From the NCBI RefSeq assembly GCF_000682715.1, contig NZ_AWFH01000003.1, forward strand, positions 1-64,000: 64,000 nt of DNA, written 5' to 3'. The stretch's first letter is position 1, and the number at the start of each line of letters is the position of its first letter. This stretch comes from Hyphomonas atlantica corrig. Its GTDB lineage: Bacteria > Pseudomonadota > Alphaproteobacteria > Caulobacterales > Hyphomonadaceae. The notes under the pieces are model-generated. The model was not told where the DNA came from. It was given only the letters and a program-made list of their open reading frames with translations, and did not search any database. The position numbers and the translations under genes were made by a program. Below are positions 1-64,000 of the stretch, piece by piece.

Positions 1-204
1 CGGCGGGCGGTAACGCTCCATTCCGTAGCCACTACAAATCATCAGGCGGAGCGCCACGGGGCCCGCCGCGCTGTCGGTTCCGTGAGGGGCCGAAAACACG
101 AGATACCCGGATGGTTGCGGCCAGTCCGGATGTTTGTGCTGGAAGCGACAGGACAAGACGTGCGCATGCCATCAGGCATGGTCGCAATCGGCGGAACGCG
201 CTAA
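1..204. other. Left-edge segment, coding status unclear
   Basis: Two frames are open to the window edge. On the plus strand, frame 1 is open from base 1 to a TAA at 202-204, ten bases before the flavoprotein start. On the minus strand a frame is open from about base 156 (possible TTG start) leftwards off the window and includes the residues GYLVFSAPHGTD. I recognise neither product. The minus-strand reading looks slightly more protein-like in composition, but it has no clear ATG or ribosome binding site. One of them may be the end of a neighbouring gene. Confidence 0.2.
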
Positions 205-213
205 AGCGCGCAG

Positions 214-1404
214 ATGAGCGACGCAAACCAGTTTGACACAATCGTGCTTGGCGCGGGGGCGGCCGGCCTGTTCCATGCGGGCCTTGCCGGCCAGCGCGGG
301 CGGCGCGTGCTCGTTCTGGACCATGCGAAACGCCCCGCTGACAAGGTCCGGATTTCGGGCGGAGGCCGGTGTAACTTCACCAATCTGGAAACCCGCGCAG
401 ACCGGTTTCTTGGGCAGAATCTGCATTTTGCGAAATCAGCGCTTGCGCGCTACACGCCCTGGGATTTCATCTCTCTCATGGCCGCCCACGGCCTGACCTA
501 TACGGAGAAACACAAGGGGCAGCTATTCTGTGACCAGAAATCCGGCGCGATCATCAAGATGTTGCTGGACGAATGCGAAAAGGGCAGCGCCGAAATTCGC
601 CTGTCTACGGAGATTTCCGGCGTCACCCACCAGGACGGCCGTTTCCTCGTGGAGACACGCTCTGGCGCCGTCAGCGGCCAGCGCCTGGTCGTCGCCACGG
701 GCGGGCTGTCCATTCCCAAAATGGGCGCGACCGCCCTTGCCTATGATATCGCCCGCCAGTTCGGCCATGACATTGTCGAGACGCGCCCCGGCCTTGTGCC
801 GTTTACGTTTTCGGGTGAGCTGGGCGAGAAATTCGCCGCAATTTCCGGCGTTGCCGCGCCTGTCATCGCCTCTGTGCCCGGCGCAAGGTTCGAGGAAGAC
901 CTGCTGTTCACCCATCGCGGCCTCTCCGGCCCGGCCGCCCTGCAAACCTCCTCTTACTGGACAAGCGGAGAGCCCCTCTCCCTCTGCCTTCAGACCTCGG
1001 AAGACATGAACGCCGCCCTGCGCGCCGCAAAGCAGGACAGCCCGAAACAGACTTTCGTGAAAGCGCTCGAAGCGCACGTCCCTGCCCGGCTCGCAGCACT
1101 GCTCGCAGAAGTCGGTCCCATCGCGCAGGATGCCCGGCTGGCGGACCTTTCCCACGCCGCCATCGACGAGTTCGCAGCTTTCCTGAAGGATTGGCGCGTC
1201 ACCCCGATGGGCACCGAAGGATATCGCACCGCCGAAGTCACCGTCGGCGGCATCTCAACCGATGGCCTCAACCAGAAAACAATGGAAAGCCGGCACGTGC
1301 CGGGGCTCTACTTCATTGGCGAATGTGTCGATGTCACTGGCTGGCTTGGGGGGTACAATTTCCAATGGGCCTGGGCAAGCGCCCACGCCGCCGCCCTTGC
1401 CTGA
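214..1404 (+). CDS. BaiN/RdsA-family NAD(P)/FAD-dependent oxidoreductase (HI0933-like flavoprotein)
   Basis: This 396-residue protein belongs to the HI0933/YhiN flavoprotein family, which binds FAD and is thought to reduce small substrates; the substrate here is unknown. An N-terminal Rossmann dinucleotide-binding loop, VLGAGAAGLF, lies near residues 11-20. The family-typical SGGGRCNFTN follows near residues 48-57. The C-terminus carries the GLYFIGECVDVTGW and GGYNFQWAWASA signatures that close the FAD site. Length is normal for the family. The gene stands alone on this strand. Its TGA is immediately followed by the stop of the convergent ATP-grasp gene (TGA then TCA), so the two transcripts meet tail to tail. 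Identity is clear at family level; the physiological role is not. Confidence 0.9.
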   Translation: MSDANQFDTIVLGAGAAGLFHAGLAGQRGRRVLVLDHAKRPADKVRISGGGRCNFTNLETRADRFLGQNLHFAKSALARYTPWDFISLMAAHGLTYTEKHKGQLFCDQKSGAIIKMLLDECEKGSAEIRLSTEISGVTHQDGRFLVETRSGAVSGQRLVVATGGLSIPKMGATALAYDIARQFGHDIVETRPGLVPFTFSGELGEKFAAISGVAAPVIASVPGARFEEDLLFTHRGLSGPAALQTSSYWTSGEPLSLCLQTSEDMNAALRAAKQDSPKQTFVKALEAHVPARLAALLAEVGPIAQDARLADLSHAAIDEFAAFLKDWRVTPMGTEGYRTAEVTVGGISTDGLNQKTMESRHVPGLYFIGECVDVTGWLGGYNFQWAWASAHAAALA

Positions 1405-2367
1405 TCAGGGTGTCCAGCGCGGGCGCGGCAGCAGCCAGTCCCGCTTGCGTTGAGAAACAAGGTCCGGATGGTCCAGCGGAACGGGCTTGCCGCCAATAGG
1501 TGTATCTATTGCCTGCATCGCCTCGGCAAGGCGCTGATGAAACAGGGCATCTGTTTCAACACGTATCGGATACGGATGGTCCAGAATCCGGGAATTGTTC
1601 GGATTGGTGTTGATCTCGTAGACCTCCACCCGACCTCCAACAAGCGTGAAATCCGCCCGCCCGTATGAAATTCCTGCAGCCTCAAAATGTTTCTTCAGCG
1701 CGTCGGAATAGCGATTGTCCCGAACGGCTTCGTATTCGTCCTGATACAAATCGGCATCCGCCGCCCCTTCCTTGCCGAACTTTGCATGCCAGCTCTCATC
1801 ATGCACCGACATGCCGGTGACAATTTGCCCATTCACACAATAGGCCGCCAGTTTGCGAAACAAGCCGTCCTTGATCGGTTCCGCGCAATACTCAACAAAC
1901 ATCAGGTCTGACTTGCAAAGGCCTGACGCAACCAGACGCTCCAGCGCCATACTGGCCTGCTCTGCATTTCCGAGCAGTTCAGTCTGCGTTCCGCGATGTG
2001 CAGAGCGCGTGCGCAGGAAAACCGGGTATCGGTCAGGCAGAGAATCGGTTTCGGCATCCCAGACGGCAAAACTGTTCAAGCCCCTGCGGTTCAAAACCTT
2101 CAACAAGGGAAGCCGCGTCAAGGCCGTAGCCGGATCGTTCAGAACCCGAACACCCGCGTCTGACAGGCACCGGAATGCCTTGGCTGCAAGCTCCCTTTGC
2201 CAGAAATCGAGCCGGTCGAAATCCGTGAACACATAAGTTGCTCTGCGAAGAGATTTGGACCGGAACATCTGATTGTACGAGAGCAAGTCGACCTTCGGCA
2301 TTCCCGGAACGTCGCGAAGCTCCCTGACCGCATATTTATGCGAACCCGACGTCACAAAACAGATCAT
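1405..2367 (-). CDS. ATP-grasp ligase of the peptide island
   Basis: A 320-residue ATP-grasp-fold protein, the last gene of the island. The fold is read from the C-terminal metal/ATP site: D239 in YGRADF and E251/N253 in YEINTNPN, the D...E-x-N pattern of RimK/D-Ala-D-Ala-ligase-like enzymes. A basic, glycine-containing stretch (FLRTRSAHRGTQ, about 117-128) may be the nucleotide loop. I chose the ATG at 2365-2367 because GAGGG lies about eight bases upstream; a longer in-frame start at 2415 would overlap the flippase gene. The gap to the flippase stop is 22 bases, so co-transcription is likely. In RiPP loci such ligases form amide or ester bonds on a precursor peptide, or add amino acids to it. 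That role here is inference; an unrelated carboxylate-amine ligase is possible. Confidence 0.75.
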   Translation of the reverse strand: MICFVTSGSHKYAVRELRDVPGMPKVDLLSYNQMFRSKSLRRATYVFTDFDRLDFWQRELAAKAFRCLSDAGVRVLNDPATALTRLPLLKVLNRRGLNSFAVWDAETDSLPDRYPVFLRTRSAHRGTQTELLGNAEQASMALERLVASGLCKSDLMFVEYCAEPIKDGLFRKLAAYCVNGQIVTGMSVHDESWHAKFGKEGAADADLYQDEYEAVRDNRYSDALKKHFEAAGISYGRADFTLVGGRVEVYEINTNPNNSRILDHPYPIRVETDALFHQRLAEAMQAIDTPIGGKPVPLDHPDLVSQRKRDWLLPRPRWTP

Positions 2368-2389
2368 ACGCGTCCCTCTTGCAATCCCC

Positions 2390-3868
2390 CTAGGCGGGCT
2401 CGACTGCACCGTCATGATGATTGCGGAACCAGCCTATTCCCTCCCGGATTTCACGAACCTGCCCGGCTCCAACCACGAACATGAGGCCAGTATAAGAAAG
2501 TATGCCTGAAATGATCATTACCGCTACGCGTGCAATTTCAGACCAGTGCGCTGGCATATGGAAATTCACCAGCAACACGATCGCAACCATTCCAAGAGAG
2601 GCGATAAGCGCGCGCCATCCAATTACAATCTGGCGAATTGCAGAGTACCCAGCCGCTCTTTGAACCAACCATGCCGAGACCGGCCATGTCAGGAATGTAC
2701 GCAAAGCGATCAAAGTCGCGATCCCTGCAACTCCGTACGGCAAGAGCAAAGGTGCCAGAATGAAGAGAAACAGGATTCCGAGCGACAGGATGATCAGGGG
2801 AGACCGGCTGTCTCCCACCCCTCTGAGAATGGCGATGTTGAACGTGCCCGTTGCATCCCGAATTCCAAGCACCAGGAAAATCTGCAACGGCACCACCGCC
2901 GCTATCCACTCGTCCCCGATAACGAGCGGGATCAGGAGTGGCGAAACAATAGCCAGTCCCAATGTCGCCGGATAAATCACTGCGGTCGTCATTGCGAATA
3001 CGCGGTCGAGCAATTCGTGAACTGTCCTCCGACTGGATTGCAGACGCGCAACCACATTCATCGCGATTTCGTTGAACGGCCCCATCAGGAGACCTGTCAG
3101 GCTTCCGGAGATTGTGCCCGCGATAGACAGCAGCCCTACAGCCCGCTCTCCCCCAACGAGGCTCAACAGGAAACGCGGGATGGCATCGTCCACATAGCCC
3201 AGGAAATAGGTTCCCACCGTATCGCGATTGAACGCGAACAGCTCTCGGAAAGCAGTCACGCTAACCGAAAATCCCGGCCGCCATTTCGACGCGTAGAAGC
3301 ACCCTGCGACCGAAATGAGCGTACCCGCTGCCATGGAAATCACCAGCGACCAAACACCAAAGCCGAGAAGGGCCAGTACGAGAGCCAAACCCGTCGTCAG
3401 AAGTTCAGATGCAGTCTCAATCCAGACCAGTTTGTCGTTCTCAAGCTCTCGCTGCAATAGCGCGCCCGGCACGCCTTCGAGGCTACTGAAAAGCATGATC
3501 ACGCTAAGCGCGGGCAAAACCTCCGCCACCGCTGGCGCACCTATCAGCGCGGAGATTGGCTCTGCGAGCAGGGCAATCACGACTGCGAAAACCAAGGTAA
3601 GCCCTGAATTCAACCAGAATGTCGTATCAAGGTGTACGTTCGTTATCTCGTCTCTCTGCTGAATGCTTTCGGTAAGGGGGGCCCCGACGAATACACCTGC
3701 AACTCCGAAGACCAACGCGGCCAAGGCCATGATGCCGTAGGGCTCCGGGCCCAGTATTCGCGCCATGACAGCGAACGTTGCAAGGCCAAATACGGCCGAG
3801 GCCCAAGAGTGCGCGAACATCCAGACGAGATTTCGAATGGCGCGTCGAATGATTTGAGACGTGCTCAT
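2390..3868 (-). CDS. MOP-superfamily flippase (polysaccharide-type exporter) of the peptide island
   Basis: A 492-residue integral membrane protein with many hydrophobic segments across its whole length, consistent with 12-14 helices. It resembles lipopolysaccharide biosynthesis flippases (Wzx/WzxC-like), with the family-like N-terminal GLATFAVMARILGPEPYG and the later ERAVGLLSIAGTISG. Such proteins normally flip lipid-linked sugars across the inner membrane. No glycosyltransferase or polymerase gene lies nearby. Its start codon is one base past the stop of the HExxH gene (TGA-C-ATG), so the two are translationally coupled. In this context it may export the modified peptide or a conjugate, in place of the usual ABC transporter. 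The fold assignment is solid; the substrate is inference. Confidence 0.8.
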   Translation of the reverse strand: MSTSQIIRRAIRNLVWMFAHSWASAVFGLATFAVMARILGPEPYGIMALAALVFGVAGVFVGAPLTESIQQRDEITNVHLDTTFWLNSGLTLVFAVVIALLAEPISALIGAPAVAEVLPALSVIMLFSSLEGVPGALLQRELENDKLVWIETASELLTTGLALVLALLGFGVWSLVISMAAGTLISVAGCFYASKWRPGFSVSVTAFRELFAFNRDTVGTYFLGYVDDAIPRFLLSLVGGERAVGLLSIAGTISGSLTGLLMGPFNEIAMNVVARLQSSRRTVHELLDRVFAMTTAVIYPATLGLAIVSPLLIPLVIGDEWIAAVVPLQIFLVLGIRDATGTFNIAILRGVGDSRSPLIILSLGILFLFILAPLLLPYGVAGIATLIALRTFLTWPVSAWLVQRAAGYSAIRQIVIGWRALIASLGMVAIVLLVNFHMPAHWSEIARVAVMIISGILSYTGLMFVVGAGQVREIREGIGWFRNHHDGAVEPA

Positions 3869-3869
3869 G

Positions 3870-4868
3870 TCAGACGGGCTTCAACGCCCGGCCCAACCCA
3901 TCCATGAACCCCATCATGGCTTCAAGGACAGCCCGGCCCGTTTCTGTCAAACGGCCCTCTCGCTGCACAATCTCTGCCGAGTCTTGCTGAATCGCGTGAG
4001 CTTCCTTGAGAATTTTCTTCAACCGGCGGCGTTCCAGCCAGCCAAAGTCGCCCGTCTCAAGCATTTTCCCGATCACCCAGACCATTCTTGCCGAGACAAA
4101 CGACGCATGGAAGATTCCCTCCAGAGGTCGCTCGGTCTTTCTGATTGGCGACCAATATAGCTCCGAGTCCGGATTCTCGACGAGCATCTCACGCGTGCAG
4201 GCGCCGAACAGAGCGGCATGGCCCTCTTCATGCGCCAATGTGACGATCAAATCAGCAACAGACGCCTTACGCTCTGCGTTGAGTGCAACCGCGCCCCACA
4301 GGCGAAAGCACGTCCCTCCCTCGAATTCGAGCGCACCTTCTGCGGGGCCAACGAGGATAAGTTCGCCAAGCAAGGCGTTCATTTCATCATGAAGCTCAGG
4401 AACGTGAATCTGGATCCAGTCGATTGCTGCGGATAGCTTTGTTTCGAACTGGGTCGCCAGAACGCGATCTGGCTGGGTTACGCCCGCTGCACCTGTTTCA
4501 GGTGCTCCCATGAAGCGCTCAATCCGGCGTGTGTCAGTCTCTGAATGATCGCGACCAAGCACCGTAATCCGAGTTTTTTCAGGAATGCATTCCGATGACG
4601 CAATACGCTTCACTAGTTCAGACGCTGTTGCGATATCCGTCGCCTGCAACGCCTCCACTGCATCGTAATATGCGCCAAACACCGCCGCGGGAACTCGCAT
4701 TCCTGACCTGGCTGATTGTGTCCAATTTTTGAGGTGCCGGGATAGTTCTGGATCCTCTGATTTCAGAACATCCGCAATATGTTCAAGGCTTTCGAACAAG
4801 CCCTCATGCATGACCTGATTGGTTCTGATCGCATCTGCCTTGTGTGGGATAAACCGGAACTGCGCCAT
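3870..4868 (-). CDS. HExxH-motif peptide hydroxylase-like enzyme (TIGR04267 / alpha-KG-HExxH type)
   Basis: A 332-residue protein carrying HEEGH at residues 213-217 in the context LAHEEGHAALFG. A second conserved block at 235-261 includes YWSPIRKTERPLEGIFHASF, with H254 as a candidate third metal ligand. The HExxH motif, followed by Y-x-SP-x-R, RPL and G-x-x-HA-x-FV, is the hallmark I know for the HEXXH-motif family described as Fe(II)/alpha-ketoglutarate peptide beta-hydroxylases in RiPP pathways. It differs from zinc proteases, whose third ligand has another context. The start at 4866-4868 is chosen because GGGAG lies eight bases upstream. Extending to 5063 would read antisense-like through the precursor gene. 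It sits between the small peptide gene and the flippase. Hydroxylation of the peptide is inferred from family and context. Confidence 0.82.
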   Translation of the reverse strand: MAQFRFIPHKADAIRTNQVMHEGLFESLEHIADVLKSEDPELSRHLKNWTQSARSGMRVPAAVFGAYYDAVEALQATDIATASELVKRIASSECIPEKTRITVLGRDHSETDTRRIERFMGAPETGAAGVTQPDRVLATQFETKLSAAIDWIQIHVPELHDEMNALLGELILVGPAEGALEFEGGTCFRLWGAVALNAERKASVADLIVTLAHEEGHAALFGACTREMLVENPDSELYWSPIRKTERPLEGIFHASFVSARMVWVIGKMLETGDFGWLERRRLKKILKEAHAIQQDSAEIVQREGRLTETGRAVLEAMMGFMDGLGRALKPV

Positions 4869-4904
4869 GCTTGCATCTCCCGTCCTGCGGATCAGAGTGA
4901 GGTG

Positions 4905-4930
4905 TGCACCGCCTGCGAACAGGCAGTGCA
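4905..4930 (-). promoter_or_regulatory. Intercistronic hairpin between precursor and enzyme genes
   Basis: In the minus-strand transcript, UGCACUGCCUG pairs with CAGGCGGUGCA over 11 positions (one U-G wobble) around a UUCG loop. Arms are 4905-4915 and 4920-4930, loop 4916-4919. It lies in the 82-base gap between the peptide stop (4951) and the hydroxylase start (4868). No U-run follows, so it is unlikely to be a full terminator. An mRNA-stabilising or processing hairpin that raises precursor output over enzyme output is a common arrangement in peptide operons; that role is inferred. Confidence 0.7.
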
Positions 4931-4950
4931 CCAATGTTCGTTCCGGAAAA

Positions 4951-5088
4951 CTACCAGAACTTGAAGAAGAACTTCTTACCGCCGCGCTTTTTATTGCGAC
5001 GACCGCCGCCCTTGCAGCCGACCATCGTGTCGTTTTTCTCGTCACGACGATTGCTGAAGCCAAGCAGCATTTCAGTCTTAAGGTTCAT
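4951..5088 (-). CDS. Putative RiPP precursor peptide, 45 residues
   Basis: A 45-residue open frame starts ATG at 5086-5088 with AGGGAG six bases upstream, an excellent ribosome binding site, and ends TAG at 4951-4953. Residues 1-23 form a mixed, partly acidic leader-like segment containing EMLLGF and RRDEKND. From residue 24 the peptide becomes strongly basic and glycine-rich, with a single Cys at 25, GGG at 27-29 and GG at 36-37. It ends in KKFFFKFW, four Phe and a terminal Trp. There are 13 Lys/Arg against 4 Asp/Glu. It is the first gene of an operon with an HExxH hydroxylase, a flippase and an ATP-grasp ligase, which is why I read it as the substrate. GG at 36-37 could be a cleavage site releasing an octapeptide. 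I know of no characterised homologue. It could instead be a small basic protein. Confidence 0.7.
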   Translation of the reverse strand: MNLKTEMLLGFSNRRDEKNDTMVGCKGGGRRNKKRGGKKFFFKFW

Positions 5089-5170
5089 TTTCTACTCCCT
5101 AGAGTCCCACCACCATTGGCGGTGCCAACCATCTTGCAGATTCCATGCAAGTTTCCGATCTGATTCTACT

Positions 5171-5192
5171 AATTCGCGAATTTCCATTCGCG
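5171..5192. promoter_or_regulatory. Nested palindromes upstream of the peptide operon
   Basis: AATTCGCGAATT at 5171-5182 is a perfect 12-base palindrome. It overlaps a second perfect inverted repeat, CGCGAAT (5175-5181) and ATTCGCG (5186-5192), separated by TTCC. Both lie 83-104 bases upstream of the peptide start and downstream of truB. This is a reasonable operator candidate for a dimeric regulator. No matching regulator gene lies in the island, and no convincing -35/-10 pair could be fixed here. A short read-through hairpin from truB is an alternative. Confidence 0.4.
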
Positions 5193-5311
5193 CGACTTCG
5201 CCCGACGCACGATTGGGCGAGGAAAATCAAGCGTCGGCAGGGAGATTGCCGAGCCTGGCGTCCGGAAAAGTCGAATACACTCTAGGTTTGGATTACTTCA
5301 GCAGGCCCAAA

Positions 5312-6253
5312 TCAGGACATGAAAACCCGGCCTGGCTCGAATTGGCCGGCCCGAATTTCCCCCAGTGCAACCGCCTTGCCCTCGCACACCGCGATTGCAG
5401 ACCGATCTTCAGGGTCTTCTGATTTCTGTCCCTGCCAAGCCTCGATGAGATGCGGGAGCAAAACAATGGAGCGGCCATGTCTAATGTGTCCGGCTTCTTC
5501 GCGCGTGATGTCCACACTTGGCACACCTTCAAGCACAGCATGGATTGGCTGCAGAAAGCCCATCAATGTCTCAGGATCTTCCGTTTCCTCGATGCGCGAC
5601 AAGGGTATCGCTGTTGCTGCACCGAACTGTCCGACCCGCGTACGGCGCAGCTGACTGATATGACCTTCGCATTCAAGATCAAACGCGAGATCCCGTGCCA
5701 TGGCGCGTACGTAAAAGCCTTTGCCGGACGTGACGTGAATAACGGTATGGTCTGCATCAGGCATACCGATGACATCTGCTGTAAAGACATCCACTTCGCG
5801 TGAGGTCAATTCAAACTCCTCGCCTTCCCGCGCGAGGTCATAGGCGCGTTGGCCATCTACCTTAATCGCTGAAAACCGCGGCGGAACCTGTTCGATTGTG
5901 CCAATATAGCCTTTCAGCAACTCTTCGACTTGCTCCCGTGTGGGACGAGCGTCAGACGTTCCCGTGACGTCTCCTTCGGCATCCTGGCTCTCGGTCGATA
6001 CGCCCCAGCGAATGGTGAAGACATATTCTTTCCGGGCGTCCATTGCCCACTGCACGGTTTTGGTCGCTTCCCCGAATGCTATCGGCAGAATGCCATCGGC
6101 CAGTGGATCGAGCGTCCCGCCGTGTCCGACTTTTTGGGCGTTGTACTTTTTCTTGAGGATGGCCACCGCTTGGGTGGAGGTGATGTCGACTGGTTTGAAA
6201 AGGTTCAGCCACCCGGTGACCGGGTCGCCTTTGCGTTTTCTTTGACGGGCCAA
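5312..6253 (-). CDS. truB: tRNA pseudouridine(55) synthase
   Basis: TruB converts U55 of tRNA T-arms to pseudouridine in the cytoplasm. The catalytic block GHGGTLDPLADGILPIAFG, with the nucleophilic Asp in TLDPLA, lies near residues 43-61. The Y-containing EYVFTIRWGVST and the KGFYVRAMARDLA motif follow in family order. The 313-residue length is normal. The start appears to be TTG (6251-6253), because the N-terminal RKRKGDPVTGWLNLFKP matches the usual TruB beginning and no ATG is available closer. It ends the infB-rbfA operon on this strand, 133 bases after a small membrane-protein gene. In related bacteria rpsO commonly follows; here the peptide island follows instead. Confidence 0.95.
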   Translation of the reverse strand: MARQRKRKGDPVTGWLNLFKPVDITSTQAVAILKKKYNAQKVGHGGTLDPLADGILPIAFGEATKTVQWAMDARKEYVFTIRWGVSTESQDAEGDVTGTSDARPTREQVEELLKGYIGTIEQVPPRFSAIKVDGQRAYDLAREGEEFELTSREVDVFTADVIGMPDADHTVIHVTSGKGFYVRAMARDLAFDLECEGHISQLRRTRVGQFGAATAIPLSRIEETEDPETLMGFLQPIHAVLEGVPSVDITREEAGHIRHGRSIVLLPHLIEAWQGQKSEDPEDRSAIAVCEGKAVALGEIRAGQFEPGRVFMS

Positions 6254-6386
6254 GATACGAGACTTTCAGATTGCGCGGCCCGGCGGTTCGAACGCGGACG
6301 GCGGAGAGAGATTGAGATTAAGGCGGGGCCATACGAAGCGGGGTCAAACCCGTCAAGGCGAGAGGGTCAGCCCGAAATGTCGCGGA

Positions 6387-7037
6387 TCAGGTCACGCTAC
6401 GCAGATCACCTGATGGCTCGTCAAACAGAACTTCAGCTTCAGCCTTTGACGAGCCTCCCACCTCTTCTGACGACGTTACCTCGGAGGTAAGCTCGCGCGT
6501 CTCGTTTGGCTTGCTGATGTTCACGAGATCCAGGTCCAGATCGAAATCGCCTTGAACCTCCCGGTCACCGGAATCCATTTTGCGTCGCACAATGTCGCGA
6601 ATGCGCAGCAGTACAGCGCGATTGTCATCCACCAGAGGAATCTGTCGCCCATCGGATGCGCCAATCACGAGCCGATAGTAGGGCTGCCGCTTCTTCATCC
6701 GGCGCGCGAACATTGCAGCACGAACACCGAGGATCACCGCAAGCACGGTCAGCACGCATCCGACGATCAGCGCGATCATGCTGGAGCCGCTACCGGGAAA
6801 CAAACCTCCCCATGCAAGCGCGAGCAGACCAAAGAACAGGCTGATCACAAAGAACGACGCGTAGAGGCTCTTCGTGCGGCGGTTCGTTTCCGTATCCCAA
6901 GGCGCAAATTCCATAGATTCCACAGACATCGTCGCGATGCGCTGAATAGCAATCGTATCATCGCCGAGCTGTAGAGACGCTGGCGTGATTTCACCACGCC
7001 GCGCGCCTTCCATGTCCAAGGTCTGACGGTCCATCAC
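6387..7037 (-). CDS. Two-TM membrane protein of unknown function in the infB-truB operon
   Basis: A 216-residue protein. An N-terminal part (about 1-55, with ITPASLQLGDDTIAIQRIAT) looks beta-rich. Two hydrophobic segments lie near 61-80 and 86-106, then a basic linker RRMKKRQ. A second beta-rich segment, YYRLVIGASDGRQIPLVD, is followed by an acidic, Ser/Glu-rich tail. The pattern resembles DUF6232-type proteins (a short domain either side of a TM hairpin), but I do not assign a function. It lies 87 bases downstream of rbfA and upstream of truB on the same strand, so it is probably co-transcribed with the translation genes without being one. Both MM start codons are possible. Confidence 0.6.
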   Translation of the reverse strand: MMDRQTLDMEGARRGEITPASLQLGDDTIAIQRIATMSVESMEFAPWDTETNRRTKSLYASFFVISLFFGLLALAWGGLFPGSGSSMIALIVGCVLTVLAVILGVRAAMFARRMKKRQPYYRLVIGASDGRQIPLVDDNRAVLLRIRDIVRRKMDSGDREVQGDFDLDLDLVNISKPNETRELTSEVTSSEEVGGSSKAEAEVLFDEPSGDLRSVT

Positions 7038-7124
7038 GCTTGCCCTTGATTAAACTCAGAAAACGCTCGCAGCACGTGCTGAGTGAGTCAACTTACAACC
7101 TGTCCAGAGGCGTAGATTCGACTG

Positions 7125-7529
7125 TTATTCCGGATCGAGATCGCGCCTTACGCGAGGATCTGCCAGCAAGCGGTCGATTGCGGTGGCCTCATCGTAGGAT
7201 TTGTCTGCGATGAAATGCAGTTGAGGCGTGAACTTCATGTCAATCTCGCGGCCGAGGCGCCCGCGCAAGAAACCCGCTGCGCGATTCAGGGCTTCGGCCA
7301 GTTTGCCGCGCCCGGCTTCACTATCATCACCCAGTGGGGAAACGAAAATATTGGCATGGCGCAAATCAGGAGAACATCGCACCTCCCCGACCGTCACGAT
7401 GACGCCGACAAGATCCGGATCACGCAAGTCTTCCCGCGCAAGGATATCCGACACGGCATGCCGGATCAGTTCGCCTGCACGCAATTGGCGTTGACTGGGA
7501 AGTCCAGGAGCATTTGTTTTACGTGCCAT
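7125..7529 (-). CDS. rbfA: 30S ribosome-binding factor A
   Basis: RbfA is a KH-like factor that assists late 16S rRNA 5'-end maturation and cold adaptation of the small subunit. The 134-residue protein shows the family's QRQLRAGELIRHAVSDILAR start, the VIVTVGEVRCSPDLRHANIFV core and a closing PQLHFIADKSYDEATAIDRLL. Its ATG overlaps the stop of the upstream small membrane-protein gene by one base (7529), which implies translational coupling. Position in the infB-rbfA-truB order supports the call. Confidence 0.95.
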   Translation of the reverse strand: MARKTNAPGLPSQRQLRAGELIRHAVSDILAREDLRDPDLVGVIVTVGEVRCSPDLRHANIFVSPLGDDSEAGRGKLAEALNRAAGFLRGRLGREIDMKFTPQLHFIADKSYDEATAIDRLLADPRVRRDLDPE

Positions 7530-8050
7530 CAGACACCTGCTTTCTGTTTCAGACGCTCAACAAACTGTTTGCGCGCCACTCTATCATTATCGAACCACGC
7601 GTCCGGGATCAGCAAGGGCTCTGCCCCCTGCACTTCAACGGTCGTGTATCCTCGGCGGGTTTTGACCGACACTACGTTTGCCCAGTCGATCCGAATTTCT
7701 ACGCCACCGCGACGCACTTGCATGCGCTCCTCCAGCAGCTGGACGTCCATCTCCGCTCTGCCATCGCCCACAACGTCCCTTGGCGACCGATACGACCATC
7801 GAATGAAGATCAGATACCATGATATCCCGGCAAGGGCCGCCACGAGCGCGGACAAGAACCATTGCCAATAGGCGCTCAGGCCCACCATCTCTATCGCATT
7901 GCGCACCATCACCGACATGCTGGCAGAAATGATTGGCGCCGTAACGCCCGCATAATAAATCGCAGTCGGACCGACCGTCCCGCGTCTGGAAAGACGGATC
8001 AGGCGCTTCTGGTCTTTTTCGTCCAGAAAGCCGGAGATCTTGTCAGACAC
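7529..8050 (-). CDS. Membrane protein with a TM hairpin and PH-like tail
   Basis: A 173-residue protein I do not recognise by name. Two hydrophobic segments (about 30-47 and 62-82) form a hairpin. They are followed by a beta-rich domain (about 95-155) with LLEERMQVRRGGVEIRIDW, SVKTRRGYTTVEVQG and LLIPDAWFDN, which resembles YcxB-like/bacterial PH domains. The C-terminus is a short charged helix. It sits between infB and rbfA, overlapping rbfA by one base and 17 bases after infB, so it is in the translation operon. Together with the product of 6387-7037 it makes a second TM-hairpin protein interleaved in this operon. Confidence 0.6.
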   Translation of the reverse strand: MSDKISGFLDEKDQKRLIRLSRRGTVGPTAIYYAGVTAPIISASMSVMVRNAIEMVGLSAYWQWFLSALVAALAGISWYLIFIRWSYRSPRDVVGDGRAEMDVQLLEERMQVRRGGVEIRIDWANVVSVKTRRGYTTVEVQGAEPLLIPDAWFDNDRVARKQFVERLKQKAGV

Positions 8051-8067
8051 GGGCCTTCACCGCCGTC

Positions 8068-10623
8068 CTAGTCGAGCGACCTGGCGATCTCTTCAACCTG
8101 GAAGCACTCGATCTTGTCGCCGGGGCGAATATCATCATAGCGCTCAAACGCCATGCCGCATTCCATTCCGGCGTTCACCTCGTTCACTTCGTCCTTGAAG
8201 CGCTTCAGCGTCTTCAGATTGCCTTCATGGATCACAACGTCGTCGCGCAGCAGGCGTACACCACAACCACGAAGAACCTTGCCTTCGCTGATACGACAGC
8301 CAGCGACCTTGCCGACCTTCGTGATGTTGAACACTTCGAGGATTTCGGCGTAACCGATGAAGGTTTCGCGTTTCTCCGGTGCGAGCATGCCCGACAGGGT
8401 TGCCTTCACGTCGTCAATCAGATCGTAGATCACGGAATAGTAGCGGATCTCAACGCCTTCTTTCTCCGCCAGATCACGTGCTTGCTTGTTGGCACGCACG
8501 TTAAAGGCAAAGATTGGCGCTTCAGACGACTGGGCCAGAAGAACGTCGCTTTCCGAAATACCACCAACCGCGCCATGAATGACGCGTGCACGCACTTCTT
8601 CAGTTGAAAGCTTGTCCAGAGACTGGCTGATCGCCTCGACTGAGCCTTGAACATCGCCCTTGACGACAACTGGCAGCTCGGAAGTCTCAACCGAGCCATC
8701 CTTCAGCTTGCTGAGCAATTGATCGAGCGACGCGCGCGCTGCCGCGCCGGCCTTACCAGCAACCTGGCGCTTCTGGCGCACGCGGTACTCGGTAACTTCC
8801 CGAGCACGCGCTTCACTGTCGACAACAACAAACTCATCACCAGGCTCCGGCGCACCGTCCAGACCGAGCACCTCGACCGGAAGGGCTGGACCAGCCTCCT
8901 TGAGTTGTTGACCGCGCTCGTCGACCAGAGCGCGGACCTTGCCCCACTGAGCGCCAGCTACGACGATGTCGCCGCGCTTGAGCGTGCCGCGTTTAACCAG
9001 CACGGTGGCAACCGGACCACGGCCCTTGTCGAGTTGGCTTTCAATCACGGATCCGTCTGCCGGACGGCTTGGATTGGCTTTCAATTCGAGAAGTTCGGCT
9101 TGCAGAGAAATAGCATCCGTCAGCGCGTCCAGCCCCTCACCCGTCAGCGCAGACACCTTCACGGACTGGGTTTCGCCGCCCATGCTTTCGACCTGAACAT
9201 CATGTTGCAGAAGATCGGTCAGCACCTTGTCCGGATTGGCATCCGGCAGGTCGGATTTGTTCACCGCAACGATGATCGGAACACCCGCCGCCTTGGCGTG
9301 ATTGATGGACTCGATCGTCTGCGGCATGACGGAGTCATCTGCCGCGACAACAAGGATAGCAATATCTGTCGCCGTGGCGCCGCGTGCGCGCATGGCGGTA
9401 AAGGCCGCGTGGCCAGGCGTATCAAGGAACGTAATCCGTTCGCCAGATTTCAGTTTCACCTGGTACGCACCGATGTGCTGGGTAATGCCGCCAGCCTCGC
9501 CGGACACAACGTCCGTCTTGCGAAGGGCATCCAGAAGCGAGGTCTTGCCGTGGTCAACGTGGCCCATGATCGTCACGATCGGCGCACGTGGCTTCAGATC
9601 CTTTGGATCATCCTCAGCGCCTTCCAAGCCGATTTCAACGTCGGATTCGGAGACGCGCTTCACCGTGTGGCCGAATTCCTCGGCAATCAGTTCTGCCGTG
9701 TCAGCATCGATGATGTCGTTTCCACGGAGCATCTCGCCCTGCTGGATCATGAACTTCACGACATCAGCGACGCGCTCATTCATCCGCTGGGCAAGATCCT
9801 GCAATGTAATGGTCTCTGGCAGGGTGACCTCAATCGAGACTTTCTCACGCTGGTCGTTGCCGCCGGTGCGGCGCTCGCGCTCGCGTTCCCGCGCGCGGCG
9901 AACCGATGCCAGCGAACGCTGACGATCCGCATCATCGCCCAAAGCGGAAGAGATGGTCAGCTTGCCGCGGCGACGCTCACCGCCACCACCGCCGCGTGAG
10001 CCACGGCCCTGAGAATCCCGACCGGAGCGATCCCGATCGTCGCGGCCAGACTTGCCACGTTTGGCACGGCTTGGCGCCTCTTCAACCGGTTGTGCAGCCG
10101 CTGGCGACGCATCAGCCTTGGTGCGTGTCTTCTGTGACCGTTCGGCGCGCTCCTTGGCAGCAGCTTCCTCAACCTTGCGGGCTTCCTCTTCGGCCTTGCG
10201 ACGGGCTTCGGCCTCTTCGCGTTCCTTGGCTTCCTGAAGCTTTTTCTCCTGTTCGGAGCGCAGGCGATCTTGCGCTGCTTTCTGGTTCTCTTCTTCCTTG
10301 GCGCGCGCGGCTTCTTCCTGCTTGCGCTCATAGAGCGCTTTCTGACGAGCTTTCAGCTCGTTGACCGTAATGCCAAGTTTCTTGGCTGTTGCGATCAGGC
10401 GCGCTTCCATCGAGTCCGCAGACGGTTTCGCTTTCGAGGTATCCCCTGCTGGCGCAGCAGACGAACCGCTCGGCCCAACTGACCGACGTTTCTTGGTTTC
10501 AACAACCACCTGCTTGGAGCGGCCATGACTGAAGCTCTGCTTCACCGTACCGGAAGATTTCCGAGAAACGGTGAGCGGCTTGCGTCCGCCCGTATTACCA
10601 CCAGTGTCTTTCGTATCGCTCAT
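8068..10623 (-). CDS. infB: Translation initiation factor IF-2
   Basis: IF-2 is the GTPase that places initiator tRNA on the 30S subunit. The 851-residue protein begins with a long, highly charged, Lys/Arg/Glu/Ala-rich region (about 1-240) with coiled-coil character, as in alphaproteobacterial IF-2. The G domain follows, with P-loop [16 protein letters not shown] near 357-372, DTPGHAAF for G3 and [11 protein letters not shown] for G4. Beta-barrel domain II, domain III and the C-terminal domain (ending [10 protein letters not shown]) are all present. The ATG is at 10621-10623. The gene lies 60 bases after the YlxR-like gene and is read with nusA and rimP. Confidence 0.97.
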
Positions 10624-10683
10624 ACGTTCTTCATACCACGTTTCTTGCCGATGTGCGCCAATGCACTTCGGCTTTGTTTTCCG

Positions 10684-11358
10684 CTACCGATCCTGATCCG
10701 GGAACCAGTCCAGTTCGGGTCTTGCTCGAAATCCGGCCAGCCGCTGATAGGCCAGCTCTATCGTCTTCGCAAACGGACCCTTGCGGACGAGACCGTGTAT
10801 CACACGCTCACGTCCAAACGCCATGCCCAATTCTTCGGAACTGAGCGCACCGGCAATTTTCACGTTGCTATATAATGCTTTGGCGAGAAAATACACCTTT
10901 GAACGGCCATCTTCTGCACCATCAGTGGCTTCCAGCAGCAAACCGGGCCGCTTCTTCTGCAGGGCTTCTCGCACCTGATCGAAGCCGAGAACAATGTCCC
11001 CCGCTTTCCTCGCCATCCCCATCAGGCTGATCACCCGCTGAAGCAGCAAATTCTCCACCAGTTCCGGCAAATCTGTCGGGACCGTGGCTTGTTGCTTGAA
11101 TCCACGGGCGAAAGCGCCCTTGCGCATGGCAATCTCAAGCGTATCCCTGTCGGCCCGCAGCCAGACACCCCGGCCCGGCAGCTTGCCAAGAATATCTGGC
11201 GTCACAACCTGATCAGGTGACAGCACGAAGCGAACCATCTCCTCCTGTGAGAGATGGTCTCTGGACACAATGCATTGCCGGACGGGGCCTGCCCCGTCCG
11301 CAACACGGCCTTCAGTGTCGGTTACCCGCGCTTCACTCTTGCGGTGCGGCCTCGTCAT
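10684..11358 (-). CDS. YlxR (DUF448)/L7Ae-like RNA-binding protein
   Basis: A 224-residue protein with an N-terminal DUF448/YlxR domain: RQCIVSRDHLSQEEMVRFV followed by LPGRGVWLRADRDTLEIAM (about 20-85). A C-terminal ribosomal-L7Ae-like region follows, with LMGMARKAGDIVLGFDQVREAL and a late GRERVIHGLVRKG. Alphaproteobacteria carry this fused form between nusA and infB; it is presumed to bind RNA in ribosome or transcription work. I start at ATG 11356-11358, which lies inside the nusA 3' end and gives a 26-base overlap. A start further upstream would only read through nusA. The function is not established experimentally here. Confidence 0.85.
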   Translation of the reverse strand: MTRPHRKSEARVTDTEGRVADGAGPVRQCIVSRDHLSQEEMVRFVLSPDQVVTPDILGKLPGRGVWLRADRDTLEIAMRKGAFARGFKQQATVPTDLPELVENLLLQRVISLMGMARKAGDIVLGFDQVREALQKKRPGLLLEATDGAEDGRSKVYFLAKALYSNVKIAGALSSEELGMAFGRERVIHGLVRKGPFAKTIELAYQRLAGFRARPELDWFPDQDR

Positions 11359-13099
11359 CGCCGCCCTCCGCTGCCAGGGCATCGAGATCAAACTCGAGCT
11401 CTTCGAGGGCCTCATCCACCGCGTCCGGAGACGGGTTGCTGCCAAGTTCGCCGAGCGCCAGCAGCGCGCGTTCCTCTTCGGTCAGCTCAGGCTCTTCTTC
11501 CTTCGCTTGTTCAGCCAGCATCTGCTCAAGGGCGTCCGGCTCGATCCAGCCTGCGGCGACACGCGCGCGCATGATGAACATTTGCGCGTCATCCTTGCGC
11601 ATTTCGCCCTTCTTCAGAACGCCTTCGACCCAGACCGGCTTTCCATCCGGGCCCGGCTCGCGCCAACCCGTGATGTCATCCGGCACGAGACCAGCCACAT
11701 CGTCCAGCGTCTGCACGCCTTCTTCACCAAGACGCACGGCGAAAGATGGCGACATGCCTTCCAACTCCATGACAGCGTCTTCAACACCCAGTTCACGGCG
11801 CTTGGCATCGTTTTCGGCAGCCAGTCGCTCAAGGAATTCGCGAGCACGTTCCTGAAGTTCTTCGGCTACGTCCTCGTCAAAACCTTCAATCGTGATGAAG
11901 TCTTCCGGCGCCACATAAGCGATCTCTTCGACCGTCTCAAAGCCTTCCGAAGCCAGCAGCTGAGCCAGCGTCTCGTCGGCATCCAGCGCCTTCATGAAGA
12001 GGTCCGTCCGCTCCTGGAATTCGCGCTGGTAGCGCTCGGAGTCGGCGGTCTCTGTCACCAGGTCGATCTGCCACCCCGTAAGCTGGGACGCGAGACGCAC
12101 ATTCTGACCACGGCGGCCAATCGCCAGAGGGAACTGGTCGTCCGCCACAACAACTTCGACGCGGCGCTCTTCCTCATCCAGCACGACTTTCGACACTTCG
12201 GCCGGCTGCAGTGCATTCACAATGAAGGTCGCATCGTCATAATTCCACGGAATGATGTCGATCTTCTCGCCCGACAGTTCGCCGACCACAGCCTGAACAC
12301 GCGCACCGCGCATACCGACACAGGCGCCGACGGGATCAATCGAGGAATCATTGGAGATCACACCGATCTTCGCACGGCTGCCCGGATCGCGGGAACATGC
12401 CTTGATCTCGATGACACCTTCATAAACTTCCGGCACTTCCTGCGCGAACAGGCGCACCATGAAATCCGGTGCGGCGCGGGACAGGAAGATTTGCGGACCC
12501 TTGGTCTCGCGGCTCACCTTGTAAAGATAGGCACGAACGCGGTCATTGGTTTGGAAATTCTCGCGCGGGATGCCGTCATTGCGACGGATGATGCCTTCGG
12601 CGCGACCCAGATCGACAATGACGTGACCGTATTCCACACGCTTTACAACACCGGAGATAACTTCGCCGACGCGATCCTTGTATTCGTTGTACTGGCGCTC
12701 GCGCTCGGCATCGCGCACCTTCTGCATGATGACCTGTTTGGCGGTCTGCGCTGCGACACGGCCAAAATCGAAGGGCGGCAGCTCTTCTTTCAGCTCGTCG
12801 CCAGCTTCCAGCGTTTCGTCCAGCTTCTTCGCTTCGGACAGACGCAGCTCCTTGGCCTCATCCTCGAACGCGTCGTCAGCGACAACGGTCTGAACACGCC
12901 ATAGCGTCTGCTCGCCGGTCGTTGCGTCGATCTTCGCACGGATGTCGTGCTCTTGGCCGTATTTCGCTTTTGCGGCCTTTTCGATCGCTTCCTGCATGGC
13001 CTCGATGACAATCGTCTGATCGATTGCCTTCTCTTCGGCGACCGCTTTCGCGATCTGCAGGATTTCCAGCCTGTTGGCTGAAACGCCGATGGTGCTCAT
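11333..13099 (-). CDS. nusA: Transcription termination/antitermination protein NusA
   Basis: NusA binds RNA polymerase and nascent RNA, modulating pausing, termination and antitermination. The 588-residue protein has the N-terminal polymerase-binding domain (start to about 130), an S1 domain (GEVISGVVKRVEYGHVIVDL, about 134-200), and KH1/KH2 with the conserved DPVGACVGMRGARVQ and AIGRRGQNVRLASQL. Two helix-hairpin-helix-type repeats (SEGFETVEEIAYV and LGEEGVQTLDDVAGL) follow. A glutamate-rich alphaproteobacterial tail runs to the end. Its ATG overlaps the rimP stop (ATGA), the usual rimP-nusA coupling. Confidence 0.97.
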   Translation of the reverse strand: MSTIGVSANRLEILQIAKAVAEEKAIDQTIVIEAMQEAIEKAAKAKYGQEHDIRAKIDATTGEQTLWRVQTVVADDAFEDEAKELRLSEAKKLDETLEAGDELKEELPPFDFGRVAAQTAKQVIMQKVRDAERERQYNEYKDRVGEVISGVVKRVEYGHVIVDLGRAEGIIRRNDGIPRENFQTNDRVRAYLYKVSRETKGPQIFLSRAAPDFMVRLFAQEVPEVYEGVIEIKACSRDPGSRAKIGVISNDSSIDPVGACVGMRGARVQAVVGELSGEKIDIIPWNYDDATFIVNALQPAEVSKVVLDEEERRVEVVVADDQFPLAIGRRGQNVRLASQLTGWQIDLVTETADSERYQREFQERTDLFMKALDADETLAQLLASEGFETVEEIAYVAPEDFITIEGFDEDVAEELQERAREFLERLAAENDAKRRELGVEDAVMELEGMSPSFAVRLGEEGVQTLDDVAGLVPDDITGWREPGPDGKPVWVEGVLKKGEMRKDDAQMFIMRARVAAGWIEPDALEQMLAEQAKEEEPELTEEERALLALGELGSNPSPDAVDEALEELEFDLDALAAEGGDDEAAPQE

Positions 13100-13695
13100 T
13101 TGACGTCTCCCGTCTCTTCGTTTGTATCGGTGTCTTCGTCTGTCTCGTCGATCTCAAGATCGCCGAGGTCATCTTCATCCGGCTGTGGCGGCAATGTGCC
13201 GTCTGCGCGAGCCGCCTCAATCAGTTCGTCCGTCAGGATCAGGCTGGCCTTACTCATCTCGTGAACGTGAGCCACCAGCTCGGTTTCGTCATCCAGCTCC
13301 AAATGCGCGCCGTCTTCATCCTCTCCGGTGATCATTCCGGAGAAGCGGCGACGGCCATCAATCGGTCGCACAAGTTCCACTTTGGCAGCATGGCCCACCC
13401 AGCGGCCAAAATCACCTTCCCGGGTCAGTGGACGGTCAATGCCCGGCGTGGAGACTTCCAGCGTGTACGCCTCCTTGATGGGGTCTGCCTCATCCAGCAT
13501 CGGCGCGATGGCCCGCGAAAGGCTGGCGCAATCTTCGACATTCGTCGGGGCGCCCCCTGCCCTCTCAGCCATGATCTGGAGGTGCGGACGCCGCCCACCC
13601 TGAATGCGCAGGCGAACGATTTCCATGCCAATCTGCTCGGCCACCGGCGTGACGAGCGAAAGAATTTGGCGTTCCTGTTCGGTCAGAGCAATCAT
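13096..13695 (-). CDS. rimP: Ribosome maturation factor RimP
   Basis: RimP supports 30S subunit maturation in the cytoplasm. The 199-residue protein has the family N-terminal block with MEIVRLRIQGGRRPHLQIMAE, the LSRAIAPMLDE and YTLEVSTPGIDRPLT signatures, and an SH3-like C-terminal part ending in an acidic Asp/Glu tail. That tail is longer than in enteric RimP but common in alphaproteobacteria. It is the first gene of the translation operon. Its 5' end lies after two terminators that insulate it from the upstream cold-shock gene. Confidence 0.95.
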   Translation of the reverse strand: MIALTEQERQILSLVTPVAEQIGMEIVRLRIQGGRRPHLQIMAERAGGAPTNVEDCASLSRAIAPMLDEADPIKEAYTLEVSTPGIDRPLTREGDFGRWVGHAAKVELVRPIDGRRRFSGMITGEDEDGAHLELDDETELVAHVHEMSKASLILTDELIEAARADGTLPPQPDEDDLGDLEIDETDEDTDTNEETGDVK

Positions 13696-13717
13696 CTGAG
13701 GTGCGGACTATTCCAAT

Positions 13718-13755
13718 AAAGAAAAGCGGCGGCCCCGTTTCCGGAACCGCCGCCG
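13718..13755 (-). terminator. Second rho-independent terminator after the cold-shock gene
   Basis: On the minus strand CGGCGGCGGTT pairs across a TTCCGGAAAC-type loop with GGGGCCGCCGC, followed by TTTTCTTT. It is read in the direction from the cold-shock gene towards rimP and lies 23 bases upstream of rimP. Confidence 0.75.
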
Positions 13756-13821
13756 ATATGTTTCGACTTGAGAGACGTATACCCCTGCGTGCGGCAGATG
13801 TCGAGCGTCGCTTGCTGTAGA

Positions 13822-13857
13822 ACGAAAGACGGCGACTTCGTTCCCAAAGCCGCCGTC
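13822..13857 (-). terminator. First rho-independent terminator after the cold-shock gene
   Basis: GACGGCGGCTT and AAGTCGCCGTC (minus strand) form a stem with a short loop, followed by TTTCGTT. It starts 25 bases after the cold-shock stop codon. Confidence 0.8.
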
Positions 13858-13881
13858 CTGAATCCTGTACGGATACGCGTC

Positions 13882-14091
13882 TTAGAGAATCTTCAGATCC
13901 ACAGCCGAGGTCTTGCCGCGGCGTTCGTCCTTGTAGAGTTCGTAAGAGATAGCCTGGTCTTCTGCCAGTGTGCGAAGGCCGGAGCGTTCAACGGCCGAAA
14001 TGTGCACAAAAACGTCAGAGCCGCCCTCATCAGGTTTGATGAAGCCAAAGCCTTTCTGGTCATTGAACCATTTCACTTTGCCAGTTGCCAT
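13882..14091 (-). CDS. Cold-shock protein (CspA family)
   Basis: A 69-residue OB-fold RNA chaperone. It begins MATGKVKWFNDQKGFGFIKP, containing the RNP1 motif KGFGFI, followed by the RNP2 motif DVFVHIS. Both nucleic-acid-binding motifs are intact and length is typical. AAGGA lies about eight bases upstream of the ATG. A structured leader of roughly 150 bases precedes it, as expected of cold-inducible csp mRNAs. Two tandem terminators follow. It is monocistronic. Confidence 0.95.
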   Translation of the reverse strand: MATGKVKWFNDQKGFGFIKPDEGGSDVFVHISAVERSGLRTLAEDQAISYELYKDERRGKTSAVDLKIL

Positions 14092-14279
14092 TACTTGTAG
14101 TCCTTTACGTTAAGTAGAAGCGTCCCGGTTCGGGATTTGAACCAGATCCGCCTATCGAAACGGGAGGGAAGGAAAGTCATGGCCGCCGGTCTGACGGGGT
14201 CTTGATATTTCAGACCGACCGAATTCGATGCCGCTATTAAGCGCATGGGTGCGACAATCGGTCAAGTGAATGTCTTGTG
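14092..14279 (-). promoter_or_regulatory. Long leader of the cold-shock gene
   Basis: This gene-free stretch between the cold-shock start and the trmB stop contains short inverted repeats, including GGTTC/GAACC around 14126-14142 and GGTCTGA/TCAGACC-like arms around 14188-14217. They could fold in the leader mRNA. I see no further open frame. A role as a cold-responsive 5' UTR is inferred from what is known of csp mRNAs. Confidence 0.35.
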
Positions 14280-14978
14280 TCAGCTGCGCACGAAGTCGAA
14301 CCAGACCGGTGCACAATCACCCAATTGCTTGCTTTCGTACCGTGTCGTCAGATGGTCACCGGGAGGGCAGCGCCAGTCATCCGCCGTGTTCGCGTGCCAC
14401 TCGAAACCGCCCTGCCGGAGGAACCGCAACAGCGCCTCATCTGCATAGGATTTCACATCCGTCGCAAACCGGACACGCGCGCCCGGACGGCAGATGCGAT
14501 GGAGACTCTCGAGAAACTCCGGCTGGATCAATCGACGCTTCTGCTGGCGTTTCTTTGGCCACGGATCTGGAAACAGAATAAAGGCCCGCGCAATGGACTG
14601 ATCCTGCAAAGACGCCATCACGGGCCGCACATCGTCCATGACCAATCGCACATTCTGCAGCTGGTCTGCTTCAATTCCTGTAAGAGCCTTCGCCATGCCT
14701 TCAATGAATGGCTCGCAGCCAATGTACCCAATATCTGGATTTCGCCCTGCCTGACCCACCAGATGCTCTCCACCGCCGAAGCCGATCTCCAACCAGACAT
14801 CACGATCATCACCGAACAGGTCTCTGCCAGACAGTGTCCCGTCTGCAGCCGTTGGGACGGCCAGTTCGGGTAGGCGTGTATCGATCAATGATTGCTGGCG
14901 GGCCGACAGGCCACGGCCCCCGGTGCGGCCGAATGTGCGCAATGGGCGAGACTTGTTGGCGGCGTTTTCTTCGGTCAT
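14280..14978 (-). CDS. trmB: tRNA (guanosine(46)-N7)-methyltransferase
   Basis: TrmB uses S-adenosylmethionine to form m7G46 in the tRNA variable loop. The 232-residue protein has the SAM-binding motif WLEIGFGGGEHLV (about 60-72), a GCEPFIEGMAKAL block and the substrate-binding LFPDPWPKKRQQKRRLI near 155-170. Length is normal. It lies 33 bases downstream of the XRE regulator gene on the same strand and may share its transcript. Confidence 0.95.
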   Translation of the reverse strand: MTEENAANKSRPLRTFGRTGGRGLSARQQSLIDTRLPELAVPTAADGTLSGRDLFGDDRDVWLEIGFGGGEHLVGQAGRNPDIGYIGCEPFIEGMAKALTGIEADQLQNVRLVMDDVRPVMASLQDQSIARAFILFPDPWPKKRQQKRRLIQPEFLESLHRICRPGARVRFATDVKSYADEALLRFLRQGGFEWHANTADDWRCPPGDHLTTRYESKQLGDCAPVWFDFVRS

Positions 14979-15011
14979 GGCGCTGTCAGATGCACCAGCA
15001 CCGGGGCGGGA

Positions 15012-15437
15012 TCAATCCTCGTCCTGCTGCTTGCCTTCAAAGGCTGTCGCGGCGGCCTGCACTGTCGCCAACAGCGATTTCCGGAGAGAATGATCTTCAA
15101 TCTTCTGGAATGCGGCAATCAGGTCGAGAACTTCAGACGTCATGACAGGCGCGTGAACACCTTCGCTGTCTTCGGCCACACCGGAATCGCCCTTTGCGAA
15201 GAACGTCTCCGCGCCGTCAAAGAAATAGGTTATGGGCACGCCCATGGCACTCGACATCTCGAACAGGCGGCCAGCCGAGACTCGATTGACGCCTTTTTCG
15301 TATTTCTGGACTTGCTGAAAGGTCAGGCCAAGCAGATCCCCAAGTTTCTCCTGGGTGAGCTTCAGCTCCTTGCGTCGCCACCGGATGCGCTGGCCTACGA
15401 CCCGATCAATGCCGCTAGGAAGCTTGTTATCGGCCAT
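15012..15437 (-). CDS. XRE-family helix-turn-helix regulator
   Basis: A 141-residue cytoplasmic DNA-binding protein. The helix-turn-helix occupies about residues 14-70: GQRIRWRRKELKLTQEKLG, then FQQVQKYEKGVNRVSAGRL. The rest is a helical, acidic C-terminal part ending in KQQDED. This form is widespread in alphaproteobacteria as a single-domain regulator (PraR/SinR-like); targets are unknown here. It is 39 bases downstream of lnt, so it may be the tail of the miaB-phoH-ybeY-corC-lnt transcript. Confidence 0.8.
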   Translation of the reverse strand: MADNKLPSGIDRVVGQRIRWRRKELKLTQEKLGDLLGLTFQQVQKYEKGVNRVSAGRLFEMSSAMGVPITYFFDGAETFFAKGDSGVAEDSEGVHAPVMTSEVLDLIAAFQKIEDHSLRKSLLATVQAAATAFEGKQQDED

Positions 15438-15476
15438 ATTCCCCCTTCCTGTCTGGGTATTCTCCGTGTGCTCTGT

Positions 15477-17120
15477 CTATCTTCGCCACGTAACGAAGGC
15501 CAGACCCGCAAATAAGAACAGGCTGAGCCAGAAGAGCATAAGACCGATTCGGGTTTGAAACAGGGTTACCCTCTCGGGGAGGGGCAGCTTTCCACGGCCG
15601 AAGCTGGTATCCCAACCGCTTGGCGCATCCGCCACAGGCGCTGCGCGCAACACCTCGCGTCCTCGACCGTCCACAATGCCCGACGCGCCGCGACTGGCAA
15701 CGCGTGCAAGCGGCAACCCCGTTTCGATCGCGCGGTATCGGTTCTGCGCATAGTGCTGTGCGGGGCCCATCCCACCGCCGAACCAGGCGTCATTCGAAAT
15801 CAGGACCAGCCAATCGGCCCGCGCGCCAATATTCGCGCTGCGTGGAATGGAGGGGTAGAGCCCCTCATAGCAGATCATCGCCACGAATGGGGGAATGTCC
15901 TCCGCGAAAATAACGGCCGGCCCCGGACCTGGTCGGAAGCCATCGCTCGCCATGCGCTGGATTGCGCCAGGCAAAATGCCGGACAAGGCCTCCCCGAAAG
16001 GAATGATCCGCGTTGCCGGCAACTCACCGAAAGGTACCAGACGATGTTTGTCGTAAAGCGCGATAGGGCCAGACCGGATCGCGTTCTCATCCATGACGGT
16101 CAGGCTGTTGTAATAGTCGCGCGTGTCCTTGCCGGTTATCTCGTATCGCGTCGTCCCGGCGATCAAGTCGCGACTGCCAAGATAGGCTCCCACCGCGTCC
16201 AGCGCATTCGCATCCTGCAGGAGTGTTGTTGGCAGCGCGCCCTCTGGCCAGAGGATAATATCGCCCGGCTCACCTTCCTGATTTGCCAACATGCGCAAAT
16301 ATTCGATGAGGATCGGGTCGGGGCCAATCTCCCATTTCTCATCCTGTGGCACGCCGGAATCCATCAACACAACTGATTGCTCTGATAGCTCCGCTGGCTG
16401 CGCTATGCGCTGTGCGCCCCAGGACCATCCAAGCGCAACAAGGATCACCGCCGCAAAGGATGGTGCAATGCGGACAGCCAATTGACGAGACTCGCGCGTA
16501 TCCACCAGAGCGGCGGGCGCAGACATAACAAACACGGTCAGCAAGGTCAGCCAATACACGCCGCCTATCGACGCGCTCTGAGACAGGGCCCCACCCGGCA
16601 CCCAAGTCGTACCCGGCAGGTTCCAGGGAAACCCTCCAAACAGGTGTCCTCGCACAAATTCTGCCAAAGCGAAGAAAAGCGCGAACACAAAAATGCGAGA
16701 GGGCGACGACGACCAGAAGGCCCCCGCCATGGCGCCGAATACTCCCCAGATGATCGCCATGCCACCGGGCAGCAGGATCAACGGCATCCATAGGAAAATG
16801 GCGTGCTTTTCAGGCTCCACCAGGAAGGGAGCGGCCGTCCAGTGCATGCTGATGAGGAAAAAACCCGTTCCGAAAGCCCAGGTGCGCAGGAACACAGCCC
16901 TTCCCCACCGGCGATGACCGCGCGCGCCATCCAGCATCCAGATCAGACCCGTGAATGAAATCACCAACACGGCGCTGAAATGAAACGGCGCAAACGCAAC
17001 AGCCGAAAAGGCACCCAAAAGCAGGCTGGTGATCACGGCCAGCCAGCCTGTCAGGCGCGCAAAGGCTTCATGCAAGGGTCCAAGCGCCGTGAACCCATGG
17101 CTACGCACAGCGTGGCTCAT
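15477..17120 (-). CDS. lnt: Apolipoprotein N-acyltransferase
   Basis: Lnt adds the third acyl chain to lipoproteins at the periplasmic face of the inner membrane. The 547-residue protein has about six N-terminal membrane segments (to about residue 235) and a nitrilase-like domain. The catalytic triad is visible: E293 in LWPEGALP, K358 in LYDKHRLVPFGE and C417 in VAMICYEG. A final hydrophobic helix lies near the C-terminus (LMLFWLSLFLFAGLAF). It follows corC by three bases, the usual order. Several lipoprotein substrates are encoded in this window. Confidence 0.95.
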   Translation of the reverse strand: MSHAVRSHGFTALGPLHEAFARLTGWLAVITSLLLGAFSAVAFAPFHFSAVLVISFTGLIWMLDGARGHRRWGRAVFLRTWAFGTGFFLISMHWTAAPFLVEPEKHAIFLWMPLILLPGGMAIIWGVFGAMAGAFWSSSPSRIFVFALFFALAEFVRGHLFGGFPWNLPGTTWVPGGALSQSASIGGVYWLTLLTVFVMSAPAALVDTRESRQLAVRIAPSFAAVILVALGWSWGAQRIAQPAELSEQSVVLMDSGVPQDEKWEIGPDPILIEYLRMLANQEGEPGDIILWPEGALPTTLLQDANALDAVGAYLGSRDLIAGTTRYEITGKDTRDYYNSLTVMDENAIRSGPIALYDKHRLVPFGELPATRIIPFGEALSGILPGAIQRMASDGFRPGPGPAVIFAEDIPPFVAMICYEGLYPSIPRSANIGARADWLVLISNDAWFGGGMGPAQHYAQNRYRAIETGLPLARVASRGASGIVDGRGREVLRAAPVADAPSGWDTSFGRGKLPLPERVTLFQTRIGLMLFWLSLFLFAGLAFVTWRR

Positions 17121-17123
17121 GAT

Positions 17124-17987
17124 TTACTCCTGCGCAGCAGGCGCGGGCTGTTCGGGCGTTCGCAGCCGCACACGACGAATGCGCCGGGCGTCTGCATCCA
17201 TGATCTCGATTTCGACACCGGCCGGGTGCTTGAGCACTTCTCCGCGCACCGGCACTTTCCCGGCCAGCGCGAAGGCGACACCGCCGAGCGTGTCGAAATC
17301 CGTGTCGTTGTCCTCAATGGCGAGATCAATGCCCGTTTCCTCTGCAAAATCGTCGATTTCCGTCCGGGCGTCCGCTTCCCAGATTCTCTGGCTGCGGCGA
17401 ACGAACATAGCCTCTTCATCATCGTGTTCGTCTTCGATGTCACCGACGATTTCTTCAACCAGATCTTCCAGACTGACGAGACCATCCGTTCCGCCGTACT
17501 CGTCTACGACAAGCGCGAGGTGAATACGGGTGGACTGCATTTTCACAAGCAAATCAGTCAATTTCATGGAGGGCGGCACATACAACACGTCGCGGTGCAG
17601 CCGCTCCAGCGGACGCTTGGCTGGCTCCTCCCCCTTGGCCAGTTCGCTGACCACATCCTTGATGTGTACAAAGCCAATCGGATCATCGAGAGATTCACGA
17701 AACACTGGCAGGCGGGAATGCGTCACTTCCGCGAAGTATTTCAGCAGCTCCGGAAACTCCATCCCGACTTCAACAGCCTTGATTTCAGCACGCGGCACCA
17801 TGACGTCGTCCACACGCAGGTCTTGGAACTCTGCGAGCCGCAAGCGCATCTCGTTCGGATTGTGCTGGGGCATCTCACCATTTGCCTCGGGAGACACCGC
17901 CTCCACAGGATCAGTTTTCCGGCCGAAACCGAAAAGGCTACGCAATCGGCCGCTTGGCGGCGCATTAGAAGGGTCGGGGTCGCTCAT
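17124..17987 (-). CDS. CorC/HlyC-type CBS-pair protein
   Basis: A 287-residue soluble protein with two CBS domains (about 60-190; PRAEIKAVEVGMEFPELLKY, then DLLVKMQSTRIHLALVVDEY) and a C-terminal CorC/HlyC transporter-associated domain (about 200-280, with DTLGGVAFALAGKVPVRGE). No DUF21 membrane domain precedes it, as is usual for the form next to ybeY and lnt. It is linked to Mg/Co efflux or membrane integrity in other bacteria. It sits 13 bases after ybeY and 3 before lnt, in one operon. Confidence 0.9.
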   Translation of the reverse strand: MSDPDPSNAPPSGRLRSLFGFGRKTDPVEAVSPEANGEMPQHNPNEMRLRLAEFQDLRVDDVMVPRAEIKAVEVGMEFPELLKYFAEVTHSRLPVFRESLDDPIGFVHIKDVVSELAKGEEPAKRPLERLHRDVLYVPPSMKLTDLLVKMQSTRIHLALVVDEYGGTDGLVSLEDLVEEIVGDIEDEHDDEEAMFVRRSQRIWEADARTEIDDFAEETGIDLAIEDNDTDFDTLGGVAFALAGKVPVRGEVLKHPAGVEIEIMDADARRIRRVRLRTPEQPAPAAQE

Positions 17988-18000
17988 AGCCTCAGATGAT

Positions 18001-18465
18001 TCAGTCGGTCGAATATGGATTATCTATGCCCAGCGATGCAAGCGCCTTTATTTCCAGACCCTCCATCTTCTCGGCTTCGTGATCGGTTTCATGATCATGG
18101 CCCAGCAAATGCAGATAGCCATGAATGAGAAGATGCGTCAGGTGATCGGCAAGTGTCTTGTTCTGCGCAGTAGCGTCTTCTTTCGCAACACCCAGAGCGA
18201 CGGCAATATCCCCCAGCATGGGTCGGTCCATGGGATCCGCTGGAAAGGACAGCACATCCGTCGGCTTGTCCTTGCTTCGGAACTGGTGATTCAAGCTGTG
18301 AAGCACATCATTGTCAGCCAGCAGAAGCGCAACGATACCCTCGGCCGGCTCCACCTTCACGGCAGCATCGAAGGCAGTCTGGCAGACAGATTCCAGATCG
18401 GGAATCTCTGACCACGCGTCCTCTTCGACTATCAGATCAAGTTCGACCATGCGCCCTGCGCTCAA
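18001..18465 (-). CDS. ybeY: Endoribonuclease YbeY
   Basis: YbeY is a metal-dependent RNase needed for 16S rRNA 3' maturation and rRNA quality control. The 154-residue protein holds the zinc motif [12 protein letters not shown] near residues 114-125, plus the preceding [18 protein letters not shown] signature. Its ATG overlaps the phoH stop by four bases, giving the conserved phoH-ybeY coupling. Confidence 0.95.
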
Positions 18466-19445
18466 CCCTCGCCATGCGCGGCATATGCATCAATGATGCG
18501 GCTGACGAGGCCGTGACGCACGACATCCGCTGCCGTCAGCTTGTGCACATTCACACCCTCGACATCCGACAGGATCTCAAGTGCGTGGCGCATGCCAGAT
18601 GGTTGGCTGCCTTGCAGATCCACTTGCCCCGGGTCTCCTGTGATCACCATTCGGCTGTCCCGACCCAGGCGCGTCAGCACCATCTTCATCTGCGGAATGG
18701 TCGTATTCTGAGCTTCGTCCACAATGACAAATGCATTCTTTAGTGTGCGTCCACGCATGAAGGCGAGCGGCGCGACTTCAATCTCCCCGCGCGCCATGCG
18801 GCGCTCCATCTGTTCCTGCCCCATCAACTCGCGAAGCGAGTCCCAGATCGGCAGCATGTAGGGATCGACTTTCTCTTCAAGTGTCCCCGGCAGGAAGCCC
18901 AGCTTTTCCCCCGCTTCCACTGCGGGTCGTGTCACGATCAAGCGCTGACGCGCCCCGGACAGAAGCTCTGAAACACCGGCAGCAACTGCCAGGAATGTCT
19001 TGCCAGTACCCGCCGGCCCGACACCAAAGATCATTGCATTGTCAGGATTTGCCAACAAATCGATATAGCGTGATTGTCCACGCGTCTGCGGTGTTATCGG
19101 CTTCTTCAGGGAGCGGAATGTACCGAAGGTCTGTTGCGGTGTTCTCGCGGCTTCCAAAGCGCCATCCACATCCATGTCCGAGATGTCGGCACCTTTTCGC
19201 AGGCGCCGCTCCAGCTCAGCCAGAACTGCCTCAGCGATGGATACGCCTTCGGCTTTCCCGACCAGGAGAATACCGCCACCCTGACTTTCCGCTTTCAGCC
19301 CATATTCATCCAACCGCGTCTCCAGCAATTGGAGATGACGATGATGCGGCCCGCACAAATCACGCAGGGTTTCTGCGTTGCTGACCTCATAGATACGGCT
19401 GACCGGCGCCTCGGGCGAGGCAGATGGACGACGTTTCACGCTCAA
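18462..19445 (-). CDS. phoH: PhoH family ATPase
   Basis: A 327-residue PhoH-like protein, an ATP-binding protein related to RNA helicase domains and functionally tied to YbeY. An N-terminal KH-like extension (about 1-100) precedes the ATPase core. The P-loop [15 protein letters not shown] is near 139-153, Walker B is [11 protein letters not shown], and [11 protein letters not shown] follows. It overlaps miaB upstream and ybeY downstream by four bases each. Confidence 0.93.
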
Positions 19446-20818
19446 AGGGCAACCTCTCTTGCCCGGATCAATTCACCAGATAGCGAACTCATCGTCGCGC
19501 CGTTAACTTTCACATCCACAATCTTCCCCGTCAGTTCAGCTGGCCCATCGAAATGCACCGCCTGCATCCAGGGCGAGCGACCATGCGCTTGGCCTTCCAA
19601 GCGTCCCCGTCCAGTTACCAGAACTGGCACGGTCTGTCCGATCTTGGACTTGTTGAATGCGGTCTGCTGCTCACGCAGCAATTTCTGAAGCGCCTGCAGG
19701 CGGGCGTCTTTGACGTCTTCTGGTACGTGTCCAAACATTTCCGCCGCCGGGGTGCCGGGGCGGGGGGAGTATTTGAAGGAATATGCAATCGCGTAGTTCA
19801 CATCACGCACCAATTGCATCGTTGCTTCAAAATCTTCGTCGCTCTCGCCTGGAAATCCGACGATGAAGTCAGACGCCAGCGCAACATCTGGCTGAGCTTC
19901 GCGCACCTTGCGAATAATTTCGCGATACTCGTCTGCCGTGTGGCCACGGTTCATGGCTTTCAGAATCCGGTCCGAGCCGGACTGCACCGGCAAGTGCAGG
20001 AAAGGCTGCATTTGTGCCGTGTCACCATGCGCCGCGATCAGGTCATCATCCATGTCACGCGGATGGCTGGTTGTATAACGAATACGTTCAATGCCGCCGA
20101 TCTTGGCAAGGTGCCGGCAAAGCTGTCCCAAGGTCCAGTCTTCCCCGCCCTCTACCTGAGGAGCTGCGCCATGAAACGCATTGACGTTCTGACCGAGCAA
20201 CGAAATCTCGCGAACACCTTGCGCCGCCAAATTCCGCGCTTCCATCACGATATCGTCGACCGGGCGCGACAGCTCAGCGCCGCGCGTATATGGCACAACG
20301 CAGAAGGTGCAGAACTTGTCGCAACCCTCCTGCACCGACAGGAAGGCCGTCGGCCCATCGGCTTCACGCGTCTTCGGCAAAGCGTCGAATTTTTCCAGAG
20401 TCTCGAAATCCGTTTCGAGACGATCCCCAACAGCGCGGCTGGCCCGCGCGATCATCTCAGGCAATTTGTGATAGGCTTGTGGGCCCAGAACCAGATCGAC
20501 AAGCGGTTGGCGACGCATGATTTCCTCGCCTTCGGCCTGTGCCACACACCCAGCCACAGCGATTGTCATGTTGCTGCCGGTGTTCTGCTTCATCCGCTTG
20601 AGTTGGCCGAGCTCTGAATAGACCTTCTCAGTTGCCTTCTCGCGGATATGGCACGTGTTCAACACGACAAGATCAGCCGCCTCGGGCGTGTCCACCGGCG
20701 CATAGCCGAGCGGACGCAATACGTCCCGCATGCGCTCGGAGTCATAGACATTCATCTGGCACCCATAGGTCTTGATAAAGAGACCCTTGGTGTTCTGTTT
20801 CGCCTCTGGAGTATTCAT
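19442..20818 (-). CDS. miaB: tRNA-2-methylthio-N6-dimethylallyladenosine synthase
   Basis: MiaB is a radical-SAM methylthiotransferase acting on A37 of tRNA. The 458-residue reading has the N-terminal UPF0004 domain ([17 protein letters not shown], with further Cys in [10 protein letters not shown] and AGCVAQAEG), the radical SAM cluster motif [17 protein letters not shown], and a C-terminal TRAM domain. I start at ATG 20816-20818, which gives the usual length; an in-frame extension to 20887 has no recognisable sequence. The ribosome binding site is weak. It leads the miaB-phoH-ybeY-corC-lnt operon. Confidence 0.93.
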
Positions 20819-20974
20819 GGGCGGGCTTATGCCTGAAAATGACTGCCGCTGCCAGAACCTTGTGCGCCTCGCCTGCAGCCACGGCAATCCTGTGCCATCC
20901 CTGCGACAAAAGCTTCACACGGCCCGAAAGCTGGCTAGTGTGCGGCCAAGCAATCAAAGGAGCCGGGGAGGCCC

Positions 20975-22699
20975 ATGGATATCATCAAACTCATCGAGAA
21001 CATCTCTGGATTTATCTGGGGGGGGACCTGGGGAGACGACGTCATCATTCCGGGCCAGATTGGCCCACTCGCCGTGGTCCTTCTAGGCACGGGCCTGTTC
21101 ATGATGGTCCGTTTGGGCGCGCGTCCCGTGCGCCGTTTCGTGCCTGCGCTGGTGGAAGTCTGGCAAGGCCGCAAGGCTCAGGGCGAAGATGGCGCCATCA
21201 CACCGTGGCAGGCGCTTTCGACCGCCCTGTCGGGTCAGGTCGGCACCGGAAACCTGGCAGGTGTGGCCACGGCTATCACTCTGGGTGGACCCGGCGCAAT
21301 CTTCTGGATGTGGGTTGTTGCCCTGTTCGGCATGGCACTCGCCTTCTCCGAAAGCTCTCTCGCAATCAAATATCGCGAAACGGACGAGTATGGCCGCATC
21401 AATGGCGGCCCGATGTACTATATCAAGAACGGTCTGGGCAAAGGCTGGGGCTGGCTCGCGATCATTTTCTGTCTCGGAACCCTGTTCTCCGCAATGGCGA
21501 CCGGGTCAATGATTCAGGCCAATTCCATCACCGAAGCCGCACTGGAAACAGGTTCACATCTCGGCGTCAGCATTCCGAACTGGAGCGTCGGCATCCTGCT
21601 TTCTGTTCTGGTGTTTGCGGTCATTATTGGCGGCATCAAGTCGATTGGCTCCTTTGCTGGCAAAGTCGTGCCTGTCATGGCTGGCCTCTATGTTCTGATC
21701 GCCTTCCTTGTCCTTGTCGTGAATGCAGACAAGGTGCCTGGCGCCTTCATGCAGATCATCGGCACAGCCTTTGGCTGGAAGGAAGCCGCCGGGGGCGCAG
21801 CAGGTTACGGCGTCATGCAAGCGGTGCGCTACGGTATTGCCCGCGGCTTGTTCTCCAACGAAGCCGGTCAGGGCTCCGCCCCGATCGCGCACGCAGCAGC
21901 TCAGACCAAGAATCCCGTCATGCAGGGCGAAATCGCCATGATCGGCGTGTTCATCGATACGATCATCATCTGCACCATGACCGCGTTGGTCATTCTGACA
22001 GTACAGGGCGACTTCAAGAAGAGCCCCGCCCTGATGGCAGCGAATGCGTGTTTTGATGCGGGCATCGAAATGCCGATAAACCCGGACGCAACCGACGGCG
22101 CGAAATATGGCGTATCGGACCTGTTCCCGTCCGCGTATGAAGACGGGCGCGAAGCGAAGATCGCGGCTGTGGGACCAACTGCCCAATCCTACCTCTTGGC
22201 CTGTCAGGCGTCGGGCAAGGTTGACGTCTCTCAGGAAGCGCTCGACGCGTCTGGCAATCCTGAGATCCTGATGGATGTGGACCATGCCTGGGAAACGGAC
22301 GCGAATTCGGCGGCTGTCACGACGCGCGCCTACGCTGCCGCCATTCCGGTCATCGGGCCCTGGATCGTGCCGGTTGCACTGTTCTTCTTCGCCTTCACCA
22401 CCATCATTGGCTGGTCTTATTACGGCGAGCAGGCCGTGACCTATCTCATTGGCGAATGGGCGACACATCCATTCCGCTACATCTGGGTTGTTGTCGTGTT
22501 CCTTGGCACGGTGGCCGCAGCTGATTGGCTCTGGCTACTCGGCGACATCGCGAACGCCTCGATGGCTTTCCCGAACCTGATCGCCATCCTGGCGCTTTCG
22601 GGCGTCGTAGCTGCCATGCACAAGTCGAACGGAGATCCTGACAAGGGCCATCCGGTGCACGACTATCGCGAAGAGTCGCGCCACCCCGAACAGGACTAG
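20975..22699 (+). CDS. Alanine/glycine:sodium symporter (AGCS family)
   Basis: A 574-residue inner-membrane carrier of the AGCS family, which couples alanine or glycine uptake to Na+. Family motifs include LSTALSGQVGTGNLAGVATAI (about 80-100), GGPMYYIKNGLG and SNEAGQGSAPIAHAAAQT (about 300-317). About ten hydrophobic segments are visible. A soluble insertion around residues 350-455, rich in acidic residues, lies between membrane segments. GGGGAGG lies five bases upstream of the ATG. The gene is divergent from miaB and ends at a strong terminator. Confidence 0.92.
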   Translation: MDIIKLIENISGFIWGGTWGDDVIIPGQIGPLAVVLLGTGLFMMVRLGARPVRRFVPALVEVWQGRKAQGEDGAITPWQALSTALSGQVGTGNLAGVATAITLGGPGAIFWMWVVALFGMALAFSESSLAIKYRETDEYGRINGGPMYYIKNGLGKGWGWLAIIFCLGTLFSAMATGSMIQANSITEAALETGSHLGVSIPNWSVGILLSVLVFAVIIGGIKSIGSFAGKVVPVMAGLYVLIAFLVLVVNADKVPGAFMQIIGTAFGWKEAAGGAAGYGVMQAVRYGIARGLFSNEAGQGSAPIAHAAAQTKNPVMQGEIAMIGVFIDTIIICTMTALVILTVQGDFKKSPALMAANACFDAGIEMPINPDATDGAKYGVSDLFPSAYEDGREAKIAAVGPTAQSYLLACQASGKVDVSQEALDASGNPEILMDVDHAWETDANSAAVTTRAYAAAIPVIGPWIVPVALFFFAFTTIIGWSYYGEQAVTYLIGEWATHPFRYIWVVVVFLGTVAAADWLWLLGDIANASMAFPNLIAILALSGVVAAMHKSNGDPDKGHPVHDYREESRHPEQD

Positions 22700-22722
22700 A
22701 CGCGACATACAACCAAGACGAT

Positions 22723-22757
22723 AAAGCCCCGCCTGGTTCACACCGGGCGGGGCTTTT
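22723..22757 (+). terminator. Rho-independent terminator
   Basis: AAAGCCCCGCC (22723-22733) pairs with GGCGGGGCTTT (22746-22756) and is followed by a short T-run. It lies 24 bases after the symporter stop and 20 bases before the convergent glyoxalase stop. A-rich bases on the other side mean it may serve both strands. Confidence 0.9.
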
Positions 22758-22776
22758 CTATTCCACTTTGTGCCGT

Positions 22777-23250
22777 CTACCAGACGCCGATATTCTCTGC
22801 GCTGGCCCAAGGTTCTTTCGGGGCAAGCGGCTCGCCCTTCTGAAGCAGTTCAACCGATATCCCGTCCGGCGACCGGATGAAGGCCATGCGGCCGTCACGC
22901 GGCGGACGGTTGATCGTCACACCGAGATCCTGCAGGCGCTCGACCGCGCCATAGATATCGTCGACAAGGTAAGCGAGGTGGCCAAAATTCCGGCCACCAG
23001 AATACTCTTCCGGGTCCCAATTATAGGTCAGCTCCACCATCGGGATGTCGGTCTGGGTCGGGTTTACCCCTTCTGGCATCCCGCCCATGCGAGCCACATC
23101 TTCAGGTGTCGCCAGAAACACCAGAGTGAACCGCCCGGCTTCGCTGTCCATCCGACTGACTTCTTTCAGCCCCAGACCCTCGCAGAAGAATTTGAGAGAT
23201 GCATCAATGTCGCTGACGCGCACCATTGTATGCAGATATTGAATGCTCAT
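22777..23250 (-). CDS. Lactoylglutathione lyase (glyoxalase I-like, VOC family)
   Basis: A 157-residue VOC-superfamily protein. Glyoxalase I isomerises the methylglyoxal-glutathione hemithioacetal to S-lactoylglutathione. The four classic metal ligands are in place: H7 (YLHTMVRV), E73 (MVELTYNW), H91 (FGHLAYLV) and E134 (SVELLQ). The GLGLKEVSR and FIRSPDGISVELLQ signatures match GloA. Length is slightly above the enteric enzyme because of an insertion around 50-68. It overlaps the downstream membrane-protein gene by four bases. Confidence 0.88.
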   Translation of the reverse strand: MSIQYLHTMVRVSDIDASLKFFCEGLGLKEVSRMDSEAGRFTLVFLATPEDVARMGGMPEGVNPTQTDIPMVELTYNWDPEEYSGGRNFGHLAYLVDDIYGAVERLQDLGVTINRPPRDGRMAFIRSPDGISVELLQKGEPLAPKEPWASAENIGVW

Positions 23251-23705
23251 GACTGGCCTCCGTTAAGGTCCCGAATGACTTGTTTGAATGTGGGTGGCAT
23301 CAGCGCATAGTAGCGCCGCATCGCGATCGCCAACAGGCCGATCGTCACGAGCATGAAGGCAAGAAACACGGAAAATGTGTGAATAAGCGTTCCGGTCTCA
23401 AAGACTGGGGACTGCCCACTCAGCCGCCAGAATGTCAGCCATAGCTGGTTGAAGCCGGCGACAAATGGCCCGAGAAGTCCGAATACGATGACCGCACAGG
23501 CGAAGAAATAGGTTGCGGCCCTCGGCCCTTCGCTACGCAGATAGAGATCTGTGAACTCTACCTCGGTCACATCCTCCGGAATCTCGCCCGATGCCTTGCG
23601 CACCGCTAAAACTTCCGGGGCGAAATCGCGCGCCTGTTTCCAACGCCAAGCCAGATGACCGCCCCAGGCAACAAGCGCGGCAAGAATAATCAGGAATGCG
23701 AGCAT
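23247..23705 (-). CDS. Small inner-membrane protein, unknown function
   Basis: A 152-residue protein with three hydrophobic segments (about 2-17, 62-85 and 106-127) and a charged middle part. The ATG at 23703-23705 starts directly with a membrane helix (MLAFLIILAALVAWGG). Upstream extension to 23816 adds only arginine-rich, non-coding-looking residues. It overlaps the glyoxalase gene (ATGA), so the two are coupled. I do not recognise a family. Confidence 0.6.
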   Translation of the reverse strand: MLAFLIILAALVAWGGHLAWRWKQARDFAPEVLAVRKASGEIPEDVTEVEFTDLYLRSEGPRAATYFFACAVIVFGLLGPFVAGFNQLWLTFWRLSGQSPVFETGTLIHTFSVFLAFMLVTIGLLAIAMRRYYALMPPTFKQVIRDLNGGQS

Positions 23706-23758
23706 GAGCGTTTTCGGTCCGGGATCTGCGGCGGAATGCCGTCTGCCCGGCGCCTGTA

Positions 23759-24643
23759 TCAGGCCGCGCAGGCACGTTCGAGGGTCAACATGGCACGCTT
23801 GCGTGCCACACCCCAATGATAATTATGAAGCCGACCGTCCGCTGCAAGGGCACGGTGACAGGGAATAAACCAGCTTATGGGATTTGCACCCACCGCCGCC
23901 CCAACAGCACGTGCTGCCTTGGGGTTACCACTCGCCTTGGCAAGCGCCCCATAGGTCGAGACGGTGCCCATCGGAATATCCAGCAATGCCCGCCAGATCT
24001 GCCGCCGGAATGGCGTGCCATAAAGTGCTACGGGCAACGGCTCGCCTGCCTCGAATACACGGCGTGCCATCTGTTCGGCCTCCGCATCATCGCGCCGGAT
24101 ACTCGCCCCCGGATATCGCCCAGCCAAATCTGCAAACGCATTTTCTTCCGTGCGCCCCTGATGCTCGAATCCGGTCCTCTCAGGTGGGTTCTCATCGATA
24201 AAGCCAAGCGCCACCAATCCTCGTGGGGAAATGAGCCAAGCCCCTTCTCCAAAAGGTGTTGGCGCGCGTCCGAGTACAAGGTCCGCTCCCTTGCCGCCTG
24301 CCTTCGCTTCTCCAGGGGAAAGCCCTTCGTGCGCGATGAAGAGATCGTGCAATCGTCCCGGCCCAGACAGGCCTGTTTCCAGAGTCGCATCCAGTACACT
24401 TGCCCCCTCTCGAAGCAGGTCACCGGCTGCCGCATGTGCCAGAGCGGATTGGTATTGCTTCGGGCTTATCCCCGCCCATCGAGTGAACTCGCGCTGGAAA
24501 TGACTGGGTGACAAACCAACGGACTTCGCAGCCGTCGCCAAGTCTGGCCATTCCTGCCAAGTGTCGCCCAAATAGGACAGGGCATCTGCCATGCGCTCAT
24601 AGGCGACAGCGCGCTCATCAAGGGAGTGGGAAACAGTCATCAT
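23759..24643 (-). CDS. Ada-like protein: AraC-type HTH plus O6-methylguanine-DNA methyltransferase
   Basis: A 294-residue fusion. Residues about 10-110 form an AraC-type helix-turn-helix (ATAAKSVGLSPSHFQREFTRW). The C-terminal half is an Ogt-type alkyltransferase, with the helix-turn-helix FRRQIWRALLDIPMGTVSTYG and the active-site motif PISWFIPCHRAL, whose Cys accepts the methyl group. The zinc/phosphotriester-sensing N-terminal domain of E. coli Ada is absent, so it should repair and possibly regulate, but not sense phosphotriesters that way. Two adjacent ATG codons (24641-24643 and 24638-24640) are possible starts. Confidence 0.88.
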   Translation of the reverse strand: MMTVSHSLDERAVAYERMADALSYLGDTWQEWPDLATAAKSVGLSPSHFQREFTRWAGISPKQYQSALAHAAAGDLLREGASVLDATLETGLSGPGRLHDLFIAHEGLSPGEAKAGGKGADLVLGRAPTPFGEGAWLISPRGLVALGFIDENPPERTGFEHQGRTEENAFADLAGRYPGASIRRDDAEAEQMARRVFEAGEPLPVALYGTPFRRQIWRALLDIPMGTVSTYGALAKASGNPKAARAVGAAVGANPISWFIPCHRALAADGRLHNYHWGVARKRAMLTLERACAA

Positions 24644-24771
24644 GAAACATGAATGCCGCGCTACAAACTCAAGTGCCACCCGTTTCTTGCGGCACATCTC
24701 ACCAATTGAGACTTCCCAGCCCAACAAAAGCCCGGCAAGTATAATCCGTAAAAAGTCCTGGGAGACATAAA

Positions 24772-25719
24772 ATGGCTGATGCGCGCAGTATTATCCTGCA
24801 TGAGTATCCAACCTCACCTTATGCAGAAAAAATCCGGCTCGCATTGCGCCTCAAGAATTTGGCATACAGTCGGGTAGAGATTCCGGTCATCATGCCACGG
24901 CCTGACCTAATGCCTCTGACCGGCGGCTATCGACGTACGCCTGTAATGCAGATTGGCGCGGATGTCTTTTGCGACACAGCGATAATCCTGCGGGAGTTGG
25001 AGGCACGCTATCCAATGCCTGCGCTGAAGCTGCCCGGCCATGAGGGGCTGGCCCAGATGGTCGCGGGCTGGACCGATGGTCGATGGTTCCAAAGCTCTGT
25101 CGCCGTCATCTTCGGGGAAATGGGTGACAAGGTCCCGGAAGCCTTCAGGAAAGATCGCGAAGCTCTTTCCGGGAGACCCTTTGACGTCGATGCGATGAAG
25201 GCCGTCGCGCCGATGATGCGCGATCAATGGCGTGCGCGCCTGATGCTGCTGGAAGAACGTCTGCAGGGCGGGCAAGGCGCCGGGGCCGGTATCTACCTTG
25301 TCGGAATGAAGCCCGGCCTGGTCGACATCCACGCCTATATGAATGTCTGGTTCATGCACCAGAATGTGCCGGATTTTGTCGCCAAATGCTTCGAAACTGC
25401 CGATCTGACAAAAGCGTGGTTTGAGCGACTGCAGGAATTCGAAGGACAAACTCCGGAAACGATTACGTCCAAAGACGCGTTGGAAATCGGGCTGAATTCA
25501 GCACCTCGCCTGGTCGCCGCGACGACGCGCAATGAACCACAAGAGTTTGCCCCCGGAGAGAACGTAGCTGTTGCCCCAGACGATTACGGTCAGGTCTGGG
25601 TGGAAGGTGAACTCGTGCATGCAGACTCTCAACGCATCATCCTGCAACGTACGTCGCCAGAGGCCGAAACGGTTCATGTTCATTTTCCTCGCGCCGGATT
25701 CCTGGTGCGCCGAGCCTAG
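24772..25719 (+). CDS. Glutathione S-transferase family protein
   Basis: A 315-residue protein whose first 80 residues form a thioredoxin-like GST domain (LHEYPTSPYAEKIRLALR, then TPVMQIGADVFCDTAIILREL with the cis-Pro and the glutathione-binding D-T/S pair). An all-helical C-terminal domain runs to about 230. A beta-rich extra tail (about 245-315, with VAPDDYGQVWVEGEL) makes it longer than a standard GST. The catalytic Ser/Cys/Tyr is not obvious. Substrate unknown. It is divergent from the Ada-like gene. Confidence 0.85.
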   Translation: MADARSIILHEYPTSPYAEKIRLALRLKNLAYSRVEIPVIMPRPDLMPLTGGYRRTPVMQIGADVFCDTAIILRELEARYPMPALKLPGHEGLAQMVAGWTDGRWFQSSVAVIFGEMGDKVPEAFRKDREALSGRPFDVDAMKAVAPMMRDQWRARLMLLEERLQGGQGAGAGIYLVGMKPGLVDIHAYMNVWFMHQNVPDFVAKCFETADLTKAWFERLQEFEGQTPETITSKDALEIGLNSAPRLVAATTRNEPQEFAPGENVAVAPDDYGQVWVEGELVHADSQRIILQRTSPEAETVHVHFPRAGFLVRRA

Positions 25720-25786
25720 GCCGCCTTGCCAGAAAGGCCCTGCCCGCTAGTCTCGATACGGCAGCGTTTCGCAACGGAGATGGATC

Positions 25787-26596
25787 ATGGACAGGCGGCT
25801 TTGTCTTATCACGGGCGCTTCAGCGGGCATCGGCGCCGAATTCGCCAGACAATATGCAGCACTCGGCTGGGACGTCGCTTTGACTGCCCGCCGCAAAGAT
25901 CGTCTTGAGGAACTGGCTACCGAGATCGAAAGCAAGTACGGCGTTCACGCTATCTGCATCGTTCAGGATCTCGCCCGGGCGAATTCGGCCGACAAGATTC
26001 TGTCCACGCTCTCGGAGCAGGACCGACACGTAGACGCGTTGGTGAACAATGCGGGCTATGGTCTGCCCGGTACTTTCTTCAACACGAGCTGGAAGTCGCA
26101 GGCAGAGTTCCTGCGCGTGCTCTATACGGCCCCGATCGAACTCGCGCACAAGGTTCTGCCCGGCATGTCTGATCGCGGATATGGACGCATCATCAATGTC
26201 GCCTCGCTGGCGGGCTATGCGCCGGGTAGCAACGGCCATACCCTCTACGCCAGCGTGAAGGCCGGGCTCATAAAGTTCTCTGAAAGCCTGAATGCGGAGT
26301 GCGAGGCGCTTGACGGGGCTGACATACATTGCACCGCGTTATGCCCCGGGTTCACCTATAGCGAATTCCACGACGTAAATGGCACACGCGAACAGATGAA
26401 AAGCATGAACAAACGGATGTGGATGGAGGCTGGACCTGTTGTAAAAGCAGGCATCGACGCGGTGAACCGGGGACAACCGGTTGTCGTTCCGGGTGTGGTG
26501 AACAAAGGCCTCGCGACTCTGACGCGGCTGATGCCTGAACCTCTCGGCCGCGCCATCATGCGTCGCCAAAGCCGCACAATTCGTCGCCAGGATTAG
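25787..26596 (+). CDS. SDR-family NAD(P)-dependent oxidoreductase
   Basis: A 269-residue classical short-chain dehydrogenase. The cofactor loop TGASAGIGAEFARQYA is near residues 8-23, NNAGYG follows, and the catalytic Ser (NVASLAGY) and Tyr/Lys (YASVKAGLIKF) are intact. The C-terminal basic tail is RRQSRTIRRQD. It resembles the YqjQ/DltE-like subgroup; substrate unknown. It overlaps the convergent 2-TM gene by four bases. Confidence 0.9.
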   Translation: MDRRLCLITGASAGIGAEFARQYAALGWDVALTARRKDRLEELATEIESKYGVHAICIVQDLARANSADKILSTLSEQDRHVDALVNNAGYGLPGTFFNTSWKSQAEFLRVLYTAPIELAHKVLPGMSDRGYGRIINVASLAGYAPGSNGHTLYASVKAGLIKFSESLNAECEALDGADIHCTALCPGFTYSEFHDVNGTREQMKSMNKRMWMEAGPVVKAGIDAVNRGQPVVVPGVVNKGLATLTRLMPEPLGRAIMRRQSRTIRRQD

Positions 26597-27432
26597 TCGC
26601 CGGTCGCCGTAAACTCTTCGCGAATACGGTTGGCGGTCGGTGTCGTATCCGTCTTTCGCCAGTCCTTTGCGGTTCGCTCGCGTACCTTTTCAGGCCGTTT
26701 GCCGCGTTTGACCTCAGCGTGTTCTTCGCGGCCTGAGGACACAATGGGGCCCTCGAAAAAGGCCGACCAGTATTTCCCGAGCACTTCCGCGCGGCCCTCA
26801 AGCGATCGCAGTTTCCGGCGCTCTTTCCAACTCGTCAGCTTGATGCCTTCCGTCTTGATGCGCTTTTCAGCACCGGCGAACTGAAGACAGCCGGAATAGC
26901 GTGTCGGGGCACCACCCGTCAGATCAAACTGGACCTCGCCAAATCCCTCTGCCTGCCGGCCTGACTCAATTGGCAGCGTTTCGCGAAACTTGAAGTCGAT
27001 ACGTGGCCAATTGAACCCTAGATACTCGGCATGCAGGCCGCTCTCGACCTCACCGATGCGCGTAAGGGTGGATGAGGAAATCAGAATGCCGTTACGCGCG
27101 GGCTTCAGCGTCACAATCGCGATGCGCGGCCCATTGGGGCCGCCGCGCTCCGCCTGAATCCAGCTTCCTTCGACAAAAGACCGCCCCAGAACCCACCGCC
27201 GAGGCCACCCCAGCTTCAACAATCCCGGCAGGATAATACCTGACAACACAGACCAGACGATGAGCAACACAAATCCGGCGCCAACCAAACCACCCCATCG
27301 GGCGACCCCACGCTCGCCTGCGACCTGAAAGATTGTCTCGCGAACCGTCGGCCCGAAGGCGACAATTCCTGCAAGAACAATACTCGACGCCAGAAGGCTG
27401 GAGATTGCGCTGAAGCGATTGTAGGGGTTCAT
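26593..27432 (-). CDS. Two-TM protein with a beta-rich cytoplasmic domain
   Basis: A 279-residue protein with two N-terminal membrane helices (about 8-27 and 47-70). A compact beta-rich region (about 85-200) follows, containing FVEGSWIQAER, PRIAIVTLKPARNGILISS and GEVQFDLTGGAP. The tail is Lys/Arg/Glu-rich and low-complexity. I choose ATG 27430-27432, with GGAG about ten bases upstream. The layout of two helices plus a barrel-like domain recalls the S-2TM-beta (Cap15-type) effector architecture. No nucleotidyltransferase lies nearby, so a defence role is only a possibility. Otherwise it is an unclassified inner-membrane protein. Confidence 0.55.
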   Translation of the reverse strand: MNPYNRFSAISSLLASSIVLAGIVAFGPTVRETIFQVAGERGVARWGGLVGAGFVLLIVWSVLSGIILPGLLKLGWPRRWVLGRSFVEGSWIQAERGGPNGPRIAIVTLKPARNGILISSSTLTRIGEVESGLHAEYLGFNWPRIDFKFRETLPIESGRQAEGFGEVQFDLTGGAPTRYSGCLQFAGAEKRIKTEGIKLTSWKERRKLRSLEGRAEVLGKYWSAFFEGPIVSSGREEHAEVKRGKRPEKVRERTAKDWRKTDTTPTANRIREEFTATGD

Positions 27433-27646
27433 TTGAAAGGCGGCTCCGTCAGGGTTCGGTGTGCGTGATCCCCTTTCCGGAAATCCGACCTTGAACACCG
27501 ATTACCGCAACGCCAGTCGTGACGCCACGCATATTCTGTTGTTTCCTGAAAGCGAGACGTATTGTTGCAGCGCACAACTTATCCATGACTTGCCGCCCAC
27601 TGCGCCCTATAATCAGAAAAAACAGAAATCTCTGGAGGAAGTTCGA

Positions 27647-29347
27647 ATGGATGGTGCTGTTGAGACTGCGGCCCTTGAACCTGTTGTAATCCCAAATCTG
27701 GTTGCGTTGATCAGTGACGCATGCACAGCCATTGACGCATATGCCGATGCCGCGAGAGGCAAGTGCCGCGCTGCGCTGACCAATGATGACGGCCGCCCGG
27801 ACCGCGCCGCACTTGAGCGCGAGCAACATATTGCACATGGCCTTTCCTGGCTGGTGACTTATGCCGAAACCCTGAGGCAGACGGCGGAATGGGCCGCCCG
27901 GTTGGATCAGGAAGGAAAGTTCGGCACAACTGAATCCCTTCTGACGCAAATCCTGTTCAGCGATTATTGCGCGCAACTCGCAAGCGGTATTCCGATGAAC
28001 CAAGGCGAAGTCATTCGCCCGCACGAACTCGGCATTGCTGCCGAAGCGAGCGCACTGGCTGCCGCAAGCCCCATCCAGAAGCTCATTATCGAAGGCAAAA
28101 CACCTGCCGTGATGGCCGCGGCTGCCGAATGCCTGCCAGATGCACTCAGCCGCAACACGGTCGAGGAAACAGGTCTCGACGAAACCATGAGCATGGTTCG
28201 CGAACAGTTTGCGAAATACGCAACGGACAAGATCAAACCGAACGCGCATGAATGGCATCTCAAGAACGAATATATTCCGATGGATGTCGTCAACGAGATG
28301 GCAGAACTCGGTGTTTTTGGTCTGACCATTCCCGAAGAGTTCGGCGGTTTCGGCATGGGCAAGACGGCCATGTGTGTCGTCTCGGAAGAATTGTCCCGCG
28401 GATACATTGGCACCGGCTCCCTCGGCACACGGTCGGAAATCGCCGCTGAGTTGATCCTGATCGGCGGCACCGATGATCAAAAACAGAAATGGCTGCCGCT
28501 GATATCAAGCGGAGAAATCCTGCCCACAGCCGTTTTTACTGAGCCAAACACTGGATCAGACCTCGGCTCCCTGCGTACTCGCGCTGTCAAATCTGAAGAT
28601 GGCTCGGAGTACAGTGTCACCGGCAACAAGACCTGGATTACTCATCCAGTCCGCGCAGACTTGATGACACTGCTCGCGCGCACAGATCCGTCCACTAATA
28701 ATTTTTCCGGTCTATCCATGTTGTTGGCTGAAAAGCCGCGGGGCACAGACGAACACCCCTTCCCGGCTGACGGCATGACCGGCGGGGAAATCGAAGTTCT
28801 CGGCTATCGCGGCATGAAAGAATATGAAATCGGTTTTGACGATTTCAAAGTCAAAGCCGAAAACCTGCTGGGCGGTGTCGAGGGGCAAGGCTTCAAACAC
28901 CTCATGGCTACGTTCGAAAGTGCGCGCATCCAGACCGCCGCCCGCGCTATCGGCGTCGCGCAGAACGCTTTCGAAACCGGCCTGCAATACGCGCTAGATC
29001 GCAACCAATTCGGCAAGCCGATCTTTGAATTCCCGCGTGTCTCAAACAAGCTGGTCATGATGGCAGCAGAGCTTGTCGGCGTTCGTCAGCTTACATACTA
29101 TTCCGCGCGCCAGAAGGATGGTGGAAAGCGTTGCGACCTGGAAGCGGGAATGGCGAAGCTGCTTGCCGCCCGCATTGCCTGGGCGGCGGCTGATAATGCC
29201 GTTCAAATCCACGGAGGCAATGGTTTTGCGCTGGAGTACCCTGTCAGCCGAATCCTTCAGGACGCACGCATTCTGAATATCTTCGAAGGAGCAGGCGAAG
29301 TTCAGGCGATGGTCATCGCGCGTCGCCTGATCGAAAGCGCGAACTGA
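27647..29347 (+). CDS. mcd: (2S)-methylsuccinyl-CoA dehydrogenase-like acyl-CoA dehydrogenase
   Basis: A 566-residue flavoprotein. An extra N-terminal domain (about 1-165, with EREQHIAHGLSWLVTYAETL and ASGIPMNQGEVIRP) precedes a standard acyl-CoA dehydrogenase core. The core shows FGLTIPEEFGGFGMGKTAM, TEPNTGSDLGSLRTRA and the C-terminal QIHGGNGFALEYPVSRILQD. That N-terminal extension and these motifs match Mcd of the ethylmalonyl-CoA pathway for acetyl-CoA assimilation, which oxidises methylsuccinyl-CoA to mesaconyl-CoA. The start at 27647 has GGAGGA eight bases upstream; an in-frame extension to 27461 is not credible. No other pathway gene is in the window. Confidence 0.8.
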   Translation: MDGAVETAALEPVVIPNLVALISDACTAIDAYADAARGKCRAALTNDDGRPDRAALEREQHIAHGLSWLVTYAETLRQTAEWAARLDQEGKFGTTESLLTQILFSDYCAQLASGIPMNQGEVIRPHELGIAAEASALAAASPIQKLIIEGKTPAVMAAAAECLPDALSRNTVEETGLDETMSMVREQFAKYATDKIKPNAHEWHLKNEYIPMDVVNEMAELGVFGLTIPEEFGGFGMGKTAMCVVSEELSRGYIGTGSLGTRSEIAAELILIGGTDDQKQKWLPLISSGEILPTAVFTEPNTGSDLGSLRTRAVKSEDGSEYSVTGNKTWITHPVRADLMTLLARTDPSTNNFSGLSMLLAEKPRGTDEHPFPADGMTGGEIEVLGYRGMKEYEIGFDDFKVKAENLLGGVEGQGFKHLMATFESARIQTAARAIGVAQNAFETGLQYALDRNQFGKPIFEFPRVSNKLVMMAAELVGVRQLTYYSARQKDGGKRCDLEAGMAKLLAARIAWAAADNAVQIHGGNGFALEYPVSRILQDARILNIFEGAGEVQAMVIARRLIESAN

Positions 29348-29360
29348 CCACTGTCCCCTT

Positions 29361-29382
29361 GGGGCCAGCCATAGGTTGGCCC
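29361..29382. terminator. Intergenic hairpin between convergent genes
   Basis: GGGCCAGCC (29362-29370) and GGTTGGCCC (29374-29382) form a nine-base stem with one G-U-type pair and a three-base loop. It lies between the dehydrogenase and GH16 stops. No T-run follows, so its strength as a terminator is uncertain. Confidence 0.45.
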
Positions 29383-30227
29383 TAGGGAATCTTCTTCTCG
29401 TAGACGCGAACCCAGTCAACGAGAAAACGGTCCGGCAGACGCTTGTCGTCAGGCATATTCGACCACCACTGATGTGCGACGGAGGGCTGTGTACTGATTT
29501 CTCCGGAGAATTTGATCCATTTGGGCGCTTTCGAAACGCCACCGGCAGAACTTCGCCAAACCTCTTCGCCGTCAACGAACCAGATATACTCTGTCTCGCT
29601 CCATTCCAGCGCAAACACATGCCATCCACTGCGAATACCTGGACGAACCACTTTCTTGTTTTCGGTCTTGTGATGCTTGTCGTATCCATCCCAGTGGAGC
29701 GCGTGGCTGACCACGTCATTCCAGCCGAAAGCTTCAACGATATCGATTTCTGTGCCGTCTTCACCGGATCCGTCTTCCAAGTGCACCTCATCCGCAAATA
29801 GCCAGAAGGCAATCCACCAACCTGGATCCTGAGGCAGTTTGATACGTGCCTCATAGCGACCGAAAGCGGTCTCGAACTTTCCTTCCGTAGACACCATGCC
29901 AGACGCATAATCGTGAGGATCGTCATCCTGGTCCGGGTTTCGGTTTGGTATTAGGGTTGCTGTAATTTCCAGCTGTCCGTGACCTGTCAGGCTCACATTA
30001 TCTTTCAGCCACCACCCGTCCGGACCCTCGGAGTTTTGCTTTCGATTGTATTCGTGAGAAATCCACTTGTCGGGATCTGGCCGCCCCCGACCACTGAACT
30101 CATCCCGGAAAACAAGCTTCCAACCCGAGTTGGGATGATCAAGCACTGAATAGGATGTTGTGTTGCTTGAGCATGCGACGCTCAGACAAAATAGAACAGC
30201 TGCAGCAAACAAGCGCATTCTGCGCAT
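29382..30227 (-). CDS. GH16-family glycoside hydrolase lipoprotein
   Basis: A 281-residue exported lipoprotein. The signal peptide ends in a lipobox LSVAC with C19 as the lipidated Cys. The GH16 catalytic motif EIDIVE is at residues 160-165, with E160 and E165 as nucleophile and acid/base, in a jelly-roll context (WWIAFWLFADEV, HALHWDGYDKHH). Family members cut laminarin, agarose or porphyran; which one cannot be told here. Its start overlaps the stop of the lactonase-like gene by one base (TAATG), so the two are translated together. Confidence 0.88.
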   Translation of the reverse strand: MRRMRLFAAAVLFCLSVACSSNTTSYSVLDHPNSGWKLVFRDEFSGRGRPDPDKWISHEYNRKQNSEGPDGWWLKDNVSLTGHGQLEITATLIPNRNPDQDDDPHDYASGMVSTEGKFETAFGRYEARIKLPQDPGWWIAFWLFADEVHLEDGSGEDGTEIDIVEAFGWNDVVSHALHWDGYDKHHKTENKKVVRPGIRSGWHVFALEWSETEYIWFVDGEEVWRSSAGGVSKAPKWIKFSGEISTQPSVAHQWWSNMPDDKRLPDRFLVDWVRVYEKKIP

Positions 30228-31111
30228 TAGCGAATCTCTCCTTGCAGCGGATCGATATCCGCTGGTTCATGTTGGATAATGACTTTCGCACCCAAGGCCT
30301 CAGCCCGCGCCTCAAATGCTTCCATGGACTCCAGGGTCTGATCTTCGTCTGAATTGAATCTTGGGACGCGCTTCAGGTCGCGGCTTTCTGCCCGATGGTA
30401 AAGATCGCCCGTCAGCAGGATGGGCCCCGATTCCGGCATCATCAATTGCAGCGATGTGTGCCCGGGCGTGTGTCCGGGTGTTTCAAATATCACGACACTT
30501 CCATCGCCAAACACATCTAATTCGCCGGTGAACACCTGCTTTTCCATAGGCTCGAACAAGGCAAAGAGAGCTTGTTGCTCAGCTGCGATTTCGGCTCCCT
30601 CGCCGTCTTCAGGGAACATGGCATCAAGTTCACCCTGGCTAACCAGCCAAGTCGCTCCCGACACCTGATCGGCTTGCCCGATATGGTCGAAATGGCTGTG
30701 GGAAATTGCGACATAGTCGATGTCGTCAGGGGTCAAACCCCGATCGGCAAAATGATCGGTCAGAGTCTTGTCCAGCGATACTGTGAAGATCTGCTGCGTC
30801 TGGGGTCCTGCAACGGCGAGGATCCCCGGCAGGCCGAGATCCCACAGAAGGTTGCCATCCGGGTGGCGAACCAGAAAACACGCATCAGTGAAGGTGTCGG
30901 CTTCGCCTGCATAGTCCCCTGCAGAGGAAAATGCATCAAGATCCGAGACTTCGATCGTGCCGCAATCGAGTACGTCGACACGCAAGGCTGCCGTTTCCGA
31001 ACTTTCTGAAACCGCCGCATCCGTTGTTGGCACCTCATCCGGCGCGTCCGCGCCACACGCGACCAAGACTACCAGTGAAAATATTGATCCAGCCCAAACC
31101 GTCGCGCGCAT
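30227..31111 (-). CDS. Metallo-beta-lactamase-fold lipoprotein, N-acyl-homoserine-lactonase-like
   Basis: A 294-residue lipoprotein with signal peptide and lipobox LVAC (C19). The MBL metal motif SHSHFDHIG gives H138, H140, D142 and H143. TPGHTPGHT (around 211-219) and TGDLYH (D236) complete a two-metal site. The arrangement resembles AttM/AiiA-type lactonases, which open acyl-homoserine lactone rings, but MBL lactonase-like proteins act on many esters. Being a periplasmic lipoprotein is unusual for that group. It is first in a two-gene operon with the GH16 enzyme. Confidence 0.8.
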   Translation of the reverse strand: MRATVWAGSIFSLVVLVACGADAPDEVPTTDAAVSESSETAALRVDVLDCGTIEVSDLDAFSSAGDYAGEADTFTDACFLVRHPDGNLLWDLGLPGILAVAGPQTQQIFTVSLDKTLTDHFADRGLTPDDIDYVAISHSHFDHIGQADQVSGATWLVSQGELDAMFPEDGEGAEIAAEQQALFALFEPMEKQVFTGELDVFGDGSVVIFETPGHTPGHTSLQLMMPESGPILLTGDLYHRAESRDLKRVPRFNSDEDQTLESMEAFEARAEALGAKVIIQHEPADIDPLQGEIR

Positions 31112-31151
31112 ACTCTACCCCCATGACTGTTTGGGAATTCAATCCCAACTC

Positions 31152-31547
31152 TCAGTCTTTGGCAACCGTAAGCCCGACGCCATCGCTGTCTGCGATCCGA
31201 TAAAAACAGCTCGCGCGGCCAGTATGGCAGGCTCCGCCCGTCTGGCGAACCTTGAGCAAAACTGCGTCCTGGTCACAATCAATGCGCACTTCTTCGACGT
31301 GTTGCACGTGACCAGATGTTTCCCCCTTTACCCATAGCGACTGACGAGACCGGGACCAATAAGTCGCCCGCCTGGTTTCGAGAGTCGCCTTCAAGGCGTC
31401 AGAGTTCATCCAGGCGAGCATCAACACTTCGCCTGAGGCAACGTCCTGGGCGATCGCCGCGATCAGTCCATCGGCATTGAATTTCGGACGCAATTCGGGG
31501 CATTCATCCTGTGCGCTGCCGGAAAGAGGTTCGGGGAAGTCAGTCAT
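31152..31547 (-). CDS. hisI: Phosphoribosyl-AMP cyclohydrolase
   Basis: HisI opens the adenine ring of PR-AMP in histidine biosynthesis. The protein shows the family signatures [38 protein letters not shown], in pieces, and [13 protein letters not shown], followed by the Cys/His metal site [12 protein letters not shown] start at ATG 31545-31547 (131 residues); an in-frame GTG three codons upstream is possible. The HisE pyrophosphohydrolase domain is absent. No other his gene is adjacent. Confidence 0.93.
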
Positions 31548-31595
31548 CCGGGCCACATAGTCGATATAGCAGCCCCCCGCCAGAAGGAATTGGCC

Positions 31596-32789
31596 CTAAA
31601 CGACGCCGCGCTCGCGCAACCGCGCTTGTTGATCGGAGTCGTAGCCAAGAGTTGTCAGGATCATATCCGTATGCTCGCCAAGCCCCGGTGAACTGGCTTC
31701 AACCCCGCCGGGCGTATCGGTCAGTTTCGGGAAAACACCCTGCATCGGCACATCGCCCAAAACCGGATGCGACACGCGGATGATTGCATCACGAGCGGCT
31801 ATATGTGCGTCTTCCAGCATTTCCTTGGCCCGGTTCACCGGACCGCACGGAACGCCATTCTCCTCACATGTTGCCAGGACGTGAGCCATTGTGTGCTGCC
31901 GGGTCCAGTCAGAGATCATGTCGTCCAACTCCGCCTGGTTCTCACCCCGGGCGTCGTGCGTGGCGTAGCGCGGATCATCCGCCCAGTCGGTGCCGCACAT
32001 GGCAGACAGGCGGCGAAACAATGTGTCCTGATTGGCCCCAATGATCACGAGACCGTCGCTGCAGGGGTAGACGCCTGACGGAGCAATACGCGGCAATATA
32101 GGTCCGCTCCGCTCGCGCGTATGTCCCATGAGTGCATATTCGGGGATCAGGCTCTCCATAAAGGCCATGACGGTTTCGTAGATAGCTGCATCGACCACCT
32201 GTCCCTTCCCGGACTTCTCCCGTGCGAACAGAGCCATCATCGTGCCAAGCGCAGCGAATGTGCCGGTCATCGTATCGCCAAGAGAAACCCCTGCCCGCGC
32301 AGGCAGGCGATCCGGCTCGCCAATCAGGTAGCGCAGGCCGCCTTTCGCTTCGCCAACGCTGGCATACCCCGCCTTATGGCTTTCCGGGCCGGTCTGGCCG
32401 TAGCCGGACACGCGCGCGATCACGAGACGCGGGTTGATCTCGTGCAACACGTCCGGACCGAGCCCCCAGCGCTCCAGCGTTCCGGGGCGAAAATTCTCGA
32501 CCAGTACGTCAGCCGTCTTCACCAGGTCGCGTAATATTGCCTGTCCTTCTTCCACGCGCAGGTTCAGGGTCAGGGATTTCTTGTTGCGCCCGATGATAGG
32601 CCAGAACAAGCCAATGTCGTCCTTCTTCACTGCGCCCCAGCCTCGCGCCGGATCCGGCAGGCCGGGCGCCTCAACCTTGATCACTTCAGCGCCAAAGTCG
32701 CCAAGCAATTGTCCGCAGAAGGGGCCGGCAATCAGCTGGCCGAGTTCGATGACGCGCAGGCCATCCAGAGGGCGTTTCGTATCTGTCAT
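31596..32789 (-). CDS. CaiB/BaiF-family (class III) CoA transferase
   Basis: A 397-residue family III CoA transferase. It begins PLDGLRVIELGQLIAGPFCGQLLGDFGAEVIKVE, in pieces, the standard CaiB/BaiF opening. The DVLVENFRPGTLERWGLG block near 95-112 precedes INPRLVIARVSGYGQTGP. A catalytic Asp is expected near LGDTMTGTFAALG. The acyl substrate is not inferable. It is divergent from the HMG-CoA lyase gene, with a 29-base gap; both could serve leucine or acyl-CoA breakdown. Confidence 0.9.
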   Translation of the reverse strand: MTDTKRPLDGLRVIELGQLIAGPFCGQLLGDFGAEVIKVEAPGLPDPARGWGAVKKDDIGLFWPIIGRNKKSLTLNLRVEEGQAILRDLVKTADVLVENFRPGTLERWGLGPDVLHEINPRLVIARVSGYGQTGPESHKAGYASVGEAKGGLRYLIGEPDRLPARAGVSLGDTMTGTFAALGTMMALFAREKSGKGQVVDAAIYETVMAFMESLIPEYALMGHTRERSGPILPRIAPSGVYPCSDGLVIIGANQDTLFRRLSAMCGTDWADDPRYATHDARGENQAELDDMISDWTRQHTMAHVLATCEENGVPCGPVNRAKEMLEDAHIAARDAIIRVSHPVLGDVPMQGVFPKLTDTPGGVEASSPGLGEHTDMILTTLGYDSDQQARLRERGVV

Positions 32790-32818
32790 TTGACCTCAAT
32801 GCACACTACATAGGCATC

Positions 32819-33718
32819 ATGACAAGACGTATTGATATTGTGGAAGTCGGCCCACGCGATGGGCTGCAGAATGATCCCGCCGATCTGACCGTCGAGCAGA
32901 AGCTTGAATTCATTGCGAGATTGGAAGAAGCGGGCGTCAAACGGATGGAGTCCGGCAGCTTCGTCAGCCCCAAGGCAGTGCCCAAGATGGCCGATTCTGC
33001 CGCAGTCTTCGCAGGGCTGGACCGGTCAAAAGGAACGCGCCATATCGCCCTTGCTCTGAACGAGAAAGGTGTACGCCGCGCCATTGACGCCAAAGCTGAT
33101 GAAATCAACTTCGTCCTCGTGGCCAGCGAGACCTTTGGCAAGCGCAATCAAGGCATGACCCCGCAAGAAAGTGCGGACGCTCTGTTCCAGATTGCGCCTC
33201 TCGTGTTCGACGCAGGCATCCCGCTGTCCGCCACAATCTCTGTCGCGTTCGGTGATCCGTTTGACGGGGAAGTCGATGTAAAACTTGTCGGGAATCTCGC
33301 CGCGCAGGCGCAACGCGCGGGCGTGGGCGAACTGGCACTCGGCGACACAATCGGCGTAGCGGACCCGTGGGCGGTTCGCCGCGCGATCGAACGGGTACGG
33401 ATGGAAGCCCCTGACGTGTTCCTGCGCATGCATTTCCATGACACGCGCGGCGCGGCGCTTGCCAATGTCGCGGCCGCCGTGGATGCGGGCGTGGACGTGA
33501 TCGACGCCAGCTGCGGCGGTATCGGCGGCTGCCCGTTTGCTCCAGCGGCGACAGGCAACGTCGCCACTGAAGACGTTGTGTACATGCTGGAGCGCGGCGG
33601 CTTCGAAACGGGATTGGACCTCAGCAAGCTGATCGAAACCGCCAAATGGCTTGAAACCGTTCTGGGCCACCCAGTCGCCTCATCCCTCAGCAAGGCGGGC
33701 GGATTTCCCACAACCTGA
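32819..33718 (+). CDS. Hydroxymethylglutaryl-CoA lyase
   Basis: HMG-CoA lyase splits HMG-CoA to acetoacetate and acetyl-CoA in leucine catabolism. The 299-residue TIM-barrel protein opens with DIVEVGPRDGLQND (R13-D14 in the catalytic loop). It carries ALGDTIGVADP, the metal-binding FHDTRGAALANV and the Cys-loop CGGIGGCPFAPAATGNVATED. All key motifs are intact and length is normal. The stop is three bases before the convergent cobT stop. Confidence 0.93.
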   Translation: MTRRIDIVEVGPRDGLQNDPADLTVEQKLEFIARLEEAGVKRMESGSFVSPKAVPKMADSAAVFAGLDRSKGTRHIALALNEKGVRRAIDAKADEINFVLVASETFGKRNQGMTPQESADALFQIAPLVFDAGIPLSATISVAFGDPFDGEVDVKLVGNLAAQAQRAGVGELALGDTIGVADPWAVRRAIERVRMEAPDVFLRMHFHDTRGAALANVAAAVDAGVDVIDASCGGIGGCPFAPAATGNVATEDVVYMLERGGFETGLDLSKLIETAKWLETVLGHPVASSLSKAGGFPTT

Positions 33719-33721
33719 TCG

Positions 33722-35722
33722 CTACTTCTTCGCGCCCTTCACTTCCTGAAGGCTGGTCTTCTTCACCGCGCGACCGAGATCGACTTTCTTGCCGTAACTG
33801 GGCGCGCCGCTCATTGCGCCAGATACTGCGCTACCACCTCCGCGCACGGTGCGGTCCGTCAGTGGCGGGATAGCCATTGCCTTGGGCTCTGGTGCGTTCT
33901 CGTCGAACAGGCTGGCCAATTGCTCCGTCATCGCACCGCCGAGTTGCTCGGCGTCCACAATCGTGACGGCGCGCTTGTAGTAGCGCGTCACATCATGGCC
34001 GATGCCGATAGCGATCAGCTCCACCGGGCTCTTTGTTTCGATCTCTTCGATTACCTGCCGCAGATGGCGTTCGAGATAATTCCCGACATTCACGTTAAGC
34101 GTGGAATCATCCACCGGCGCGCCGTCTGAGATCACCATCAGGATCTTGCGCTGTTCAGGCCGCCCCAGCATCCGGTCATGCGCCCAGAGCAGCGCCTCGC
34201 CGTCGATGTTCTCCTTCAGCAAGCCTTCGCGCATCATCAGGCCCAGATTGCGCCGAGCGCGACGCCAAGGCGCGTCAGCCTGTTTGTAGACGATGTGGCG
34301 GATATCGTTGAGGCGGCCCGGCCCGGCGGGTTTTCCGGCCTTGACCCAATCCTCCCGAGCAATACCGCCCTTCCACGCCTTCGTCGTAAAGCCGAGAATT
34401 TCGGTTTTCACGCCGCAGCGCTCGAGCGTACGCGCCAGAATATCCGCACACAAAGCAGCCACCATGATCGGCCGCCCCCGCATGGAGCCCGAATTATCCA
34501 ACAGCAAGGTCACGATCGTATCGCGGAATTCGCTATCGTCTTCCTGTTTGAACGAAAGCGGCGCTGTCGGGTCTGTTATGACCCGGGTCAACCGAGCCGT
34601 ATCCAGAACGCCCTCCTCCAGATCGAAGCTCCAGGACCGGTTCTGTTGCGCCATCAAGCGCCGCTGCAGCTTGTTCGCGAGCTTTGAGACCGCACCCTGA
34701 AGACCCTGCAACTGGTGATCCAGATAAGCGCGCAGCCGCGTCAGCTCCTCAGCGTCGCAAAGGTCTGGCGCATTGGCAACTTCGTCATGCTCGGTTGTGA
34801 AGACCTTGTAGTTGAAGCGATCCTTGTCGTCGCCGTCCTTGAAGTTCGGGCGTAGCGGTTTTGTGCCCTCTTCCTCATCATCGGGCGTATCATCCGCTTC
34901 GGCATCAACATCCATGTCGACGCTGACGTTCGATTCCTCGCCCTCCATCTCCTCCGTATCGCCAGCATCCATCTGCTCGGCAGAGGCGCCCATCTGCTCC
35001 TCGGACTCCATCTCCTGGTCGCCTTCGGAGGGCTGTTCATTCTCTTCGCTTTGCTCTGACTCTTCTTGTTCCTGCGTTTCAACGTCTTCGCCGGGCGCAT
35101 CAGAAGTTGTCAGGTCCCGGATCATATCACGAACGGTGCGGGCAAATTCCGGCTGGTCATGCAGCTGCTCAATCAGGCGCTCGATCGCGCCGCCCGTTTC
35201 GGTTTCAACGCGTTCGCGCCAAACGTCAGCTACGCGCTTGGCACTATCCGGCAATGCCCGCCCTGTCAGCTTCTCGCGCAGCAGGAATTCCAGCGCTGGC
35301 GCCAGAACGGCGTCTGCGTCTTCGCTGCCCATTGCAAACTCGCCGGACTGGCATCGTTGATCCAGAACAGCGTCGAGGTTTTCCGCCGTGCCACGCATTG
35401 CGTTCGCGCCGAGACTTTCGATCCGCGCCTGTTCCGCCGCATCATAAACCTTGCGCGGCAAATCACCGGACGGACGATGCGCGAAATGGGCCGCCGGATT
35501 GTGGTGAGCCCGGCGCAAGGCTACCGCATCCGCTTCCCCACGAATACGCGCTGCAACAACCGGGTCCAGCTGCTGGGGCGGCGGACGGAGAGTGATTGTC
35601 TCCCCATCACTGCCCACATCATTGCCGAAGCCAACCTCCACGTCCCGGTCTGCGCTCATCGCCTTGGTCGTGGTGGCCAGCGCCTGCTTGAACAATTCCT
35701 GAGGAGAGGTGTCTTTTGACAT
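33722..35722 (-). CDS. cobT: Cobaltochelatase subunit CobT
   Basis: CobT is the VWA-type subunit that works with CobS and CobN to insert cobalt into hydrogenobyrinate a,c-diamide in aerobic B12 synthesis. The 666-residue protein has an N-terminal CobT domain (to about 215). A long Glu/Asp-rich acidic linker (about 220-300) follows. The C-terminal von Willebrand A domain carries the MIDAS motif [13 protein letters not shown] near 405-417. It lies 27 bases after cobS on the same strand. cobN is not in this window. Confidence 0.95.
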
Positions 35723-35749
35723 GTATCAGCCCTGGCGCATGGCGCGGGT

Positions 35750-36733
35750 TCAGGCGACCCTCACCATGATCGCGCTTTCCGGAAGTTCTTCTGCGAAACA
35801 GCGCTGGTACATTTCTGCCACCAACGGCCGCTCCAGCTCGTCGCATTTGTTCAGGAACGTCATGCGGAACGCGTGACCAAGATCACCAAAGATCGCAAAG
35901 TTTTCTGCCCATGTGATCACCGTCCGGGGGCTCATCACCGTGGAGAGGTCGCCGCTCATGAACGCGTTGCGGGTCAAATCCGCCAAGGTGACCATTTTGG
36001 AGAGCGTATCCTCGTCGACGCCTGTCGCTTTGGATTTCACAATCTCGACTTCAGCATCGTGCTCAAGATAGTTCAGCGTGGTCACGATACTCCAGCGGTC
36101 CATCTGACCCTGGTTCAACTGTTGCGTCCCGTGGTAGAGGCCCGTCGTATCGCCCAAGCCGACCGTGTTCGTTGTAGCAAACAGGCGGAAATATGGATTT
36201 GGCTCGATCACGCGGTTCTGGTCCAGCAATGTCAGCTTGCCAGACGCTTCCAGTACACGCTGGATCACAAACATCACATCCGGGCGGCCCGCATCATATT
36301 CGTCAAAAGTGATCGCGACCGGACGCTGCAATGCCCATGGCAGGATACCCTCGCGGAATTCCGTCACTTGCGCGCCATCCTTCAGGACGATGGCATCCTT
36401 GCCGACCATGTCGATCCGGCTGACATGGCTGTCCAGGTTCACCCGGATCATCGGCCAGTTCAGCCGAGCAGCAATCTGTTCGATATGGGTCGACTTACCT
36501 GTCCCGTGATACCCCTGCACCATGACGCGGCGATTGTGCTCGAACCCGGCGAGAACGGCCAGCGTGGTCTGCGGATCGAAGCGATAGGCCTCGTCGATCG
36601 CGGGCACATATTCTGTCCGAGTCTTGAACCCATGCACGACCATGTCGGTATCGAGGCCGAATACCTCGCGAACATTGATCTCTTCCGTCGGCTCCAGGCC
36701 GTCCAGCACATCGGTATCACTCATCACAGTCAT
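35750..36733 (-). CDS. cobS: Cobaltochelatase subunit CobS
   Basis: CobS is the AAA+ ATPase partner of CobT in aerobic cobalt chelation. The 327-residue protein has Walker A in [18 protein letters not shown] (about 75-92), Walker B in [15 protein letters not shown], and sensor-like [20 protein letters not shown]. Two starts three codons apart (36733 and 36724) are possible. It heads the cobS-cobT pair. Confidence 0.95.
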
Positions 36734-36837
36734 GGCATGCGTCTCGTCATCTATTGCAGAATTGGACCTATCACACCTGACGCTTCCGCCAAGCGTGACA
36801 TTGGGTCAAATGTGGGTTTGGCGGGCCGCGCGGCAAA

Positions 36838-38505
36838 TCATTCTGCAGCCTGCCACACAATTTCACCGCCAATCACCGTCATTATGGGCTTCGCTTTGAG
36901 AATGTCCGCTTCAGGTATCGTCATCAAATCCCGGTCGAACACCGAGAAATCGGCAATCTTGCCAATCTCGATCGTGCCCAAATCGTCCTCCTGAAACGAG
37001 GCATAGGCTGCAGCTGATGTGAACAAGGCCAAGGCTTCTTGCCGCGACAGGGCCTGTTCCGGATGCCACCCCTCCCCTGCGCGCCCCTCAAGGTCCTTCC
37101 GGGCAATTGCGGCATAGAATTCAATAAGGGGAGAGCCGACCTCGACCGGCGCGTCGGATCCTCCGGCCACCACAGCGCCACCGGACAGCATATCCTGCCA
37201 CGCGTACGCACCGGCAAGCCGGTCAACGCCCAACCTGTCCGGTGCAAACTTCAGATCTCCAATCGCGTGAGATGGTTGCATGGAGGCAATCAGGCCGAGC
37301 GCCCCGACTTGAGCTACATCGTCTGGCGCGAGGATCTGCGCATGCTCAATCCGCCAGCGTTTTTCGGGACCGTAACCAAGCGCGCTGAATGTCTCGAGAA
37401 TGTGGCGGTTCGCGAGATCTCCGATTGCGTGAATTGCCAGCTGAACATCGTCCTCAGCCGCGTCCATCATCAGATTGTGCAGTGCATTCGTGTCCAACAG
37501 TTCGAGACCGCTTGTGTCCGGCCGATCAGAGTATGGCTCAATCAATAGCGCACCGCGGCTACCGAGAGCACCATCCATGTAGAGCTTTACCGCGCGATTG
37601 GTGATGGTGCCCGTTTCATGTCGGCGACTTTTGGCGACATCAAACGCGCTCTCATCGAAGGCGTTATAGATGCGCAGCGGCAACCGGCCCTCCTTGGCGA
37701 GACCCGCCATGATGGGCGCCTCAATTCGCCCAACGCTCATATTATGGACGCCGGTCCACCCACGGCTCACATAAGTTTGTGTCCCAGTCTCCAGAGCCAG
37801 AGAGATGTCGTCCTCCGACGGCGCAGATAGCAACTCGAGAACGGGCGCCATCGCATAGTCGATCACTATCCCCGTTGCTTTACCGTCATCCCCTCTTTCA
37901 ACACGCCCGCCGGTCGGATCTTCATTCAGATCATAGACATCAGCCGCCTTGAGGGCAGCGGTGTTTGCCACGAGAGCGTGCCCATCGGCGCGCACATAGA
38001 TGACAGGGTTATCTGGGCTGACCTGATCCAGATCCGCTGCGGAGGGCATGCGCCCTTCGGGCCAACCTGTCTCGATCCAACCTCGACCGAACAGGATTTC
38101 GCCGGGTTCCTTTTCCCAGACTTCGATCTCTGTCCGAGTGACAAGCTCGTCGATAGATGCCGTGCCCTCAAGATTAAGTGTAAGTTCTCGTTGCCCAATG
38201 CCAAGCAAATGCGCGTGGGAGTCAGTAAAACCAGGGAACATCGCGCTACCGTCCAAGTTGACAATCGTGACGTCCTCGTCGCCCCAATCTGCCGATGTCG
38301 GCGGCACCATGGCGACTATTCTTCCGTCAGAACCGACAGCGACCGCATCAATAACAGGCTGGTCAGCGTTGCCAGTATAGATCGTGCCGCCCGTGAATAC
38401 CGTAACCGGTCCGGTCTTATCACTTGCAGGGGGTTGCCCGTCTTTGGGAGCGCATCCGGCGACCAGCGCCCCTAAGAGCGCTGTGGCCAACAGCATTTGA
38501 CGCAT
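36838..38505 (-). CDS. YtcJ-like amidohydrolase lipoprotein
   Basis: A 555-residue member of the amidohydrolase 3 group. Its N-terminus is a lipoprotein signal with lipobox LVAGC, so it should act in the periplasm or at the outer membrane. The metal motif FPGFTDSHAHLLGIG lies around residues 85-99. Later metal-site blocks include YMDGALGSRGALL, AIHAIGDLANRHIL and RIEHAQILAPDDV. The C-terminal EIGKIADFSVFDRDL is typical of the family. Substrate unknown. I start at ATG 38503-38505, with GGAGG about eight bases upstream. Confidence 0.88.
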   Translation of the reverse strand: MRQMLLATALLGALVAGCAPKDGQPPASDKTGPVTVFTGGTIYTGNADQPVIDAVAVGSDGRIVAMVPPTSADWGDEDVTIVNLDGSAMFPGFTDSHAHLLGIGQRELTLNLEGTASIDELVTRTEIEVWEKEPGEILFGRGWIETGWPEGRMPSAADLDQVSPDNPVIYVRADGHALVANTAALKAADVYDLNEDPTGGRVERGDDGKATGIVIDYAMAPVLELLSAPSEDDISLALETGTQTYVSRGWTGVHNMSVGRIEAPIMAGLAKEGRLPLRIYNAFDESAFDVAKSRRHETGTITNRAVKLYMDGALGSRGALLIEPYSDRPDTSGLELLDTNALHNLMMDAAEDDVQLAIHAIGDLANRHILETFSALGYGPEKRWRIEHAQILAPDDVAQVGALGLIASMQPSHAIGDLKFAPDRLGVDRLAGAYAWQDMLSGGAVVAGGSDAPVEVGSPLIEFYAAIARKDLEGRAGEGWHPEQALSRQEALALFTSAAAYASFQEDDLGTIEIGKIADFSVFDRDLMTIPEADILKAKPIMTVIGGEIVWQAAE

Positions 38506-38571
38506 GAGATATTCCTCCACCTATGCTCCCTGTCTGGCACGCGGAGGGAAGGACTTCCAGATTTCGGGTAC

Positions 38572-38609
38572 AAAAAAGCGCGCGCAGCCAGTGCCGCGCG
38601 CGCTTTTCT
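38572..38609 (-). terminator. Rho-independent terminator of rpmB
   Basis: On the minus strand, AAAAGCGCGCGCGGC pairs with GCTGCGCGCGCTTTTTT around a short loop, ending in a T-run. It lies about 30 bases after the rpmB stop. Confidence 0.88.
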
Positions 38610-38638
38610 AAATCAGCAGGCCCGGTAGGGGCTTATGC

Positions 38639-38923
38639 TCAGGCGACAGCTTTCTTTTCGATGTCGCGCTTGATCTTCAGGGCCTTGGAAGACAGGCGGT
38701 CTTCTTTTGCCTTCGCCAGAAACGCATCCAGACCGCCGAGCTTGTCGACAGTACGCAGGGCCTTGGCCGCGATGCGCATGCGGAAATTCTGGTTCAGTGC
38801 CTCAGACCGCAGAGTCACCTGAACGAGGTTAGGGCGGAAAATCCGCTTGGTTTTGATTTGCGAGTGGCTCACATTGTGGCCAGTCATCGGCTTGGTGCCG
38901 GTAAGTTCACATTCGCGGGACAT
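38639..38923 (-). CDS. rpmB: 50S ribosomal protein L28
   Basis: A 94-residue ribosomal protein of the large subunit. It starts [20 protein letters not shown] and contains [15 protein letters not shown] and [17 protein letters not shown], all L28 features. The C-terminus is the lysine-rich alphaproteobacterial extension. It is monocistronic with its own terminator, and divergent from the DUF3108 gene. Confidence 0.97.
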
Positions 38924-39173
38924 GGCCTCGCTCCGAATAAATATCTAAGGATCTCGAAGGCGCGTCGTTACAGTCCTCAATGCCCTCATGTCAACTGCGA
39001 GGATCAGGCATTCGGCAGTTTTCCGGTTGCGACTGTCATTGCCGGTCATACTTGTACACTGCGACCCAATCCAGAATGGGGCATGATCAGGGCATACCTG
39101 TTCAGCTCGTGTTGGGCGATACTGAGCTAGAGGAATATGGTAACCTAGCGCTCCGGAAAGGATTCAGGTTCTT

Positions 39174-40061
39174 ATGAAACGCGCCCTCTTCATTGCATCT
39201 GCTACAGGACTCGCCCTCGCGGGTATCTCGGTAGCCGATACTGCGCCCAGCTCTGCCGCGCCAGCTGTACTTGCCAATGTGAAGGCAGGTGAAACCACGC
39301 GCATGGTCTATGAACTGGAAGCAAAGGCTTATGTCCTGTTCATCCCCGCCACAGGCCGCGCTCATTTTGACGTGGAAATGCGCCCGGACACCTACAACAT
39401 CAAGTCTCGCGTTAAAGTCACAGGCATCGCTGACTGGTTCGTGAACTATGACATGCACCTTCAAGCCTCTGGCTACACGCGCGGCGATGAATTGAAGACT
39501 TACAATTACGTTTCCCAGAACCGTGACGGCAAAAAGAACCGCCGCGTGAACCTGACCATTACCGACAAAGATTTTTCCATGACCGCCAATCCGGTCTTCG
39601 GAAATCTCGGAGAGCCTCCTGCAACAACCGAGCAGGTATTGAAGACCAACGATCCCATCACCGCATTGATTACCTTTGCGCTAGAGCCACGCGCTCCCGA
39701 CGCTGATCCATGCGGAGGTCCACTTCGTATCTTTGATGGGCGCCAACTGACCTATTTGCACCTCAAGAATGCCGGTACGAAGCAGATCGACGTCAAAGCC
39801 TGGTCTGGTGAGGCCATCGAGTGCCACATCACGATGGAAAAAGTTGCAGGCTACAAGAAGGACAAATCTGACAAAGACAATTTGTCGGGCATCGACGGCC
39901 CACTTCGCATGTGGCTGGCCCCGCTGGAAAATGGCGCGACCGTTCCTGTGAAGATACAAGCCGACACCGACAAGATCGGAAAGGTCACGCTACAGGCGTC
40001 GAAACTCTACTTTGAGCCCGTTGTAACGTCAGAAGCTGCGTTGAACCCTGGCGGGGGCTGA
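39174..40061 (+). CDS. DUF3108 exported protein
   Basis: A 295-residue protein with an N-terminal signal peptide (KRALFIASATGLALAGISVA, probably cut near residue 22-29). A beta-rich DUF3108 domain follows, with VKVTGIADWFVNYDMHLQASG and TNDPITALITFAL and a late DGRQLTYLHLKN. It is expected in the periplasm; its function is unknown. DUF3108 genes next to rpmB are a recurring alphaproteobacterial neighbourhood. The 250-base gap before it (38924-39173) must hold the divergent promoters, but I could not fix their boxes. Confidence 0.85.
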   Translation: MKRALFIASATGLALAGISVADTAPSSAAPAVLANVKAGETTRMVYELEAKAYVLFIPATGRAHFDVEMRPDTYNIKSRVKVTGIADWFVNYDMHLQASGYTRGDELKTYNYVSQNRDGKKNRRVNLTITDKDFSMTANPVFGNLGEPPATTEQVLKTNDPITALITFALEPRAPDADPCGGPLRIFDGRQLTYLHLKNAGTKQIDVKAWSGEAIECHITMEKVAGYKKDKSDKDNLSGIDGPLRMWLAPLENGATVPVKIQADTDKIGKVTLQASKLYFEPVVTSEAALNPGGG

Positions 40062-40066
40062 TCCCA

Positions 40067-41086
40067 TCAGTCGCCCATTGGCAATTGGCGCAGCGCGGCA
40101 ATCAATTCCGCCATGTCATTTGGAAGAGGCGCTTCGAACCGGAGCGCCTCTTTCGTTATGGGGTGCACGAAGCCGAGCATCGCGGCATGGAGGGCCTGAC
40201 GAGGGAACTTTCGCGCAGCTTTCGTACCTGCGATGTGGGCCTCGCCGTGGCCATATGAGCTGATACCCTTGTGGCGCCCATAGACTGGATCCCCAATCAG
40301 CGGCGCGCCAATATGGGCCATGTGAACTCGGATCTGGTGGGTCCGACCAGTCTCCAACTGGCACTCCATCAAAGCTGCGGCCGGGAGAGCAGTGCCCTTG
40401 TCGCGAACGCCAAAGGTCTCGATGGCGCGATAATGCGTAACGGCATTCCGCCCAACGCCGCTCTCCGGATTGCGCACGACAGCCATTTTCTTCCGGTCGC
40501 CAGTCGACCGGGCGATCGGCAGGTCCACGGTACCCGACAAGGGTCGCGGTGCGCCCCGTGTCACTGCCAAGTATTTGCGTTCAATGTCGTGCTTCTGGAA
40601 AAGTTCCGACAGGCCAAGATGTGCCGGCTCGGTCTTCGCGGCGACAAGCACGCCAGTGGTCAGTTTGTCAATCCGGTGCACGATTCCAGGTCGCTCCACA
40701 CCGCCAATGCCGGAAAGCGACCCTCTGCAATGATGCAATAGCGCATTGACCAGAGTGCCATTCCAACTTCCCGGCGCCGGGTGAACCGCCATACCGGACG
40801 GCTTGTTGATCAAGATCAGGTGCTCGTCCTCGAACAGAACTTCGAGCGCAATATCTTCCGGCTCCGGAGTGGCCGGCACCGGCTCGGGAAGCCGAATGTG
40901 ATAAGTTGCGCCTTCGGCCACGCTGCGTCTTGGATCAAGCACGGCTTCATCGTCCTGCGCGACGGCGCCTTCCAAAATCAATGCCTTGACGCGCGAGCGG
41001 GACAATTGCTCCGCCTTTGATGCCAGAAAGGTGTCGAGCCGAATGCCAGCATCTTCGGCAGCTGCGCGAATTGAGAGCGTTTCCAT
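40067..41086 (-). CDS. RluA-family 23S rRNA pseudouridine synthase (RluD-like)
   Basis: A 339-residue pseudouridine synthase. The N-terminal S4 domain (IRLDTFLASKAEQLSRSRVKALI, in pieces, about 12-60) precedes the catalytic domain. The active-site motif is GIVHRIDKLTTGVLVAAKT, with the catalytic Asp in HRID. ALMECQLETGRTHQIRVHMAHIG, in pieces, and ALHAAMLGFVHP complete the fold. I start at ATG 41084-41086, because the longer frame begins with TTG and adds ten unlikely residues. RluD-type rRNA specificity is likely but not proven. Confidence 0.92.
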   Translation of the reverse strand: METLSIRAAAEDAGIRLDTFLASKAEQLSRSRVKALILEGAVAQDDEAVLDPRRSVAEGATYHIRLPEPVPATPEPEDIALEVLFEDEHLILINKPSGMAVHPAPGSWNGTLVNALLHHCRGSLSGIGGVERPGIVHRIDKLTTGVLVAAKTEPAHLGLSELFQKHDIERKYLAVTRGAPRPLSGTVDLPIARSTGDRKKMAVVRNPESGVGRNAVTHYRAIETFGVRDKGTALPAAALMECQLETGRTHQIRVHMAHIGAPLIGDPVYGRHKGISSYGHGEAHIAGTKAARKFPRQALHAAMLGFVHPITKEALRFEAPLPNDMAELIAALRQLPMGD

Positions 41087-41175
41087 AAACAGACTTATAG
41101 ACGCACTTCCCGCCAATCGTCATGCTATTGTCAACACACTTGACTAGGGGAAGTCAGGCAAGACCGGAGAGAAGC

Positions 41176-42885
41176 ATGACCAAGATCACCCGCCGCGGAC
41201 TGTTGGGCGCAGCCGCAACTGGAACCTTAAGCGTTGCCGCATGCGCGACACCTGCCAAAACAGTACAATCCCAGACTGAAGCTTATGACGGCGAAGTGGA
41301 GTTTCTGCACGGAGTCGCGTCCGGCGACCCGTTGAGTGATCGTGTCATTATCTGGACACGCGTTACCCCGCAATCAGGCACGGCCCCTATTCCAGTCACA
41401 TATGAAGTCACAGATCCCGCGAACCCGTCAGCGCCAGCGATTACAGGCTCGGCTATGGCAAGCGAATCCCGTGACTTCTGCGTCAAAGTAGATGTCCCCG
41501 GCCTGAAGCCGGGAACAGTTTACAATTACAAATTCACGGTCAGAACCAATGCTGGCGAGGTTAGCTCGCCGCAGGGGCGCACCAAGACCACCTCAGAGAG
41601 TGGCAATACGCCCGTTCGGATGGGCGTCATCTCGTGCTCGAACTGGCAATTCGGTTACTTCAATGCATATGAAGCGCTGTCCAATGAGGACGATCTAGAC
41701 GTCATCGTCCATCTGGGAGACTATTTGTACGAGTACGGTGTCGACGGATACGGCGCTGAAGTTGCCACCAAGCTGGGCCGTGTACACGATCCGATCACGG
41801 AAATGGTGACCCTGACCGACTATCGAATGCGCCACGCCCAGTACAAGACAGATCCGGACCTTCAAGCTGCTCATGCGGCCGCGCCGTGGATTTGCACATG
41901 GGACGACCATGAGAGCACCAACAATTCTTATCGGACAGGCGCTCAAAATCACAACCCTGAAGAGGGTGAAGGCGACTGGTCAGATCGCAAGCAAGCCGCC
42001 ATCCAAGCCTATTTCGAATGGCTTCCCCTTCGCGAGCCCGTAGCGGGCGACGTCACATCTGCGGTGTGGAGAAGTTTCACCTTTGGCGATATCGCAACCG
42101 TACACGCCCTTGAAAGCCGCCTGACAGGGCGTTCTCCGGACGTCAGCTGGTTCGATGCACTGGCTGGCGTGACCGATCAGCAAGTGATGATGCAGCGCGT
42201 TTCAGAAACACTTCAGACCATAAACGACCCTGCCCGCACCATGCTCGGCACGGAACAGGAAGCCTGGCTGGCTGGCGAGCTGAAATCTTCAACCAAGGCC
42301 GGAAAAGCGTGGCAGGTTCTGGCCAACCAGGTCGTCATGGCTCGAACGACCCTGCCAAACTTCCAGGAAGCCCTGACATCAGAGCAACTTGCTGCCCAGC
42401 AGAACGGCTTTGTTCAGACGATGATTGGCTTCTCCACACTCGGCCTGCCCTTTAATCTGGATGCCTGGGACGGCTTTCCTGCCGCGCGGGAGCGCCTGTA
42501 TGAGGGTGCGGCAGCAGCGAACGCCAAACTCGTCACGCTTGCAGGCGACACGCACACGGCTTGGGTAAACACACTCACAGATGCGAATGGGAACCGGCGC
42601 GGTGTAGAATTCGGATGCACCTCAATCACCTCTCCAGGAAGCGGCGCTTACGTAACTGACATTCCAAATCTCGGTGACCTGACGACCGAAGCGAACCCGG
42701 ACGTGATCTGGCACGATCCATTCAATCGAGGTTACACGATTGTGTCGCTCACTCCGGACACGGCGCGCGCCGAATACCGAGTTGTTTCAAACATCCTCAG
42801 CAAGGAGTTTGTGACGGAAACGGCGGCAGTTTACGAAAGCCGGCAACAGGGTGACAGTGTGACAGACCCTGTCCGAGTCGCTTAA
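41176..42885 (+). CDS. phoD: PhoD-family alkaline phosphatase/phosphodiesterase (Tat substrate)
   Basis: A 569-residue exported phosphatase. It starts with a twin-arginine signal, ITRRGLLGAAATGTL, followed by an AACAT sequence that could also be a lipobox. A fibronectin-like N-terminal domain (about 40-140) precedes the PhoD metallophosphatase core, with HLGDYLYEYG, TWDDHESTNNS and LAGDTHTAWVNTL as metal ligands. PhoD releases phosphate from phosphodiesters and phospholipid head groups in the periplasm. GGAGAG lies upstream of the chosen ATG at 41176. It overlaps the convergent SDR by four bases. Confidence 0.92.
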   Translation: MTKITRRGLLGAAATGTLSVAACATPAKTVQSQTEAYDGEVEFLHGVASGDPLSDRVIIWTRVTPQSGTAPIPVTYEVTDPANPSAPAITGSAMASESRDFCVKVDVPGLKPGTVYNYKFTVRTNAGEVSSPQGRTKTTSESGNTPVRMGVISCSNWQFGYFNAYEALSNEDDLDVIVHLGDYLYEYGVDGYGAEVATKLGRVHDPITEMVTLTDYRMRHAQYKTDPDLQAAHAAAPWICTWDDHESTNNSYRTGAQNHNPEEGEGDWSDRKQAAIQAYFEWLPLREPVAGDVTSAVWRSFTFGDIATVHALESRLTGRSPDVSWFDALAGVTDQQVMMQRVSETLQTINDPARTMLGTEQEAWLAGELKSSTKAGKAWQVLANQVVMARTTLPNFQEALTSEQLAAQQNGFVQTMIGFSTLGLPFNLDAWDGFPAARERLYEGAAAANAKLVTLAGDTHTAWVNTLTDANGNRRGVEFGCTSITSPGSGAYVTDIPNLGDLTTEANPDVIWHDPFNRGYTIVSLTPDTARAEYRVVSNILSKEFVTETAAVYESRQQGDSVTDPVRVA

Positions 42886-43640
42886 TCCAGAACACCGGCG
42901 AGGCTGGAGCGACCACCGTCCAGCTTCAGCAACTCGCCGGTGATAATGGCCGCGTCAGGAGACGAAAGATATCGAGCCGCGTCCGCAATCTCGTCGGCAA
43001 TCGCGGCCCGTCCCCAAGGCGTTCGGCGCGTTGTCCAGTTTTCTATACGCTCTTCCCGCGGACGGATTGCAACGATGCCGTTGACGCGTATTTGTCGGTC
43101 GGCAAGTTCCACCGCGCCCGCCTTGATGACACCAAGCACGGCTGATTGTGTTATGGTTTCGGTAAAGCGACCCGGCATGGTTGCCACTGCTGAGTAAGAC
43201 AAGACAAAGGTAACTGTCCCCTTCTGTCGAATACGTTCAACAGCCGCTTCAGGGAGATCTTCCTGTTCTGCAATGCGTTCCGAAAAGACACGTAATGCGA
43301 GCGCGGCGCCGCGTGTTGCCTTTGCAACCGCTTTGTCAAATTTGTCTTGATCAAACTCATCTAGACTGTCTGCCGCTTCGATGTCGGGGATAACGACAAG
43401 ATTGTCGACCCGCCCGAAGGCTTCGACGGCCACAGTAAGTGCATTGCGGAGACCGAGGCGCGTATGCAAATCGCCATGATGGAGCAAGACATCATCCGGC
43501 ACAGCATTCCTGGCTGTAGCGATCCGATCATCCGAGGGATCAGCGGCTACGACATGATGACCAAACTTGCTGAAGCGGCGCGCAACAGCGTCTCCTACCT
43601 CGCGACCAAGACCGAGGATAACGGTAACTGGTTGAGCCAT
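42882..43640 (-). CDS. Degenerate SDR-fold protein lacking the catalytic Tyr/Lys
   Basis: A 252-residue Rossmann-fold protein of the short-chain dehydrogenase superfamily. The fold is seen in the opening VTVILGLGREVGDAVARRFSKFG, in pieces, and in the C-terminal ARYLSSPDAAIITGELLKLDGG. The usual TGxxxGIG loop is altered to LGLGREVG. Where YxxxK is expected, the sequence reads TETITQSAVLGVIKAGAVELA, with neither Tyr nor Lys in register. It is probably a non-catalytic or altered-function SDR. It sits 6 bases after a small membrane-protein gene on the same strand. Confidence 0.75.
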   Translation of the reverse strand: MAQPVTVILGLGREVGDAVARRFSKFGHHVVAADPSDDRIATARNAVPDDVLLHHGDLHTRLGLRNALTVAVEAFGRVDNLVVIPDIEAADSLDEFDQDKFDKAVAKATRGAALALRVFSERIAEQEDLPEAAVERIRQKGTVTFVLSYSAVATMPGRFTETITQSAVLGVIKAGAVELADRQIRVNGIVAIRPREERIENWTTRRTPWGRAAIADEIADAARYLSSPDAAIITGELLKLDGGRSSLAGVLD

Positions 43641-43646
43641 GACGCC

Positions 43647-43979
43647 CTAAACCTTCGTGTTTTCAGAAGAGGGCGTGGGCGGGCTGGATACCCGCCGCGC
43701 TCGGAGATCATCTCCGACGATGGATAAACGATCATTCAATCGATGAAGCGCGGCGAGAATCTCAGCGAGCAGTCGGATCGTCAGATACAAGAAGCCGAGA
43801 CCCGCCAAACTGGCCAGTATACGACCAATGCCGTGAATAATATGTCCGCTGAATATCTGCCCAAGTCCGGACAGTATCGCGAAAACCGCCAGTACGAGGA
43901 ACAAGATTGCGAGGACGCCCGTCGCCTGTTTAACGGCCCCAAGCGTCATCGCTCTGTCCTGATCAAATATCTCCCGCAT
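43647..43979 (-). CDS. Small membrane protein, unknown function
   Basis: A 110-residue protein with two hydrophobic segments (about 16-40 and 45-75). A charged C-terminal part with a helix (LLAEILAALHRLNDRLSIVGDDL) and a Pro/Ser tail follow. No family recognised. It lies just upstream of the degenerate SDR gene in the same direction, so co-expression is likely. Confidence 0.55.
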   Translation of the reverse strand: MREIFDQDRAMTLGAVKQATGVLAILFLVLAVFAILSGLGQIFSGHIIHGIGRILASLAGLGFLYLTIRLLAEILAALHRLNDRLSIVGDDLRARRVSSPPTPSSENTKV

Positions 43980-44043
43980 GCCTTATCCTTACGCCTGCTT
44001 GTTTCAGGCTAGGACACAAAGATGAAGGCGAAGTTTCAAGGTC

Positions 44044-44211
44044 CTAGCTCGCTTTGAGCAATTGCAGCTCTTCCTTGATGTGAAGCTTCTCTCGCTTAAG
44101 GCGTTTCAATCGAAGGGCATCTGCCGACGGTCGTTTCTGTTCTTCATGAATAGTCTCGTCGAGTTTGCGGTGCTTGTTGGCGAGTTCGTTGATCCGGCCT
44201 TTAAGCGACAT
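44044..44211 (-). CDS. YdcH-like DUF465 small protein
   Basis: A 55-residue basic helical protein: MSLKGRINELANKHRKLDET then LKRLKREKLHIKEELQLL, the DUF465/YdcH pattern. AAGGAG six bases upstream fixes the ATG at 44209-44211. A longer frame to 44295 has no such site. Function is unknown; such proteins are common in alphaproteobacteria. Three TTAA boxes (44231, 44246, 44259) lie just upstream. Confidence 0.85.
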   Translation of the reverse strand: MSLKGRINELANKHRKLDETIHEEQKRPSADALRLKRLKREKLHIKEELQLLKAS

Positions 44212-44322
44212 GGCAGTCTCCTTCTTGCTGTTAAGTGAGTGTGTCTTAACGGCCACAGTTAAGCACAGGAGATTTGAAGCGTCACGGGGGGCCAAGGCCG
44301 GATTCGACGGAATCCGGATAAA

Positions 44323-45012
44323 TTATTGTTTATCTGCCTGAAGACTGGATTTCCTGCGCGCTTTCTGGGCGAACATGGCTTGGTCAGCCAACGCGATGAG
44401 GGCTTGAGCATCCTGCCCGACTTGCCATTCAACCACGCCGCACGACGCCCCTATACGCACTTCAGGGCCTGATCCGTCGGGTCCGCTCGTGACAACCAAC
44501 TGGTCAACTTCCTTCGCCAACTGCTCCGCCTTCAACAGGCTGTCTTCTGCCGTCGCTTGGGCAAGTACTATTCCGAATTCGTCTCCGCCCAAGCGACCAA
44601 CAATATCGGTGTCTCGCGTATGACGCAGCAACAATTCAGAGATTCGAATAAGCACTTCATCACCCGCGGCATGTCCGAAGGCATCGTTCACCTGCTTGAA
44701 GTGGTCCAAATCGATGTAAATCACCGACAGCGGCGTTCGAAAGCGAGCCGCAAGCGCGATTTCACGGTGAATTTCCCGTTCAAAGGCCCTGCGATTGAAA
44801 ACGGGACAAAGCGCGTCATTATCGGCCAGAGACTCCGCTTCGCTAAGCGCATCACGCAATCGGTCGACATCTTCTCTGAGAAACAGAACTTCGTCGCACA
44901 GTGCTTCAATGGCGGCACGTGTGCGCACATCAAGCATATCGAGATCCACCCCAAGGACATTGAGGAGCGCGGCTCGCCCCGCGGGCCTGGGTGCATGGAA
45001 ATCATCCGCCAT
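44323..45012 (-). CDS. GGDEF-domain diguanylate cyclase
   Basis: A 229-residue protein. An N-terminal helical part (about 20-65, LFLREDVDRLRDALSEAESL) resembles a coiled coil. A complete GGDEF domain (about 70-215) follows, with the active-site GRLGGDEFGIVLAQ, the DLDHFKQVNDAFGHAAGD metal/substrate block and RIGASCGV. The intact GGDEF predicts c-di-GMP synthesis. An RxxD inhibitory site is not obvious before the motif. No sensor domain or membrane segment is present, so activation may rest on dimerisation. Confidence 0.92.
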   Translation of the reverse strand: MADDFHAPRPAGRAALLNVLGVDLDMLDVRTRAAIEALCDEVLFLREDVDRLRDALSEAESLADNDALCPVFNRRAFEREIHREIALAARFRTPLSVIYIDLDHFKQVNDAFGHAAGDEVLIRISELLLRHTRDTDIVGRLGGDEFGIVLAQATAEDSLLKAEQLAKEVDQLVVTSGPDGSGPEVRIGASCGVVEWQVGQDAQALIALADQAMFAQKARRKSSLQADKQ

Positions 45013-45080
45013 GGCGCGAGGTTAAGCAATTATTGAGCCGAGATACAGCGGTTCCTGCCGCGCCTTGGTACACACGAGAG

Positions 45081-45108
45081 TTGACGCGCCTTCCGGCATA
45101 CCTATGTT
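45081..45108 (+). promoter_or_regulatory. Probable sigma-70-type promoter of purE
   Basis: TTGACG at 45081-45086 and TATGTT at 45103-45108 are separated by 16 bases, matching alphaproteobacterial housekeeping promoters. The expected start site lies about 20 bases before the purE ATG. No riboswitch-like leader fits in that space. Confidence 0.55.
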
Positions 45109-45135
45109 GCGCGCTTTCCAGCGACGAGGCCTTCT

Positions 45136-45630
45136 ATGACGGACAATAGCGCTCCCAAAGTCGGAATAATAATGGGCAGCCAGTCCGACTGGCCTGTCAT
45201 GCGACTGGCGGCTGAAATTCTGGAAGAGCTCGGCGTATCGCACGAAACGCGAATTGTCTCAGCGCACCGCACACCAGACCGACTGGTCGAGTATGCAAAG
45301 ACCGCGCGAGGCCGGGGATTGAAAGTTATCATTGCCGGCGCTGGTGGCGCGGCTCACCTGCCTGGTATGACAGCGTCCATGACACCCCTGCCAGTTCTTG
45401 GCGTGCCAGTTCAATCGCGCGCTCTATCCGGTATGGACAGCCTTCTTTCCATTGTTCAAATGCCAAAAGGCGTACCCGTGGGCACCTTGGCAATCGGCGA
45501 AGCGGGCGCGACCAATGCAGGATTGCTGGCTGCCTCGATTGTGGCGTTGGAAGATCCGTCGGTCGCCAAAAAACTGGACCAGTTCCGTCAGGCCCAGACT
45601 GACAAGATTGGCGAGTCTCCCGAAGCATGA
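45136..45630 (+). CDS. purE: N5-carboxyaminoimidazole ribonucleotide mutase
   Basis: PurE converts N5-CAIR to CAIR in purine synthesis. The 164-residue protein has the class I signatures [13 protein letters not shown] (about 9-21) and [13 protein letters not shown] (about 42-54, with the active-site His), plus [11 protein letters not shown]. It overlaps purK by four bases (ATGA). Confidence 0.97.
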
Positions 45631-46706
45631 GCATGATCGCCCCCGGTAGCACGATCGGGATACTTGGCGGCGGCCAGTTGGGCCGCATGCTTGCCAGTGC
45701 CGCAAATCAGCTAGGCTTTGACGTTCACATTTTTTGCCCGGAAGACGACGCACCCGCCTCCCGCGCGGCGCGTCAAACCTGGATCGCTGATTACTCGGAT
45801 GATGCAGCGCTTCGCGCTTTCGCGAAAAGTTGCGACGTTGTCACGCTTGAGTTCGAAAACATCCCAGCATCCACCGCAAAGGCAATCGCTGATTGCGGAG
45901 TAGCGCTACACCCCGGCCCTAAAGCTCTCGCAATCTCTCAGGATCGTGCCGAAGAAAAGGCCTTTCTCAACAGCATTGATATCCCCACTGCGCCTTATGA
46001 GATAATTTCTGCGGCTGCCGACATTCCAGGGGCTCTTGAACGCGTTGGTGGCACCGGCGTTCTGAAAACACGTCGCGATGGCTATGACGGCAAGGGACAA
46101 TCATGGGTCCGCTCATCAGGAGATGCCGATATCGCTTGGGACGCTATTGGCGCGGCACCTGCCGTTCTTGAAGCAGCGATCCCCTTCGAGTGTGAAATTT
46201 CAGTCATTGTTGCACGCTCCAGCGTGGGAGAAACACTTAGCTGGGCGCCCCCTCGCAACGCGCATGTCGACGGCATCCTATCGCGTTCAATTGTTCCATC
46301 CGGACTCGATAAGAACGTAGAGACGCGCGCGCGCGAACAAGCTATGAAACTGGTCGAAGCGCTCGACTATGTGGGCGTTCTTGCCCTTGAATTCTTTGTC
46401 CTTTCTGACGGGTCCCTGCTGGCGAACGAGTTCGCACCGCGCGTCCATAATTCTGGTCACTGGACGCCCGAAGCGTGCCAGACCGGTCAATTCGAACAGC
46501 ACATTCGTGCAATCTCTGGATGGCCACTCGGAAATACGCGGCGCCTGTTCGACGCCGAGATGCGCAATCTGATTGGTGATCAAGGCCTTGTTGACCCGAC
46601 CAGCCTTAAGCCCGATGAGACTCTGACCCTATATGGCAAGAGAGATGCGCGGCCGGGGCGGAAGATGGGACACATCACCCGCAGGATCGCGCCCCGAAAG
46701 GACTGA
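45627..46706 (+). CDS. purK: N5-carboxyaminoimidazole ribonucleotide synthase
   Basis: PurK makes N5-CAIR from AIR, bicarbonate and ATP. The 359-residue ATP-grasp protein starts with [20 protein letters not shown] and contains [11 protein letters not shown]. Its ATP-site blocks are [24 protein letters not shown] and [16 protein letters not shown]. Coupled to purE; a creatininase-family gene follows four bases later. Confidence 0.97.
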
Positions 46707-46710
46707 CCGC

Positions 46711-47466
46711 ATGCTGCTTCCTGTTTCGACCTGGACCGACATCGAAGCTTGGCTGAAAAAATCCAGAACAATCGTGATCCCGATTGGATCAATGGAGCAG
46801 CATGGGCCGAACGGCTTTATCGGCACAGATGCGCTCTGCCCCGAAATAGTCGCCCGCGAAGCGGAAAAGCTCGCACCTGACGACATATTGGTCGGCCCAA
46901 CGTTCAGCGTGGGTTGCGCCCAGCACCATCTTGGTTTTCCTGGCACAATCACATTGCGCCCCACTACGATGATTGCCGCAATGGCCGATTGGACGGAGAG
47001 TCTGATGAGGCATGGCTTCGAGCGTATATACTGGCTGAACGGTCATGGTGGGAATATCGCCACCATCGAAGCCGCCTTTTCCGAGATTCACGCCCGGCGC
47101 AGTTTTGATCCGCGCGGTGAAACCAATTTCCCCGGACTGACCTTGAAACGCCGGGATTGGTGGGACTTCAAATCGGTAATGACGCTGTGCAACCAACTTT
47201 ATCCTGTCGGGCATGGCAGCCACGCTACGGCGTCTGAAGTCTCGGTCACTTACTATGGTTTTCCCGATCATGCGCGAACTGACGTGGAAATGTCGCCGAA
47301 GATCGCGCCGACTGGAACGATTGGCGACGCCGTCCAATATCGCCGGGACTTCCCCGATGGGCGGATCGGATCGGACCCGACCCAATCAAGCGTTGAAGAT
47401 GGCGGAAAAATCGTGGACGCAGCCGCAAAAGCCGTACTCGATGAGGTTCGCCGCTTTTCGGCGTGA
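46711..47466 (+). CDS. Creatininase-family amidohydrolase
   Basis: A 251-residue protein of the creatininase/MftE superfamily. Its opening metal block IPIGSMEQHGPNGFIGTDAL is near residues 23-42. VGCAQHHLGFPGTITL and LNGHGGNIATIEAAF follow, giving the family's two-metal site. Members hydrolyse small cyclic amides or cleave a peptide (MftE); this one is not specified. The ATG at 46711 lies four bases past the purK stop, so it is probably read with purEK. A longer in-frame start at 46633 would lie inside purK. Confidence 0.85.
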   Translation: MLLPVSTWTDIEAWLKKSRTIVIPIGSMEQHGPNGFIGTDALCPEIVAREAEKLAPDDILVGPTFSVGCAQHHLGFPGTITLRPTTMIAAMADWTESLMRHGFERIYWLNGHGGNIATIEAAFSEIHARRSFDPRGETNFPGLTLKRRDWWDFKSVMTLCNQLYPVGHGSHATASEVSVTYYGFPDHARTDVEMSPKIAPTGTIGDAVQYRRDFPDGRIGSDPTQSSVEDGGKIVDAAAKAVLDEVRRFSA

Positions 47467-47552
47467 CGACTGATCCGGCTGGTGCCTTGGCTCTGGCCAG
47501 AATCACCCAACAACGTTATCAGAGGGCTCCCGGGAAAGGACCTGTTTGAAGA

Positions 47553-48284
47553 ATGCTGGACATTCAGAAGCTGGAAAAATCCTTTGGTGAAAAGCGGGCT
47601 GTACAAGGCCTGTCCTTCACCGTTGAGAAGGGAACGGTGCTTGGATTTCTCGGTCCGAACGGCGCAGGCAAATCAACATCAATGCGCATGATCTCAGGCG
47701 TGCTGGAACCCGATTCCGGAGACGCGCTCATCGACGGCAAATCGATCGTATCCGCAAGACGAGAAGCGCAGGCCGCGCTTGGCTATTTGCCAGAAGGCGC
47801 ACCCCTATATGACGACATGACCCCGCCGGAGTTTCTGGCGTTCATGGCATCGGCCCGCGCTATCCCGCGCTCTCAACGCAAGCAAGCCATAGAACGTGCC
47901 ATTGCGGACTCCAGAATTTCCACCGTTTGCGGACAACGGATTGGCTCTCTTTCAAAGGGATACCGCCGCCGGGTGGGACTGGCTGGCGCCATCCTGCACG
48001 ATCCGCCAGTATTGCTGCTTGACGAACCTACCGACGGGCTCGATCCGAACCAGAAGCGGGCCGTCCGAGCCCTGATTGCCCGAATGGCGCCTCGCAAGGC
48101 AATCGTGATCTCAACGCACACCTTGACCGAGGTGCCCGCGATGTGCACACGCGCAATTATCGTGGACCGAGGGCGCATTGTCGCTGACGATACACCTGAC
48201 GGACTTTTGAAATTATCGGCGGACGGCACACTTGAGAGCGCGTTTACCAGACTGACCGATCAGGCGGAGGCTGAATCCGCATGA
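47553..48284 (+). CDS. ABC transporter ATP-binding protein (GldA-like)
   Basis: A 243-residue ABC ATPase. Walker A is LGPNGAGKSTSMRM (about 35-48). The signature is LSKGYRRRVGLAGAIL and Walker B is VLLLDEPTDGLDPNQ. The architecture matches the ATPases paired with GldF/GldG-like membrane parts. It is the first of four overlapping genes (ATGA with the permease). Confidence 0.9.
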   Translation: MLDIQKLEKSFGEKRAVQGLSFTVEKGTVLGFLGPNGAGKSTSMRMISGVLEPDSGDALIDGKSIVSARREAQAALGYLPEGAPLYDDMTPPEFLAFMASARAIPRSQRKQAIERAIADSRISTVCGQRIGSLSKGYRRRVGLAGAILHDPPVLLLDEPTDGLDPNQKRAVRALIARMAPRKAIVISTHTLTEVPAMCTRAIIVDRGRIVADDTPDGLLKLSADGTLESAFTRLTDQAEAESA

Positions 48285-49036
48285 ATCGCTTCCGTCAGCA
48301 ATTTGACAGTTTCCTTCCGACCTACCGGCGCGAACTAGGGGCGTATTTCGCGACACCGATGGCTTATGTCTTCCTGGGAGTGTTCCTTCTGTCTTTAGGG
48401 ATGTTCACGTGGGAGGCTGCACGCTTCTTCGACACAGGCACGGCCGACTTGTCACCATTCTTTGTTTGGCATCCATGGATCTACATGATCTTCCTGCCCG
48501 CACTCGCCATGCGTCTATGGGCGGATGAAGCAAGTGCAGGAACCGATGAACTCCTCCTGTCACTTCCACTTGGAATGCCGGGGCTTGTACTGGGTAAACT
48601 GTTCGCGGCATGGAGCGTTGCCGCCGCAGGGCTCATCTTCACGCTGCCAATGTGGGTGACAGTCAACTATCTGGGCGCCCCGGACAATGCGGCGATTGCC
48701 CTGACATATTTTGTCAGCCTCCTGATGGCCGGTTCCTATCTTTCGATTGGAGCAGCGATTTCAGCCCTGACCGGAAGCCAGGTCACGGCTTTTGTGATCA
48801 GTGTGGTCATTGCATTCGTATTCACGGCTGCCGGTTGGCCATTGGTCCTCTCCGGTGTGAAAAGCCTGTTCGGCGCCGGAATGGCAGAACTCGTCGCGCA
48901 TTTTTCATTCCTCTCTCATTTTGAGGCTGCACAACGAGGCGTTCTGGAATTCCGTTCGGTGTTGTTCTTTCTCGGCGTTATTACGCTATGGACCATATTG
49001 AATGGTTTGTGGGCCTCCCGGCAGAGGCTTGGCTGA
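48281..49036 (+). CDS. ABC transporter permease (GldF/ABC-2 type)
   Basis: A 251-residue integral membrane protein with about six hydrophobic segments, opening YRRELGAYFATPMAYVFLGVFLL as in ABC-2 permeases. FLPALAMRLWADEASAGTDELLLSLP, in pieces, is the conserved block after the second segment. It overlaps the ATPase gene by four bases. The GldG-like gene starts one base after its stop. Confidence 0.88.
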   Translation: MNRFRQQFDSFLPTYRRELGAYFATPMAYVFLGVFLLSLGMFTWEAARFFDTGTADLSPFFVWHPWIYMIFLPALAMRLWADEASAGTDELLLSLPLGMPGLVLGKLFAAWSVAAAGLIFTLPMWVTVNYLGAPDNAAIALTYFVSLLMAGSYLSIGAAISALTGSQVTAFVISVVIAFVFTAAGWPLVLSGVKSLFGAGMAELVAHFSFLSHFEAAQRGVLEFRSVLFFLGVITLWTILNGLWASRQRLG

Positions 49037-49037
49037 C

Positions 49038-50930
49038 ATGAAGGTAAAGCACTATCTCATCGCCGCCTCCGTGCTCACCGCGATTACATTCATAGCGGCA
49101 AACCTGCTCGTGCAGAAAATGTTCACTGGCGCGCGGATCGATTTCACCGAAAACAATCTATACACGCTGTCAGACGCGACGAAATCGACGTTGGATTCCG
49201 TGGCAGAACCCGTGGACATAACCTTCGTCTACACACGGTCCACCGGTCAGGATTTTCCGACCATTCGCGCCTACGCAGCCCGTGTCCGTGAGTTGCTGCA
49301 AGTCTATGAAAGCCAGTCTGGTGGGAAAGTACGCGTCACTGAGATAGACCCCGTCCCCTTTTCGCCTGCAGAAGACCAGGCCCTCGCCGCCGGCATCACC
49401 GCAATTGATACGAACGGAAATGATCCTCTCTACTTTGGGATCATTGGGCGAAACTCAATCGATGACCAACGCGTGATACCATTTCTGGCCCCAGAGCGAG
49501 AAGTCACGCTGGAATATGATTTGACTCGCATGGTCGCCCGACTGGATGATCCGGACCCGGCCAGAGTCGGCATACTCTCTTCACTCCCAGGCATGACCGC
49601 GCCGGGTGGTGAGGGCGGCTACACATTACTACGCGATATTCACAAATCATTTGACGTAGAACCCATCTCCGAGACCTTTCAGTCCTTGCCTGAAGACCTA
49701 GATGTGTTGCTCGTCGTACAGCCACCAGACCTGTCGGACAGACAGCAATGGCTGATAGACCAATTCATCCTGCGAAAAGGCCGCGCGGTATTCCTGCTTG
49801 ATCCGGCCGCAAAAACTGCGGCAAGCGCTGGCATGTTCCAAACCAGCGAAACCGGGACGTCCGCGACGTTGGGCAGGTTTGGGGAAGCTTGGGGTATCTC
49901 ACTATCCAATGACGCGGTGGCGGACGCTGCCAGCGCCCTAACCGTACCAGTCGACACAGGCGGTGGACGTATCGAAGAGCTGGCCCATCCGCTGTTCCTG
50001 GGCATTCCGGCGGGTGATATGAATCAGGATGATTTGATCACGGCGGACCTCGCCCGATCTGTGAACTTCGGCGCGCCGGGTGCGTTTGAGGTTGGCACGT
50101 TGAGCGATGAGGTGGAGTTTACGCCACTTGTAATGACGGGGCCCAGCCCCTCCTTCATCAAGGCGGAAAATGCGGTCACGGACATGTCGCCTCAGCAAGT
50201 TTTACGTCAGTATCAAACCGAACCAGAAGCATTGGTCCTTGCCGCTCGCCTCTCTGGGCAACTCACAACAGCTTACCCGCAAGGTGCCCCTGCTTTTGAT
50301 GAGCCATCGGACCCGCTGTTGGCCGAGATTGCCCGAGCAGAAGCGGCGAACGCCCTGCCGCATGTTTCCGAAAGCGAAACGGACGCTCAACTTGTCCTGA
50401 TCGCCGACGTAGATTTTGTCGCGGACGATTTTTACATCATTCCGAATGAACAGATCATCGTTGCGGACAATGGCGCGCTGGTACTGAACGCGCTGGACGC
50501 CTTGGCAGGAGGTGGTGAGCTTTCCCGGCTAAGGTCTCGCGCACCAAGTCTGCGGCGGATGGAGCGAGTTGATCGTATGCGTGAGAACGCCGAGGCCATC
50601 TATTTCCGTCAACAGGCTGCCCTTCAAGACAATCTCCAAACGGCCCAAGCGCGGCTTGAAGAATTACAGGCGATCGGCGCGGCGGATGGCTTCTTCTCAG
50701 GCGACTTGGAAGCAGACCTGACGGAAGCAGAGCGTACTGAGTTGCTGGATTTGAGACAGCGCATTGTGGACCTGCGCGCGCAATTGCGAGAGATCGAACG
50801 CAATTATCGCCGAGATATTGATCGCCTGGAGGGCACGTTAAAAGCCATCAACATCTGGGGCGGCCCGATGTTGGTCTGCTTGATCGGTCTGTTTGTCTGG
50901 TATCGCCAAAGGCGCAGGGGAGCGGCATGA
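49038..50930 (+). CDS. GldG-like ABC system component
   Basis: A 630-residue protein with an N-terminal membrane helix (about 5-27) and a large periplasmic part that includes a GldG/ABC-type uncharacterised domain (about 40-300: IDFTENNLYTLSDATKSTL). A long coiled-coil region (about 535-600) follows. A C-terminal membrane helix near 610-628 ends in a basic RRRGAA. I start at ATG 49038, directly after the permease stop. GldG is part of the gliding ABC system in Bacteroidetes, but such trios occur in non-gliding proteobacteria. Substrate unknown. Confidence 0.85.
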   Translation: MKVKHYLIAASVLTAITFIAANLLVQKMFTGARIDFTENNLYTLSDATKSTLDSVAEPVDITFVYTRSTGQDFPTIRAYAARVRELLQVYESQSGGKVRVTEIDPVPFSPAEDQALAAGITAIDTNGNDPLYFGIIGRNSIDDQRVIPFLAPEREVTLEYDLTRMVARLDDPDPARVGILSSLPGMTAPGGEGGYTLLRDIHKSFDVEPISETFQSLPEDLDVLLVVQPPDLSDRQQWLIDQFILRKGRAVFLLDPAAKTAASAGMFQTSETGTSATLGRFGEAWGISLSNDAVADAASALTVPVDTGGGRIEELAHPLFLGIPAGDMNQDDLITADLARSVNFGAPGAFEVGTLSDEVEFTPLVMTGPSPSFIKAENAVTDMSPQQVLRQYQTEPEALVLAARLSGQLTTAYPQGAPAFDEPSDPLLAEIARAEAANALPHVSESETDAQLVLIADVDFVADDFYIIPNEQIIVADNGALVLNALDALAGGGELSRLRSRAPSLRRMERVDRMRENAEAIYFRQQAALQDNLQTAQARLEELQAIGAADGFFSGDLEADLTEAERTELLDLRQRIVDLRAQLREIERNYRRDIDRLEGTLKAINIWGGPMLVCLIGLFVWYRQRRRGAA

Positions 50931-51973
50931 GCGATCTTCGCACCAAACAACGGATACGGCGACTTCAGATCATGGGAGGAATCGCCGCTGGCCTGACCCT
51001 GCTGAGCCTGGCTGCCTATAGTTTTGATGGCCCGTCAATGCGCGCGTCAGAGCGCGACGGCCAAAAAGTGATTCCTGACTTCGCTGCTATTCGCGCTGAG
51101 GCCAGCGCCATCCGCGTCTCACTCTCCGATGAAGCTTATACATTGGTGAATACCCAAGAGGGCTGGAAAATGGGCGACGAGGATGGATATCCAGTCCGTC
51201 CCGACCGGCTCGCTGAACTAGCAACCGGTCTGGAAGCTTTGAGTTGGGGAGAGGGCCGGACCCGTGACCCGGACAAGCTAAACAGGATTGGCCTAGGTGA
51301 TCCACGCGATGGCGGAACAGGCGCTTTGATTGAGATCATCGACGATAACGGTCAGGTGGCCGCATCGCTTATCACAGGTCGTAAAGACAGCCAGCTATAC
51401 GGACGGCTGCCTGATCAGGAACAAGCGTTTCAGGTCGTGGGAGATCTGCCTCCCTTCTACAATCATGATGCGTGGCTGGACTTTGACATCTTCGAGATCA
51501 ATTCCGACGCCATCTCGGCGGTGAGAATATTCGATTCCGTTGGCGAGAGCTTGTACCTCCAACGCTCCGTAGGTTCGAGCGATAGAAGCTTTATTCCCGG
51601 TCCGCCCTTTCAGAACTTCAAATTGGTTAGCCGGATGGCAGCCTCCACCCCCGCCCTGGCGCTCACCCGGTTTGACCCGATAGGCGTAAAACCCGCCAGT
51701 GAGCTGCAAACGCGCTTCGTTGGTCGACACATCACCGAAACGCATGACGGGCTTGAAGTAGACGTACACGCGTTCAGGGAGCCGGACGGCTATTTCGTTA
51801 CGATCCGCGCCATCGAGGCTGGCGAAGGCGCCCATCGCGGCAGCACGATCAATGACAAAGCGGAAGGCTGGGCTTTTCAACTGGCTGAATATGACTGGAA
51901 CGAATTTACGCCGCGCGTTTCTTCGATTGTCAGGCCCCCTGCCCTCGCGCTCGAGGCAGATCAGCCTAATTAG
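50927..51973 (+). CDS. DUF4340 protein
   Basis: A 348-residue protein with one N-terminal membrane helix (about 15-33, MGGIAAGLTLLSLAAYSF). A periplasmic DUF4340 region with LVNTQEGWKMGDEDGYPVR and IRIF-type strands follows. DUF4340 proteins regularly end GldA/F/G-like operons. It overlaps the GldG-like gene by four bases. Function unknown. Confidence 0.82.
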   Translation: MSDLRTKQRIRRLQIMGGIAAGLTLLSLAAYSFDGPSMRASERDGQKVIPDFAAIRAEASAIRVSLSDEAYTLVNTQEGWKMGDEDGYPVRPDRLAELATGLEALSWGEGRTRDPDKLNRIGLGDPRDGGTGALIEIIDDNGQVAASLITGRKDSQLYGRLPDQEQAFQVVGDLPPFYNHDAWLDFDIFEINSDAISAVRIFDSVGESLYLQRSVGSSDRSFIPGPPFQNFKLVSRMAASTPALALTRFDPIGVKPASELQTRFVGRHITETHDGLEVDVHAFREPDGYFVTIRAIEAGEGAHRGSTINDKAEGWAFQLAEYDWNEFTPRVSSIVRPPALALEADQPN

Positions 51974-51987
51974 CTTCGAAGATTGCG

Positions 51988-52638
51988 CTAAGGCGCAATG
52001 ACCATCGTCGCCAGGACCGGGCCGAATCCAGACTCCTGAACAATGACGGCGCAGCCCGAATCACAAACCGGTATGTCCAGCTCAACTGAATTCCCGAGCC
52101 ACGGGCCGAGCGCTGTCACGCGAGTAACAGGGTTTACCATGTCCGTCGTATTTGCGTCGCCGGACAGATAGTCTACGAGCCAGATGTCTGCGAGATCCGG
52201 AACACGACCCGATAGTCGAAGCTTGTTGCCCTTGCGGACCAGGTCGACACTCAGTGCCTCTCTCGCTTCCAGCCGCTCCAGCGCACGGTCCACATTATGA
52301 CGCTTGCTTCCCGCACACTGCTCCAAGCCATTATAGACGGTTTGAGGCGTGTAAGGACCGCGCAGGCCAAATCGATCAGTGTATCCTCTCTGGCGATCCT
52401 TCGATTCCTTCATCGCCATCGGGTCCTTGTCTCCAAGATAATCCCAATAATCGACTGACCAGGTAAGTACGAGCAGATCTTCCCGCTCCGCGCTGACGGC
52501 CTTGAGCGTGCGATGGGCCTTGGGACAGGAACGACAATTCTGGGAAGAAAAAAGTTCAACCAGCACCGGGCCTTCGGCAATGGCCGGCGAGGTCCAGAGA
52601 CCTGCGATCAATACAAGGGAAGCAAAAAAGCGTTTCAT
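51988..52638 (-). CDS. DUF1223 secreted thioredoxin-like protein
   Basis: A 216-residue protein with a signal peptide (KRFFASLVLIAGLWTSPAIA). A DUF1223 domain follows, starting VLVELFSSQNCRSCPKAHRTL with a CxxC pair (C34/C37 region), then VDYWDYLGDKDPM and TPQTVYNG. The fold is thioredoxin-like, but DUF1223 activity is unknown. It lies between the DUF4340 and acnA genes on the opposite strand to the former, and after the acnA terminator. Confidence 0.85.
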   Translation of the reverse strand: MKRFFASLVLIAGLWTSPAIAEGPVLVELFSSQNCRSCPKAHRTLKAVSAEREDLLVLTWSVDYWDYLGDKDPMAMKESKDRQRGYTDRFGLRGPYTPQTVYNGLEQCAGSKRHNVDRALERLEAREALSVDLVRKGNKLRLSGRVPDLADIWLVDYLSGDANTTDMVNPVTRVTALGPWLGNSVELDIPVCDSGCAVIVQESGFGPVLATMVIAP

Positions 52639-52700
52639 TTCAGGTCCAGCTTATAGGCCCATCTTAGATCGCGCGACAGTCACAGGGATGTGAGGCCTGT

Positions 52701-52734
52701 AAAAAAGCCCCCTCGGCATACCGAAGGGGCTTTT
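52701..52734 (-). terminator. Rho-independent terminator of acnA
   Basis: On the minus strand AAAAGCCCCTTCGG pairs with CCGAGGGGGCTTTTTT around TATG, with a clear T-run. It lies 22 bases after the acnA stop. Confidence 0.92.
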
Positions 52735-52755
52735 GGAGCGTATCAAAGTGCCGGA

Positions 52756-55449
52756 TCAGGCGGCAGCAGCCTCACGGGCGAGATTTCGGAGCACATAGTG
52801 CAGAATGCCGCCATTTCGATAATAGTCGAGTTCATTCTCGGTATCGACCCGAACAATTGTCTTCGCGACAATCTTTGAACCGTCTTCGCGAGTTATTTCC
52901 ACGTCCATGGTCTGGCGTGGTGTAATCGATTCCACGCCTTTGATGGTCACGATCTCCTTGCCGGTAAGCCCAAGCTCCTTCGCACTTTGGCCATCGGCAA
53001 ACTCCAGTGGAAGCACGCCCATACCAATCAGGTTCGACCGGTGGATACGCTCAAAGCTTCCGGCGATGACAGCGCGGACGCCCAGGAGGATCGTGCCTTT
53101 GGCTGCCCAGTCACGTGACGAACCGTTACCGTAGAGATCGCCCGCGAACACTACCAGTGGCGTGCCTTCGGCCTCATACTTCATGGCCGCGTCATAGATC
53201 GGCATCTGTTCGCCGTCTGGATAGTGTACTGTCACGCCGCCTTCGACGCCTGGGACCATCTGGTTCTTGATACGGATGTTTGCAAAGGTACCGCGCATCA
53301 TGACTTCATGATTGCCGCGCCGAGAGCCGTAGGAGTTGAAGTCGAGTGGCGACACCTGGTGTTCCTGCAGATAGATGCCCGCCGGGCTGGACGCCTTTAT
53401 GGAGCCAGCCGGGGAGATGTGATCTGTCGTAATGGAATCGCCGAATACAGCGAGAACACGCGCTTCTTCCACATCTTTCGGGGCGTCGAGATCCAGCCCC
53501 ATCCCCTCAAAGTATGGAGGGTTCTGAACGTAGGTGGAGGCTGGCGGCCAACTGTAAGTTTGTCCGCCAGACACTTCGATACCTTTCCAATGTTCATCAC
53601 CTTTGAACACGTCGGAATAGCGCTCGGCGAACATTTGCGGCGTAACTGCCGCTGTCATGATTTCCGCAATTTCGTGCGATGTTGGCCAGAGATCCTTGAG
53701 ATAAACATCATTGCCATTTTTATCTTTGCCAAGAGGATCCTTGGTCAGATTGATCCGCAGCGATCCAGCAATAGCGTATGCAACGACCAATGGCGGTGAC
53801 GCCAGATAGTTTGCCTTGATATCAGGACCAATACGCCCCTCAAAATTGCGGTTTCCGGAAAGGACGGAGCAGGAAACAAGGTCTCCATCCGCAATCGCCT
53901 TTGCGAGCGCGGGCGGCAACGGCCCGGAATTGCCGATACACGTCGTACATCCGTAACCGACCAAATTGAATCCAAGTGCGTCGAGATCATCCTGCAGACC
54001 AGCCTTTTCCAGATAATCCGTGACCACTTGAGATCCTGGTGCCAGTGACGTCTTGACCCATGGCTTGCGGTCGAGACCCAGTTCGCGGGCCTTGCGTGCG
54101 ACCAGTCCCGCTGCGATCAACACTGATGGATTCGATGTGTTCGTGCAGGATGTAATCGCTGCGATGAATACGTCGCCATGCGTGACGGTGTAGTCTTCAC
54201 CGTCGACAGAAATCGGCTCTGCGGCGTCGGACGCTTTGCCAAATTCTTTTGCCATGGCATCGGCGAAGGCCGTGTCGCCTTCGGAAAGCAATACGCGATC
54301 CTGAGGGCGCTTTGGCCCCGAAATCGATGGGACAACAGTGCCAAGATCCAGCTCAAGTGTATCCGTAAAAATGGGCTCAACCTGTTCCGGGCGCCAATAG
54401 CCCTGCGCCTTGGCGTAAGCCTCGACAAGCTCAACGCGGTCCGCGTCACGACCTGTATTGGTCAAATACTTTACCGTATCTTCGTCGACCGGGAAGAACC
54501 CACACGTCGCTCCGTACTCAGGCGCCATGTTGGAAATGGTTGCCTGATCTTCGAGCGTCAGATTGGACAAGCCCGGACCGTAGAATTCTACGAACTTCCC
54601 GACCACACCCTTCTGGCGCAGCATCTGGACGACGGTCAGCACCAAATCGGTTGCGGTGGCACCCTCAGCCATCTTGCCGTCGAGACGGAAACCAATGACT
54701 TCCGGGATAAGCATGGACACCGGCTGGCCAAGCATGGCGGCCTCTGCCTCAATGCCTCCTACACCCCAGCCGAGTACGGAAAGGGCGTTGATCATGGTGG
54801 TATGAGAGTCCGTACCGACACATGTATCCGGATAAGCCACGGTTTCCCCGTCTTCTTCCTTGGTCCAGACGGTTTGTCCCAGATATTCGAGGTTCACCTG
54901 GTGACAGATTCCGGTGCCCGGCGGGACCACACGGAAATTCTTGAATGCGGTAGAACCCCAGCGGAGGAATTCATAACGTTCCTGATTACGCTTGTACTCG
55001 ATTTCTACGTTTTTTTCGAAACTGTCCGGGCCCGCAAAACTATCGACCATGACAGAGTGATCAATGACGAGATCAACCGGAACCTGGGGATTAATTGCCT
55101 CGGCCGACGCGCCAAGTTTTTCCGCCGCATCTCTCATGGCGGCCAAGTCAACAACGGCTGGAACACCGGTAAAGTCCTGCATCAGAACGCGCGCCGGGCG
55201 ATAGGCAATCTCGTGGCTGATATCACCCTTGTTGTCGAGCCAGGTCTTAAACGCCAGAATATCTTCCTTGGTGACGGTTTTACCGTCCTCAAACCTAAGC
55301 ATGTTCTCTAGCAACACCTTGAGTGAGGCTGGCAAGCGTGAAACATCACCCAAACCATTTTCTCCTGCCGCCGACAGAGAGTAATAGGTGTAGGATTTAT
55401 TGCCGACAGAGAGTGTGCGTTTGGAGTTGAAGCTGTCGAGGGAAGTCAT
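52756..55449 (-). CDS. acnA: Aconitate hydratase A
   Basis: AcnA interconverts citrate and isocitrate in the TCA cycle. The 897-residue protein carries all cluster-binding parts: the first Cys in [12 protein letters not shown] and the Cys pair in [17 protein letters not shown]. The substrate residues [20 protein letters not shown] and the swivel-domain [15 protein letters not shown] and [13 protein letters not shown] blocks are also present. Length is normal for AcnA. A hairpin GCGGCG/CGCCGC (55482-55499) lies in the leader. It is divergent from ccmA. Confidence 0.97.
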
Positions 55450-55510
55450 AAGAGGGAACCTCGCGTCTGAATTATCATCTGCGGCGAAGAGCCGCCGCGT
55501 TGGCCTGTCT

Positions 55511-55538
55511 CATATAAGCGCATAATGGATTGAAGCAA
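55511..55538 (-). promoter_or_regulatory. Candidate acnA promoter
   Basis: On the minus strand TTGCTT (55533-55538) and TATATG (55511-55516) are 16 bases apart. They are the best sigma-70-like boxes upstream of acnA, but both depart from consensus. Confidence 0.35.
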
Positions 55539-55565
55539 TTGAGACAAAGGGTCTAAACGGGTCAG

Positions 55566-56141
55566 ATGAGCGTTGGTTCACTCCTTTACGGAAACAATAT
55601 CGGCATAATGCGTGGCGAACGCGTACTTTTTCGTGATGTGTCGCTTTCCCTGTCCCCCGGAGAAGCAATTGTCCTCAGAGGTGCGAACGGTGCCGGCAAG
55701 ACTACGCTGTTGAGAATTCTGGCCGGCCTGACGCAAGCTGAAACGGGCGAGGTTTCCAAGCAAGGCGCGCATCATTGGATTGCTCACCGAGAGGGATTGA
55801 AACCTCATGAGACGCCAGCGGATCACCTCCGCCTGTGGGCGCGCGCCTGGGGGCAGACCGTAGAGGTCCGGCAATTGCTTGCCGACATGGGCCTGTCTAA
55901 GCCTGCAGATGTACCGGCAAAGTATCTCTCGGCAGGGCAGCGACGCCGTACAGCGCTGGCGCGTTTGCGACTGGAAGACCGCCCAATCTGGCTTCTCGAC
56001 GAGCCGTTCACGGCACTCGACGCGGACGGAAAGTCTTTGTTGCAGGCCATGATATCAAATCATCGCACTCAGGGAGGCGGCGTAATCGCGGCCATACATG
56101 GCGAGGCTGGGTTTGAATTCGATACACAGGTGGAGATTTGA
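55566..56141 (+). CDS. ccmA: Haem exporter ATP-binding protein CcmA
   Basis: CcmA is the ATPase of the CcmABCD system that releases holo-CcmE during cytochrome c maturation. The 191-residue protein has Walker A LRGANGAGKTTLLRIL, a signature LSAGQRRRTALARL and Walker B IWLLDEPFTALD. The ribosome binding site is weak. It overlaps ccmB by three bases. Confidence 0.93.
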   Translation: MSVGSLLYGNNIGIMRGERVLFRDVSLSLSPGEAIVLRGANGAGKTTLLRILAGLTQAETGEVSKQGAHHWIAHREGLKPHETPADHLRLWARAWGQTVEVRQLLADMGLSKPADVPAKYLSAGQRRRTALARLRLEDRPIWLLDEPFTALDADGKSLLQAMISNHRTQGGGVIAAIHGEAGFEFDTQVEI

Positions 56142-56803
56142 GCGGCGCACCGATCCTCTCGGCTTTCCGGCAGGCGCTGGGTGAGGCCTGGGCCGGTGGC
56201 GCGGGAGCGCTGCTGCCACTCGGCTTCTTCGCAGGCACTACTGTTCTCGTTCCCTTGGGAGTCGGGACGGAACCAGCGACATTGCGCGCCATCGGTCCCG
56301 GGATCCTTTGGGTATCCCTTGCCCTATCCAGTCTGGTTACCCTTGAGCGGGTTTTTCAGGCTGACACAGAAGACGGCGCTTTGGACCTCTGGCTGCAGAC
56401 GGGTGCCCCCGCGGCGGCCATTGCCGCGGCCAAGACTTTCGCGCATTGGCTGACCGCAGGTTTGCCTCTGGCCCTACTCTCCCCCATGCTGCTGCTCATG
56501 TTCCAAGCGAGGGCTAGCGGCGCTCTTCTTGAAAATATGGGCCTCTACGCCATCGGCGGTATCGCCTTCTACTTCTGGGGCGGCGTTGGCGCAGCGCTGT
56601 CAGCAACAGTTCGAAGAGGCGGCCTACTGATCAGCCTGATCGCGTTGCCCCTGTACGTTCCCACCGCCATATTCGGCGCGCTGGCCATGGGCGATGGTCC
56701 CAGCAGCGCTTCAGCTCCATTGTTTCTCGCAGCAACAACGCTTTTTGCTTTGGCTGCAGCTCCGTTCGCAATGGGTGCAGCCCTACGCTTGGCGGCAGAC
56801 TGA
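56138..56803 (+). CDS. ccmB: Haem exporter permease CcmB
   Basis: A 221-residue inner-membrane protein with about six hydrophobic segments. It shows CcmB features: ALLPLGFFAGTTVLVPLGVG, then DTEDGALDLWLQTGAP. The start reads TTG at 56138-56140, overlapping the ccmA TGA; no better start is present. It partners CcmA. A 21-base gap precedes ccmC. Confidence 0.92.
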   Translation: MSGAPILSAFRQALGEAWAGGAGALLPLGFFAGTTVLVPLGVGTEPATLRAIGPGILWVSLALSSLVTLERVFQADTEDGALDLWLQTGAPAAAIAAAKTFAHWLTAGLPLALLSPMLLLMFQARASGALLENMGLYAIGGIAFYFWGGVGAALSATVRRGGLLISLIALPLYVPTAIFGALAMGDGPSSASAPLFLAATTLFALAAAPFAMGAALRLAAD

Positions 56804-56824
56804 CAGAAGGGTATTTCGAACACG

Positions 56825-57556
56825 ATGTTTTCTTGGTTTGCAAACCCACACCGATTCGTAAAGCTGTCGGACTGGCTCGTTCCCGCGTGCTACGTGCTTG
56901 CGGCTGTCGGCATTCTATGGGGGCTTTGGCAGGGTCTCTGGATCGTTCCGAAAGACGATTATCAGGGCGGGGACATCATGCGGGTGATGTTTATCCATGT
57001 GCCAGCAGCCTGGCTTGCGATGGCCAGCTATCTCGGCATGGCCGTGATGAGTTTCGTCTGGTTTATCTGGCGCCATGAAGTCGCAGACATAGCCGCCAAA
57101 GCGATCGCTCCACTGGGCGCAACCTGGACAGCGCTCTGCCTGGCGACGGGGGCGATCTGGGGCAAGCCGACCTGGGGCACCTGGTGGCAATGGGATGATG
57201 CACGGATGATGTCCGTCCTGTTCATGTTCTTCCTGTTCCTAGGTTACATGGCCCTTCGCGCGGCTATGGACACACGGCAAAAGGCTGCACGGGCTGGCGC
57301 GATCCTCGCCATGGTTGGCGCGCTGAATGTCCCACTGATCAAGTTCTCGGTCGACCTGTTCACGTCCCTGCATCAGGACGCAAGCGTGATCACAGCAGAG
57401 GGCCCCAAGATGGCGGCAGTTTATCTCTGGCCGCTATTGATCAGTTCATTTGGTCACACGCTACTGTTTGCCGCCCTTGTCATGACGTTCATGCGTGCTG
57501 AAATATGGACAAGACGCGCCGCCCAATTGCGGGCCCGCCTGATGACAGGAGACTGA
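56825..57556 (+). CDS. ccmC: Haem handling protein CcmC
   Basis: CcmC presents haem to CcmE. The 243-residue protein has six membrane segments and the periplasmic tryptophan-rich motif WGKPTWGTWWQWDDARM near 116-132. The conserved His residues lie in MFIHVPAAWLAM and LFTSLHQDASVI-type contexts. Length is normal. Confidence 0.95.
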   Translation: MFSWFANPHRFVKLSDWLVPACYVLAAVGILWGLWQGLWIVPKDDYQGGDIMRVMFIHVPAAWLAMASYLGMAVMSFVWFIWRHEVADIAAKAIAPLGATWTALCLATGAIWGKPTWGTWWQWDDARMMSVLFMFFLFLGYMALRAAMDTRQKAARAGAILAMVGALNVPLIKFSVDLFTSLHQDASVITAEGPKMAAVYLWPLLISSFGHTLLFAALVMTFMRAEIWTRRAAQLRARLMTGD

Positions 57557-57559
57557 GCC

Positions 57560-57724
57560 ATGCTTTCCGTATTTGAATCCAATTCAACTTTTATCTGGGC
57601 GAGCTACGCAGTCGGTCTTGTTCTAATTGGCGGTGCAATCGCAACGGCGTGGTTTAAATCACGCAATGCAAAAGCCGAGCTTATTCGGATCGAAGCCCGG
57701 ATCCAGGATCAGAAACGCCGATGA
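57560..57724 (+). CDS. ccmD: CcmD small membrane protein
   Basis: A 54-residue protein that starts ATG at 57560, three bases after ccmC. It has a single membrane helix near 11-31 (FIWASYAVGLVLIGGAIATA) and a basic cytoplasmic tail ending QDQKRR, the expected CcmD layout. It holds holo-CcmE near CcmAB. Its TGA overlaps the ATG of ccmG (ATGA). Confidence 0.85.
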   Translation: MLSVFESNSTFIWASYAVGLVLIGGAIATAWFKSRNAKAELIRIEARIQDQKRR

Positions 57725-58245
57725 AGCGCTGGCTGGCGATTGTTCCGGTTGGCGCATTAGCCATTTTTGGCGTTGTGGCCGCGGGGCAATTGATCAATCC
57801 GGAAAAAGGTGACTTCGAGCGACGTCTTCGCGACGCGCCTGGTATCGCGTTTCAGACCCCAGACGGCGACCCGCTAACATTCCCCCCCTCTCCGACGGGC
57901 GGCAATATTGCCGTCAACCTGTTTGCGAGCTGGTGCGCGCCGTGTGAGGCAGAGCACAAGTATATTGCAGAATTGTCGGAAGCCTATCCAGATCAGGTCT
58001 ACGGAATCTTGTACAAGGATACTCTGGAGAACGGGCAGGAATTCCTTGCCCGGCTTGGCAACCCGTATACGCAAATTGCGCTGGACCCAGATGGGCAGGG
58101 CGGACTTGAGTTCGGACTTACTGGAGTTCCGGAAACTTTTGTGATTTCTCCAGAAGGCAAGATTCTGGATCATATCCAGGGACAACTGGACCAAACTTCG
58201 GTCAAAAAAATAGGCGAGGCACTGAAAAGCGCCCCGCCCACGTAA
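57721..58245 (+). CDS. ccmG: Thiol:disulphide interchange protein CcmG/DsbE
   Basis: A 174-residue membrane-anchored thioredoxin. The anchor helix is near 3-22. The active site is FASWCAPCEAEH (WCAPC near 63-67), and the cis-Pro site lies in LTGVPETFVI. It keeps apocytochrome Cys reduced before haem attachment. It is the last gene of ccmABCDG; ccmE, ccmF and ccmH are not in the window. Confidence 0.92.
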   Translation: MKRWLAIVPVGALAIFGVVAAGQLINPEKGDFERRLRDAPGIAFQTPDGDPLTFPPSPTGGNIAVNLFASWCAPCEAEHKYIAELSEAYPDQVYGILYKDTLENGQEFLARLGNPYTQIALDPDGQGGLEFGLTGVPETFVISPEGKILDHIQGQLDQTSVKKIGEALKSAPPT

Positions 58246-58262
58246 ACTCCGTTACCGGAAGC

Positions 58263-58973
58263 TTACTTTTTCTTCGCTTTGCGAACTGGAGCCTTTTTCG
58301 CTGGCTTGGTCGCAGTAGCTGGCTTCGCCTTCGTTGCAGCCTTAGCCTTGGCTTTTGGTGCAGCTTTCTTGGCTGGAGCCTTTTTCGCTGCTGGCTTGGC
58401 CGCAGGAGCTTTCTTCGCTGCCGGAGCTTTCTTGGCCGGAGCCTTCTTCGCTGCTGGCTTGCGGGCCGGGGTTTTCTTGGCAGCTGGCTTTGGTGCTGCT
58501 TTAGCAGCAGGTGCTGGCGCAGCTGGCTTCGGAGCCGGCGCTTCTGCCTTGTCTGCTTCTGCAACCATATCGGTCAGACCAGCAACGAGTGCGGACTGTT
58601 TTGTTTTCGGAAGAGCTTCAAAGATGGCTTCGTCTGCTTTCTCTACAGCTGGCAGAGCTTTCTCGTAAGCTTTTTTGCCTTTCGCCATCAGAGAGACGAC
58701 TTTCGCGCGCTTGTCAGTTTTTGAAGCGACACGCTTGATGAGGCCAGAGCGCTCCATACGAGCAACCATGTCGGCAAGTGTCGAACGGTCGATACCGGTC
58801 GCGTTGACAAGATCAGACTGGCTGACGCCGTCATTGCCGGACAGAGCAGCAAGGACGGAAAACTGGCGAAGCGTGATGCCAGCGGCGCTCAGTGCAGCGG
58901 CGGATTCATTTGCAGCAATCTGCTGAGCACGGTGCAGCAGGTGGCTAGGCGATTTTTTGAGATCGTAGGTCAT
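58263..58973 (-). CDS. MarR-family regulator with a histone-H1-like Ala/Lys/Pro tail
   Basis: A 236-residue protein. Residues about 1-135 form a MarR winged-helix domain, with LRQFSVLAALSGNDGVSQSDLV and STLADMVARMERSGLIKRV. From about residue 140 to the end the chain becomes almost wholly Ala, Lys and Pro in PAAKKAPAKK-type repeats, as in histone H1 and bacterial H1-like proteins. The tail should bind DNA non-specifically or be disordered. I start at ATG 58971-58973; the frame extends to a TTG upstream. The repeats raise a risk of sequencing length error. Confidence 0.85.
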   Translation of the reverse strand: MTYDLKKSPSHLLHRAQQIAANESAAALSAAGITLRQFSVLAALSGNDGVSQSDLVNATGIDRSTLADMVARMERSGLIKRVASKTDKRAKVVSLMAKGKKAYEKALPAVEKADEAIFEALPKTKQSALVAGLTDMVAEADKAEAPAPKPAAPAPAAKAAPKPAAKKTPARKPAAKKAPAKKAPAAKKAPAAKPAAKKAPAKKAAPKAKAKAATKAKPATATKPAKKAPVRKAKKK

Positions 58974-59101
58974 GATAGTGTTTCTTTCTGTATTCAATTA
59001 GGCGTTGGGCGCGATAGAAAATCCGGTTACTGGTCTATTAAATTTCCAACCTGTGTGCGGATCAACATGTACCCTAATATACTCGAGAGGCTTAAGCTTC
59101 G
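58974..59101. other. Divergent intergenic region of the MarR/H1-tail and Nudix genes
   Basis: The 128 bases are AT-rich by the standard of this window and lack an open frame. GGTTACTGGTCTATTAAATT at 59026-59045 is a loose partial inverted repeat and could be a MarR site, but symmetry is weak. No promoter boxes were convincing. Confidence 0.25.
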
Positions 59102-59653
59102 ATGACGGATCAATTATCAAATGGTTTCTTTTCGCAAGAATTCAAACTGAAAATACCCGATGGAGACGACCGAATACGCCGTGTTTGCTCACATTGCCAG
59201 TTCGTAGACTACATAAATCCGAAAATAATTGCAGCTTCGGTTGTTACAAAAGGTAGCAAAATCCTGCTTTGCAGGCGTGCGATTGATCCGCGTAAGGGAT
59301 TCTGGACGCTGCCGGCAGGCTTCATGGAGCAAGGGGAAACCGTGGAGGAAGCCGCTCGGCGTGAGGCCCGGGAAGAAGCCAATGCCGAGATTCGCATTGA
59401 TCGCATCCTGGCGGTTTACTCAGTGCCGCGCATCTCTCAGGTGCAGATCATGTTTCGCGCCGAACTTGTTTCAGACATATCACCCGGTCCGGAGAGTCTG
59501 GAGGTCGAGCTGTTCGACTGGAGAGATATACCGTGGTCGAATCTGGCCTTCCCAACCGTACTTTGGGGCCTGACGCACTATGCTGAAACTCGAAGCAAGA
59601 CGGTATTCGCGCCGTTCTCCAATCCACCCGGAACGGAAGCACTCACACGTTAG
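59102..59653 (+). CDS. Nudix hydrolase with N-terminal CxxC
   Basis: A 183-residue Nudix protein. An N-terminal CSHC pair (about 29-32) with YINPKIIA resembles the half zinc-ribbon of NADH-pyrophosphatase-like Nudix enzymes. The Nudix box GFMEQGETVEEAARREAREEANAE, in pieces (about 77-100), is complete, with all metal-binding Glu. It cleaves a nucleoside diphosphate-linked substrate, which is unidentified. It overlaps the convergent ispZ by four bases. Confidence 0.9.
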   Translation: MTDQLSNGFFSQEFKLKIPDGDDRIRRVCSHCQFVDYINPKIIAASVVTKGSKILLCRRAIDPRKGFWTLPAGFMEQGETVEEAARREAREEANAEIRIDRILAVYSVPRISQVQIMFRAELVSDISPGPESLEVELFDWRDIPWSNLAFPTVLWGLTHYAETRSKTVFAPFSNPPGTEALTR

Positions 59654-60291
59654 GCATCAGGTGTTTCAGATTGGCGCATGTGTTTCAGCGTGTACGGGAC
59701 ATTGGCCACAGCAAACAGGACACCGATAACAATGTTTCCAAGCTTCCAGTTTGCCCAAGTCGCCTCGGAGAAGTTTCGCCACAAGAACTCATTCCAGATT
59801 GCCATAGCCACGAAATAGAGACCCCAACGGATCGCCAGCGTTTTCCAGGCGTGGTCAGGCAGATCAAATACGGAATGAAAAAGCATCTTCCAGATGTTCC
59901 GGCCAACGGCCAGACCACCAAAGATCACGCCCGCATAAAGCAGGTTGATGATCGTCGGCTTGATGAACAGGAAGAGTTTTGACTGAAGCAATATTCCTGC
60001 TGTTCCAAACGAACCAATCAGGAATGACGAGACGAGCAAGAAAGGAGGAATACGTTCCTTCTTGAGCAACTTCTGGCCGATCACCACAAAGGTCGCAATG
60101 ATCAGAATACCCGTCGCCCAGTACAGCGCAGTATCTTTGGTAAACAAACCATCGCCTTCCGGAAACCTTAGCATCACATTGTAGATGATGATGAAGGCCA
60201 ACGTCGGACCAATCTCTGTCCAAATGTTTCCCGCTTTGGCGGCGGCATCGCCGACATCGGCAGATTGCGTGGCTTTATTTGGCTCTGTCAT
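59650..60291 (-). CDS. ispZ: Inner-membrane-spanning protein YciB/IspZ
   Basis: A 213-residue protein with about five membrane helices. It shows the family features GPTLAFIIIYNVMLRF (about 28-43), LLQSKLFLFIKPTIINLLYA and the late WNEFLWRNFSEATWANWK. YciB/IspZ is implicated in envelope integrity and septation. The ATG is fixed by the acidic/Ser-rich N-terminus. In alphaproteobacteria it usually sits close to ftsY, as it does here. Confidence 0.92.
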   Translation of the reverse strand: MTEPNKATQSADVGDAAAKAGNIWTEIGPTLAFIIIYNVMLRFPEGDGLFTKDTALYWATGILIIATFVVIGQKLLKKERIPPFLLVSSFLIGSFGTAGILLQSKLFLFIKPTIINLLYAGVIFGGLAVGRNIWKMLFHSVFDLPDHAWKTLAIRWGLYFVAMAIWNEFLWRNFSEATWANWKLGNIVIGVLFAVANVPYTLKHMRQSETPDA

Positions 60292-60398
60292 GCAATTCCT
60301 ACGTATTACGCTCGGGTCCGGATCAATTTGGATTTCCGCGCCTGTCTGACAATAGGTGAGCTAATAAATCACCAACGAAGCGAAATTGTCCGCACAGA

Positions 60399-61259
60399 TT
60401 AGGCACCAGCTTGCATCAAAAGAAGGCCGCCCGACAGAATGGCCGCCGCGATGATCCGTCTGTATCCGAATCCTTCCTTCAAGAATATGGCGCCCAATGC
60501 AGCAGCAAAGACGACTGACGTTTCTCGCAACGCCGTTACGACAGCGGCATCAGTCAGTGTGTATGCATAAATCGCCAGACCGTATGAGATAGTGCCCAGC
60601 ATGCCGCCCGCTAAGCCACCCTTCCATTGCCTGGCCATCGCCTCTCCGATTTGCCCCCGTCGTTGAATAACCGCAACGACAGTCACCCCGACCCAGTCGA
60701 GCAGAAACAACCAGACCACAAAAGTCATTGGATCTGGCATGGCACGCGCGGCGCGCGTATCCGCAACGGCGTACATGCCTACGCCCAATGCCGTCAGCAG
60801 GGCCCATACGAGTGCGCTTCGGTCCAGCTTCCGGGCTGTGGCTGTCTGCCCTGTTGGCAGGGCAAAGACAATGATCGCCAAACTGGCCAACAACAGACCT
60901 GCTGACTGAAGCACGGTCAGATATTCATTCAGAACAAAGATCGCAGCACACGCCGTTACCAAAGGCGCGAGGCCCCGCATCACAGGAAAAACAAGCGACA
61001 GATCCCCTCGGTGCAATGCCCGAACGAGGCAAAACTGATAGAACCAGTGAACCACGACCGATATCAGGATCAAAGACCATGTCTCCGGAGGTGGCGTCGG
61101 CACGAATGGCGCAAACGGCAGGACGCTTAGCCCCATCACGATGGCAACCGCCATGCGGGCGGTCAGTACGTCACCGCCCCGCTTTACGAACATGTTCGTG
61201 GCCGCGACCGTGACTGCTGACAGTAAGCACAGGATGACTGGGAGGAGGCTTTCCGACAT
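60399..61259 (-). CDS. EamA/DMT-family transporter
   Basis: A 286-residue ten-helix transporter of the drug/metabolite superfamily, with two EamA repeats (about 4-135 and 145-284). Features are NMFVKRGGDVLTARM in the first repeat and ETSVVFAAALGAIFLKEG in the second. I start at ATG 61257-61259; the frame extends 19 codons further but those read as non-coding. Substrate unknown. Confidence 0.88.
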   Translation of the reverse strand: MSESLLPVILCLLSAVTVAATNMFVKRGGDVLTARMAVAIVMGLSVLPFAPFVPTPPPETWSLILISVVVHWFYQFCLVRALHRGDLSLVFPVMRGLAPLVTACAAIFVLNEYLTVLQSAGLLLASLAIIVFALPTGQTATARKLDRSALVWALLTALGVGMYAVADTRAARAMPDPMTFVVWLFLLDWVGVTVVAVIQRRGQIGEAMARQWKGGLAGGMLGTISYGLAIYAYTLTDAAVVTALRETSVVFAAALGAIFLKEGFGYRRIIAAAILSGGLLLMQAGA

Positions 61260-61365
61260 ACGGTGCGACCTATGCACGGTTTGCTGACGCGTGGGAAGGA
61301 TTTGACTCTGCCTCAATTGAGGGCCTCACTCGCCTCAAAGAAGAAAAAGACGGAGGAAACCCAGC

Positions 61366-63102
61366 ATGACGCACGATCTCGTTTTGCGCGGCGGCACGAT
61401 CATTGACGGAACAGGCGGCGAAAGTTTCGAAGGCGATGTGGCCATCACGAACGGCGTCATCACTGAAGTTGGATCTGTCGGCGGCAAGGGCGTAGAGGAA
61501 ATAGACGCGCGCGGACAAGTTGTAACGCCGGGCTTTGTCGACATTCACACCCATTATGATGGCCAGGCAACGTGGACAGGCGCCATCAGCCCCTCCTCCC
61601 TGCACGGCGTGACGACAGTGGTGATGGGCAATTGCGGCGTAGGCTTTGCGCCATGCCGACCCGACGACCATGACCGGCTGATCCGCTTGATGGAGGGCGT
61701 CGAGGATATTCCGTTTCCGGTACTCGCCGAAGGACTCCCCTGGAACTGGGAAAGCTTTCCGGATTATCTCGACAGCCTATCAAGCACTCATTTTGACGCC
61801 GATATCTGCGCGCAACTGCCCCATGCGGCGCTGCGGGTTTTTGTTATGGGAGACCGTGGCGCAAATCGCGAGCCTGCGACGCCGGAGGATATTCAGCAAA
61901 TGCGCGCATTGACCACCGAAGCCATCCGCGCCGGCGCAATTGGTTTTTCCACGTCCCGCACCCTGAATCACCGCACCAGTGACGGTCAGCCGACCCCGAC
62001 CCTGACAGCCAGCGAAGACGAATTGGCCGGCATCGCGCAAGGCGTGGCAGATGCCGGACGCGGCGTGTTGCAGTTCGTCTCTGATTTCGACGATCCAGAG
62101 AAAGAAGCTGCAATGCTGCGTCGGATTGTGGAGACCAGCGGCCGACCGCTTTCCGTATCACTTGCACAGGCAGATGTTGCTCCCAATGGCTGGCGTCGCC
62201 TACTCAGCGCTATTGAACAAGCGGTCGAAGATGGCTTACCCATGCGCGCCCAGGTCGCGCCACGTCCGGTAGGCGTCCTGCTTGGGTTTGAACTGACGCT
62301 CAATCCCTTCAGCGCGCACCCCACCTATCGAGAGATATCAAATCTGCCGTTCGAAGATCGGATTGCGCTATTGCGCGATCCCGACTTCCGAGAGCGCCTT
62401 CTATCTGATGAGCCGGACACGGATAATCCGTTTCTGAAAGCAATGCTGCGAAGCTTCGGAAAGATTTTTCAACTGGACGCGCCGGTGAACTATGAACCAA
62501 CAGCCGATCGAACGCTGGAAGCCATCGCCGCGCGCCGGGGCGTTTCCCCAGAACAAGCGGCGCTGGATCTTATGCTGGAACGCGAAGGCCGCGGTATGCT
62601 CTACCTTCCCTTCCTCAATTATGCGGGCGGGTCTCTTGACCCTTCCCACGACATGATGCTGAGCCCGGCAACGCTCCCCGGCCTTTCAGATGGTGGCGCG
62701 CATGTCGGCATGATCTGCGATGGGTCCTTCACCACAACGATGTTGACCCATTGGGTTCGCGACCGGACGCGCGGCCCTCGCATTCCGATCGAGCACATCG
62801 TGCAGCGTCAGGCACGCGCCACTGCCGAGTGGATTGGACTGAACGACCGCGGTCTGATTGCACCGGGCTATCGCGCAGACCTCAATGTCATCGACACCGC
62901 AAACCTGACATTACATCTGCCGGAAGTTACTTATGACTTGCCTGCTGGCGGACGTCGACTGATGCAGAGAGCCACGGGCTACACGGCCACAATCCTCAAA
63001 GGCCAGATCACTCACCGGAATGGAGACCCAACCGGCGCCCGGCCTGGAAGACTCGTTCGGGGTCCACAACAAGCGAACATTTCTGCGATGGCAGCGGAAT
63101 AG
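61366..63102 (+). CDS. N-acyl-D-amino-acid deacylase-like amidohydrolase
   Basis: A 578-residue amidohydrolase-superfamily protein of the D-aminoacylase group. The metal motif [15 protein letters not shown] (about 51-65) is preceded by the composite beta-barrel start [30 protein letters not shown] and [15 protein letters not shown] follow. No signal peptide is visible, so it is cytoplasmic. It hydrolyses an N-acyl bond or a related cyclic amide; substrate unknown. It converges on ftsY, whose stop follows immediately. Confidence 0.88.
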
Positions 63103-64000
63103 CTAGCTCTGAAGGCCAACCAAGGCTTTAGAGAAAGCCTCTGCACTGAATGGGCGAAGATCTTCCGCTTTTTCTCCAATCCCGATGAAATGGATCGGCA
63201 GATCGTATGCTTCCGCGATAGCAACGAGCACACCGCCCTTGGCGGTTCCGTCCAGCTTGGTCATCACCAGCCCGGTCACGCCCGCAGTGTTCTTGAAAGC
63301 CTCTACCTGCGACAAGGCATTCTGACCGACCGTGGCATCCAGAACGAGGATGACATCATGAGGCGCCGTCGGATCAAGCTTTCTGATGACGCGGACGACT
63401 TTCTCTAGCTCCGACATCAGTTCTGTCTTGTTTTGCAGGCGCCCAGCCGTATCAACCAATACCAGATCGAGATCGTCTGCCTTCGCCTTTTCAATTGCCT
63501 CGTAGACAAGCCCTGCCGCGTCGGCTCCTGTCGGTTTAGACATCACGGGTATACCGGCGCGTTCACCCCATACGGTCAGTTGCTCAATGGCCGCAGCACG
63601 GAATGTATCACCCGCCACAAGAAGCGCCTTGGCACCCTGTTCTGTCAGTTTTGATGCGATCTTGCCGATGGTCGTCGTTTTGCCAGACCCGTTGACCCCA
63701 ACAAACAGAACAATGCGAGGGCTCGGCCCTTCCGAGAAATCGACGATTTTCTCACGAGGCTTCAAAACGTCAGTAATTTCGCTGGCCAAAGCGCCCCGGA
63801 TTTCATCCTCGGAGATTTCCTTGTCAAACCTCTCCTTAGACAGATTACTGGTCACGCGCATAGCGACCTTGGCGCCGAGGTCGGATGAGATCAAAAGATC
63901 TTCCAACTCCTCCAGCGTTTCATCATTAAGCTTTCGGCGTCCAAATACGGACAGTCCAGATGTCAGGCGCGATGATGACCTCGAGAGCCCTGAGCCCAAC
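63103..64000 (-). CDS. ftsY: Signal recognition particle receptor FtsY (5' end cut by the window)
   Basis: FtsY is the membrane-associated GTPase that docks SRP-ribosome complexes. The visible 299 residues start inside the GLSRSSSRLTSGL segment, so the true N-terminus lies beyond 64000. The four-helix N domain (KLNDETLEELEDLLISSDLG) precedes the G domain. That domain has P-loop GVNGSGKTTTIGKIA, DTFRAAAIEQL, DTAGRLQNK, TKLDGTAKGG and the closing GIGEKAEDLRPF. All GTPase motifs are intact. Confidence 0.97.
   Translation of the reverse strand, partial: LGSGLSRSSSRLTSGLSVFGRRKLNDETLEELEDLLISSDLGAKVAMRVTSNLSKERFDKEISEDEIRGALASEITDVLKPREKIVDFSEGPSPRIVLFVGVNGSGKTTTIGKIASKLTEQGAKALLVAGDTFRAAAIEQLTVWGERAGIPVMSKPTGADAAGLVYEAIEKAKADDLDLVLVDTAGRLQNKTELMSELEKVVRVIRKLDPTAPHDVILVLDATVGQNALSQVEAFKNTAGVTGLVMTKLDGTAKGGVLVAIAEAYDLPIHFIGIGEKAEDLRPFSAEAFSKALVGLQS

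Follow-up and report, generated by a model that had tools for sequence, protein, structure and literature searches.

Organization of the cassette

The window is the whole stretch of DNA analyzed, 64,000 nucleotides of Hyphomonas atlantica corrig. (GCF_000682715.1, contig NZ_AWFH01000003.1, positions 1 to 64,000, forward strand). A preliminary description of this DNA proposed a same-strand, four-gene RiPP system. The ORF check recovered the four ORFs at the same coordinates (1405..5088) and placed all of them on the minus strand, and the gaps of 82 (precursor/HExxH), 1 (HExxH/flippase), and 22 bases (flippase/ATP-grasp) also agree. The features are as follows.

5134..5150, minus: inverted repeat TTGCA-N7-TGCAA upstream of the precursor gene
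4951..5088, minus: precursor peptide gene, 45 amino acids
5005-5088, minus: conserved N-terminal part of the precursor (codons 1-28) with LLGF and VGCKGG
4951-5004, minus: variable cationic/aromatic tail of the precursor
4904..4931, minus: 12-bp hairpin between the precursor and HExxH genes, no U tract in the window
3870..4868, minus: predicted aKG-HExxH-type peptide hydroxylase, 332 amino acids
2390..3868, minus: MOP (Wzx/TuaB-like) flippase, presumed exporter, 492 amino acids
1405..2367, minus: diverged ATP-grasp ligase, D-Ala-D-Ala-ligase/RimK-like, 320 amino acids

The neighbors of the cassette are an HI0933-like gene, truB, a DUF6232 gene, rbfA, and infB. The truB and HI0933-like genes flank all six close Hyphomonas cassettes, the window's included. 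The cassette is absent from two near relatives (G043 and G053), where truB and the HI0933-like gene are separated by 30 and 29 bp; therefore, the four genes are one unit. No additional gene and no leader-removal protease were found between truB and the HI0933-like gene, and one known HExxH cluster likewise lacks a leader protease (PMC12636437, in part). All six close cassettes contain the four-gene set with the same tail type. A diverged seventh cassette (G069) has the same four genes and a related precursor, and its enzymes are 30-46% identical. The preliminary description had predicted that short peptides with a similar tail would co-occur with the other three genes, and these seven cassettes bear this out. 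This self-contained cassette of a marine bacterium appears to produce a small ribosomal peptide, alter it chemically, and send it out of the cell.

The intergenic hairpin has a z score of -3.26, and its pairing is kept. All 60 of 60 cells are paired in five sequences, a result reached by 7 of 500 shuffles. Two pairs have changes on both sides, which 61 of 500 shuffles also reached. One arm of the hairpin is missing in G047. The terminator scan of 1200-6300 found seven candidates compared to 5.1 expected, the hairpin not among them, and the Rfam scan of 1300-5500 returned zero matches. The hairpin is plausibly a transcript-end or processing element that would give more precursor than enzyme. 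The arms of the upstream inverted repeat are invariant in 6/6 Hyphomonas sequences, making it a possible operator.

The precursor peptide

The 45-residue peptide and its ribosome-binding site had been singled out beforehand, and both held up. The sequence GGGAG lies upstream of the start codon, and the peptide is present in all six close cassettes, with the other five 74-81% identical to the window's. Codons 1-28 are under purifying selection, with a pN/pS of 0.151 (six sequences) compared to 0.336 for the HExxH gene and 0.234 for the ATP-grasp gene. Invariant sites within these 28 codons number 27, 24, and 14 at codon positions 1, 2, and 3. Judged by its pattern of substitution, the 45-codon gene is a real gene. 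The pN/pS of the tail is 0.553 (the four equal-length sequences of the six). Thus, a conserved leader precedes a more variable core and a conserved short precursor lies beside modifying enzymes, both as expected for a RiPP. The six Hyphomonas tails contain 6-9 Lys/Arg, 4-5 aromatic, and zero acidic residues.

No NCBIfam family was found for the window peptide or for six other precursors, and Pfam gave only chance-level matches below the cut-off for two of four precursors searched. Among 1,691 window ORFs, the window peptide ranked highest against a precursor profile built without Hyphomonas, with a score reached by 0 of 2000 shuffles, although the individual score against the full-length profile is weak (E 0.83). 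A leader-only profile of 15 non-Hyphomonas sequences found the G069 precursor (E 1.1e-5) and missed the window peptide (E 82) and the G286-group precursors. These comparisons weakly suggest that the window peptide is homologous to the wider precursor family described below.

The predicted modifying enzymes

The HExxH protein scores 86.3 bits against TIGR04267 (IPR026337; cut-off 40), which places it in this family. The HE-x-x-H, S-P-x-R, and G-x-x-HA blocks are invariant in 13/13 aligned members and are visible in the ChlH alignment too. Its PDB relatives by profile are 8s5f (ChlH) and 22nu. The AlphaFold models of the cassette's two modifying enzymes have low confidence, with mean pLDDT values of 47.8 and 57.6. 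A search of plasmids with the HExxH protein gave four matches, among them one in Pantoea.

The aKG-HExxH peptide beta-hydroxylases (ChlH/ChlBH, BpmH, and PesO) and PflC/PosC belong to the same enzyme family by TIGR04267 and the profile match to ChlH, and their clusters also contain a short precursor. The partners described elsewhere are radical SAM, MNIO, GNAT, or asparagine-synthetase-like enzymes (PMC12636437; PMC13060819, both in part). The window cassette differs from the clusters covered there in having an ATP-grasp protein and a flippase as partners and another type of precursor.

The ATP-grasp protein was not obvious as such, with no Pfam match at E up to 1, and the earlier assignment was borne out by profile searching. 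Profile A7 (15 members) matched PDB D-Ala-D-Ala ligases at 4.4e-4 through GRxDF...EiNTnP and a ribosomal protein S6 modification enzyme at 0.038; these matches are weak but motif-consistent. The GR-D and E-NT-P motifs are invariant in 15/15 members.

A wider precursor, HExxH, and ligase family

Profiles built from the window cassette were used to reach a wider family, and a tree was calculated from 37 HExxH proteins. Precursors and their start codons were chosen by eye. The tree contains a 30-row group (split support 98/98) in which 28 rows have an adjacent ligase: ATP-grasp in 17, cyanophycin-synthetase-like in seven, and AMP-forming in four. None of these three ligase types lies alongside the other seven HExxH proteins (Fisher 3.5e-6). 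The three families are unrelated, and the presence of different ligases at one position suggests that what they share is the activation of a carboxylate. A precursor is visible in 26 of the 30 group members, and precursor, oxygenase, and ligase occur together in 25, G914b being without a ligase. No precursor was visible for G495a, G495b (at a contig end), G696, or G914c. Family members consist of an HExxH enzyme, a ligase that activates carboxylates, and an adjoining short precursor whose leader is like LDxSKLLGFR and whose core contains G-x-K-x-G units. The window cassette looks like a diverged member of this apparently undescribed family, in which an iron oxygenase and an ATP-dependent ligase accompany lysine-rich peptides.

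K-x-G, a motif defined after the sequences had been seen, occurs 71 times in 25 cores compared to 24.7 expected. Of the 66 K-x-G units counted in 22 precursors, 42 carry Gly at -2. This excess and the preceding Gly suggest that lysine is the shared target-like residue. The window precursor has a single G-x-K-x-G unit (VGCKGG), and K-x-G is no more frequent in it than expected by chance (2 compared to 1.46, p 0.47).

The flippase is recognized by Pfam PF13440 (2.5e-56), and NCBIfam MOP flippase models match it below their cut-offs. It is found beside only seven of the 30 group members and was rejected as a defining part of the system. Of the four-gene set proposed at the outset, the precursor, HExxH protein, and ligase stand as the conserved core and the flippase falls outside it. 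The flippase does raise the idea of a cell-surface glycan module, in which it and the ATP-grasp protein would export a lipid-linked polymer and decorate it, with the peptide either incidental or itself part of the structural decoration. A search of plasmids with the ATP-grasp protein gave two distant matches, one inside an exopolysaccharide locus of a Paracoccus plasmid where a flippase adjoins the P0004-like ATP-grasp protein and HExxH is absent. However, scans of the four cassette genes and of five flanking genes revealed no glycosyltransferase, which a Wzx/O-antigen or exopolysaccharide export locus would be expected to have. The precursor is moreover conserved next to the HExxH gene, and the scarcity of flippases in the group also argues against a glycan role, which we consider very improbable.

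Discussion

The chances are about even that the cassette is a compact RiPP pathway in which the HExxH protein hydroxylates the peptide, the ligase couples a carboxylate to lysines of the core, and the flippase exports the product. The N-terminal part of the 45-residue precursor would recruit the enzymes, and the HExxH protein, as an Fe/alpha-ketoglutarate oxygenase, would hydroxylate core residues. The ATP-grasp enzyme would activate a carboxylate and attach it to the lysine epsilon-amine of the G-x-K-x-G unit (VGCKGG in the window); the carboxylate would most likely be that of a free amino acid or of a small acid. The flippase would then move the strongly cationic, aromatic-ended product across the membrane, and the product would probably act on the membranes of competitors.

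Graspetides (microviridin and relatives) share with the window cassette a precursor and an ATP-grasp ligase, the latter recognized here by a weak but motif-consistent profile match. In a graspetide-like pathway the ATP-grasp enzyme would form a lactam or lactone from Lys/Thr to Asp/Glu of the precursor (e.g. in RRDEKNDTMVGCKGG), HExxH would hydroxylate it, and the product would be crosslinked. ATP-grasp enzymes perform such crosslinks in graspetides (PMC8939145, in part), and R-D-x-K-N-D-T is kept in 6/6 Hyphomonas precursors, making Asp, Lys, and Thr available. The window's core has one acidic residue, and its conserved part has more, plus Lys and Thr. Across the family, however, cores do not uniformly pair Ser/Thr/Lys donors with Asp/Glu acceptors. 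Four of 25 scored cores (G069, G494b, G496, and G508) have no Asp or Glu, and there a source beyond the core, or else the C terminus, would have to provide the carboxylate; Lys outnumbers Asp plus Glu in 24 of 25. Two other ligase families replace ATP-grasp in the group, and a search of the window's ATP-grasp protein against the NCBIfam RiPP ligase models gave no match at E up to 1. The crosslinking envisaged in the preliminary description is thus unlikely in its graspetide form across the family; the window alone, with acidic residues in its conserved part, may fit it. As an account of the cassette we consider a graspetide-like pathway unlikely. The terms HExxH, Hyphomonas, and flippase do not appear in the text of the graspetide survey PMC8939145.

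PflC/PosC hydroxylate Gln, cut the backbone, and leave an amide (PMC12636437, in part). An HExxH protein acting in this way would cut oxidatively at the core units, the ligase would extend or cap the new terminus, and lysine would be a recognition residue only. The cassette lacks a peptidase, and the repeated Gly-rich units of other precursors would give several small products. The Hyphomonas precursor has one unit only, however, and all six sequences retain a similar C-terminal tail, suggesting that this tail is part of the product. Backbone cleavage is accordingly a distinctly unlikely account.

Lysine conjugation is the reading we prefer, and it has relatives among known RiPPs. The std cluster carbamoylates lysine and then hydroxylates the homocitrulline (PMC13174530, in part), combining lysine side-chain conjugation with an iron oxygenase as proposed here, but its enzymes are a carbamoyltransferase and an MNIO, and neither type is seen in the window cassette. 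Selidamides and nostolysamides carry acyl groups on Lys side chains (PMC13060382, in part). This acylation resembles the proposed lysine conjugation. The acyltransferases of selidamides and nostolysamides are GNAT-type and are absent from the four cassette genes. Literature searches found no paper joining RiPP, flippase, precursor peptide, and ATP-grasp, and no MOP flippase for a ribosomal peptide; one paper combined HExxH, precursor peptide, ATP-grasp, and biosynthetic gene cluster, and its topic is microviridin leader cleavage.

More tentatively, and at somewhat less than an even chance, we propose a new RiPP class that occurs in several families of Alphaproteobacteria and, within the same phylum, in at least one further class. 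It would be marked by LDxSKLLGFR leaders and repeated G-x-K-x-G units, whose lysines would be acylated or aminoacylated in an ATP-dependent manner beside a hydroxylated residue. The ligases swapped into this one role would come from three unrelated families, and a MOP flippase would serve as exporter in Hyphomonas. The 25 group members with all three components define precursor, oxygenase, and ligase as the minimal set. If true, lysine aminoacylation would be a RiPP modification not met in the literature found. The exchange among three ligase families would then amount to a rare natural experiment on how a pathway can replace an enzyme and retain its substrate.

Organization and distribution of the cassette

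The preliminary description reported four ORFs for a small basic peptide, an HExxH hydroxylase, a MOP flippase and an ATP-grasp ligase. All four are present as described, on the minus strand and separated by gaps of 82, 1 and 22 bases.

4951-5088, minus strand: precursor peptide
3870-4868, minus strand: HExxH-type peptide hydroxylase
2390-3868, minus strand: MOP flippase
1405-2367, minus strand: ATP-grasp ligase

The HExxH protein matches TIGR04267 far over the cut-off, and Pfam identifies the flippase as a polysaccharide-type MOP protein. For the fourth gene, Pfam gives no match up to an E-value of 1. A profile built from 15 relatives matches D-Ala-D-Ala ligases of known structure (4.4e-4) through the segment GRxDF...EiNTnP, and this match identifies the fourth gene product as an ATP-grasp enzyme despite the silence of Pfam.

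The HExxH gene occurs in 7 of 105 genomes of the family, the window's included, and a strong full-length ATP-grasp relative is found only in these seven; two more of the 105 have partial or weak matches. In the six close Hyphomonas genomes the four genes are flanked by truB on one side and by an HI0933-like flavoprotein gene on the other, flank names that were confirmed by Pfam. In relatives G043 and G053, whose HI0933-like proteins are 80% identical to the window's, the two flanking genes are direct neighbours, separated by 30 and 29 bp. Because the site is empty there while six close genomes hold all four genes, the cassette must have come or gone as a single block made up of just these genes.

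Constraint on the precursor gene and its flanks

The peptide is common to six of the seven HExxH genomes, and the other five copies are 74-81% identical to the window's. Codons 1-28 have a pN/pS of 0.151 (six sequences), compared to 0.336 for HExxH and 0.234 for ATP-grasp, both from five ungapped sequences; read in the shifted frames, the same codons give 3.33 and 0.75. Evolution is faster in the tail (0.553, from the four of six sequences that are equal in length), and its character is kept in all six Hyphomonas peptides, with 6-9 K/R, 4-5 aromatic residues and no acid. Synonymous change is lower in the leader (0.335) than in the enzymes (0.606 and 0.671), so RNA-level constraint may act on the leader besides protein-level constraint.

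A 12 bp hairpin lies between the precursor and HExxH genes (z = -3.26 in the window). Its pairing holds in 60/60 cells, with two pairs changed on both sides, across five sequences; the sixth, G047, was left out since one arm is missing there. Shuffles reached this pairing in 7/500 cases and the double changes in 61/500. The arm loss in G047 (locus L016, about 11840-11900) is either real or an assembly collapse. In the diverged seventh cassette, G069, the hairpin at this position is longer and U residues come after it. RiPP operons commonly have elements of this kind separating the precursor gene from the enzyme genes. A further repeat lies upstream of the precursor.

Within 5092-5160: inverted repeat TTGCA-N7-TGCAA, in all six Hyphomonas cassettes

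A second, variable hairpin is also found upstream (z = -1.42 for the whole stretch 5092-5160). The repeat and hairpin are a possible operator or RNA element.

Ligase partners of the HExxH group

HExxH profiles with thresholds of 1e-6 to 1e-20 matched in 7/385 class genomes, 8/398 phylum genomes, 12/295 genomes from a different family within that class, 4/10 and 4/4 genomes of two further families, and 1/98 in the family of G508, from another class of the phylum; these counts include query genomes, and some genomes recur across searches. The analysis covered the neighbourhoods of 37 HExxH loci, made up of the window's own, 35 taken from genomes and, of the four plasmid matches, the Pantoea one. 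In the midpoint-rooted tree, a 98/98 split separates 30 of these, the window within, from the other seven. G985, G677 and G1044 are long branches within the 30. The branch carrying the six Hyphomonas proteins is long as well, which leaves their exact placement uncertain.

Three ligase types adjoin HExxH in the 30-member group. An ATP-grasp of the window's kind is the neighbour in 17 members (duplicated in G444 and in G914 locus L098), a cyanophycin-synthetase-like ATP-grasp in 7 and an AMP-forming enzyme in 4, one of which also has carrier and thioesterase domains. G914b has no ligase neighbour, and the contig ends at G495b. None of the three types adjoins the other seven, among which one has a YcaO and one an MFS transporter. 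The difference gives a Fisher p of 3.5e-6, for related rows, a small outgroup, ligase seeds drawn from the same loci and a sample grown from window-seeded profiles. The flippase, the only transporter type sought in the 30, turned up in no members other than the seven from the genus Hyphomonas.

Locus L105 (G985) holds, besides the cyanophycin-synthetase-like ORF that adjoins HExxH, a second such ORF (12489-14213, plus strand) roughly 5 kb away. In locus L079 (G677; 4767-8506, minus strand) an adenylation-carrier-thioesterase protein accompanies HExxH, and the precursor there contains the repeat LGRLFSKRG twice; this is a predicted ribosomal peptide beside an NRPS-like module.

A precursor family with lysine units

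Short ORFs with leader- or G-x-K-x-G-like sequence, picked by eye, lie beside HExxH in 26 of the 30 loci; by the same inspection none was seen in four. The group has at least 30 precursors, each re-found in its own locus, with the leader consensus LDxSKLLGFR. Cores were scored for 25 of 30 (G070, G047, G995a, G677 and G1044 left out). They contain 71 K-x-G compared to 24.7 in shuffled cores, a motif and core boundaries chosen post hoc on sequences already seen. Individually, 12/25 cores reach p < 0.05, and the window's has p 0.47. With near copies G062, G037 and G052 also dropped, Gly is at -2 in 42/66 units, and V, I or T is commonest between K and G. Lys outnumbers Asp plus Glu in 24/25 cores, and four of the 25 (G069, G494b, G496, G508) have neither acid.

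The leader profile scores E 0.035 for G677, which has an AMP-forming ligase, a weak 0.43 for ligase-less G607, and 5 for G1044. Persistence of the motif in G677, and weakly in G607, hints that HExxH, rather than the ligase, is what recognises the leader.

The window peptide did not match the leader-only profile (E 82). With a profile of 15 full-length precursors, none of them from the genus, it comes top among the 1,691 ORFs of the window (8.0 bits). Run against 4,001 ORFs pooled from the window plus six loci, this profile has G069 as its best match (E 1.1e-7), and the six Hyphomonas precursors all rank in its best 12 (E 0.13 to 4.5). Residue shuffles of the window peptide reached its score in 0/2000 cases; counts per 2000 were 0 for G000, G037 and G052, 1 for G070 and G047, and 3 for G062. 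Both motifs occur jointly in 0.16% of shuffles and in 3/1,169 short ORFs, all three precursors. We take the window peptide as a probable diverged family member that has a single unit and has acquired a new tail.

Other neighbourhoods

The Pantoea locus (L055) contains a very short ORF.

5809-5880, plus strand: 23-aa ORF ending SGWSFSK, Pantoea agglomerans plasmid NZ_CP068441.1

This ORF is preceded by a AAGGAAAG stretch, followed by a terminator-like hairpin, the HExxH gene and an MFS gene, and is absent from the record's incomplete gene table. This locus is possibly a very small RiPP system. In L045 (G394; 9157-11233, plus strand) a YcaO-family gene directly follows the HExxH gene and a 41-aa ORF lies upstream; HExxH/YcaO is another predicted HExxH pairing. 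In L057 (G491; 10511-10660, minus strand) a short ORF with two ELPAxxLDTTGAAPQTGK-type repeats immediately precedes an HExxH gene that falls outside the 30-member group.

ATP-grasp genes like the window's, with no HExxH seen nearby, lie beside a flippase in an exopolysaccharide locus (Paracoccus plasmid L054; 2777-5278, plus strand), alone (Deinococcus plasmid L053; 7935-9047, plus strand) and as a tandem pair (L044, G183; 6935-8841, minus strand).

Proposed chemistry

The HExxH enzyme family is already known. The available sections of published accounts describe hydroxylation of His, Asp, Phe, Gln and Pro (PMC13060819), additional backbone cleavage by two members (PMC12636437), and radical SAM, MNIO, GNAT or asparagine-synthetase-like partners (PMC12636437, PMC13060819). 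The main text of a graspetide survey mentions no HExxH, flippase or Hyphomonas (PMC8939145). The combination was not found in titles and abstract openings among the matches listed, a coverage that mostly excludes subscription papers. The ligase pairing and the precursor family are apparently undescribed.

Three unrelated carboxylate-activating families adjoin one HExxH group with lysine-rich cores, and we argue from this that the constant step would be an ATP-dependent reaction joining a carboxylate to lysine amines, with HExxH supplying an oxidation alongside. The site and outcome of that oxidation are not predictable here because known HExxH enzymes vary in target residue and two cleave the backbone. 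In the Hyphomonas-genus members, the flippase is best read as the exporter of their product.
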